Under the pieces are notes generated by a model, which worked only from the letters and a program-made list of their open reading frames with translations, did not search any database and was not told where the DNA came from. From a virus, in the IMG/VR virus record IMGVR_UViG_3300010391_000011, positions 1 through 32,126 of that record: a DNA stretch of 32,126 nt. One strand, 5' to 3'. The position numbers and the translations under genes were made by a program. Below, in pieces: positions 1-32,126 of the stretch (its first letter is position 1; each line of letters begins with the position of its first letter).

Positions 1-1
1 A

Positions 2-238
2 TATGCGGAAGTCGCTATACCAATAGAGGGCGATACTCTGATCGCGGCCACGGGTACAGGTGGCTCCTCAAGCGTCAAAAATGGCCATGTAGCGATTTGT
101 TTGGAGGAAGGTAAGCTTGCTAGTAACTCCAGTGATACTGGCCTCTGGGTGCAAAATTATAACTTATACACTTTCAACTATCGCTATAACACCCTAGGTC
201 GCTTCCCCGTTAGAATCTTCCGCCGTGTCTTTTTCTGA
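2..238 (+). CDS. Lytic peptidase (NlpC/P60- or CHAP-like), C-terminal part
   Basis: Open from the left edge (frame starting at base 2) to TGA 236-238; the N-terminus lies outside the window. The 78 visible residues include KNGHVAI, where the His fits the second catalytic residue of a papain-like NlpC/P60 or CHAP fold, followed by ASNSSDTGLW and a final IFRR segment, which is how such domains end. The catalytic Cys would be upstream. A holin-like gene and a transglycosylase follow, so an endolysin or virion-associated peptidoglycan hydrolase role fits. Assignment to NlpC/P60 versus CHAP cannot be made from this fragment. Confidence 0.65.
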   Translation, partial: YAEVAIPIEGDTLIAATGTGGSSSVKNGHVAICLEEGKLASNSSDTGLWVQNYNLYTFNYRYNTLGRFPVRIFRRVFF

Positions 239-244
239 TATAAT
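236..244 (+). promoter_or_regulatory. Extended -10 promoter before the holin gene
   Basis: TGATATAAT, a perfect TATAAT (239-244) with an extended -10 TG. The TGA stop of the peptidase gene supplies the TG. Predicted start of transcription is near 251, giving a roughly 24-nt leader to the ATG at 275. No good -35 was seen. Confidence 0.5.
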
Positions 245-274
245 GAAAATGGTTTTATCAATTAACAAATTTTT

Positions 275-460
275 ATGATCTCTCAAGAATACATCGCGGC
301 AATCGTTCTCATGTTGGTAAGTGCTTTTAAGATCTTCGGTATGGAGATTGAAAACGAGGTTTTGGCAGGTTTGGTCACTGGTGCTCTTGCTTTGTGGATC
401 GCCATTCGGCGCAAAAGTAAAGGGGACATTAACGCCCTCGGCTTCAAGAAAGAATACTGA
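275..460 (+). CDS. Holin-like small membrane protein
   Basis: A 61-residue protein with two hydrophobic stretches (about residues 7-22 and 29-44) and a charged, Lys/Arg-rich C-terminal tail beginning IRRKSKG. Size, topology and position between a peptidoglycan peptidase and a secreted transglycosylase are typical of phage holins, which permeabilise the host inner membrane to trigger lysis. It starts at ATG 275, after an A/T-rich leader without an SD sequence. No family-specific motif was recognised, so holin is a context-based call; a generic membrane protein is the alternative. Confidence 0.65.
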   Translation: MISQEYIAAIVLMLVSAFKIFGMEIENEVLAGLVTGALALWIAIRRKSKGDINALGFKKEY

Positions 461-489
461 CCCACTCTTGACTTCATAACTAAACTATT

Positions 490-972
490 ATGTTATCCTT
501 AGCATTGGCTCTGGGTATGTTTTCTGTTGGCCATACCAACGTCTCTACTGCCCCGACATTCGCTACCACGAGCCACAGTATCGTTCAGGTGAAGAGTTTA
601 GGGGCGGAGCTGGACAAATTGTTGTCTTTAGAAAAAGAGGCCTTGAAATTAGAGAGTGAAGTGATCGAGGGGGGTCTAGCACCCCCATTAACTTTAGAGG
701 AAAAGTTAAAAACCTTGCCTATTGAGATGCAAAAAGTGGCATGGTGTGAAAGTGGCAACCGGCAATTCAATGACGATGGCTCGGTTCTCCGAGGAAAAGT
801 GAATCCAAAAGATAGTGGTTTATTCCAAATCAATGAAACCTATCACTTGGCCCAAGCGTTAAAACTTGGTTTCGACATTCACGCGATTGACGGGAACATT
901 GGCTATGCGATGTATCTCTATGAAAAAAACGGGTTAGCCGACTGGAGATATTCAAAAAGTTGTTGGTTGTGA
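490..972 (+). CDS. Secreted lytic transglycosylase-like enzyme
   Basis: 160 residues. The N-terminus (LSLALALGMFSVG) looks like a signal peptide, followed by a Glu/Leu-rich linker. From about residue 77 the pattern is that of a lysozyme-fold transglycosylase: AWCESGN, with a Glu in the catalytic position, then KVNPKDSGLFQIN and later NIGYAMYLYEKNG with a terminal Trp/Cys segment. Members cleave the glycan strands of peptidoglycan. The gene closes the lysis cassette after the peptidase and holin. It is short for the family, with a single catalytic domain. Two Cys (in AWCES and SKSCWL) could form a disulfide outside the cytoplasm. Fold call fairly sure; substrate inferred. Confidence 0.75.
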   Translation: MLSLALALGMFSVGHTNVSTAPTFATTSHSIVQVKSLGAELDKLLSLEKEALKLESEVIEGGLAPPLTLEEKLKTLPIEMQKVAWCESGNRQFNDDGSVLRGKVNPKDSGLFQINETYHLAQALKLGFDIHAIDGNIGYAMYLYEKNGLADWRYSKSCWL

Positions 973-975
973 TAA

Positions 976-1020
976 AATAATATCCGGTGTGTTTCTTATC
1001 ACTTCACACCTGACATTATT
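976..1020 (+). other. Imperfect inverted repeat after the lysis cassette
   Basis: GGTGTG (986-991) pairs with CACACC (1005-1010), and the flanking AATAAT (976-981) pairs with ATTATT (1015-1020). This would form a hairpin just 3' of the transglycosylase stop; it may protect the mRNA 3' end or act with the terminator that follows. Confidence 0.45.
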
Positions 1021-1022
1021 GC

Positions 1023-1055
1023 AAAAAGCTCTCCACCTAACGCGGAGGGTTTTTT
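1023..1055. terminator. Probable bidirectional Rho-independent terminator
   Basis: A short stem, CTCC (1031-1034) with GGAG (1044-1047), is flanked by AAAAA (1023-1027) and TTTTTT (1050-1055), so both strands show stem plus T-run. It sits between two converging genes, the lysis cassette (+) and the small zinc-ribbon gene (-), where a bidirectional terminator is expected. Confidence 0.65.
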
Positions 1056-1058
1056 GTT

Positions 1059-1265
1059 TTAAGTCTTAACGCAGAAAGTACAAAATCTGGTTTTTGTAAT
1101 ACTCAACCGATCTTCTATGGAGTGAAAATGATCCTGACACTTTCTACAAAAGGAATTAACCGACGCTCGGTTCTTGGGATAATCTGAACCACTTGTAGCG
1201 TCTTTCAAAACGACATTATGCTTCGAGGAGAAAAGGTCTTCGTACTTTTGCTTATAGGGATACAT
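1059..1265 (-). CDS. Small zinc-ribbon-like protein, minus strand
   Basis: 68 residues from ATG 1265-1263 (a TTG one codon upstream is possible). The C-terminal half has two Cys pairs, CRKC and CTFC, spaced as in a zinc ribbon or knuckle, and a basic N-terminus. It is the only minus-strand frame in the window that I believe. Support: a perfect TATAAT on the minus strand seven bases before the ATG, convergent placement against a terminator, and no competing plus-strand gene. The promoter distance implies leaderless translation. Placement opposite the structured-RNA promoter makes a small regulator plausible, but no function is recognised. Confidence 0.55.
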   Translation of the reverse strand: MYPYKQKYEDLFSSKHNVVLKDATSGSDYPKNRASVNSFCRKCQDHFHSIEDRLSITKTRFCTFCVKT

Positions 1266-1272
1266 CAATCAA

Positions 1273-1278
1273 ATTATA
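1273..1278 (-). promoter_or_regulatory. -10 box for the minus-strand zinc-ribbon gene
   Basis: On the minus strand this reads TATAAT; the ATG follows after seven bases, so the transcript would begin at or next to the start codon. No good -35 is visible. Confidence 0.5.
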
Positions 1279-1308
1279 CCTCAAAAGGAGTTATCCACAT
1301 GAGAGCTT

Positions 1309-1335
1309 TTGACTTTTAAGATAAGGTAGTATAGT
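1309..1335 (+). promoter_or_regulatory. Possible promoter for the pseudoknot RNA
   Basis: TTGACT (1309-1314) and TATAGT (1330-1335) are 15 bases apart, shorter than the usual 17. Transcription would start near 1341-1343, immediately before the long stem at 1344. Confidence 0.4.
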
Positions 1336-1340
1336 TATGG

Positions 1341-1478
1341 TAATGGACCAACATCCTATTTCACAATCGAGTTTTGCGTACTTTCCCGCAACCTGCAGGG
1401 TGTTGGTCCACAATGCTTTGCGGGGGGGTACAGAAAACTTGATTGAAACCGTCTCCTAGGTCTAGGGGCCGGTTTTTT
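1341..1478 (+). ncRNA. Candidate pseudoknotted small RNA with its own terminator
   Basis: No gene fits this stretch, but the sequence folds strongly by eye. A 14-pair stem joins 1344-1357 (TGGACCAACATCCT) with 1397-1410 (AGGGTGTTGGTCCA), with one G-U pair. In its loop, CCCGCAA (1385-1391) is complementary to TTGCGGG (1418-1424) outside the stem, which makes an H-type pseudoknot. A terminator hairpin with a T6 tail ends the unit at 1478. A promoter-like pair sits just upstream. Length is about 138 nt. I do not recognise the class. Confidence 0.6.
1446..1478 (+). terminator. Rho-independent terminator of the pseudoknot RNA
   Basis: AAACCG (1446-1451) pairs with CGGTTT (1470-1475), and CTCCTA (1453-1458) pairs with TAGGGG (1463-1468) inside it. 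The run TTTTTT (1473-1478) follows. Confidence 0.75.
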
Positions 1479-1536
1479 CGTGTTTGAAAATTAAACCGCG
1501 GTCTTCTTGGCTGATAGACCTAAAACCTCGCCATTA

Positions 1537-1560
1537 GGTAGTTCTTTGAAAACTGGGGTC
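1537..1560 (+). repeat. Left arm of a 24-bp imperfect inverted repeat
   Basis: Bases 1537-1560 are complementary to 2010-2033 over 24 positions. As RNA there are 21 Watson-Crick pairs, two G-U pairs and one A-C mismatch. The two arms enclose the genes at 1576-1833 and 1830-2000. On the minus strand this arm lies in a 21-codon open stretch ending in TAA (containing VFKELPNGEV), which may be a gene remnant. Confidence 0.65.
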
Positions 1561-1575
1561 TAAATTAAAACTCTT

Positions 1576-1833
1576 ATGGAGAACAAGAAAACCACCGAGT
1601 TAATAGATTTATTGAACAATTTATCGGATGATGACTGGAAAGTAGGGGGAAAGTATGAAGAGATTATGGGAGAACTAGAAACCCGCGAGCCATTCGTACA
1701 AATCCTAGGTAAAGATTGGGACACCTCAATTCCAGCCCTCGTAGAGAAAATTGAAGACTTAGAAGAAGAAATTAAGAAATTAAAGCGTCACAAACACGAT
1801 GAAAAAACAGGTGATGTGATGATCCGAGTATGA
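1576..1833 (+). CDS. Small acidic coiled-coil protein, unknown function
   Basis: 85 residues from ATG 1576, no SD. The N-terminal half is acidic and the C-terminal part has a heptad-like charged helix (VEKIEDLEEEIKKLKRHKHD), which suggests a coiled coil and oligomerisation. Its stop overlaps the start of the next small gene (ATGA), so the two are translationally coupled. Both lie inside the 24-bp inverted repeat. No family was recognised. Confidence 0.6.
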   Translation: MENKKTTELIDLLNNLSDDDWKVGGKYEEIMGELETREPFVQILGKDWDTSIPALVEKIEDLEEEIKKLKRHKHDEKTGDVMIRV

Positions 1834-2000
1834 CTAGATTAGAACAACTTTATAAACGCTTGGGTAAAACGCGACCACCAAGATTGGATAAAGTTACACT
1901 AAAGAAAAGAATTAGAGATATAGAGAAAATAGCTAGATTATTCTATGCTTGCGGTGATTTGTCATTACTACAAGCAAAAGAATTAAAAGAGAAATTGTAA
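1830..2000 (+). CDS. Small basic helical protein, unknown function
   Basis: 56 residues from ATG 1830, overlapping the previous stop codon by ATGA. Lys/Arg-rich and mostly helical in character, with KKRIRDIEKIARLFYACGDL followed by a second helix. A helical nucleic-acid-binding protein is possible. Tight coupling to the acidic upstream gene could indicate a two-protein unit, for example an interacting acidic/basic pair, but this is speculation. Confidence 0.5.
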   Translation: MTRLEQLYKRLGKTRPPRLDKVTLKKRIRDIEKIARLFYACGDLSLLQAKELKEKL

Positions 2001-2009
2001 TTATCAACC

Positions 2010-2033
2010 GACCCCAGTCTTCAGAGAATTACC
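2010..2033 (+). repeat. Right arm of the 24-bp imperfect inverted repeat
   Basis: Pairs with 1537-1560. Two of the three differences from a perfect repeat are G-U compatible, as expected if pairing in RNA is maintained. The structured region 2059-2202 begins 26 bases later. Confidence 0.65.
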
Positions 2034-2049
2034 ACAGCCCTTGTGCTTT

Positions 2050-2202
2050 CTAAGAAGTCCGAGCCACGTCCGCCAACCATGACGACTCGGCCTGATCCAG
2101 AGAGCATAAGGTTCGAGAGGACATCCATTGAACAGGGAATGGGAACTAACTCTCTAGCGGTTTATGAATAGCTTCTCTCAACCCGTGAAGGAGTGGATCA
2201 GG
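2050..2202 (+). ncRNA. Candidate structured RNA upstream of 2226
   Basis: Two adjacent helices are evident. The first is a hairpin: CCGAG (2059-2063) with CTCGG (2086-2090), continued by CGTC (2067-2070) with GACG (2081-2084). The second is a 9-bp stem: CCTGATCCA (2091-2099) with TGGATCAGG (2194-2202). The helices abut and could stack. Inside the larger loop, TCCATT (2124-2129) pairs with AATGGG (2138-2143), and AGAGAG (2099-2104) could pair with CTCTCT (2150-2155). No terminator separates it from the gene at 2226, so it may be a leader with regulatory function rather than a free RNA. Confidence 0.5.
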
Positions 2203-2225
2203 GAAGAGGTTGGTATGCCTGCACC

Positions 2226-2477
2226 ATGGATTTAACTAAATATATTATTCCTAAGAAGTCTAAAATAAAGAGCGAGCGCGCTTTAATTCTGTCCGAAGTC
2301 TTGGAAGAATTAAAAGCTGGTGGGGTTAGTTATTCTCCGGCCTTTATCGGCTTCAAGGTAGCTCATGTAAAAACCCCCGATCTTAGAGACTTCCACCAAC
2401 AATGCTTGAGATATAAAAAGGAAAAAGGCCAACCTTATGGAAAATGCTTCTTTGGTGCGCTTCGGGTGAAGAAATAG
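2226..2477 (+). CDS. Small conserved-looking protein, unknown function
   Basis: 83 residues from ATG 2226. A GTG at 2193 is in frame but lies inside the predicted RNA stem, so the ATG is preferred. The protein begins with a basic segment and has a central SPAFIGFKVAHVKTPDLRDF stretch, then a basic end with KKEKGQPYGKCFFGALRVKK. The pattern suggests a compact domain that binds nucleic acid or another protein, but no family was recognised. It precedes a strong promoter and the HNH gene. Confidence 0.55.
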   Translation: MDLTKYIIPKKSKIKSERALILSEVLEELKAGGVSYSPAFIGFKVAHVKTPDLRDFHQQCLRYKKEKGQPYGKCFFGALRVKK

Positions 2478-2485
2478 TTTATCCC

Positions 2486-2514
2486 TTGACAACAGTCAAG
2501 TACGGGGGTAGGAT
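2486..2514 (+). promoter_or_regulatory. Strong sigma70-type promoter, leaderless for the HNH gene
   Basis: TTGACA (2486-2491), a 17-base spacer and TAGGAT (2509-2514). The start codon (ATG 2518 or 2521) follows within 3-6 bases, so the predicted transcription start falls on the start codon. Confidence 0.7.
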
Positions 2515-2517
2515 TAG

Positions 2518-3114
2518 ATGATGGACAGAAAAGATTTTATTTTAGATTGCCTTGCTAAAAGGATGACCTATCGACAAATTGGCAAGCTATTGAAAATTAG
2601 CAGGCAAAGAGTTCATCAAATTGCTACAGGTTATCATTCTCCTAGTAACCCATTTATTCCGCCAGAAAAACACAAAACTTGGACGAGATGGAAAAGAGAG
2701 GCCCTAAAACTGGGAGACTATGAATACAAGGAAATCATAAGAGAAAAAAGACTGGTTCCGGTAAATAAATTGAAAACGTATAATTTTAGAAAAAGAAAAG
2801 CGCTCGGTTTACCATCGGGGGAAAAAATAGACTACGATGGCGGGAGAGATTTTATTAGGGAGTTGGTCAGGGTAAGGGACAACCACACCTGTCAGATATG
2901 TCTTAAAAAATGGAACAAGGGTCGGAGAAGATTTGACGTTCATCACGAGGACGAATCATCGGAGGGGAAAAGCCACGAACGAAATGTTGTGGAAAGGGAT
3001 AAAAAAAACTTTAATAAAATGATTACTCTTTGTCATAAATGCCATTTTAATCTTGATTGTGTAAAACAAAAAATGGCCAATGGTAGGTCTAAATTAGACT
3101 TATCAACACCCTAG
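2518..3114 (+). CDS. HNH endonuclease with N-terminal helix-turn-helix
   Basis: 198 residues. Residues 16-36 (MTYRQIGKLLKISRQRVHQI) form a sigma-region-4-like helix-turn-helix. A basic linker follows, then an HNH nuclease domain: CQIC (125-128), the catalytic-type DVHH (140-143), an Asn/Lys segment and CHKC (172-175), so the Cys pairs would hold a structural zinc. Such proteins cut or nick DNA as free-standing homing endonucleases or in phage DNA processing; the HTH would give site recognition. Two Met codons (2518, 2521) are possible starts; the second is nearest the predicted transcript start. No intron was found around it. Confidence 0.85.
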   Translation: MMDRKDFILDCLAKRMTYRQIGKLLKISRQRVHQIATGYHSPSNPFIPPEKHKTWTRWKREALKLGDYEYKEIIREKRLVPVNKLKTYNFRKRKALGLPSGEKIDYDGGRDFIRELVRVRDNHTCQICLKKWNKGRRRFDVHHEDESSEGKSHERNVVERDKKNFNKMITLCHKCHFNLDCVKQKMANGRSKLDLSTP

Positions 3115-3125
3115 CGGGTTTACTG

Positions 3126-3153
3126 TTGACAAGTTAAACTGTTGCTATATAAT
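3126..3153 (+). promoter_or_regulatory. Consensus promoter of the structured leader
   Basis: TTGACA (3126-3131), a 16-base spacer and TATAAT (3148-3153): both hexamers match the sigma70 consensus exactly. Transcription is predicted to start at about 3160-3161, the first base of the RNA closing stem. Confidence 0.85.
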
Positions 3154-3160
3154 AGGTTTA

Positions 3161-3271
3161 GTAGGTGGTTCATTTCGGGGAATTATAGCGTTTGGAGAGA
3201 CGGCCAGAGAGTGCAAGCTCTGAAATGGTGCGTTATCCCAAACGGGATGTCCCCCGAGACGAGCCACCTAC
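3161..3271 (+). ncRNA. Structured leader RNA, class unknown
   Basis: About 111 nt with a closing stem of 11 pairs, 3161-3171 (GTAGGTGGTTC) with 3261-3271 (GAGCCACCTAC, one G-U). Nested inside are CGGGG (3176-3180) with CCCCG (3252-3256), CGTTTGG (3189-3195) with CCAAACG (3238-3244), and a hairpin CAGAG (3205-3209) with CTCTG (3218-3222). An alternative hairpin, ATCCC-AAAC-GGGAT (3235-3248), competes with the third helix, so a two-state switch is possible. It begins at a consensus promoter and has no terminator before the gene at 3299, so it may be a riboswitch-like leader or a processed RNA. Confidence 0.65.
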
Positions 3272-3298
3272 GGGTCGAGCAAATTAAATAAAAAACTT

Positions 3299-3460
3299 AT
3301 GATTGAAGAAGACAAAAGATTTCTCGCGGTTGGTAAAAAATGTCATAGCCAATTAAAAGCCCTCGCTTTCTATGGCAACACCACGATCCGCTCGATAGTC
3401 GAAGGATTAGTAGACAAATTAGCCCAAAAAGATGAACGAATACATGGAAGAACAAAATAA
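3299..3460 (+). CDS. Small protein, possibly ribbon-helix-helix
   Basis: 53 residues from ATG 3299, first gene after the structured leader. The order of a short strand (FLAVGKK), a helix (HSQLKALAFYG) and a second helix (TIRSIVEGLVDKLAQ) fits the ribbon-helix-helix DNA-binding fold used by small phage repressors. No diagnostic residues can be confirmed by eye. The 3' end overlaps the next small gene by 29 bases. Confidence 0.5.
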   Translation: MIEEDKRFLAVGKKCHSQLKALAFYGNTTIRSIVEGLVDKLAQKDERIHGRTK

Positions 3461-3539
3461 GTGGAGTGAATTAAAAGTCCTCGGTATCATTCTCCTTTTT
3501 CTCGGTATCATTGCGGCCATTATTAGTTTCACTTCATAA
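3432..3539 (+). CDS. 35-residue single-pass membrane peptide
   Basis: Starts at ATG 3432 inside the end of the preceding gene in another frame. A charged N-terminus (MNEYMEEQNKWSELK) is followed by one strongly hydrophobic helix (VLGIILLFLGIIAAIISF). The layout matches small phage membrane peptides; function unknown. It ends two bases before the next ATG, consistent with a packed operon. Confidence 0.55.
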   Translation: MNEYMEEQNKWSELKVLGIILLFLGIIAAIISFTS

Positions 3540-3541
3540 CA

Positions 3542-3724
3542 ATGTCACTTAAAGAAAACGATGTTATCCGTGAAAACTACCTAGAGTCAATCGGTAAGAC
3601 AGAAGAGGATATTAAGCAGGACGAAAAAGGTTTTTACACGCAACAGGAAGTCACGACTCAAGATCAAAATGGCGATCCGCAGGTTGAGCAGATCAAAACC
3701 TATTTACCAGAAAACTTAGTATGA
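3542..3724 (+). CDS. Small acidic protein, unknown function
   Basis: 60 residues, rich in Glu, Gln and Asp, with few hydrophobic residues and no recognised motif. The stop overlaps the ATG of the next gene (ATGA at 3721), which indicates coupling. Confidence 0.6.
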   Translation: MSLKENDVIRENYLESIGKTEEDIKQDEKGFYTQQEVTTQDQNGDPQVEQIKTYLPENLV

Positions 3725-3897
3725 AAGAAATTGAACAACCAATTACTTGGAAACCCTTTTTAGCTAACTGGGCGGATAAGTTACTTTATGGGAAGTACTA
3801 TATCCCTCGCCAAGAAGTAAAGAGTTCCGTTCCAGAGGGTAATGCTAGGGAGCGACTTTTACAAGAAGTATTAAGAAATAAAAAGAAACCAAAATAA
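3721..3897 (+). CDS. Small basic protein, unknown function
   Basis: 58 residues from ATG 3721, coupled to the upstream acidic gene by ATGA overlap. Trp/Tyr-rich N-terminal half (ITWKPFLANWADKLLYGKYY) and a basic C-terminal helix ending KNKKKPK-like. The gene after it starts two bases past its stop. Not recognised. Confidence 0.55.
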   Translation: MKEIEQPITWKPFLANWADKLLYGKYYIPRQEVKSSVPEGNARERLLQEVLRNKKKPK

Positions 3898-3899
3898 TT

Positions 3900-4484
3900 A
3901 TGATAAAAGCTACCAATAAAAAAGGTGAAGGATTTGATCCGATTGAAGCTGGAAGATACCCAGCGCGTGTCTATCAGCTTATCGAGTTAGGAACTATTGT
4001 TGGCTTTCAGGGTCAACTTCAGAACAAAGTAAGAATTGGTTTTGAACTCCCGACCGAGATGATGGTGTTTGACGAAAAAAAGGGGGAGCAACCAAGAGTG
4101 ATTAGCCAAGATTACACCTTGTCTTTTCACGAGAAAGCCAGTTTGACGAAGGTGATTTTGGCTTGCGACCCAAAGGCATTGCAAGTAGACGATAGTGGTT
4201 TTTTAGAAGAGTTTGATACTGAAGTTTTAATTGGTAAAGAATTATTGGTGACAATTAACCAGAAACCCAAAAAAGATGGCAGTGGTAGTTTTGCTTTCAT
4301 TGAAAATTGTACTCGTCTCCCAAAAGGGATGATTTGCCCTCCGGCAATCAATCCAATCCAAGTTTTGTCTTACGATAAATGGGACGAAGAAATGTTTCAA
4401 AAACTACCTGACTTCTTAAGGATTAAGATTGAAAGTTCTGATGAATACAAAGCAATGAAAGGATTAGACGCTCTTTCTTTCTAA
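3900..4484 (+). CDS. Probable phage ssDNA-binding protein (replication/recombination)
   Basis: 194 residues. The N-terminal pattern, GRYPARVYQLIELGTI followed by NKVRIGFELP, resembles a family of phage single-stranded-DNA-binding-like proteins (a beta-barrel with a conserved G-Y-x-A-R start). The central part is beta-rich and Lys/Glu-balanced, the tail helical. It stands directly upstream of a NinG-like nuclease, where phages often keep recombination genes. The family call is from memory of the sequence pattern, not a search, so another OB-like accessory protein is possible. Confidence 0.5.
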   Translation: MIKATNKKGEGFDPIEAGRYPARVYQLIELGTIVGFQGQLQNKVRIGFELPTEMMVFDEKKGEQPRVISQDYTLSFHEKASLTKVILACDPKALQVDDSGFLEEFDTEVLIGKELLVTINQKPKKDGSGSFAFIENCTRLPKGMICPPAINPIQVLSYDKWDEEMFQKLPDFLRIKIESSDEYKAMKGLDALSF

Positions 4485-4486
4485 CC

Positions 4487-4702
4487 ATGATTAAAAAAAC
4501 CCACACAAAATATATTGATGAGACGACCGGCATTACCGCCGAGTTCACCGCAGATGAAAAGATCACTTTAAGGACGAACAAAGGATCACGGGACTTTACT
4601 TTCCTAAACTCTAATAGAGAAACGGTAGAGTTGGTCTTGGAATCGATTAGAGCCCTTATCGACACCCACTTCCAAGAGGTTATGGATAACTCTAGCCGGT
4701 GA
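4487..4702 (+). CDS. Small hypothetical protein upstream of ninG
   Basis: 71 residues from ATG 4487, two bases after the previous stop. The first half is Thr-rich and likely beta (TGITAEFTADEKITLRTNKG), the second a helix (ETVELVLESIRALIDTHFQE). The stop overlaps the next start. No family recognised. Confidence 0.6.
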   Translation: MIKKTHTKYIDETTGITAEFTADEKITLRTNKGSRDFTFLNSNRETVELVLESIRALIDTHFQEVMDNSSR

Positions 4703-5106
4703 TGAAACGATCTCCGCTCCGTAAGAAAAGACCAGTATCGAAACAGACTCTTAGAAAGAGACTTCACCTAAAATTATGGAAAACCTTTAGTCAATATGTT
4801 AGAAAAAAATCAAAAGGCATTTGTTTCACCTGTGGAGCTAGAAAAGCATGGCAGGATATGGACGCTTCACATTACCTTCACGGAAAACTCGATTATAGCG
4901 AAATCAATATCCAAGCGTGTTGCGTCCGGTGCAATCGGTATCTACACGGCAATCTTGGGGCATTTGCTGAACGACTTGTTGGAGAATATGGCCAAGCTAG
5001 AATTACTAAACTACGACTCGAGGCCAGAGAAATCCAAAGGCACGAAATCGAATGGCTCCAAGAAAAAATCTCCTATTACGAAGAAGAGTTTAAAAAACTA
5101 GAATAA
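4702..5106 (+). CDS. ninG: NinG/Rap-family recombination nuclease
   Basis: 134 residues from ATG 4702 (a GTG one codon upstream is also open). The family hallmark is present: a basic N-terminus, LWKTFSQYVRKKSKGICFTCG with C41 and C44, then DASHYLHGKLDYSEINIQ and CVRCNRYLHGN with C74 and C77. NinG (Rap) of lambda-like phages is a Holliday-junction and branched-DNA endonuclease that biases recombination. The four Cys would bind zinc, with the His residues near the active site. The C-terminus is a long charged helix. The start overlaps the stop of the preceding gene (TGATG). Confidence 0.8.
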   Translation: MKRSPLRKKRPVSKQTLRKRLHLKLWKTFSQYVRKKSKGICFTCGARKAWQDMDASHYLHGKLDYSEINIQACCVRCNRYLHGNLGAFAERLVGEYGQARITKLRLEAREIQRHEIEWLQEKISYYEEEFKKLE

Positions 5107-5110
5107 TCAC

Positions 5111-5539
5111 TTGGAAAAAGAAAAGCTCCTCAATGCCCTAGAGACAATGCTCGAAGCTCCGAAAGAGGAGTTAGAAAGACTGCTTCGCTCTTTTATCCAA
5201 AGACTTAAAAGCTACGACGACCAGAGGACACCAAGTCAAAACAACGCCCTCCACCTTGGCCTGACGATGTTGGCCGAAGCCCTAAACGACGGTGGCAACG
5301 ATATGCGTAAGGTGCTAAAGCCCCACGTTCACATTGACTGGGACACCGACTCCGTAAAAAAGTACATGTTCAAGCCCATTTTAGAAGCTCGTTATGGAAA
5401 AGACAGCACTACTAAATTAAAGAAAATAGGCGAGATCGAGGTGGTTTGGGACACGATGATGAGGTACTTACTAGACCGGCCAGAACCTTGTATTCCTGAA
5501 TATCTACCTTTTCCTAATGACCCTCAAAAGGTAAAATAG
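5111..5539 (+). CDS. Phage recombination-associated protein (NinB/Orf-like pattern)
   Basis: 142 residues. The start is a TTG at 5111 four bases after the ninG stop; the next in-frame Met is at residue 13. The core has QRTPSQNNALHLGLTMLAEALN, then KVLKPHVHIDWDTDSVKKYM, KPILEARYGKDSTTKL and EYLPFPND. The QNNALH and final PFP signature resembles proteins encoded next to ninG in many phages and sometimes compared with NinB/Orf recombination mediators. The pairing with NinG supports a recombination role, but the homology claim is tentative. Confidence 0.5.
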   Translation: MEKEKLLNALETMLEAPKEELERLLRSFIQRLKSYDDQRTPSQNNALHLGLTMLAEALNDGGNDMRKVLKPHVHIDWDTDSVKKYMFKPILEARYGKDSTTKLKKIGEIEVVWDTMMRYLLDRPEPCIPEYLPFPNDPQKVK

Positions 5540-5565
5540 TTATCCCCCTTTCTCCCCCTCTCCAT

Positions 5566-5594
5566 TTGACGGGTGGTGTGGGCGGTGATAAGAT
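5566..5594 (+). promoter_or_regulatory. Sigma70-type promoter of the 5.6-kb gene run
   Basis: TTGACG (5566-5571), a 17-base spacer and TAAGAT (5589-5594). Predicted start near 5601, leaving a leader of about 38 nt before ATG 5639. It heads the block of small genes that follows. Confidence 0.65.
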
Positions 5595-5638
5595 AGGGTA
5601 GGTCGCAGAATAATAAATAATAGTATGTCTGAAACAGA

Positions 5639-5854
5639 ATGTTTAACAACAACAAAGAAACAATAAAGGAATTAAGAGAGGAAATTGCTAAAATCCGAAA
5701 AGAGCAAATGGAGTTTTTAATCAAAGCACACGAAATTATTAAGTCAGTGTTAGATCATGACAAGCGAAAGTTTATGTATGAGATTCAGCAGGAGGATATT
5801 GAGTTAGTAGAAGACGGCAAAAAGTATAGAGCAATTAGAAAGATTATAAATTAA
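5639..5854 (+). CDS. Small coiled-coil protein, unknown function
   Basis: 71 residues from ATG 5639. A long charged helix with heptad spacing (TIKELREEIAKIRKEQMEFL) runs through the first half. The second half is acidic then basic (DIELVEDGKKYRAIRKII). First gene of the unit after the promoter at 5566. Not recognised. Confidence 0.6.
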   Translation: MFNNNKETIKELREEIAKIRKEQMEFLIKAHEIIKSVLDHDKRKFMYEIQQEDIELVEDGKKYRAIRKIIN

Positions 5855-5857
5855 ACC

Positions 5858-5968
5858 ATGAAAGAAATTAAATGTTTGAAATGTGCTTACTCTTGGCTAC
5901 CGATCAAAAAGGTTCCCAAGAAATGCCCCCAGTGTTCTTCGAGGAATTATCAGACTAAAAAGAAATAA
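5858..5968 (+). CDS. Tiny zinc-ribbon protein
   Basis: 36 residues from ATG 5858. CLKC and CPQC are separated by 14 residues, a rubredoxin-like zinc-ribbon arrangement, and the tail is basic (NYQTKKK). It sits three bases after one gene and two before the next, as in a tight operon. A longer overlapping frame (5883-6092) lacks these features and is rejected. Confidence 0.6.
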   Translation: MKEIKCLKCAYSWLPIKKVPKKCPQCSSRNYQTKKK

Positions 5969-5970
5969 TT

Positions 5971-6375
5971 ATGAACTACAAAAAAGAATTTTCTGTTTTG
6001 TGGGTATCGTGGGTTTTGTTTTGGGTTTGTGTTGTTTATCTGGCCAGCTCCCTTTTGGGGTCTGTTATCGTAGCCCACGCCGGCGAGCTTGAATCCGCCC
6101 CCGTCATCGAAGTAAACGAAATCCCAGAATCTCCTCTCCCCTCATCTCCCGCTATTGAAGTAACCCCCGATTCAGCGAGTGAGTACCCTAGTAGCCCCAG
6201 TGTGCCAGAACCCACCCCAGAAGCCCCCACCGTGAGCCGTAGCTCGTCTGGTGGCAGTGTAGGGTGCAAAGGCCAGTATCTAACTACTCTCCCTCGTTGT
6301 GAGCAGAAGTATAAAGTCGAACTAGCGAAGCAGATCATCTCGCTTCTCCAGCAGTTGATTGCTAAGTATCAGTAG
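5971..6375 (+). CDS. Secreted or membrane-anchored Pro-rich protein
   Basis: 134 residues. A hydrophobic segment (about residues 8-35, LWVSWVLFWVCVVYLASSLL) leads to AHAG, a plausible signal-peptidase site. A long Pro/Ser/Glu linker follows (about 40-92), then a Gly/Ser patch with two Cys and an amphipathic end (AKQIISLLQQLIAKYQ). Amphipathic tails of this LLQQLIA type are frequent in surface proteins of Patescibacteria, which hints at the host. Probably exported during infection: an envelope-modifying or superinfection-related role is possible but unproven. Confidence 0.55.
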   Translation: MNYKKEFSVLWVSWVLFWVCVVYLASSLLGSVIVAHAGELESAPVIEVNEIPESPLPSSPAIEVTPDSASEYPSSPSVPEPTPEAPTVSRSSSGGSVGCKGQYLTTLPRCEQKYKVELAKQIISLLQQLIAKYQ

Positions 6376-6376
6376 T

Positions 6377-6628
6377 ATGAACATCTACCTCGATGAATTT
6401 AAGATTGAACTAGAGAAAGTCTTAGAGGATAATTTTCCTAAAGGAAAATGTGCTGAACGTGGCCCTGCTCTTGTCCTCTTTGCTCATGCGGTCTTACTAG
6501 CAAAGAAACACTTAATCAGCCAAAATCAAAGTAATGAGCAATGTGATTATTGTAGGGAAGGTGCGCATGGTGTTTCTTCCTATCAAAAATGCAAATGTCG
6601 TTGCCATAAAAGTACATTAACTCCCTAG
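6377..6628 (+). CDS. Small Cys/His-rich protein
   Basis: 83 residues from ATG 6377, one base after the previous stop; a TTG upstream overlaps that gene and is less likely. An N-terminal helix (residues 3-45) is followed by a metal-binding tail with CDYC and KCKCRCHK, a Cys/His cluster. Not recognised; zinc binding is inferred. Confidence 0.55.
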   Translation: MNIYLDEFKIELEKVLEDNFPKGKCAERGPALVLFAHAVLLAKKHLISQNQSNEQCDYCREGAHGVSSYQKCKCRCHKSTLTP

Positions 6629-6644
6629 CTAACCGAGAGAAACC

Positions 6645-6878
6645 ATGAACTTCATAGAAAAAACAATAAAAGAGTTCGAGAAAAGCGAGGTGTTTGCTAG
6701 AATTGTTGCCACGGATAACCTAGCGATGATTCACGGCTTTGGCGGATACAAGGGTCAAACCATCCAAGACTTCATCCGCTCTGCTCTCCTAGCCCAAAAA
6801 GAAGAGATACTAAAGTGTTTGCCGGAGAGAAATTCAGTATCGATATTAGTTTTCCTCGCTAACCTAGATAAATTATGA
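6645..6878 (+). CDS. Small helical protein, unknown function
   Basis: 77 residues from ATG 6645. Mostly helical; the middle has FGGYKGQTIQDFIRSALLAQ. The C-terminus (SILVFLANLDKL) is hydrophobic. The next gene begins four bases before its stop. Not recognised. Confidence 0.55.
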   Translation: MNFIEKTIKEFEKSEVFARIVATDNLAMIHGFGGYKGQTIQDFIRSALLAQKEEILKCLPERNSVSILVFLANLDKL

Positions 6879-7375
6879 AAACAAAAACTAAAGACATTCT
6901 CACCCTCATCAAAGAAGCAAAACTAGATTGGGTCAATCCTGATATTAACTCTACCAATTTTCCACCCGAAGAAATAAGGGGTAAGTTAGAGGTATTACAT
7001 TTTGGCACAGCTCTCTCTACTGAAGAAGCAATCAAAGAAATAAAATCCAAGGGTTACGAGCCAGCTAATCTCTATGAGCTAGTCTCGTATGTTAAAGATT
7101 GGAATGAAGAAAATGATGTCATCGCTCTTGGTTCTGTCTTCGTCAACCCGGGCGGCGACCGCTGCTCGCCGTATCTGGATCGGGGCGACGCGGAGCGCAA
7201 CCTGCGCTTGACGTGGCACGACAACGACTGGGACGTTCATTGTCGTTTCCTTGTGGTCCGCAAGTCTGGTATTTCGCCCTCTGACTCTAGCCCTGCGTCC
7301 TTGGATTCTTTGACCTTAGATCGGGCGATCGAAATCTGCAAGGAAAATGGGTTGAAAATAATAAAAGAATTATGA
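6875..7375 (+). CDS. Probable DGR target protein (C-type-lectin-like variable protein)
   Basis: 166 residues. The N-terminal part ends in GYEPANLYELVSYV and VIALGSVFV, the framework seen in variable proteins of diversity-generating retroelements (DGRs) in Patescibacteria and their phages. Residues 93-129 then show a GC-rich run of RCSPYLDRGDAERNL and WHDNDWDVHCRFLVVRK, where 16 or so codons end in C or T and could all derive from AAY by adenine mutagenesis. A further 35-40 residues follow, ending SLTLDRAIEICKENGLKIIK. In a DGR a reverse transcriptase diversifies this domain to change ligand binding. No reverse transcriptase or template repeat is in this window, so those partners would lie elsewhere. 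Confidence 0.6.
   Translation: MKTKTKDILTLIKEAKLDWVNPDINSTNFPPEEIRGKLEVLHFGTALSTEEAIKEIKSKGYEPANLYELVSYVKDWNEENDVIALGSVFVNPGGDRCSPYLDRGDAERNLRLTWHDNDWDVHCRFLVVRKSGISPSDSSPASLDSLTLDRAIEICKENGLKIIKEL
7151..7261 (+). other. Candidate DGR variable region
   Basis: The segment is much more GC-rich than the rest of its gene and its neighbours. Read in frame, it has a stable framework (Leu, Trp, Phe and Val codons) alternating with codons such as CGC, TGC, TAT, GAT, GGC, GAC, CAC, GTT and CAT. Each of these is one or two adenine substitutions from AAC or AAT. That pattern, rather than a match to a known template, is the basis of the call. Confidence 0.5.
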
Positions 7376-7605
7376 CAACACTACGCACTAGAGAGGAGAT
7401 AGCAAGGCAAATTGAGAGTGAGTGGAAAATGGGCGGACTAAGTAGTGGCATTTATTTTGACTTCGCAATGGAAGTACACAAAAGACTCCGCCTCCAAGAC
7501 CTGCAAGTGATTATGGAAATGATTAAGAAAAATACTGCGGAAAATAAATATCGTGACGGCGAAACAGCATTTGATATTGTGCAAGATATAAATAAATTGT
7601 TATGA
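7372..7605 (+). CDS. Small helical protein, unknown function
   Basis: 77 residues, starting four bases before the stop of the DGR-target gene. Helical throughout, with REEIARQIESEWKMGGLSSG and a C-terminal DIVQDINKLL. Followed by a degenerate copy of the C-tract repeat. Not recognised. Confidence 0.6.
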   Translation: MTTLRTREEIARQIESEWKMGGLSSGIYFDFAMEVHKRLRLQDLQVIMEMIKKNTAENKYRDGETAFDIVQDINKLL

Positions 7606-7608
7606 CAA

Positions 7609-7643
7609 CCCCCCTCACAGGGAGAGGTAAATAATTAAAGGAT
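7609..7643 (+). repeat. Degenerate C-tract intergenic repeat, first copy
   Basis: CCCCCC followed by a diverged middle and an A/T-rich AAATAATTAAAG-type end before the next ATG (7644). It fits the array only in its two ends, so it is a weak member. Confidence 0.4.
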
Positions 7644-7763
7644 ATGAATATGAAAATAGAAAAAGAATGTGTAATATGCGGTCAAGAGGTCGAAACTTTT
7701 GGGTTAAAATCAACCGACTCGTCTCTTTGTTGGAGTTGCCGCCGAGATCAAGACAATGATTAA
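7644..7763 (+). CDS. Tiny zinc-ribbon protein
   Basis: 39 residues from ATG 7644, preceded by AAAGGAT, one of the few purine-rich candidate ribosome-binding sites outside the 12.4-kb region. CVIC and CWSC lie about 20 residues apart, giving a four-Cys zinc site. Not assigned to a family. Confidence 0.5.
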   Translation: MNMKIEKECVICGQEVETFGLKSTDSSLCWSCRRDQDND

Positions 7764-7777
7764 GAAATGGATAAATT

Positions 7778-7987
7778 ATGACAACACTTTACTTTAATCA
7801 GGGCGAAAATTTACCACAAAGAAAGGGCAAACAATTTACCACCAAAGAAGAGATGAAAACCAAACTATGTATATTATGCGGTTTGAGAAAATTAGCATTG
7901 TGGTCAGCTAAAAATATGTACAGAGATGTGGTCACGGGAGGTAAAGCCAAATTACCCCCCAGAGTCGATAACATTAAAAAGGAATAA
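7778..7987 (+). CDS. Small protein ending in repeat-encoded tail
   Basis: 69 residues. One CILCG pair lies in the middle. The last ten residues, PPRVDNIKKE, are the translation of a C-tract repeat copy, so the gene terminates inside the repeat unit. Not recognised. Confidence 0.5.
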   Translation: MTTLYFNQGENLPQRKGKQFTTKEEMKTKLCILCGLRKLALWSAKNMYRDVVTGGKAKLPPRVDNIKKE

Positions 7988-7998
7988 ATAAACAATAT
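7955..7998 (+). repeat. C-tract intergenic repeat copy
   Basis: CCCCCC, AGAGTCGATAACATTAAAAA, then GGAATAAATAAACAATAT before ATG 7999. The middle and end match the array consensus with a few substitutions. Confidence 0.7.
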
Positions 7999-8220
7999 AT
8001 GACAATTTACAAACACATAGCATACAATCCGCATATGCAGGGAATCCGAGCGGTAATTCAAGAGGCACAAGATAAAGGAAACTTAGAAGGAAGCCCAGAG
8101 TGGTGTTTTTTGAGAAGTCAGCCAGTGACAGAGTTTGAATGGGTCGCTATATTTGAAAGAGAAATGCCCGAATATGGTTTAGCAACTCTCACATCAGATA
8201 CTTTAACCCCCCCCAGATAA
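7999..8220 (+). CDS. Small protein, unknown function
   Basis: 73 residues. Aromatic and Glu-rich middle (WCFLRSQPVTEFEWVAIFER); the last residues, LTPPR, come from the following repeat. No motif recognised. Confidence 0.5.
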   Translation: MTIYKHIAYNPHMQGIRAVIQEAQDKGNLEGSPEWCFLRSQPVTEFEWVAIFEREMPEYGLATLTSDTLTPPR

Positions 8221-8231
8221 CCATTAAAAAG
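8207..8231 (+). repeat. C-tract intergenic repeat copy (short)
   Basis: CCCCCCCC then AGATAACCATTAAAAAG directly before ATG 8232. Lacks the usual AATAAATAAA tail, so it is a shortened copy. Confidence 0.65.
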
Positions 8232-8528
8232 ATGAAGAACCTAAAAACAATAAGAGAAGAATGGCACCAATACTGCCAAACCTTCAAATTAGGTACCGAA
8301 CATTTGGTTGTTGATTGGTGGCTCTCTAAACTCTCCCAACGAGACCAAGAGCTAAGGGGGAAGATAGAGGGGATGAAGATGCCCAGTAAACCAGACAAAG
8401 AAATACTCAGAACGGTAGATGGGGATAGGGAAGTAAAGGAGGAGTTCAAAGGTATACCAACCTTGTTCTACAACCAAGCCCTCACCGATGTCCTCTCCTT
8501 CCTAGATTTATCAGAGAATAAGGAATAA
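8232..8528 (+). CDS. Small charged protein, unknown function
   Basis: 98 residues. Trp-rich start (EEWHQYCQTFKLG, VVDWWLSKLSQRDQ), a charged central part and a helix near the end (NQALTDVLSFLDL). Cytoplasmic by composition. Lies in the repeat-linked array. Not recognised. Confidence 0.55.
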   Translation: MKNLKTIREEWHQYCQTFKLGTEHLVVDWWLSKLSQRDQELRGKIEGMKMPSKPDKEILRTVDGDREVKEEFKGIPTLFYNQALTDVLSFLDLSENKE

Positions 8529-8532
8529 ATAT

Positions 8533-8754
8533 ATGAAAAAAGTAACACCCCAAGAACTCTTATCATCTGCAGTCAAGGAATTACAGTTTGCCAATATGCA
8601 GGTTGAGTATCTTCTATCAGTACTAAACGAACTAGATACTTTCTGCGGAACCTTAGAAAAAGCAGTGATTAAGAATGCAAAAGAAAGACATCAGATTGAT
8701 AAACTTATCCACGCCAAGATATTATTTGGCTCACCCCCCAACATTAACAAGTAA
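8533..8754 (+). CDS. Small helical protein ending in the repeat
   Basis: 73 residues. One long amphipathic helix (LLSSAVKELQFANMQVEYLL), then a short basic segment. The final SPPNINK is read from the next repeat copy. It starts four bases after the preceding stop. Confidence 0.5.
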   Translation: MKKVTPQELLSSAVKELQFANMQVEYLLSVLNELDTFCGTLEKAVIKNAKERHQIDKLIHAKILFGSPPNINK

Positions 8755-8766
8755 TAAAGAGAATAT
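8734..8766 (+). repeat. C-tract intergenic repeat copy
   Basis: CCCCCC, then AACATTAACAAGTAATAAAG to ATG 8767. Shares ACATTAACAAGTAATAAA with the best copies. Confidence 0.75.
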
Positions 8767-8934
8767 ATGAAAAAAGAAATACTAAAAGCCATCAGAGTAG
8801 CAAAGAGAAGAAGAACGTGTATAGAGACACTAGGAAACGACCCATTGGCAAATAAAATTGCAATCGTAATGTTTGAGGAATTGGAACATACACACAAACT
8901 ATTACCCTATTACTTTGCTGTAAAGTCTATATAA
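8767..8934 (+). CDS. Small basic protein, unknown function
   Basis: 55 residues from ATG 8767. Very basic start (KKEILKAIRVAKRRRTC), then a helix (IAIVMFEELEHTHKLLPY). A DNA- or RNA-binding peptide is possible. Bounded on both sides by repeat copies. Confidence 0.5.
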   Translation: MKKEILKAIRVAKRRRTCIETLGNDPLANKIAIVMFEELEHTHKLLPYYFAVKSI

Positions 8935-8968
8935 CCCACCCACACATTAAAAAGTAATAAATAAAGAT
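8935..8968 (+). repeat. C-tract intergenic repeat copy (diverged)
   Basis: The C-run is broken to CCCACCCAC; CACATTAAAAAGTAATAAAT then follows to ATG 8969. The downstream part is well kept. Confidence 0.65.
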
Positions 8969-9232
8969 ATGAAAGAAGTAACAAAAACAGAGAAAACTTG
9001 GGATAAGGGTGAAAAAATATATGACGCATTTTGCGGAATGTTTAAGGGTTTCAAGGTATTAACACCTAGAACCACAACACTAGCACTTTTTGCCCTCCTA
9101 GAAGAAAGAAAAGAAAACGAACTTCTTTTAAGAGAGATGATGAAAGAGTTTGCAGAGAATTTAGATGACAGTTCTGTGTTTGCTGAAAAAGGAAAACTTT
9201 ATAAGAATGTGGTTTATAGAGAGAAGTTTTAA
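8969..9232 (+). CDS. Small protein, unknown function
   Basis: 87 residues. Helical middle (TTLALFALLEERKENELLLR) and an acidic region (DDSSVFAEKGKL). It lies between two repeat copies. Not recognised. Confidence 0.55.
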   Translation: MKEVTKTEKTWDKGEKIYDAFCGMFKGFKVLTPRTTTLALFALLEERKENELLLREMMKEFAENLDDSSVFAEKGKLYKNVVYREKF

Positions 9233-9263
9233 CCCCCCCACATTTACAAGTAACTAAATAAAG
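9233..9263 (+). repeat. C-tract intergenic repeat copy
   Basis: CCCCCCC, then ACATTTACAAGTAACTAAAT to ATG 9264. Confidence 0.75.
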
Positions 9264-9770
9264 ATGAAAATAGAACGCAAATGGGCTATGCCAAATAAGT
9301 GGACATTCACGATTAAACCGATTGCTGAACTATTGAAAGAGGAAGTTGTTGCCGGTGATTGGGCTGACCCATTCGCAGGTGAAAATAGCCCGGCATTATA
9401 CACAAACGACTTGCGAAAAAATATGCCGACCACTCACCACTTAGATGCGCTTGAGTTTCTAAAATCATTGGCAGATAATTCATTTGATGGGGTCTTGTTT
9501 GACCCTCCATACTCTATAACGCAGGCAAAACAATGCTATGAAGGTATGGGAATGGAATTACTAGAAGTCAAACCAACATCAATGAAATACTGGGGTGATT
9601 GTAAAACTGAAATTGCTAGGATATTAAAAAAGGGCGGTAAGGCAATTTGTTTTGGATGGACTTCAGTGGGAATTGGTATAAATAGAGGATTTGAGATGCA
9701 GAGAATACTACATGTGCCTCACGGCGGAAGCAAGAATGATACGATTGTAACAGTAGAAAGAAAGATATGA
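9264..9770 (+). CDS. Adenine-DNA-methyltransferase-like protein
   Basis: 168 residues. DPFAGE (35-40) fits the SAM-binding motif I, and LFDPPYS with DPPY at 80-83 is the catalytic motif IV of amino-methyltransferases. A helix and KKGGKAICFGWTS follow. It is short for the class and has no obvious target-recognition domain, as is common for orphan phage methyltransferases. Such enzymes add N6-methyladenine and protect phage DNA from restriction. Motif I precedes motif IV. Specificity cannot be read. One of three methyltransferase genes in this array. Confidence 0.7.
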   Translation: MKIERKWAMPNKWTFTIKPIAELLKEEVVAGDWADPFAGENSPALYTNDLRKNMPTTHHLDALEFLKSLADNSFDGVLFDPPYSITQAKQCYEGMGMELLEVKPTSMKYWGDCKTEIARILKKGGKAICFGWTSVGIGINRGFEMQRILHVPHGGSKNDTIVTVERKI

Positions 9771-9811
9771 CCCCCCCAGAGATAAACATTAACAAGTAAT
9801 AAATAAACGAT
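9771..9811 (+). repeat. C-tract intergenic repeat copy
   Basis: CCCCCCC directly after the TGA, then AGAGATAAACATTAACAAGT and AATAAATAAACGAT to ATG 9812. Close to the consensus. Confidence 0.85.
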
Positions 9812-10102
9812 ATGAAAGAAGAACTATTAAGTTGGTGTTTCAGATGTCATAGAAAGTTTGAAGAAATGGGCGAAGTTTTGAAATGGGGTAAGCATTATCC
9901 TGCTTGCCGAGTAAAACATATTGACGGAACAGAGGAAAACCTACCAGAGTCTATGGAAATAATTGAGGCAATTTGCAAAGATTGTATGGTGGAAGTTAAT
10001 CGTAAGAAATATGATGAAAGAAAATGTATCCGTTGTAACGATAATGGTTGCCCAAGTTGCGACGGCACAAAAGGAAGTAAATATAACCCAGAACCTTATT
10101 AA
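9812..10102 (+). CDS. Cys-rich zinc-binding protein
   Basis: 96 residues with about ten Cys/His ligand candidates: CFRC, a lone CRV, CKDC, and CIRC with CPSC at the end (CIRCNDNGCPSCDGTKG). The last group resembles the CxxCxGxG zinc modules of DnaJ-type proteins (CPSCDGTKG). Likely to bind two zinc ions. Substrate unknown. It stands between two methyltransferase genes. Confidence 0.55.
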   Translation: MKEELLSWCFRCHRKFEEMGEVLKWGKHYPACRVKHIDGTEENLPESMEIIEAICKDCMVEVNRKKYDERKCIRCNDNGCPSCDGTKGSKYNPEPY

Positions 10103-10143
10103 CCCCCCCCAGAGATAAACATTAACAAGTAATAAATAAAGAT
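10103..10143 (+). repeat. C-tract intergenic repeat copy
   Basis: CCCCCCCC after TAA, AGAGATAAACATTAACAAGT, AATAAATAAAGAT, then ATG 10144. Nearly identical to the copy at 9771. Confidence 0.85.
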
Positions 10144-10917
10144 ATGAAAGAAGAAGTAATCCAAGGAGACTGTTTAGAAGTAATGAAAGATATACCTGAT
10201 AAGAGTATTGCCCTGACCGTAACTTCTCCCCCATACGACAACCTCCGCACATACAATGGATTTACTTTTGACTTTGAGGGAATCGCAAAAGAATTGTATC
10301 GGGTAACAAAGCAAGGAGGAGTAGTAGTGTGGGTAGTAGCAGACCAGACTAATAATTTCTGTGAAAGTTTTACATCATTCAGACAAGCAATATTTTTCAA
10401 TCAAATTGGATTTAATCTTTTAGACACAATGATTTATCACAAGACGACAGTTCCACCAGCATATCCATCATTGAGAAGGTATGGAAATTGTTTTGAATAT
10501 ATGTTTGTTTTTTCCAAAGGTAGACCCAATACATTTAACGCTATTGAGGAAGATAAAATCCACGATACAAAGGAGTATCATTCTACTTATAGACAAAAAG
10601 ATGGCTCACTTAAACCAAGACATATAATTAAAACAGAAAACACTAAAAAGAAAATAACAAATATGTGGAGTTATGGAAGTGGCGGAAAATCAGAATTTAA
10701 TCACCCAGCAAAGTTCCCAGAAAAACTAGCAGAAGACCACATCCTCTCTTGGAGTAACGAAGGAGATACAATCCTAGACCCAATGGCAGGAAGTGGAACA
10801 ACATTAAAAATGGCTAAAAAGAACAATAGAAATTACATCGGAATAGAAATCTCACAGGAATACATAGACATTATCAACAAGAGACTAACCCCCCCCAGAG
10901 ATAACATTAACAAGTAA
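10144..10917 (+). CDS. DNA methyltransferase (N4-cytosine or N6-adenine), beta-class order
   Basis: 257 residues. The catalytic motif IV, TSPPYDN (27-33), comes first and the SAM-binding motif I, DPMAGSGTT (about 212-220), near the C-terminus: this is the beta-class order. The SPPY form of motif IV is typical of N4-cytosine methyltransferases but also occurs in N6-adenine enzymes. A middle target-recognition region lies between. No restriction endonuclease is adjacent, so it is probably an orphan anti-restriction or regulatory methylase. The final residues PPRDNINK are encoded by the following repeat. Confidence 0.85.
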   Translation: MKEEVIQGDCLEVMKDIPDKSIALTVTSPPYDNLRTYNGFTFDFEGIAKELYRVTKQGGVVVWVVADQTNNFCESFTSFRQAIFFNQIGFNLLDTMIYHKTTVPPAYPSLRRYGNCFEYMFVFSKGRPNTFNAIEEDKIHDTKEYHSTYRQKDGSLKPRHIIKTENTKKKITNMWSYGSGGKSEFNHPAKFPEKLAEDHILSWSNEGDTILDPMAGSGTTLKMAKKNNRNYIGIEISQEYIDIINKRLTPPRDNINK

Positions 10918-10928
10918 TAAATAAATAT
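10889..10928 (+). repeat. C-tract intergenic repeat copy
   Basis: CCCCCCCC, AGAGATAACATTAACAAGTA and ATAAATAAATAT to ATG 10929. It also encodes the C-terminus of the upstream methyltransferase. Confidence 0.85.
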
Positions 10929-11099
10929 ATGAAAACAATTAAACAAAATAAGAAAATAGATTTCTATGTGGAGCTTAAAGGAAATCGGCTTTACTTACTT
11001 TCGCCAGAATATAATAATATCAAGTTGAAAATTGACATAACACCAGTTTGGCATTTTGTGAAAGAAGTATTAAATCACCCTAAAAATGATGAAAGGTAA
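10929..11099 (+). CDS. Small protein, unknown function
   Basis: 56 residues from ATG 10929, overlapping the next gene by 14 bases. Basic start (TIKQNKKIDFYVELKGNR), then a beta-like segment and DITPVWHFVKEVLNHP. Not recognised. Confidence 0.5.
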   Translation: MKTIKQNKKIDFYVELKGNRLYLLSPEYNNIKLKIDITPVWHFVKEVLNHPKNDER

Positions 11100-11682
11100 A
11101 AACTTCTCAATGAATAATACTGGAAAAAGAAAGAAATCGGACTTTTATGAAACCCCATATTCTTTGACTCGCTTATTGCTTGAAAAGGAAAAGTTGGTTG
11201 GCGAAATACTTGAACCAGCAGTCGGAAATGGGGCGATAGGAAAAGTTTTGAATGAAAATCAGTATAGTTATATGGGTTACGATATTGAAAATGACTTCTT
11301 AAAACAGACCCAAAAATATGATACAATTATTACAAATCCCCCCTATTCATTATCTCAAGAGTTCATACTAAAAGCAAAAGAAAATGCCCGAAAAAAGATT
11401 ATATTTTTATTGCCACTATCTTATCTCCACGGCAAAAAACGCTATGACGAGATTTGGACAGATAAAGATTTTCCACTAGCAAGAGTCTATATCTTTACTC
11501 GCTACCCACTTTTAGGAGAAGAATTGCGACAAGACGGAAAACACAATACAGGAATGATGGTTTATGCGTGGTTTGTTTGGGAAAAGAATTATAAAGGTGA
11601 ACCAATAATAAAGTGGTTAGACAATAATGAATATATCATTAACCAACTTTACCCCCCAGAGATAACATTAACAAGTAACTAA
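11086..11682 (+). CDS. N6-adenine DNA methyltransferase-like protein
   Basis: 198 residues. Residues 20-30 (FYETPYSLTRL) precede motif I EPAVGNG (43-49) and the catalytic NPPY (84-87) in TNPPYSLSQ, in gamma/alpha-like order. NPPY is characteristic of N6-adenine methyltransferases. Compact, with a short C-terminal region in place of a target-recognition domain. The tail PPEITLTSN is the same repeat sequence as in the 10144 gene, but read in another frame. Two adjacent Met codons give alternative starts. Confidence 0.8.
   Translation: MMKGKNFSMNNTGKRKKSDFYETPYSLTRLLLEKEKLVGEILEPAVGNGAIGKVLNENQYSYMGYDIENDFLKQTQKYDTIITNPPYSLSQEFILKAKENARKKIIFLLPLSYLHGKKRYDEIWTDKDFPLARVYIFTRYPLLGEELRQDGKHNTGMMVYAWFVWEKNYKGEPIIKWLDNNEYIINQLYPPEITLTSN
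11652..11680 (+). repeat. C-tract intergenic repeat copy, last of the array
   Basis: CCCCCC, AGAGATAACATTAACAAGTA, then ACT. It encodes the end of the methyltransferase, and the 40-bp direct repeat begins at once at 11681. Confidence 0.8.
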
Positions 11683-11720
11683 AGGTCTTGAGACCTTGAC
11701 GGCTTTGATTTATAATAAAG
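11681..11720 (+). repeat. 40-bp direct repeat, copy 1
   Basis: Identical to 12349-12388 over 40 bp, with weaker similarity continuing about 20 bp further. It contains AAGGTCTTGAGACCTT, a palindrome. In frame it encodes KGLETLTALIYNKVR and a stop, that is, the end of the P63C-type gene at 12148-12396 without the rest. Thus it is a 3' gene remnant left next to the methyltransferase. Confidence 0.85.
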
Positions 11721-11734
11721 TAAGATAGTGGTTC

Positions 11735-12130
11735 TTTAAGCAGAGAGATTAAGTCCCGCCTCATTATGTGCGTAGCAGAGAGCGGTGGTAACATCGGCCT
11801 TAGCCGTGGGATAATACTGGGGAGGCAGTCTAGGCGCAGTACCCAGCTAAAGATCACGGGCGAAGATTGAGTTCGAGTTTGGCCAACGACTACGCTCTCG
11901 CTACTTAGAGAATCACTGATAGTTCTTTGTTACATGAGGTTGGTCGAAATAAGCACTGGTTGGATTCTGCCGAATAATCAATAAGGCGGGCCAGGATCAT
12001 TTGTTTGGTTCTTAGCATAAAAAATCCCGCGAGTGCTTGTCTAGGCCAATCTCTAAAAGAATGAGGGTTGAGTGGGGCGACGGCGTGGCTGTTTCTAGCT
12101 AGAACAGTGTCTGTCTCCAATCACTCTAGG
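11735..12130 (+). ncRNA. Large structured RNA candidate, about 400 nt
   Basis: No convincing gene lies in 11736-12147. Helices seen: GCCTC (11758-11762) with GAGGC (11822-11826), continued by ATTAT (11763-11767) with ATAAT (11811-11815) across a 6-nt bulge; hairpin CGGC-CTTA-GCCG (11795-11806); AAGCACT (11951-11957) with AGTGCTT (12032-12038), enclosing GCGGG (11986-11990) with CCCGC (12026-12030); and a hairpin at 12089-12107 with an AGCT loop. The multi-domain layout recalls large ornate phage RNAs, but no known class was recognised. No promoter or terminator was clearly seen, so ends are approximate. Confidence 0.5.
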
Positions 12131-12147
12131 GAACGGAAGCCGTAGGC

Positions 12148-12396
12148 TTGAAGGCCGAGATAATCCCTAAAATATGTGATATTTGGGTGAAAGCGCTTTC
12201 TGACGGAAAATTGACCGAAAATCAACGAAAGGTGGCTGAACAAAGCCGTATTTTGCTTGGCGCTTTTGCAGAGATTGGTATCACGGCTTTAATTGATGAA
12301 GCTACCGGCTACCAAAAGGACTTGATGTCAAGGGATAGTTACCTTTATAAAGGTCTTGAGACCTTGACGGCTTTGATTTATAATAAAGGTAGATAG
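12148..12396 (+). pseudogene. Truncated P63C-domain protein gene
   Basis: The frame opens after TAG 12127-12129; the only start is TTG 12148. The product (82 residues) has AEIIPKICDIWVKALSDGKL, then LTENQRKVAEQSRILLGAF and IALIDEATGYQ-like sequence (ITALIDEATGYQKDL), the hallmark of the P63C domain found in phage and CPR proteins. P63C proteins normally have a longer N-terminus and continue well past the EATGYQ motif; here both are missing. The 3' end is copy 2 of the 40-bp repeat. It looks like a gene cut down by recombination, though a minimal expressed form cannot be excluded. Confidence 0.6.
12349..12388 (+). repeat. 40-bp direct repeat, copy 2
   Basis: Identical to 11681-11720, 668 bp downstream. 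Encodes the last residues of the truncated P63C gene (KGLETLTALIYNKGR). Confidence 0.85.
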
Positions 12397-12420
12397 TTCT
12401 TTCAAAGAAAGGAGATCGCC

Positions 12421-12633
12421 GTGGTTCTTTACCTCACTCGTTTGGAATCGCTCTTGACTAACGCCCTCGATGAAGCTAACAAAATGAAAGGATCGCTGAA
12501 CCCTGATCGAGACCTGACCGCCGCCATTCGAGCCGTGATCTAGATCGTGCCCTCTCTCATCAAACTGGTGGAGAAGGCCAAGGAGAAGAGTTTGGTTGAA
12601 AACAATTCAGCCAACCCAGACTTCTGGCGCTGA
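12421..12633 (+). pseudogene. Gene interrupted by an in-frame amber codon
   Basis: GTG 12421 is preceded by AAAGGAG, a true SD sequence at correct spacing, which is unlike most genes here. Forty codons run to TAG 12541-12543, and the same frame stays open for 29 more codons (IVPSLIKLVEKAKEKS and so on) to TGA 12631. Both parts have similar charged helical composition, so this looks like one gene of about 70 codons broken by a point mutation, or translated through the stop. Composition is more GC-rich than the flanks. Family unknown. Confidence 0.5.
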
Positions 12634-12645
12634 AGGAGTGAAACG

Positions 12646-12843
12646 ATGTGCCTCATTCTGAAAACCGCTCTCAAACTCAAGGTTCCTTACAAAGTCGTTT
12701 TCTTCCGAGCGACCAAAGAAAGGGTCAAAGACCAAGACCTTGCTCGCAAGATGACCAATCTCTGGGTTGCGCATTGGGAAGAAAGGAATGTCGCGCCTGA
12801 TTATGTCGAAGACTGGTGTGTTGATGCGCTTCTTTCAAGGTAA
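12646..12843 (+). CDS. Small SD-led protein, unknown function
   Basis: 65 residues. AAGGAG lies seven bases before ATG 12646. The product is basic in the first half (VPYKVVFFRATKERVKDQDL) with Trp-rich helices (MTNLWVAHWEERNVAPDYVE). It shares the SD-style start of the preceding interrupted gene, so both may come from a donor with SD-dependent translation. Followed by a terminator. Confidence 0.55.
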   Translation: MCLILKTALKLKVPYKVVFFRATKERVKDQDLARKMTNLWVAHWEERNVAPDYVEDWCVDALLSR

Positions 12844-12865
12844 CAGATGTTACCCAAACAAAAGT

Positions 12866-12933
12866 CGGGCATTGCCCGCAGAGTTGACCCCATGCCGGAC
12901 ATGATGTCTAGCGGGTGGCCAACTCTTATTTTT
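12866..12933 (+). terminator. Rho-independent terminator with paired hairpins
   Basis: A first hairpin, CGGGC-ATT-GCCCG (12866-12878), is followed by a stem of AGAGTTG (12880-12886) with CAACTCT (12920-12926), extended by ACCC (12887-12890) with GGGT (12913-12916) across a 3-nt bulge. TATTTTT (12927-12933) follows. It closes the unit of SD-led genes. Confidence 0.65.
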
Positions 12934-12961
12934 CAATGACAAACAAAAGTGGCTAGTATGC

Positions 12962-12984
12962 TTACATTCACATGACCAATGTAA
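12962..12984 (+). promoter_or_regulatory. Inverted repeat, possible operator
   Basis: TTACATT (12962-12968) and AATGTAA (12978-12984) are perfect complements with a 9-nt spacer. It lies some 27 bp upstream of the next -10, where a repressor or activator could bind. A pair of TAATCA/TAATCA-type direct repeats flanks that -10. Confidence 0.35.
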
Positions 12985-13010
12985 ACAAACTTCCTTGCTA
13001 ATCAATAATT

Positions 13011-13019
13011 TGCTATAAT
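13011..13019 (+). promoter_or_regulatory. Extended -10 promoter
   Basis: TGCTATAAT, a perfect TATAAT at 13014-13019 with an extended TG. Predicted start near 13026; the next ATG is 13049. No good -35; TAATCA direct repeats on either side could be operator half-sites. Confidence 0.5.
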
Positions 13020-13048
13020 CTACCTAACTAATCAGTAATCAAATTAAC

Positions 13049-13225
13049 ATGGCAAAGTGGAAATTAGAAAAAGTGGAGGTATTTCACAACGGGATAATTA
13101 GTAATGAGGTTAGTGGTTATGACCTCCAAAAAAATGGGCTGACGATATGCAAATTTGGTTTAGACAGTTTGGCTGAATTAAAAGAGTTTTTTGCCAACTT
13201 GCATCTTCCTCCAATCGTTCCTTGA
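13049..13225 (+). CDS. Small protein, unknown function
   Basis: 58 residues from ATG 13049. Beta-rich first half (KWKLEKVEVFHNGIISNEVS), then a helix (GLDSLAELKEFFANLHLPP). Alone after its own promoter and followed by two structured RNA candidates. A regulator is possible; not recognised. Confidence 0.55.
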   Translation: MAKWKLEKVEVFHNGIISNEVSGYDLQKNGLTICKFGLDSLAELKEFFANLHLPPIVP

Positions 13226-13236
13226 AAACTAATTGT

Positions 13237-13316
13237 CCCCACTACCTTCACCGAGAGGTGGAGCTGGATTGCGTTCAACAAGACAGGCCCTTAACTTCAT
13301 GTTGAGGGTAGTGGGG
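13237..13316 (+). ncRNA. Three-way-junction RNA element
   Basis: P1 is 10 perfect pairs, CCCCACTACC (13237-13246) with GGTAGTGGGG (13307-13316). P2 abuts it: TTCACC (13247-13252), GAGA tetraloop, GGTGGA (13257-13262). P3 abuts on the other side: TTCAAC (13274-13279) with GTTGAG (13301-13306). An 11-nt strand joins P2 and P3. The layout is that of a compact three-way junction with a GNRA loop. It lies just 3' of the 13049 gene with no own promoter seen. Class unknown. Confidence 0.6.
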
Positions 13317-13387
13317 AGAATAGAGGTTGATTGTGACGGGTGCTTATGGGGTAAAACCTACAAGCTCCGGTCAAAGTCAATCTCTCG

Positions 13388-13396
13388 TGCTATACT
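13388..13396 (+). promoter_or_regulatory. Extended -10 promoter of the small RNA
   Basis: TGCTATACT with TATACT at 13391-13396. Predicted start at about 13402. Confidence 0.45.
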
Positions 13397-13399
13397 AAC

Positions 13400-13489
13400 C
13401 ACAGACCAGTTCTTTTGCTTTTCCTCCTCCATGAAACTCTGTGTCTCCTTCCTCCGGGCCCCTCACTGCGTAGGTGGGGGGCTTTTTTT
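13400..13489 (+). ncRNA. Small RNA with a CCUCCUCC (anti-SD-like) loop
   Basis: About 90 nt between an extended -10 (13388-13396) and a strong terminator. CACAGA (13400-13405) pairs with TCTGTG (13438-13443), leaving a 32-nt loop that contains CCTCCTCC (13423-13430). That is the same as the anti-SD of 16S rRNA and complementary to GGAGG. Pyrimidine-rich single-stranded seeds of this kind are used by trans-acting bacterial small RNAs to block ribosome-binding sites. A short spacer (TCTCCTTCCTCCG) precedes the terminator. No protein is encoded. Confidence 0.55.
13458..13489 (+). terminator. Strong Rho-independent terminator
   Basis: GCCCCTCAC (13458-13466) pairs with GTGGGGGGC (13474-13482), nine pairs including one G-U, with a 7-nt loop and TTTTTTT (13483-13489). 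Confidence 0.85.
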
Positions 13490-13521
13490 ATCCACTTTCT
13501 AAGGACTTGCTTTTTGATTTG

Positions 13522-13566
13522 TGCTATAATAAAACAATGAAAAGGGCTAAGTAATTGTGGTATAAT
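13522..13566 (+). promoter_or_regulatory. Two tandem extended -10 promoters for the GroEL/virion operon
   Basis: TGCTATAAT (13522-13530) and TGGTATAAT (13558-13566), both perfect -10 boxes with extended TG. They would start transcripts near 13537 and 13573, leaving leaders of 64 and 28 nt to ATG 13601. They sit just after the terminator of the small RNA. Two promoters in tandem fit a strongly expressed late operon. Confidence 0.6.
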
Positions 13567-13600
13567 TAGTTAGTTATTAGTTACAAGTTAATTTTTAATA

Positions 13601-15133
13601 ATGTCTAATCGTTTCAAAATTGCTAAGACTGGCGTAGAGGCAAGAGAAGGTCTGATAAAAGGTGCTAATTTTCTAGCTGACTGCGTTGGCTCTACTTTGG
13701 GGCCTTTTGGCCAGAACTGGTTTTTAGAAAAAGATGGTGGCCGAGTAACTAATGATGGTGTAACTGTCGCTAAGGATTTGATGTGTCGGGACGAAATACA
13801 AAATCAAGGACTTAGGGCTTTGAGAGAAGCGGCAGTCAAAACAAACGATCAGGTCGGCGACGGTACAACTTCCGCCATTGTCTTGGCCCAAGCCATCCTC
13901 AAAGAAGCCACTAGTGCTCTAGGTAATGGCAAGTCTTTTATCACTAAAATTACTCCCAGCGAGTTAATCAAAAAATTGAATAAAGAATTGGCGGAAGTGC
14001 TTGTAAAACTAAAAGAAATTTCTCTACCGATAAAAACTAAAGAGGAGTTGGTTGCTTCCGCTTTAGTGGCGGTGGAAAATGAGGAATTGGCGAAGATGAT
14101 CGGTGAAACCCAGTGGGAACTCGGCCCACAAGGATTTATTCTCTGTGATGAAACAGCAGAAAGAGAAAGTAAAATCGAGCGGATCAAGGGGGTGAGAATT
14201 GATAATGGTTTTGGCACTTCCTTGATGATGAATAACTTTGAAAAGCAGACATTGGAGGTGAACGATACCCAGATTATTTTGACTAGCCATGTTTGCCAGA
14301 CACTTTTGCCTTTCAAAAAAACAGGTGAACAGTTAGCGAAGATGGGTAAGAGAAAATTGGTTATCCTCGCTCGCGCTTTCAATGAACAAGCGATCAGAGA
14401 CGCAATGGAAAATCACAAAGTCGGTTTTCAAATTTACCCCATCAATGCCCCGTATACCGATATGAACGAAGTTTTTAAGGATTTATCGGCCGTGACAGGT
14501 GCGACATTCTTTGCCTCGGAAAACTCTGATTTGAACGATCTCAATGTTTTGGATGTTGGTTTCGCCGGCCGAGTAGTATCGGGACGCTATGACGCGATCA
14601 TTACTGGATTGGACGATGAAAAGTCAAAAGAACGGATCACCCTTCGTCTCAAAGAGTTAGAAGACCAACTCAAAGGAGAGAAATCAGAGTTTATGAAGAA
14701 TAATCTCGTGAGTCGGATTTCCCAATTGACGAATGGCTTCGCCTCTTTGAAAATCGGGGCGCAATCGGATGTAGAGCGTAAACGACTAAAAGACAAATCA
14801 GACGATGCGGTGAATGCCGTAAGGGCGGCTTTGCAAGAAGGAGTGGTCAAGGGGGCGGGTCTCGCTTTCAAAGAGATTGCTGATGGGTTACCAGAGGATT
14901 CTTTACTGAAAAGACCACTGTGTTCAATCTACGAGCAGATAATGTCTACTGCTCCGGCGGACTGGTCGGTGCCGGAATGGGTAAAAGATCCAACTAAAGT
15001 TCTAAGAATTGCTTTGGAGAATGCGGTGTCAGTAGCGGGGGCGTTGGCTACGGCAGGTGGGGTGACGGCAATGGAAAGGGACAAACCGCGTCTGGTCGAG
15101 GAAGTTAAAACAGAGGATGATGAAGATAAATAA
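13601..15133 (+). CDS. groEL: Phage-encoded GroEL (Cpn60) chaperonin
   Basis: 510 residues. The chaperonin ATP-site motifs are present: TLGPFGQN (32-39), NDGVTVAKD (51-59, Asp 52), GDGTT (86-90, Asp 87), and the C-terminal DDAVNAVRAA (401-410, Asp 402, matching the hydrolytic Asp 398 of E. coli) with GVVKGAG (414-420). Group I chaperonins fold proteins in an ATP-driven double ring. The protein is divergent and shorter than the 545-residue norm, and it lacks the C-terminal GGM repeat, ending in EDDEDK. No GroES gene was found nearby. It opens the virion operon, so help in folding capsid proteins is likely. Other phages are known to carry such GroELs, some acting without GroES. Confidence 0.95.
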   Translation: MSNRFKIAKTGVEAREGLIKGANFLADCVGSTLGPFGQNWFLEKDGGRVTNDGVTVAKDLMCRDEIQNQGLRALREAAVKTNDQVGDGTTSAIVLAQAILKEATSALGNGKSFITKITPSELIKKLNKELAEVLVKLKEISLPIKTKEELVASALVAVENEELAKMIGETQWELGPQGFILCDETAERESKIERIKGVRIDNGFGTSLMMNNFEKQTLEVNDTQIILTSHVCQTLLPFKKTGEQLAKMGKRKLVILARAFNEQAIRDAMENHKVGFQIYPINAPYTDMNEVFKDLSAVTGATFFASENSDLNDLNVLDVGFAGRVVSGRYDAIITGLDDEKSKERITLRLKELEDQLKGEKSEFMKNNLVSRISQLTNGFASLKIGAQSDVERKRLKDKSDDAVNAVRAALQEGVVKGAGLAFKEIADGLPEDSLLKRPLCSIYEQIMSTAPADWSVPEWVKDPTKVLRIALENAVSVAGALATAGGVTAMERDKPRLVEEVKTEDDEDK

Positions 15134-15152
15134 TTACTACTAATAAATTACT

Positions 15153-15311
15153 ATGCCTAAAGTAAAAATTGGAGGGAAGGTAAAACATTTTCCATACACG
15201 AAGAAAGGGAAAATAGCGGCGAAGAAAGCCAAGAAGGTGACGCAGAAGAAACACAAAGGAATGACTGGTGAAGAAATGCTGGGTAAAGCGATGAAATCTA
15301 AGAAAAAATAA
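15153..15311 (+). CDS. Very basic small protein, probable virion or DNA-binding
   Basis: 52 residues from ATG 15153. It has KIGGKVKHFPYTKKGKIAAK and runs of Lys (about 19 of 52). The GGK...HFPYTKKGxxAAKKAxKK pattern recurs in small proteins of phage virion operons. It might bind DNA or cap an acidic partner; no exact role known. It lies between GroEL and the terminase genes. Confidence 0.6.
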   Translation: MPKVKIGGKVKHFPYTKKGKIAAKKAKKVTQKKHKGMTGEEMLGKAMKSKKK

Positions 15312-15313
15312 TT

Positions 15314-15499
15314 ATGAGCCGAGCAAGCAAAAATCTAGTCTATAATTTCAAGTCAGGGTTAAAAGCCGTGGGAGAAGTAGCGCAATCTATCCGTCAAAGA
15401 TACAACCAAGCATACGAAAAGGGAATGTTTGGCACCCCACAAAGAGCTAAAGCCACAGAAGACTTGAGAAACAAGCTGAAGTATGGGTGGAGGCCGTAA
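15314..15499 (+). CDS. Small basic protein, unknown function
   Basis: 61 residues from ATG 15314, two bases after the preceding stop. Helical and basic, with GEVAQSIRQRYNQAYEKGMF and a basic tail. Not recognised. Confidence 0.6.
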   Translation: MSRASKNLVYNFKSGLKAVGEVAQSIRQRYNQAYEKGMFGTPQRAKATEDLRNKLKYGWRP

Positions 15500-15504
15500 G
15501 TTTG

Positions 15505-15513
15505 TGGTAGAAT
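15505..15513 (+). promoter_or_regulatory. Extended -10 promoter, leaderless for terS
   Basis: TGGTAGAAT with TAGAAT at 15508-15513; ATG 15520 follows after six bases, so transcription should start at the start codon. Confidence 0.5.
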
Positions 15514-15519
15514 GTAGGA

Positions 15520-15912
15520 ATGGCTAGAATCAAACCTCGTTTACAACAAATCAACCTTGCCAAATTAACTCTGCAAAATCCGCATTTAATAAAACACGGG
15601 AAGAAAAAAGAGCTGGTGGCGTTAGGTGGTTATGGAGAATCAGTGCAACATACTCCCGCAAAGGTCTTAGAGAGCAGGGGGTATCTTGAGGCATTAGATG
15701 ATTTAGGTTTGACTGATGAGTTGCTCACCACTTCATTGGTTGAAGACATTAAAGCCAAACCAAAGAATCGAAAACCAGAGTTAGAATTAGGTTTTAAGGT
15801 AAGAGGCCGTCTAAAAAACGATGAACCCAATGGTCCAATCTTTAACTTCAACATCCTTACTATCGAGCAACAAAAAAGAGTTGCCAGAAGGGTTATTGCT
15901 GGCGATAAATAG
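15520..15912 (+). CDS. terS: Probable terminase small subunit
   Basis: 130 residues. Region 35-70 (KKELVALGGYGESVQHTPAK, then VLESRGYLEALDDLGLTDEL) resembles the N-terminal DNA-binding helices of phage small terminases (AGYS...NP...V). The large terminase gene begins inside its 3' end, as is usual for the pair. Role: recognises the packaging site and loads TerL on the DNA. It starts at ATG 15520, six bases after a -10 box. Confidence 0.65.
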   Translation: MARIKPRLQQINLAKLTLQNPHLIKHGKKKELVALGGYGESVQHTPAKVLESRGYLEALDDLGLTDELLTTSLVEDIKAKPKNRKPELELGFKVRGRLKNDEPNGPIFNFNILTIEQQKRVARRVIAGDK

Positions 15913-17260
15913 GGCAAAAAATAACCTTGTTGATTTTGAGATCGTTACTAACCCCCTGTACGAACCAGCACGACACCACGAGGTTTTAGCTAAAGAGCTA
16001 GAACACATCGAAGCGTTTGGTGATCGGGATTATAAGATTCTTGTGGTAGTGGAGCCACCTCGCCACGGAAAAAGTCAGCAAGTCTCAATAGATTTTCCCG
16101 CTTGGTTTTTAGGGAGAAATCCGACTGAAGAAATTATCACTGCTTCTTATTCGGCTGAACTAGCTCAAGATTTTGGTGGTAAGACCAGAGAGAAAGTGGA
16201 TAGCGAAGCGTATAAGTTAATTTTTCCTAATGTTCGGTTGAAAGCGGACGAACAGGCGAAAGGGCATTGGCGAGTTAATCAGGGCGGGAGTTATATGGCG
16301 GTGGGTGTTGGAGGGCCGATAACTGGTCGTGGGGCAAAAGTATTCTCGATTGACGACGCAATCAAGAACCGTGAGGAAGCCGAGAGTGAGGTTTATCGCT
16401 CAAAGATATGGAACTGGTTTACTTCCACCGCCTTTACCCGTCTCGCGCCTCAAGGAGTGATGATTGTGACCAATACCCGTTGGCATTTGGACGACTTGAC
16501 TGGTCGGATATTAAAGCACCGAGATTTAGCCAAGCGAACGAAGGTCATTCACTTTCCCGCGATTAACGACCAAGGGCAAGCCCTATGGCCCGAGAGATTT
16601 AATATCGAAGCCCTAGAGGAAATTAAACGAACGATTGGCCCGTATGACTGGCAAAGTTTGTATATGGGCCATCCTGTTCTAACCGAGAACCAAGAGTTTA
16701 AGCCCGAGTGGTTTAGGCGGGCAAGCGAGGAGGCCGTGGGGTTGATGAATTGTCGGCGGTTTCTAACGATCGACACCGCAATGAGTAAAAAGTCTCAAGC
16801 GGACAGCACGGGCTTTTGTGATAATAGTATCAACCAAGAAAACTTTTGGCATTTGCGGGCGTGGCGAGCCAAGATTGGGCCGGAAGAACTTGTGAATAGT
16901 ATTTTCTCTTTGCATGAGTCCAACCGCTATGAGAGAATAGGGATAGAGAAGACGGCTTACCTTGAGGGATTGAAACCTTACCTTGACAGTGAGCAGAGAA
17001 AACGCAATCGCTTCTTACCGATTGTAGAGTTAAAACATAATCAAACCCAAAAAGAAGTGCGCGTGCGTGGTTTAATACCAAGATATGCCGCCAAGTCTAT
17101 TTTTCATATCGAAGGGCGTTGCAACGATTTGGAGGAGGAGATGATGAACTTTCCGGTGGGGATGCAAGATGATGTTTTGGATTCGGTTGCTTATCAGTTG
17201 CAAGTAACCGCCGCCGAAGAATCAAGTCAACTCTCTGTCCACCTCCCTGACGATGCTTGA
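15821..17260 (+). CDS. terL: Terminase large subunit (packaging ATPase and nuclease)
   Basis: 479 residues. ATPase: Walker A EPPRHGKSQ (78-86), Walker B VFSIDD (174-179), coupling motif TNTRWH (217-222). Nuclease (RNase H fold): Asp 318 in TIDTAMSKKSQADS, Glu 376 in GIEKTAY and Asp 450-454 in GMQDDVLDS. TerL powers DNA translocation into the procapsid and cuts concatemers. Start ATG 15821 overlaps terS by 92 bases in another frame; a start later in the overlap is possible, because residues before about 40 show no conserved motif. Confidence 0.95.
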   Translation: MNPMVQSLTSTSLLSSNKKELPEGLLLAINRAKNNLVDFEIVTNPLYEPARHHEVLAKELEHIEAFGDRDYKILVVVEPPRHGKSQQVSIDFPAWFLGRNPTEEIITASYSAELAQDFGGKTREKVDSEAYKLIFPNVRLKADEQAKGHWRVNQGGSYMAVGVGGPITGRGAKVFSIDDAIKNREEAESEVYRSKIWNWFTSTAFTRLAPQGVMIVTNTRWHLDDLTGRILKHRDLAKRTKVIHFPAINDQGQALWPERFNIEALEEIKRTIGPYDWQSLYMGHPVLTENQEFKPEWFRRASEEAVGLMNCRRFLTIDTAMSKKSQADSTGFCDNSINQENFWHLRAWRAKIGPEELVNSIFSLHESNRYERIGIEKTAYLEGLKPYLDSEQRKRNRFLPIVELKHNQTQKEVRVRGLIPRYAAKSIFHIEGRCNDLEEEMMNFPVGMQDDVLDSVAYQLQVTAAEESSQLSVHLPDDA

Positions 17261-17287
17261 CATTATTAAATATGTTAAACTGATGTG

Positions 17288-17785
17288 ATGAGAGATAAAG
17301 AAAAAAGTAAAAAGTATTTCGCTGATTGGTATTCAAAACCAGAAAATAAATTAAGAACCAATCTACGATCTAGGCTTTGGGCTCTGGCTAATCCTGACAA
17401 GGTTAGGATTAGCCAAGAAAGGTGGGCTTTAGCTAATCCTCGGGTGAGAATGACTGACAAGACTAGATTTAATAAGTTCGCTGATATTAAGGGTGATAAT
17501 GAGTGTTGGAATTGGCTCGGCTCAAAACTTCCTAGCGGCTATGGAAAAACAAGTTACAAAGGAAAACATATCTATGCCCACAGGTTTTCTTTTTTGATCC
17601 ACCACGGCGAAATACCTGACGACAAACAGGTTCTTCATGTGTGTGATAATCCAAGTTGTGTTAATTTTAAGCATCTTTGGTTGGGGACAATAAAGCAAAA
17701 TATGCGTGATAGAGACGAAAAAAAGAGAGATAGGTGGTCAAAGCAGTCGGTGGTATTGCAATCATTGGCTGGTAGTATGGTATAA
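17288..17785 (+). CDS. Free-standing HNH homing-type endonuclease
   Basis: 165 residues from ATG 17288 (a GTG one codon earlier is open). Core: CWNWLG, GYGKTSYKGKHIYAHRFSF, GEIPDDKQVLHVCDNPSCVN and HLWLGTIKQNMRDRDEKKR, the typical order of the HNH_3-like phage nucleases with the AHR His and the LHxCDN histidine in place. It lies between terL and the portal, a common site for such selfish genes, and shows no intron boundaries. A basic N-terminal part (residues 1-60) may bind DNA. Confidence 0.9.
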   Translation: MRDKEKSKKYFADWYSKPENKLRTNLRSRLWALANPDKVRISQERWALANPRVRMTDKTRFNKFADIKGDNECWNWLGSKLPSGYGKTSYKGKHIYAHRFSFLIHHGEIPDDKQVLHVCDNPSCVNFKHLWLGTIKQNMRDRDEKKRDRWSKQSVVLQSLAGSMV

Positions 17786-17786
17786 T
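17778..17786 (+). promoter_or_regulatory. Extended -10 promoter, leaderless for 17794
   Basis: TGGTATAAT, perfect -10 at 17781-17786 inside the end of the HNH gene; ATG 17794 follows after seven bases. Confidence 0.55.
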
Positions 17787-17793
17787 TAAGACT

Positions 17794-17910
17794 ATGAACT
17801 TGGAAAAACATCTCGGTTGGTTTTATATTAAAGGTTGGTTGCCGATGTTTGTTTTAGATTTTTACAGGAAGTTTTTTGTTACTAGAAAGATTAAGAAAAT
17901 ACTATCGTGA
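17794..17910 (+). CDS. 38-residue basic peptide
   Basis: From ATG 17794 to TGA 17908-17910. Aromatic and basic (HLGWFYIKGWLPMFVLDFYR, then a Lys/Arg tail), perhaps membrane-associated. It overlaps the portal start (GTG 17907). It may chiefly provide translational coupling for the portal gene after the HNH insertion. Confidence 0.4.
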   Translation: MNLEKHLGWFYIKGWLPMFVLDFYRKFFVTRKIKKILS

Positions 17911-19919
17911 TTGGCACAAAGATTACAGACCCCACGACAGGACTCCCCCTTGAGCAATACACCAAACTTGCCAAGAGTAATTATTCTCCACCGCCGGAAG
18001 TTATGAAACTCTTTGCTCAAGTGCAAAGGGACTACGAGACAGCTTGGGGTTTGCAACACCGCTCATTCGATGAGTTTGATGGTGTGTCTCTATTGCAACG
18101 AGCACGGCTTGACCAACAAACATTCGCCGCTTATGTCGGGGCTGAATTTTTGCCTAAACATAAACGCTGGCGCTGGCGGGGACGGAAGAACACGGCACGG
18201 AATAAACTGATTGGTATTCTCGCTCACATCATTGCTGGTATGCTTTACCCTTATGTGAACGCCAAGAACGAGGAAAACGAAGAGGATAAAGACAGTGCCA
18301 AGGTGATGAGGATTCTTGTCGAGGAACATTTGCGGAAAGCTAACTATGAATTAAAGTTTCTATTCCTTGCTCTCTCGGCTCTAGTCAATCCAGCGGTGAT
18401 CGTTGAGGTTGAATACCTGCAAGCCATGCAGAAGATTAAGGAACAGCTAGGCAATGGCGAAGTGAAGATAACGGAAGCGGTGGATGAATTACTATCTGGC
18501 CTCAACTTAAATGTCTTGCCGATTGATGAGTTTCTACCAGCCGACTTCTACACTCCCGATGTCCAACGGCAACCAAACAACATTCGTGTCCGGCGTATCC
18601 CCTACGATCTCGCCCGCAAGATTCACTCTAATAAATGGTTTTATAACGAGAAAGATTTGTTCGATTTCGTGGAGGCGGGTAAGACTAAAATACTTTTAAC
18701 TGGCCAAGAGGGGCAGACCTTACACGATGTAGATTGGACAGAAGCCGACTCTAACTATGTGCAGGAAATATCTATCTGGTATAAAGATGAAGATTTAGAA
18801 TTGTGCTGGGTCGGTGGGGTGGGAATGTTTAACTACAAAAATCCTTATAACACCAACCCATTCAAACATCGTCGGTTTACTTTAATCGGTAAGGAATGGA
18901 AGTCTATCCCCGTCTACCCTTTCGCTAAAAGCTATTTTGAGCCGATTGATCCGACTGGCAGATTCTTCTATGGTAAATCAGGGGCCTTCAAAGAATATTG
19001 GGACGCTCTCTCTCAAGATAAAATGCACCAGTTGGCTCATGATGGCACTTATCTTGACGTAATTAAACCCATATTCCTCTCTGGGGTAGCCAAAGCCGAT
19101 AGCACTGTTCTTGTACCGGGGGCAACGATTGGTATGCCTGCTGGGGCCACGATGACTCCTTACCAACTCGGCCCTAATCTCGCGGCGGCTCTCAATATGA
19201 TGAATGTCCAAAAAGAAGACATGAGCGAGAGCACGCAGGATAAGATTATGTCCGGTGGATTAGAAAAAGGTGTTACCGCTTATGCCACCTCCAAAGCTGA
19301 ACAAAACGCCCGGGTCTTTCTTGGAGTGTTTGGGATTTTCATTGCTGACCTAATTAAGCAAGTGGGTGAATTGACGATGGATTGCGTGATTCGCTACGCG
19401 ACTGTCGGTGAATTAAACACCTTAGTCCCCGAAGCATTGGCGATGAAGTATCAAACTTTTCTCGCTAAAGGTAAGGACCGAGGCAAGGAAATAACGAATA
19501 AAGTTATTTTCACCGATAAATATATGGGACGGGAAATGACCGAGGAGCAGAAGGAAGACATCGAATGGGACTTGTACGACAAAACTGACGGCACTGACCA
19601 AAGAATCTTTATGGTGAATCCCTATCAATTTGCTCGTCATACTTACACCCTCTACATTGACTCGGATCAGATTGTCCGCAAATCTGCAGGACTAGACCGA
19701 GAAGAGAAAGTATTAGCGTTTAACATGCTGACCGATCCGCGAGTCGCACCTTTCGTTGATCAGAAGGAAGTGGTTGACGAGTTTGTCATCGAGGAGTTTA
19801 CAAATGACGCGGAGCGTTTTCGCCGAAAGGGCAACCCAGACGAGATGATGAACTCGGTAATGAGTGGTACAATGGGGGCGGGTGGAGCCCGAGTCGAACC
19901 ACCTAAGGTATTAGCTTAA
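17907..19919 (+). CDS. Portal (head-tail connector) protein
   Basis: 670 residues, GTG start at 17907 overlapping the preceding stop. Size and position between terL and the scaffold/capsid genes fit a portal. Visible features: an N-terminal GTKITDPTTGLPL segment, a basic patch (RWRWRGRKNTARNKLI, about 88-103), a helical ALSALVNPAVIVEVEY stretch and a DALSQDKMHQLAH stem-like region. A long Thr/Ser-Gln helix (TQDKIMSGGLEKGVTAYATS) follows. The dodecameric ring is the vertex through which DNA passes. The sequence is divergent, so the call rests on context plus size, like large podovirus portals. Confidence 0.75.
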   Translation: MIGTKITDPTTGLPLEQYTKLAKSNYSPPPEVMKLFAQVQRDYETAWGLQHRSFDEFDGVSLLQRARLDQQTFAAYVGAEFLPKHKRWRWRGRKNTARNKLIGILAHIIAGMLYPYVNAKNEENEEDKDSAKVMRILVEEHLRKANYELKFLFLALSALVNPAVIVEVEYLQAMQKIKEQLGNGEVKITEAVDELLSGLNLNVLPIDEFLPADFYTPDVQRQPNNIRVRRIPYDLARKIHSNKWFYNEKDLFDFVEAGKTKILLTGQEGQTLHDVDWTEADSNYVQEISIWYKDEDLELCWVGGVGMFNYKNPYNTNPFKHRRFTLIGKEWKSIPVYPFAKSYFEPIDPTGRFFYGKSGAFKEYWDALSQDKMHQLAHDGTYLDVIKPIFLSGVAKADSTVLVPGATIGMPAGATMTPYQLGPNLAAALNMMNVQKEDMSESTQDKIMSGGLEKGVTAYATSKAEQNARVFLGVFGIFIADLIKQVGELTMDCVIRYATVGELNTLVPEALAMKYQTFLAKGKDRGKEITNKVIFTDKYMGREMTEEQKEDIEWDLYDKTDGTDQRIFMVNPYQFARHTYTLYIDSDQIVRKSAGLDREEKVLAFNMLTDPRVAPFVDQKEVVDEFVIEEFTNDAERFRRKGNPDEMMNSVMSGTMGAGGARVEPPKVLA

Positions 19920-19929
19920 TAAATAATAT

Positions 19930-20205
19930 ATGGAACAATTTTCATGGGTAATGGACAAAGCGAAGTTCGAGGCCGCTGTGACTTTTTGTGGAGCGAATGC
20001 CACCGAAGCTCAAATTAAAGCTGACTATGTGAAAAGAGCGGGTTTGGTTCGTGGAGCAGATAAGGATGATTGGAAGAAGGGTGTCGGAGAAGAAGTGAAT
20101 GATTCTAAAGACTTGTCGGTAAAAGAATTGAGAGCGTTGGCTGAAGAAAAAGGAATTGATTATACTGGCTTGAATAAGGCCGAATTGATTGAAGCACTAA
20201 AATAG
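19930..20205 (+). CDS. Small protein with a SAP/HeH-like C-terminus
   Basis: 91 residues. The last 35 (SVKELRALAEEKGIDYTGLN and the following KAELIEAL) have the helix-extended loop-helix signature of SAP/HeH or Rho-N-like domains, which bind nucleic acids and are frequent in small phage head proteins. The first 55 are helical and acidic. Between portal and scaffold-like gene; a head-completion or DNA-binding role is plausible. Confidence 0.65.
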   Translation: MEQFSWVMDKAKFEAAVTFCGANATEAQIKADYVKRAGLVRGADKDDWKKGVGEEVNDSKDLSVKELRALAEEKGIDYTGLNKAELIEALK

Positions 20206-20208
20206 AAG

Positions 20209-20604
20209 ATGAGTTTTGCTGTCAAACTATGCTTATGGTTGTTGAAACGAGCCGATCTTTCGTTAGAGGATCGTAATAAGTTATCCACAGCCATACTCGA
20301 TAGTTTGCAGGCCTTGCCTTTAAGGGATATAATCAGCGTTGATGAGACTGGTTCGCTCCTCGTCAATGGCCGTTCGGTGGGAATTGATGAAGCAAGACTA
20401 CTGCGCGAAGGCGCGAGAACCTTGCTAAACTCACCTACTCGTAAAGTTATCCGCGATCAAGTGGCTTTCCAAGCAATTACGCTTGGAGTCCACAAGGTTG
20501 AAAAACCAGAGCAGATGTTCTTTGCGCGAGCGGCGATCTGGTGGAGCCAAAACGAAGAGAACTTACTCAAAGTTTTGGCGGGCGAACAGGAAACTGCCCT
20601 TTAG
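20209..20604 (+). CDS. Conserved-looking virion-operon protein, unknown function
   Basis: 131 residues. Helical start (LCLWLLKRADLSLEDRNKLS), a middle DETGSLLVNGRSVGIDEARL and a C-terminal FFARAAIWWSQNEENLLKVL. The Trp-rich helix suggests a protein contact. Not recognised. Confidence 0.6.
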   Translation: MSFAVKLCLWLLKRADLSLEDRNKLSTAILDSLQALPLRDIISVDETGSLLVNGRSVGIDEARLLREGARTLLNSPTRKVIRDQVAFQAITLGVHKVEKPEQMFFARAAIWWSQNEENLLKVLAGEQETAL

Positions 20605-20671
20605 CAGTATTTATAAACGGGAACCCGACCCTTAGAGGGATCAGGTAACTAAAACCTTAATTTAGATTTAT

Positions 20672-21310
20672 ATGACGAAAGAACAACTCGCGGAATTAGA
20701 AGCTTCAACCGCGGAAGCCAAGACAAAGGCCCAAGAGAACCCCGACGATCAAGAGTTGCAAAAAGCAGTTCAAGACGCGGAGACGAAACTCAATGAGGCC
20801 AAAGCTCTTTCACAAATTCCAAAGAAAAAGGAACATACTCCTTTGGAGAGGGCTTTATATGCTCGGAAGAAAATCGATGAGCAGATAGCAACTCTTCAGG
20901 GTGATGATCTTGATGAGGAGGAAGACGATGATGCCCCAGTTACGGTTGGTATGCTCAAACAACGCGACGCGGAGAAAGCTCAAAAAACCGCTTTGACTCT
21001 CGCGGACAGCATTGAGGATGAACACGAACGCGATTTGGTAAAACATCATCTTTCTACCACCATCAAACCATCAGGAAACGCTGAACAGGATTTGAAAAAT
21101 GCTCGGGCCATCGTCAATAGCGTGAAGAACGCGCAAATTGCCGAAGAAGCGGCGCGTAAAGCGAATCCCAAAGCGCATGGCTCACCTTCTGGCGCACCGG
21201 GGAAAATGGGAGACCCATTTGAACCGACACCAGAGGAAGCTGCCATGATGAGACCGCCGTTTTCACTATCGCAAGCCGAAGTGATTGCGGCACGACCAAA
21301 AGCCCAATAA
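20672..21310 (+). CDS. Probable scaffolding protein
   Basis: 212 residues. Very helical and charged, with acidic clusters (DDLDEEEDDDAP), coiled-coil-like Ala/Glu/Lys segments in the first 60 residues and a Pro/Gly-rich hinge (KANPKAHGSPSGAPGKMGD). Low-complexity, helix-rich proteins just upstream of the decoration and capsid genes are usually scaffolds that shape the procapsid and then leave. No sequence family is claimed. Confidence 0.6.
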   Translation: MTKEQLAELEASTAEAKTKAQENPDDQELQKAVQDAETKLNEAKALSQIPKKKEHTPLERALYARKKIDEQIATLQGDDLDEEEDDDAPVTVGMLKQRDAEKAQKTALTLADSIEDEHERDLVKHHLSTTIKPSGNAEQDLKNARAIVNSVKNAQIAEEAARKANPKAHGSPSGAPGKMGDPFEPTPEEAAMMRPPFSLSQAEVIAARPKAQ

Positions 21311-21365
21311 TCTTTTTCATAAAGGAATTGTGTGAGGGTGATTATAAAAATTAACCCTTACTATT

Positions 21366-21869
21366 ATGCGTGGAGACTTTAGAGTTCACTACCCAGATAG
21401 TCCCGCTTTCTCCCAAAAGTGGAATATCCCATCTGGTGTAGCAGGTTCAGTTAAAATGGGTGAGCCAACGAAAGCCGTTGACGCGGCCGCGGCTTCTCCC
21501 TATTTGGGAACAGTAGCCATTATGGTAGATGGCGATGGCAATACTTCGCAGAGATTCACTGGTATTGCTAAAGCAGATTCCAATGACACTGTAGCGGCGG
21601 CTGGAACCGTCCAGCTTTTTCTACCATTACCCGGTATCTTGTATAAGGGAAAGGTAAAAACTTCCACTACGGCTGACACTCAAGCGGAAGTAGACGCTCT
21701 TCGTGGTAAACGAGTGTTGTTTGACTTGACTTCAACAACTTGGTCGATTGACGCAGCCGCCTCTGACGCGGTAGCCAATAATGTAATTATTGTGGATGGC
21801 GACTACTTAACCAATGAAGTGATTTTTGCGGTTAAGGCCTCCTTCCTCAGCTTCATTATTTCGGCTTAA
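21366..21869 (+). CDS. Probable capsid decoration or stabilising protein
   Basis: 167 residues, beta-rich and low in charge: TVAIMVDGDGNTSQRFTGIA, LFLPLPGILYKGKVKTST and NEVIFAVKASFLSFIISA. Immediately upstream of the major capsid gene, where decoration proteins commonly lie. The first residues (RGDFRVHYPDSPAF) are charged and may be flexible. Family not proven. Confidence 0.55.
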   Translation: MRGDFRVHYPDSPAFSQKWNIPSGVAGSVKMGEPTKAVDAAAASPYLGTVAIMVDGDGNTSQRFTGIAKADSNDTVAAAGTVQLFLPLPGILYKGKVKTSTTADTQAEVDALRGKRVLFDLTSTTWSIDAAASDAVANNVIIVDGDYLTNEVIFAVKASFLSFIISA

Positions 21870-21894
21870 TTACTAGCTTAATCAATACTGAAAT

Positions 21895-22830
21895 ATGGAT
21901 TATTCAACAAGTCCCAATTTAGAGCTGGTAAAAACAGCTTTAGATAAGATTCGGGCGCAAGAGTCTTTGGCCTATGCCCGCACGGGTAAAGCCGAAGCCA
22001 CTGATCCGGTAGTCTTTACCCAAGACACCGCGAATAACGCGGCGGTCATCACAACTGTCATTGGCGGCGGTGGCTACTTCGAGAAGCGATTAGATGATCT
22101 TGGTCAGAACAAGAGAGCGAATGTAAAATCTCCGACTCCCAAGACGACCCTGATTGCCACCTTCAACAAGAATGTGCCAGTGAGCAAGAACTTTATGGCC
22201 GACCAGCAACAGTCTGCTGTCGCCAAGAGTATCAAGCAACAGACTCGTACTTGGTTGGCTTCTCGAGATCGCAATGCTTTCAATGTGTATGCTAACGGCT
22301 TCGGCACGCAAGATACGATTGATGGCGTTGATTTGTTCTCCAATTCTCATGTGAACGAGAATAACGACACGGTTGATAACTTGGAAACTGGAGCTTTTGC
22401 TGACGCAACTCTAAATACGGCAATCGTTCGGCTTCGTAATCAACTAGCTCAAACTGGTGTCAAGGTGGGGTATGAGGTTGACTTCTTGCTCACTCCAAAC
22501 CAACTTCATAAAACAGGAATGGAAGTAGCGAAGTCGGTTTTGCGAGCAGGTACGGGTAATAACGATCTTAACTATTACTCGGAACTCTACCCGGGGATGA
22601 AAGTGGTTTATAGTGCGTTCTTGGATGACACCTCAACGACCGCTTGGTTCATCGGTTCGGCTGGTCATGGCGTTGTGCGTTTTGAACGAGAAGCATTTAG
22701 CTCTGAATTTGTTGATTGGAAAATCAGCGCAGCAGCTGGTGGCCCAGATGCTTATTCGTACCTTATGCGTGCTCGGGAAGAAGTGGATAGCATCGAGTAT
22801 TCCGGTTTAGTCGGGAATACGGGAGTTTAA
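21895..22830 (+). CDS. Major capsid protein (HK97-fold)
   Basis: 311 residues. Features usual for HK97-fold coat proteins: a helical N-arm (NLELVKTALDKIRAQESLAY), GGGGYFEKRLDDLGQNKR, a spine helix region (LRNQLAQTGVKVGYEVDFLL), and the C-terminal VVYSAFLDDTSTTAWFIGSA with VRFEREAFSSEF. Located directly after the scaffold-like and decoration-like genes. Several hundred copies would build the icosahedral head. Confidence 0.85.
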   Translation: MDYSTSPNLELVKTALDKIRAQESLAYARTGKAEATDPVVFTQDTANNAAVITTVIGGGGYFEKRLDDLGQNKRANVKSPTPKTTLIATFNKNVPVSKNFMADQQQSAVAKSIKQQTRTWLASRDRNAFNVYANGFGTQDTIDGVDLFSNSHVNENNDTVDNLETGAFADATLNTAIVRLRNQLAQTGVKVGYEVDFLLTPNQLHKTGMEVAKSVLRAGTGNNDLNYYSELYPGMKVVYSAFLDDTSTTAWFIGSAGHGVVRFEREAFSSEFVDWKISAAAGGPDAYSYLMRAREEVDSIEYSGLVGNTGV

Positions 22831-22854
22831 TTATCAGCGTAATCGTAACCAACC

Positions 22855-23451
22855 ATGAACAATAAATTAAGTATCGGAATTGGAGTGGTTGCGTTGATTT
22901 TAGCAATCTCTTCGTTCTTTGTTACCAAAACCATAGTTAGGGAAGTCACCAGTTTAGCTGGAATTACCAACTATGACAGTTTGACTTTAGGTGAGAATTT
23001 GATTGTCGGAGGAACGGCGGCCATTACTGGCGCGACGACCCAAACTGGCACCTTAACCGTGGATGGCGGATTACTGAAAAGCAAGACCATCGCCACGTCG
23101 TCAACAGCGACCACGCAGACACTGGTGCAAGCAGACCTGTTGAATTACAACACGGTTCTGTTTAACCCCGGCACAATATCAATTGCCATGACGCTTCCGG
23201 CGACCTCCACCCTGACCACCCTCGTTCCAACGGCGGGTGATATGGCAGAGCAATGCTGGTATAACGCCACCTCAAGCACTGCTTCGGTGGGGCAAATTGT
23301 TTGGGCGGCAGGAACGGGCATTGACTTAATGGCCTCCTCAACCCCGAACAGTATTACCCAACGGCCGGGACAGTGGGGTTGCTTCACGTTTGTGCGGCAA
23401 ACCGATACCGATATTTCCGCTCTCTACTCCGACTTCCAGAACGCAGATTAG
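22855..23451 (+). CDS. Signal-anchored virion-operon protein, Ser/Thr-rich
   Basis: 198 residues. A hydrophobic N-terminal helix (LSIGIGVVALILAISSFFV) would act as a signal or anchor. The rest is Thr/Ser/Ala-rich and beta-like (TGATTQTGTLTVDGGL), with two Cys near the end (QCWYN, WGCFTF). The stop TAG at 23449 is the first codon of a 15-bp tandem repeat. Coat, fibre or head-surface protein. Confidence 0.6.
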   Translation: MNNKLSIGIGVVALILAISSFFVTKTIVREVTSLAGITNYDSLTLGENLIVGGTAAITGATTQTGTLTVDGGLLKSKTIATSSTATTQTLVQADLLNYNTVLFNPGTISIAMTLPATSTLTTLVPTAGDMAEQCWYNATSSTASVGQIVWAAGTGIDLMASSTPNSITQRPGQWGCFTFVRQTDTDISALYSDFQNAD

Positions 23452-23523
23452 TAATTCTCCTTCTAGTAATTCTCCTTCTAGTAATTCTCCTTCTAGTAAT
23501 TCTCCTTCTAGTAATTCTCCTTC
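23449..23523 (+). repeat. 15-bp tandem repeat, five perfect copies
   Basis: TAGTAATTCTCCTTC five times. In the frame of the upstream gene each unit starts with TAG TAA; in the +1 frame it reads SNSPS. Each unit has CTCCTT, which resembles the anti-SD. Confidence 0.95.
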
Positions 23524-23582
23524 GCTTCTACTTGTGATAGAGGTGAAGATAGGATTATTAGCAAATAACCAATAACTTAATA

Positions 23583-23969
23583 ATGAAACCAATCCATTAT
23601 TTTTTAGGAATATGTTTAATTGGGATCGCTTTGGTGTTGTGGAATACGCCCAAACCAAATGATTCTTTTAGTGGTATTTCAAGTAATACCTGCACAGCGA
23701 CAACGACAGCGTGGACAGTGGGGCCCGGTAATTCCATCGAGGTCTTGCCGATAAGGTATAATCGGTTAGCGTTTTCTCTTTCCAACACGAATAACGCCGC
23801 TAATCTGTTCTACCGCCTTGATGATGTTGCCGCTACGATTACTAATGGCATCCCCCTAGTTGCTTCAACCACCGTTTCTTATGATGAAACTTATCCGGTT
23901 AGAGGAACAGTTGAGGTTAGGGGATCGGTGGCTTCCAGTACGATTATAGTTACAGAGTGTATATACTGA
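23583..23969 (+). CDS. Signal-anchored protein, beta-rich
   Basis: 128 residues. N-terminal anchor (YFLGICLIGIALVLWNT), followed by a small beta-domain (NRLAFSLSNTNNAANLFYRL, VRGTVEVRGSVASSTIIVTE) like a short immunoglobulin- or carbohydrate-binding-type module. Two Cys may form a disulfide. The second anchored gene in tandem after the capsid gene. Role unknown. Confidence 0.55.
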   Translation: MKPIHYFLGICLIGIALVLWNTPKPNDSFSGISSNTCTATTTAWTVGPGNSIEVLPIRYNRLAFSLSNTNNAANLFYRLDDVAATITNGIPLVASTTVSYDETYPVRGTVEVRGSVASSTIIVTECIY

Positions 23970-23970
23970 T

Positions 23971-25131
23971 ATGCGAACCATTGGCGAACTTAAAGACTCG
24001 CTCGCTGGACTGCTTCAAGGAACAAACTTAGACCACGTTACTGGACTTAATGAAGCAATCGAGCGTGCCGCTAGAACCCTAGCTCAACAGGTGGATATTC
24101 CCGAGGCCTCTGGCCGGCAGGCGGTAACCTTATACGATGGCGTGTTTGACTATGCCGCTCCGACCACAATTTTCGGCGGTTCTCTCGTAGATTTTCGCCC
24201 TCAAGGCAACTCACGAAACCAACTGGACTATGTTTATAAACAACCCGTGGCGCAGTTTGACCGCACTAAACACTTATTGCCCAATGGTGTAGCGGTAACT
24301 TTCGAATGGAGTAAGGGGGTAGGCCGTATGCGCGTGGCTTCCACTAAACCCTCGGCACGCACAATCATTGATTCGATGAATGACAAAGACGACTGGACGG
24401 CCGGTGGGTCAATGGGAACGATTGTCGAGGACGAGACAGTCTATTTTGACGCTAAACCTTCTCTCCGCTTCACTTTAACTGGAGCTTCAACAGGTACTTT
24501 AACCCAAACCCTTGATAACTCTTTAGATATTGACACTTATGAGGATGTGTGTGTTGGTTTCTTGGCCATTCGCACGCCCTCGGCTTCCAATCTTACTTCA
24601 ATTGCCCTACGGATTGGTTCAAGTGCTAGTGCTTATGATGAAGTATCTGACACGGATGGTTTCTTAGGCGCGTGGGTAGCCAACGACTGGCTTCTGATCG
24701 CTTTCGACTTCTCCGGCGCGACTTCTACCGGCACACCTGACTGGAATGCGATTGACTATGTGCAAGTAAGGATCGCGCACGGGGCGACTTTAACTAATTT
24801 CTATGTTGGTGGGTTGTGGCTCGCTCTACCCTCGCCTCACGAGGTGCTATTCCAATCTGCTGCTATTTTCAATGAAGACGGGACACTCTCGAACAACATC
24901 ACTGACGATAACACCGAGATTATCTTGAGCGACGCGGCTTATACCCTCTTTGAGTACGAATCGGCGATTGCTGTTTCCGAACAAAACAACAAAGGTAAAC
25001 CAACCACCAATTCCGCAAGTTACCGAGCAAAATTACATGGTTCCGGTAATGATTTAGGTTTATACACTCTGTATCGAGGAGACAATCCGTCGCAAGAAGT
25101 GCGAGAGGTTGGCAACTGGTATGATGATTAA
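23971..25131 (+). CDS. Podovirus-like tail tube/connector protein with inserted beta-domain
   Basis: 386 residues. The N-terminus (RTIGELKDSLAGLLQGTNLD, then EAIERAARTLAQQVDIPEA) resembles T7 gp11-type tail tubular or head-closure proteins. Residues about 130-290 form a beta-sandwich-like region (SMNDKDDWTAGGSMGTIVED and FYVGGLWLALPS) that looks like an inserted carbohydrate-binding or jelly-roll module. The end has ILSDAAYTLFEYESAIAVSE. The insert may bind a surface glycan. Confidence 0.6.
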   Translation: MRTIGELKDSLAGLLQGTNLDHVTGLNEAIERAARTLAQQVDIPEASGRQAVTLYDGVFDYAAPTTIFGGSLVDFRPQGNSRNQLDYVYKQPVAQFDRTKHLLPNGVAVTFEWSKGVGRMRVASTKPSARTIIDSMNDKDDWTAGGSMGTIVEDETVYFDAKPSLRFTLTGASTGTLTQTLDNSLDIDTYEDVCVGFLAIRTPSASNLTSIALRIGSSASAYDEVSDTDGFLGAWVANDWLLIAFDFSGATSTGTPDWNAIDYVQVRIAHGATLTNFYVGGLWLALPSPHEVLFQSAAIFNEDGTLSNNITDDNTEIILSDAAYTLFEYESAIAVSEQNNKGKPTTNSASYRAKLHGSGNDLGLYTLYRGDNPSQEVREVGNWYDD

Positions 25132-25133
25132 AT

Positions 25134-27056
25134 ATGGATGAAAACTTTGACTTTGATCTAGTAGAAGAGTTTGGCGGATATAACTCCGCTAGGGATAAAA
25201 CCACCCTTAATAAAGCGTTTCTCATTCGTGGTTCCAAGAATGTCATCAAAAAAGTCTCCGGCACCATTGCTTCTCGTTGTGGTTTGAAAAGACGAGGAAG
25301 TGCTGACAGTACCGACGCGGGGGTAAAATCATCTTATGAATGGGAAACATCCAAGGGTTTCACCAGACCCTTGCGTATCGCCAACGGAAAGCTGGAAGTG
25401 GAATCGGATATAGTGACGGCTGATACTTTTGTCTGGTATGAACTCTTTGCCACGGCTGATCTCGTTACTTCTTTGGCCTCGACCCTAACTCGCTGGGTGT
25501 TCGATACTTGGTGGCATCCCGATGAAAAGAAGGATCGATTGATTGCAGTCAGGGGCGACGATAAAATTTTTCATTGGTCGGGTGGTCTGGCTCTGATTAG
25601 TTCCGGTGCGGCGGCGACGATCACCAAACAAGGAACGGAAACTTGGGCCGAAGGGGGCTTTGCCACTCAAACGGCTGGTGAAAAGAAAATTGTGATTGCC
25701 GGTGTCGAGTACACTTACACCGGTGGAGAAACGACAACTATTCTGACTGGTGTGACCCCCGACGCTTCGGGTTTAGTTTCCGGTCAAGTGGCAATTCAAG
25801 CAGTGATCGTCTCGGACAATGAACCGATCGATGGTTTCAAACTAGACTTTATAAAAGTAAGTGGGAATCAAATACTGGCTGGTTCCTATTCCTCTCGTAG
25901 CTTGTATCTCTCGGCTGATGTGGTCGGTGATGCCATCTTTGATTTTGAAAATGCGGGCTCTCACGTACCGGGTGATCCCGATCTGGCTATACTAGATGAT
26001 CTTGGCAAGGGGATAGGATCAAAAGACGGGCAGTTTTATGTTTTTGGTGGGACATCAAGTCTTTATGTCATCACCCCCAATTCGCCCGTGCCGGTCAATT
26101 TCACCGATCCGGTTGACAGTGGTGCTAGATACGTTATTACCAAGGTAGAAAAAAAGGTTTTGCCCGGTCTTAATGCCGCTCTCGGACATGAGTTTATCGG
26201 GAACTTCGGTGATGATCTGGTCTGGCTCGATCAAAAGAACCAACTCCGATCACTCGGTTCGGTTCTCAATGTTAGTAATCCCCGCCCGACTCTCTTGTCT
26301 TTGCCGGTGAAAACAGAACTATCCGAAGAGGACTTTACTGGCGGACATCTCCGAGTCATCGACGATACGATTCATATTACCGCTCCGAATAATACTCGGG
26401 ACTGGGAGTATACGATCAGAGAGAGTTTGAATGATAACGGCGAGGTTGTGTCGGAAAGAATCTGGCAACCGCCACAGGTGAGGGGAATACAGAGATTTGC
26501 GGTGATTGATGGCGTAATCTATGGCCACTCCAATGTTCAACCTCAACTCTATCAAGTTTATGATACGGCCCAATGGTTTGACGATAATCCTTCTAATGAA
26601 CCCATCCCTTATAACTGCACGGCTCGGTTTGCTTATCGGCAACTCCCTCAACGCTACAAAATGCATAGCTTTGATAAATACTACGTGGAGGGCTATATGA
26701 CCAATGGCGTGGAACTTTTAATCAATCTCTACTTTGAATACCAAGGTGGAGAAGCGATCCAAATGCGGACGGTCAATGATAATACAAACCCTGCCAAGTT
26801 TTGGACTGGCACGCCTTATCCCTCTTTGGGCGATTCGCCTCTTGGGGATAACCCCCTTGGAGATGGTATTCTCCCAGAAGGTGGCGAACAAGAGCAAGTA
26901 CCGAAGTTTAGAAAAATAGTGAATGTAACGCCCGTGAATGTGTTTGAACACACTGTCGAACTTTACACCGTGTTGGCTGATTCGCGGTGGGAGATATTGG
27001 CACTGGGGCCGTCAATAGTAGAAACAGACGAAATACCCAGTTTTATCAGTGGGTAA
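25134..27056 (+). CDS. Tail protein, beta-propeller-like
   Basis: 640 residues. Pattern of a phage tail protein of the tail tubular B/stabiliser type: KNVIKKVSGTIASRCGLKRR near the start, then repeating blades (WWHPDEKKDRLIAVRGDDKI, QFYVFGGTSSLYVITPNS, GDDLVWLDQKNQLRSLGS). The FDEFGGxNxA-type opening (VEEFGGYNSARDKTTL) also fits. Located after the tube protein as in podoviruses. The C-terminus has PSLGDSPLGDNPLGDG, a short repeat. Confidence 0.6.
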   Translation: MDENFDFDLVEEFGGYNSARDKTTLNKAFLIRGSKNVIKKVSGTIASRCGLKRRGSADSTDAGVKSSYEWETSKGFTRPLRIANGKLEVESDIVTADTFVWYELFATADLVTSLASTLTRWVFDTWWHPDEKKDRLIAVRGDDKIFHWSGGLALISSGAAATITKQGTETWAEGGFATQTAGEKKIVIAGVEYTYTGGETTTILTGVTPDASGLVSGQVAIQAVIVSDNEPIDGFKLDFIKVSGNQILAGSYSSRSLYLSADVVGDAIFDFENAGSHVPGDPDLAILDDLGKGIGSKDGQFYVFGGTSSLYVITPNSPVPVNFTDPVDSGARYVITKVEKKVLPGLNAALGHEFIGNFGDDLVWLDQKNQLRSLGSVLNVSNPRPTLLSLPVKTELSEEDFTGGHLRVIDDTIHITAPNNTRDWEYTIRESLNDNGEVVSERIWQPPQVRGIQRFAVIDGVIYGHSNVQPQLYQVYDTAQWFDDNPSNEPIPYNCTARFAYRQLPQRYKMHSFDKYYVEGYMTNGVELLINLYFEYQGGEAIQMRTVNDNTNPAKFWTGTPYPSLGDSPLGDNPLGDGILPEGGEQEQVPKFRKIVNVTPVNVFEHTVELYTVLADSRWEILALGPSIVETDEIPSFISG

Positions 27057-27062
27057 TTATTA

Positions 27063-27071
27063 TGGTATAAT
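27063..27071 (+). promoter_or_regulatory. Extended -10 promoter of the glycine-rich fibre gene
   Basis: TGGTATAAT with a perfect -10 at 27066-27071, nine bases before ATG 27081, so the transcript has almost no leader. Confidence 0.5.
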
Positions 27072-27080
27072 TTATTTAAT

Positions 27081-28952
27081 ATGAAAAAACTAAAAAAACT
27101 AAAAAAAATATTTAATGTTTCCGTTGCTTTACTAACCATCTTCGGTCTAGTTACTCCTACTTTCGCTTATTCAACCTTGTGGGAATACTACACCCAAACT
27201 CAAGGTCGTTTTCCCTCTGTTGCCGAACGCCGTTTGGCTGCTGAAGGTTTGGGAATAGAAAACTACACTGGTACGGCGGAACAGAATCAATATTTGCTGA
27301 CTGTTCTAACTGGTGGGGAGACTGGTGGGGAGAAGGAAGCCAAACCAATCGTATTCTCTCTTGGAGCTTTTTCTCCCACCGGTGGAGGTACTTACCGGCT
27401 TAAAACTTCTATCGGTACGACGGATACCACCATACCTCTTTCGTCATTCAAAGAGCCAGTTTCCAATACTCTCTATACGATGTCTTATCTCGGCTCAACT
27501 ATCGGTTATGGCACAGTTGACCCCTCAACCACCCGATCAGAGTTCGTTTCATTCTCCGGTATCACCCAAAACTCTGATGGCTCGGCCTCGATCACTGGCG
27601 TTTCTCGCGGTCTGACTCGTACTCCTGCGGGCTCCTCTTGCACCGCTTCAACCACCCTCGCTCAAAGACATCCCGGACAATCAGCGTTCATTCTCTCTGA
27701 CTCTCCTTGCTTCTTTGCTGAATATCCAGTCAAAAGAAATGACGAGACGATCACTGGCCAATGGGCTTACCCCTATCCATCCGCTTCTACTTCCGTGGCG
27801 ACAAAAGGATATGTTGATACTGTAGCTCTTGGGTCGCCGACAGTTGCCAAGTTAATTGTCACAGCAACGGCAGGTGAGACTGTTTCAACTGGCCAAACTG
27901 TTTATCAAAAAGCAAGTGACGGCGAATGGTATTTGACTGACGCTGATGACACAACTAAGAGTCGAGAAGTCATTGTCGGTGTCGCGCAGGGGGCGGGAAC
28001 CGATGGCGTGGCTATTTCTGGCGGAGTATTGATACACGGCGTTGATGATAACCAATCAGGACTAACGGCCGGCACCGCATATTACATTTCTGGAACAGCT
28101 GGGGCGATTACTTCCACCGCACCCACCGCGACCACTTCTGTTAAGCGAGTAATTGGTAACGCCAGAACGACGACGAGTTTCTATCTCGATCCGTTCTATA
28201 TGATTGCCTCGAGCACTCCACTCACCATCACTTACAATGTCGTCGCTAGTGCTACAACGACCGCAACATGGACTAAACCAGTCGGGTTGAAATATGTCGA
28301 AGTTGAGTTATGGGCTGGTGGTGGTAGTGGTGGAAGTGGGACAAGTGCCGCCGCCGGTGGAGGGGGGTCTTACAATACGATTAAATTACTGGCGAATGAA
28401 CTTAGTGCTACAGAAACAATAACAATCGGAGCTGGAGGAGCGGCCGCAACTGGTGCAGTTGGAAATGCTGGAGATAATACATCATTCGGCTCGCACATGA
28501 CTGTTTTTGGTGGCGGTGGGGGGGGAAACTCGACAAGTGCTGGTGGAGGTGGCGGTGGTGGTGTTCAAACAAAGGGTCTTGTTGGGTCAGCAACTGGTGG
28601 GGTCGGAGGTAACCCGGGAGGAGGCACTAACGCGACAACTACTAGCTCGGTTTATGGTGGCGGAGCTGGTGGTGATGGAAAAGTTGGTGGGGAATCAGTT
28701 TACGGTGGTGGCGGTGGTGGGGCCGAAGCCGTTACTGGTGGAACTTCTTATTACGGCGGGGCTGGTGGTGGCGGCGGAGCCGGTTCGGCTGTTCCGGGTG
28801 GTGATTCAATCTATGGCGGTGATGGCGGTGAGGGTGGCACTTCTGGTAGCAATGGCTCTACTCCTAGCGGTGGAGGGGGAGGGGCAAATAATGCCGCTAA
28901 TTCAAGCGGAAGGGGCGGTCATGGAAGGGTGATAGTAACTGAATACTTTTAA
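27081..28952 (+). CDS. Glycine-rich tail fibre/adhesin with signal peptide
   Basis: 623 residues. A Lys-rich N-terminus and hydrophobic helix (VSVALLTIFGLVTPTFA) form a signal peptide. An N-terminal LWEYYTQTQGRFPSVAERRL motif follows, typical of CPR surface proteins. Residues 150-390 are Thr-rich beta; the C-terminal 200 hold the glycine-rich fibre domain (EVELWAGGGSGGSG, TITIGAGGAAATGAVGNAGD, NTSFGSHMTVFGGGGGG) with a run of GGGAGG blocks. Probably the host-binding fibre. The start is ATG after an extended -10. Confidence 0.75.
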   Translation: MKKLKKLKKIFNVSVALLTIFGLVTPTFAYSTLWEYYTQTQGRFPSVAERRLAAEGLGIENYTGTAEQNQYLLTVLTGGETGGEKEAKPIVFSLGAFSPTGGGTYRLKTSIGTTDTTIPLSSFKEPVSNTLYTMSYLGSTIGYGTVDPSTTRSEFVSFSGITQNSDGSASITGVSRGLTRTPAGSSCTASTTLAQRHPGQSAFILSDSPCFFAEYPVKRNDETITGQWAYPYPSASTSVATKGYVDTVALGSPTVAKLIVTATAGETVSTGQTVYQKASDGEWYLTDADDTTKSREVIVGVAQGAGTDGVAISGGVLIHGVDDNQSGLTAGTAYYISGTAGAITSTAPTATTSVKRVIGNARTTTSFYLDPFYMIASSTPLTITYNVVASATTTATWTKPVGLKYVEVELWAGGGSGGSGTSAAAGGGGSYNTIKLLANELSATETITIGAGGAAATGAVGNAGDNTSFGSHMTVFGGGGGGNSTSAGGGGGGGVQTKGLVGSATGGVGGNPGGGTNATTTSSVYGGGAGGDGKVGGESVYGGGGGGAEAVTGGTSYYGGAGGGGGAGSAVPGGDSIYGGDGGEGGTSGSNGSTPSGGGGGANNAANSSGRGGHGRVIVTEYF

Positions 28953-28968
28953 TTTTTAATTTATAAAT

Positions 28969-30345
28969 GTGGCCAAAAAGTCTAAGTTAGAAATAAATCA
29001 AGCTTATGCCAAAATGCGTTTGCGTCAAGCAGAGCGTTTGCCACTCGGTCGTGAGAGAGAAGGGAAATTACCTCTTGCCCAAGAGAGATTAGCCAATGTT
29101 GGTCTCTATGGTTCGCCGAGTAAGCCCAAGGAAAAACTATTTACCCCCACCGTCCTCTCCGATACTAACATCCGCCAAAATGTCATCCCTGATTTACAAA
29201 GTCGAGCCAGTAATCTCTATGGCCTGCCTAGTCCTTATCAACCCCCGCCAACAGGCGACAAAGTAACCACGACGGGAGCACCAAAAACGCCGGCTGACAC
29301 CGAACTTTCTAGCTTACTTGGCACTGATACTGAACTCAAAGACGATCCACTTCAAAAGGAACACGACCAACTCCAAGAGGATGTTTTCAAAATGCAGGAG
29401 CAGGCAGTGTCGGATCAAGCGAAGCGACAAGCCCAAAGTGTTGCCACGGCATACAGCCAACGCAAGCGTGATCTGGCCATTCTCCAAGAACAAGCCGGAG
29501 CGCAGAAGGCGGGTCTGGCTGGTTCCTTGTTCTCTTCTGGTGCTTCGCGTTATGGATCAGTTAGCGGAGGAGGTTTAGTTACTTCCACCGAACGGGGTTT
29601 GATGAACCAACTGTCTGATCTTAATTTTGACGAGCGTGAGGCCATAGACAAAGTAAGAGAAGCGCAAAAGGATGGTGATTATCGAGTGATGCAAGCTCGA
29701 TTGGATTATGCCGATAAAGTACGAGCGCAAAAGGAAAAAAGGCAAGATGAATTGAATAAAGAGATTAGGACGAGGAATAAGGAAACGACCAAACGGCGAC
29801 TGGAGATTGAGAGAGGGTTGGCCGTGGCTGATGCCATAGGTGGTCTAGGATCAAATGTGGAAAAAGGAACCTTGCTCGCTTCTTTGAATGAAGAGGGAAT
29901 TGAAATGACGGCGGATGAATTAGATAAAATAGTTAAAAATTTAAGTGGTGACAAGAAAAAAACCTTTGAGGGCTTTTCGGCTGACATCCAAGACTACTAT
30001 AATTTTGCCGAAAATTACCCCGAAGCTCTGCCTGATTCTATTAAAAATCTACCAGAAAATCAGAGACCATTGGCTTATGTCAAATACATTTCCTCATTGA
30101 CTCGAGTGCCAGAGAAACCTAAAGCTGGAGATACTTTTAAGCTAACATCAGCTGGTCGGTCTAAATTGATCGGGGCTAATATACCTCTAAATCAAATAAA
30201 TGCCATCGAAGAATACTTGACTCTTTATGGTTTTGACGAGCAACTACAGCAGTCTCTGGGAGATAGCGCGGGTATACTGGCTTCGATTTTAAGTGGTGAA
30301 GATAATAGCGGTGAAGATAATAGCGATGATCCTTATGGCAACTAG
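28969..30345 (+). CDS. Internal virion-type protein, helical
   Basis: 458 residues from GTG 28969. Long charged helices (KRDLAILQEQAGAQKAGLAG, LDYADKVRAQKEKRQDELNK, ETTKRRLEIERGLAVADAIG) and a short Pro-rich region, as in ejected core proteins. Its stop region overlaps the next start (ATG 30335). The function is by context only. Confidence 0.6.
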   Translation: MAKKSKLEINQAYAKMRLRQAERLPLGREREGKLPLAQERLANVGLYGSPSKPKEKLFTPTVLSDTNIRQNVIPDLQSRASNLYGLPSPYQPPPTGDKVTTTGAPKTPADTELSSLLGTDTELKDDPLQKEHDQLQEDVFKMQEQAVSDQAKRQAQSVATAYSQRKRDLAILQEQAGAQKAGLAGSLFSSGASRYGSVSGGGLVTSTERGLMNQLSDLNFDEREAIDKVREAQKDGDYRVMQARLDYADKVRAQKEKRQDELNKEIRTRNKETTKRRLEIERGLAVADAIGGLGSNVEKGTLLASLNEEGIEMTADELDKIVKNLSGDKKKTFEGFSADIQDYYNFAENYPEALPDSIKNLPENQRPLAYVKYISSLTRVPEKPKAGDTFKLTSAGRSKLIGANIPLNQINAIEEYLTLYGFDEQLQQSLGDSAGILASILSGEDNSGEDNSDDPYGN

Positions 30346-32126
30346 AGGCGAATTATTGACCAGAATAATGGGACGGCCAGCGACAACCACTCCGCAGGTT
30401 GATCCTAAAAAGACAGCGATGCTGATGAGAATTAACGGCAATCGAGAAATACCAAAAACACCAGCGACTCCACCACCCACCCCAACAACCATTGAGAAAC
30501 CAAAAGGATATTTTGAGCCCGTTGCCGGACAAGTGAGATTAAGAGACATCTTGCGAGAGACTTTTTCACCAGAAGCTGAAGCTGGCCGGCGTGGAGCAGT
30601 TAAAAAAGTTGGTGAGTTTGCGGGAGAGGCATTACAATTTACTGCCCGCACGGGTGGCTCAACATTTTTAACTCTTAAACAGGGACTAGAACAACTAGGG
30701 GGGAAAAAGGCCGAACCAACAGAGATAACCCCCGAGGGTAGACCTTTTTGGGAAGAGGTGGTAACGAGATCAATTTTCGGTGATGAACCAGTGAAAGATT
30801 GGGCGACACGAATTGCCGAGGGCGAAGTGAAAAGTGCTGAAGTGGGACGAGGTTTGCAAGAGAAAGCGAAAACTCAATACCAACCAGAAACTTTATTGGA
30901 AAAAACCAGCGTGGGGCTAGTCTCAAAAGCGGGGAAATTATTGGAAAAAGGGGCTTTGCCGATTTCTGGGCTAGGTTTGCCTTTTATTGCCGCCCTAGAC
31001 TTCACTGGAGCAGGCAAGGCAGGGCGTGAGGGGGTGATCTTGGCCTTGCGTAATGCCAACAAAATAGATGACGCCTTGAGGATTTTAACGAAGATTGGCG
31101 TGCCCGAAGATTTAGCTAGACCGGCCGCCGAGAAGTTTGCTCAAATTACAGACCTAAAATTGATTGACCAAGGGCTAGCCAAGATTGAGGAACTTGCCAG
31201 AACTACCAAACAAGTGGCTCCCGCCATCTCCAAAGCCCCCCAACCCCTCGCCCAAGAAGCCCGTAAGTATAAGAGTGCGGAGGAGTTTGTGAAGGCGGTA
31301 AAAGCAAGCCCAGATAAAATACCCACTACTCCTGAATATCAAAAATTCTTAAAAGAAAAAGACGCCTTTGTTAAACGAGAAAACGAAATCTACACCGAGA
31401 TGAAAGCAATGCGAGATAAGTATGCAGAAAAAACAATTAAGGACGTGCCAGCTTCAGATATTACCAAATACGAGAATTTACAAAAAGAACTGAACCAAAC
31501 ACTTAGCAAAAAGACATTAGCCAAAGTCCCAGAAGGGGTTATTAAAACTCACATTGGGGAAAAAGGATTAGAATCCCAACTCACCGACTTCTATGAGCAA
31601 GCGGTGAAAACACCTAAAGTGCCTAAAACAGCTGAACCAATAGCGGGATCAGCAGAAAAGGAAATGATAAAACTAGCCCAAGGGCAACCAGTAAACCAAA
31701 CAATTCTGCCAGTTTCACTGGAGACTCCATTAAATACGGCCAAAGTTTCTTCATTACTTGATGATAGCACGGCTATTAAATCCAGTCAAGAGATCAACAC
31801 CTCTCGGCTTAACATTTCTGACGAAGCTAAAAAAATCATTGACGATGAAATTGAATCAATTAGACCGAAAATTGAGGAGAAAATCGGACGAACTCTAACT
31901 AATCAAGAAGCCCAAGACCTCGCCAACCAATCATCCAAAATCCTAGAACGAGCTGTGGGGCGACAGCAAACCCTAGAGTGGGAAGCGGCGATGTTGAAAC
32001 TCCGACAGCGCCTAGCCAATGCCGCTGAATCGGGCCAAGTAACCAGAGAATTTTTAGATGATTTGTTAGCAACCAAAACTCTTGGGGCGGACATTGGCCG
32101 GAAACTCCAATCACTTTCTATTGGGG
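30335..32126 (+). CDS. Large polyvalent-type internal protein, N-terminal part
   Basis: 597 codons run open to the right edge; the start is ATG 30335, 11 bases before the upstream stop. The first 60 residues are Pro-rich; a central helix-rich region (IPISGLGLPFIAALDFTGAG-like) and long charged helices follow. Near the edge, RAVGRQQTLEWEAAMLKLRQ and TLGADIGRKLQSLS have the pattern of large-polyvalent-protein-associated domains of phage ejected proteins. These proteins carry enzymes ejected with the DNA; any catalytic domain would lie beyond the window. Confidence 0.6.
   Translation, partial: MATRGELLTRIMGRPATTTPQVDPKKTAMLMRINGNREIPKTPATPPPTPTTIEKPKGYFEPVAGQVRLRDILRETFSPEAEAGRRGAVKKVGEFAGEALQFTARTGGSTFLTLKQGLEQLGGKKAEPTEITPEGRPFWEEVVTRSIFGDEPVKDWATRIAEGEVKSAEVGRGLQEKAKTQYQPETLLEKTSVGLVSKAGKLLEKGALPISGLGLPFIAALDFTGAGKAGREGVILALRNANKIDDALRILTKIGVPEDLARPAAEKFAQITDLKLIDQGLAKIEELARTTKQVAPAISKAPQPLAQEARKYKSAEEFVKAVKASPDKIPTTPEYQKFLKEKDAFVKRENEIYTEMKAMRDKYAEKTIKDVPASDITKYENLQKELNQTLSKKTLAKVPEGVIKTHIGEKGLESQLTDFYEQAVKTPKVPKTAEPIAGSAEKEMIKLAQGQPVNQTILPVSLETPLNTAKVSSLLDDSTAIKSSQEINTSRLNISDEAKKIIDDEIESIRPKIEEKIGRTLTNQEAQDLANQSSKILERAVGRQQTLEWEAAMLKLRQRLANAAESGQVTREFLDDLLATKTLGADIGRKLQSLSIG

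Follow-up and report, generated by a model that had tools for sequence, protein, structure and literature searches.

A repeated C-tract element as a candidate stop-and-restart linker for accessory genes in a viral genome

In the window (the whole 32,126-nucleotide stretch analyzed, IMG/VR record IMGVR_UViG_3300010391_000011, from an uncultured phage), a C-tract element recurs nine times at gene junctions from 7.9 to 11.7 kb, always in the same orientation. On balance, we lean toward reading this element as a portable stop-and-restart linker for accessory genes, which would be spread by homologous recombination. Eight of the C-runs listed in an initial annotation of the sequence were found as listed (7955, 8207, 8734, 9233, 9771, 10103, 10889, and 11652); the one at 8935 is also an element copy but reads CCCACCC, not unbroken C. 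None of the nine copies falls in the virion operon, in agreement with that annotation. It had counted about ten adjacent genes, whereas the array holds about 12 small ORFs and includes junctions without a C-tract copy (8528/8533, with only the AATAAATATATG half; 7765/7778; 11099/11086). Linkers are 25 to 44 nt long and span the upstream gene end to the next gene start. Copies from 7955 to 10889 do end at the next ATG, as first described, but the copy at 11652 has no gene start behind it. The features of the array, and one gene upstream of it, are as follows.

4699..5106, plus strand: NinG (the Rap recombination protein of lambda), encoded some 2.5 kb before the array
7609..7643, plus strand: sister (hairpin-type) junction, CCCCCCTCACAGGGAGAGGTAAATAATTAAAGGAT before ATG 7644, no CATTAACAAG core
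7955..7998, plus strand: copy 1; ORF 7778-7987 terminates within; next ATG 7999
8207..8231, plus strand: copy 2, shortened (C8-AGATAACCATTAAAAAG); ORF 7999-8220 terminates within; next ATG 8232
8508..8532, plus strand: junction with the A-rich 3' half only (GGAATAAATAT before ATG 8533), no C-tract
8734..8766, plus strand: copy 3; ORF 8533-8754 terminates within; next ATG 8767
8935..8968, plus strand: copy 4, CCCACCC variant, immediately 3' of stop TAA; next ATG 8969
9233..9263, plus strand: copy 5, immediately 3' of stop TAA; next ATG 9264
9264..9770, plus strand: probable adenine-specific DNA methyltransferase, DPPYS motif; relative in G017 (48%)
9771..9811, plus strand: copy 6, full length, immediately 3' of stop TGA; next ATG 9812
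10103..10143, plus strand: copy 7, full length, immediately 3' of stop TAA; next ATG 10144
10144..10917, plus strand: N6_N4 DNA methyltransferase; relatives in G018 and G022, likewise joined to the element
10889..10928, plus strand: copy 8, full length; methyltransferase 10144-10917 terminates within (TPPRDNINK); next ATG 10929
11086..11682, plus strand: probable Dam-like N6-adenine methyltransferase, NPPYS
11652..11682, plus strand: copy 9, 5' two thirds only; ORF 11086-11682 terminates within (PPEITLTSN); 50-nt direct repeat follows

Searched with up to 3 mismatches, ACATTAACAAGTAATAAATAAA occurred six times on the plus strand of the window, never on the minus strand, and never in 20 first-order Markov simulations. 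A near-identical 21-mer gave six matches in the window (copies inside one genome are not independent samples) and its reversed pattern none. A profile of the element, built partly from the window copies, recognized eight of the nine junctions at E < 1e-4, while the junction at 8207 matched it weakly (E = 7.8). Only the copies at 9771, 10103, and 10889 have the full CCCCCC-AGAGATAA(A)CATTAACAAG-TAATAAATAAA form; AGAGATA is missing from the copies at 8734, 8935, and 9233, TAATAAATAAA is missing from that at 8207, and the copy at 11652 enters the direct repeat at 11680. CCCC directly follows a stop three times in the window (0.3 expected from internal positions), four times in contig G023 (0.15 expected), and four times in G010 (0.1 expected).

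In an alignment of window and external copies, the most conserved columns were the C5 tract, CATT, and TAAATAAA. The initial annotation had asked which part of the repeat is conserved; conservation covers the C-tract, CATTAA core, and A-rich leader. Stops in all three frames occur in six of eight window copies, compared with 9% of composition-matched shuffles. A Shine-Dalgarno sequence (SD) is absent upstream of all eight element genes; since just 3 of the 34 other window genes have one, its absence does not distinguish the element. Predicted structure around the start was weaker for element genes (median MFE of -1.1 versus -7.0 kcal/mol for other genes; P = 1.7e-4), a difference partly due to A/T-rich composition, and weak structure is a documented trend for non-SD genes (PMC5397173). 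The element DNA is read in different frames, as PPRDNINK in one gene and PPEITLTSN in another, as first noted; selection for a protein tag was therefore rejected. Rfam gave no match to the element at gathering scores. The C-tract has no evident role in initiation.

In the stop-and-restart reading, the linker starts at or just behind the upstream gene end, often right after the stop codon, with five to eight C. AGAGATAACATTAACAAG and the following bases then provide stops in all three frames, so that almost any upstream end would be closed even if its own stop had been lost. From there, an A-rich, SD-free leader (TAATAAATAAAGAT), predicted to be unstructured, runs up to the next ATG, behind which codons 2 to 4 also tend to be A-rich (AAAGAAGAA). 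With such closure and such a leader, each copy should permit independent translation of any accessory gene in an SD-less system. Being common to numerous junctions and to different phages, the linker would also supply homology at gene borders, and genes could be inserted, exchanged, or deleted between copies. We infer that the linker promotes SD-less initiation and that recombination uses it, presumably carried out by NinG/RecT/RecA-type functions.

About 12 other contigs (G001 to G005 and G016 to G022) carry this element, usually in one or two copies each, and the flanking proteins in these carriers are mutually unrelated except for one methyltransferase family. Its copies lie in many independent metagenomes between different genes, and an assembly artefact was therefore ruled out. 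The initial annotation had proposed looking for varied gene order in related contigs, and neighbors and gene order do vary; it had counted one copy per genome, or a constant gene order with a single copy, as contrary evidence, and most other carriers do have only one or two copies, but gene order and neighbors are not kept. Full-length matches were absent from named phages and plasmids. A scan of 257 Gb of prokaryote genomes with CCCCAGAGATAA(N)CATTA returned 20 hits, about the chance level for 17 to 18 bases by our estimate. Only one of these, in a Nitrosotalea MAG (L049), continues as the element, and its contig is probably a mis-binned phage contig; a host origin of the element is thus unsupported. 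Relatives of the terminase carried no exact element copy, and one of them (G012) has two eroded copies.

Of the three methyltransferases recognized initially, the one at 10144-10917 is firmly assigned (N6_N4_Mtase, E = 3.8e-46), and those at 11086 (Dam, E = 1.4e-4) and 9264 (a weak methyltransferase match, 1e-4 in NCBIfam) are probable. The upstream neighbor of the shared methyltransferase family differs among the window, G018, and G022, and the upstream gene end in G022 matches that in G019. The first 68 nt of the G018 and G023 methyltransferases are 97% identical while their middle is unalignable, and G023 and G019 share 83% over 116 nt just 5' of the C-tract. Homologs without the element start with MINTVIQGDC or MNKVIHGDC, not MKEEVIQGDC. 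Judged from these alignments, the methyltransferases are chimeric at their linker-touching ends; such ends could also come from crossovers within conserved methyltransferase motifs in which the linker plays no part. Two linkers are fused with no gene between them in G023, G003, and G004/G005. The carriers combine joints in different ways and reuse the linker between unrelated genes and phages. Two proposals of the initial annotation fit together here and gain support: a shared start leader for SD-less mRNAs, given the missing SDs and open start regions, and a modular junction for shuffling, given the unrelated neighbors elsewhere, combinatorial joints, chimeric ends, and gene-less tandems. Its third, an RNA processing or pausing site, was neither borne out nor eliminated.

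The strongest rival, although we think it rather unlikely, gives the element a regulatory role only: it would be a start-associated site for a phage or host factor, or a translation enhancer, kept before co-regulated genes with no shuffling involved. Its fixed place before the ATG, single orientation, and restriction to the early accessory region would suit such a role, and the two closest precedents are so interpreted by their authors. The claim that no element of this kind had been described was too strong, because the Start-Associated Sequences (SAS) of cluster K mycobacteriophages and the TAACTGA repeats of marine Beggiatoaceae are of the same general kind. SAS is a 13-nt sequence (GGGATAGGAGCCC) confined to one phage cluster and containing an SD-like GGAG; its suspected role is in translation, and at a subset of sites it is accompanied by ESAS, 17-bp imperfect inverted repeats that keep the gene association (PMC3203893). 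Like our element, it is a short, repeated, asymmetric sequence in (nearly) one orientation immediately 5' of the starts of unrelated phage genes, and the upstream stop can fall inside it (PMC3203893). In contrast, our element is 25 to 44 nt long, lacks an SD, fills the whole stop-to-start gap, has a C-tract and sister families, and is reused across phages; GGGATAGGAGCCC is absent from its consensus, and the alignment holds no ESAS-like inverted repeat, the window copies tested folding at a predicted 0 kcal/mol. The TAACTGA direct repeats are tandem 7-mers in bacterial chromosomes; like our element they are intergenic and forward-oriented, occur in distant lineages, lie just 5' of SD-less starts, and give three-frame stops, whereas ours are single-copy 40-nt phage linkers with a C-tract, and the portion of that report available describes no gene-cassette shuffling (PMC4679880). 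Tandem TAACTGA heptamers were absent from the aligned element copies. Against a purely regulatory role, the element begins at the upstream gene's end and changes that end, and its neighbors are combinatorial, gene ends chimeric, and some tandem linkers gene-less.

Those last three observations would suit a boundary sequence that persists only as homology for module exchange, with no role in expression, an account to which we assign a low probability. Boundary-sequence recombination is a recognized cause of phage mosaicism (PMC6466182), and in lambdoid phages sequence shared at module borders is the substrate of relaxed homologous recombination (PMC6466182, PMC3945230); here too, shared sequence was found at the ends of seemingly exchanged modules. 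However, one sequence serves many junctions per genome and is part of a stop-to-start architecture, unlike lambdoid boundary sequences. The leader also looks built for initiation (SD-free, unstructured, and A-rich into codons 2 to 4), three-frame stops are present, and sister families have a different middle sequence within an unchanged layout, all of which argue against recombination as the only role.

These sister families, seen in three phages, share a layout of stop, C-tract, variable middle, A-rich leader, and ATG; those of G010 and G019 had no match outside their own contigs. The site at 7609 (CCCCCCTCACAGGGAGAGG), initially called a degenerate copy, is better read as a hairpin-type sister because the core is absent and the sequence is predicted to form a hairpin (-7.8 kcal/mol, no better than for shuffles). 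A short hairpin directly 3' of the stop is present there and in the G023 and G019 families. RNase III sites between T7 genes are a precedent for one mRNA per gene, and in an RNA processing or transcription element the C-tract or sister hairpin might similarly mark a 3' end or cleavage site, followed by an A/U-rich leader. We regard this as improbable, since the window copies tested have a predicted MFE of 0 kcal/mol, the sister hairpins do not clearly outdo shuffles, scanning for sigma-70-like and terminator-like sites showed nothing at the copies, and promoter-like sites barely exceed shuffles (19 versus 14.2; standard deviation, 3.1). A tiny MITE-like mobile element inserting behind T(A/T)A at gene ends is very hard to credit: the C-tract does follow TAA, TTA, TGA, or TAG at almost every site, including sites that are out of frame or behind a second linker, but 20 aligned copies have neither terminal inverted repeats nor a target-site duplication, orientation relative to genes is single, the end at the ATG is exact, no transposase was identified, and just one prokaryote-genome hit goes beyond chance.

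In integron gene-cassette arrays, small accessory genes are each joined by a repeated short attC element. The stop-and-restart linker differs in having no inverted-repeat fold and in ending at the next ATG, and no integron integrase was recognized among the window proteins searched (a subset of ORFs). As a more speculative and doubtful extension, several C-tract families could form a dedicated linker system, a shared currency of recombination at a hotspot that in many carriers lies upstream of groEL, where an integrase-free array would give each cassette a frame-proof stop and an SD-less start.

New here are the C-tract, the sister families, and the cross-lineage shuffling. Phage mosaicism is pervasive, but short borders that act both as homology for recombination and as an expression signal are seldom observed directly; here one linker, complete with stop, leader, and start, joins different genes from phage to phage, and chimeric ends and gene-less joints accompany it. 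If the linker acts as proposed, phages with SD-less systems could take up or exchange accessory genes (DNA methyltransferases, for example) with no need to adapt each one to its neighbors, and the linker could be used to search for arrays of accessory genes that change fast. The NinG gene upstream of the array is a possible helper of such recombination. NinG (Rap) is common to this window and the setting of lambdoid boundary recombination, where orf and rap (ninG) play a part in the mosaicism of lambda (PMC3945230). Against this, NinG was above the cut-off in the window and G003 only, and RecT was found in G002 only.

A total of nine copies of the C-tract element were located at gene ends between positions 7955 and 11682 of the window, all on the plus strand and at the junctions listed in the initial annotation, and none was found in the window's virion operon, as that annotation had also noted. 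Eight of the nine end at an ATG; the exception is the last copy (11652), which runs out into a 50-nt direct repeat with no gene start there. At 7609, the gene junction proposed earlier was upheld but the degenerate copy was not, and folding suggests instead a hairpin-type sister of the element. Allowing ≤3 mismatches, the core was matched at six sites on the plus strand and none on the minus strand, compared to none in 20 simulations. A profile of the element gave E<1e-4 at eight junctions and a weak match at the ninth, 8207. The copies at 9771, 10103, and 10889 have the full form, while the remainder are shortened.

Alignment of the nine window copies with 11 outside copies gave a layout of C5-8, AGAGATAA(A)CATTAACAAG, TAATAAATAAA, 2 to 4 bases, and ATG. 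The C-tract and CATT were near-invariant across 19 copies and TAAATAAA was strongly conserved, so that conservation extends to both parts, C-tract and core, between which the first reading had left the choice. An upstream stop (TAA, TGA, or TAG) abuts the C-tract in eight distinct copies; in most others, the upstream open reading frame (ORF) enters the element in any of the three frames and terminates within it. Stops in all frames were present in six of eight window copies versus 9% of composition-matched shuffles. CCCC immediately 3′ of a stop was far above random-position expectation in the window, G010, and G023 (the latter two carrying sister families) and absent from three terminase relatives. 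No Shine-Dalgarno sequence precedes the element genes, and such sequences are also scarce elsewhere in the window (3 of 34 other genes). Predicted start-region structure was near nil for element genes (median, −1.1 versus −7.0 kcal/mol for other genes; P = 1.7e-4), in part because of composition.

IMG/VR scans placed the element in G001 to G005 and G016 to G021, and it is also carried by G022, a short Nitrosotalea MAG contig; each carrier has one or two copies. INPHARED and PLSDB had no full-length match. Since the collection scans used exact patterns, diverged copies are under-counted. All carriers are uncultured fragments whose copies are not independent of each other; G004 and G005, with identical junctions, are probably close relatives. 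Sister families share the layout with a different middle:

G010: middle CCCCCCTCAAAGGAGTATAATTAAGGAAATATGAAAGAAGAA, three copies
G019: middles CCCCCCTCCTCAAAGGAGCTTAATTGAAAATATATG and CCCCCCAGCCCTTTAATCGCTGAATAAATAAATATATG, alongside one window-family copy
G023: CCCTCCCCAGCAATA(AA), short G-run, AGATTAGTAACTAATATAAAGATATG, six copies

The 3′ part of the G023 family resembles that of the window family. Pairing of the C-tract with a G-run is possible in the hairpin families, with folds not clearly better than shuffles; the window family has no pairing partner for its C-tract. A different start-associated repeat, ATTAAGATAAAAGAATAAATATATGA, lies at about five gene starts in G017 (L063, 6575-9261), without a C-tract.

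Proteins downstream of the element are mutually unrelated, save one methyltransferase family (window, G018, and G022), which has three different upstream neighbors, that in G018 being a tRNA-like stretch (judged by eye). For window genes lying between copies, relatives in the other records are confined to those of the methyltransferases and of the gene at 10929. The gene end upstream of the G022 linker matches that of G019. The first 68 nt of the G018 and G023 methyltransferases agree at 97%, beyond which the two are different enzymes, and the 116 nt leading to the C-tract are 83% identical between G023 and G019:

L138 3001-3720 (G023): chimeric methyltransferase, start as in G018, last part like G019, middle unrelated

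Element-free homologues have different starts and ends. G023, G003, and G004/G005 have a pair of linkers joined directly, without an intervening gene. Such joints and chimeric ends are the pattern that would be expected from recombination at gene borders; no crossovers were observed within the linker. NinG (Rap) is encoded in the window, ~2.5 kb upstream of the array, and other carriers encode NinG (G003), RecT and YqaJ (G002), or RecA (G005). The window's NinG gene is followed by an ORF that is NinB (Orf)-like by eye, with no Pfam match (4699-5539 together).

The anatomy, the reuse, and the chimeric joints are shown by the data; as one reading, they are best explained by a portable stop-and-restart linker that would act in expression and also provide homology for recombination. 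The closest known kinds are Start-Associated Sequences (PMC3203893) and TAACTGA repeats (PMC4679880); sequence excludes the element from both, making it a variant of that general kind rather than a member of either.

GroEL is the sole protein that several carriers have in common with the window, and many share no virion protein with it within the carrier sequence examined. The element lies 0.5 to 2.7 kb upstream of groEL in the window, G016, G018, G021, and G012 (copies eroded in G012); G020 is an exception. The window's phage-encoded GroEL-like chaperonin (13601-15133) is directly upstream of the terminase, and groEL relatives are present in about ten related contigs.

The 50-nt direct repeat (11680-11729 and 12348-12397; 96%) contains an 11/12 sigma-70-like site, TTGAGA-17-TATAAT. 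The noncoding stretch between its copies (11730-12150) has a predicted fold of −147 kcal/mol, well below that of shuffles (z −3.6), and had no credible Rfam match; the region 11680-12397 thus holds a candidate promoter-driven structured RNA. A long noncoding stretch likewise lies 3′ of the last linker in G019 (L065, 7640-8540). Elsewhere in the window, a tandem 15-nt repeat, TAGTAATTCTCCTTC (23449-23523), begins at the stop of ORF 22855-23451; an overlapping ORF translates it as NSPSS repeats.
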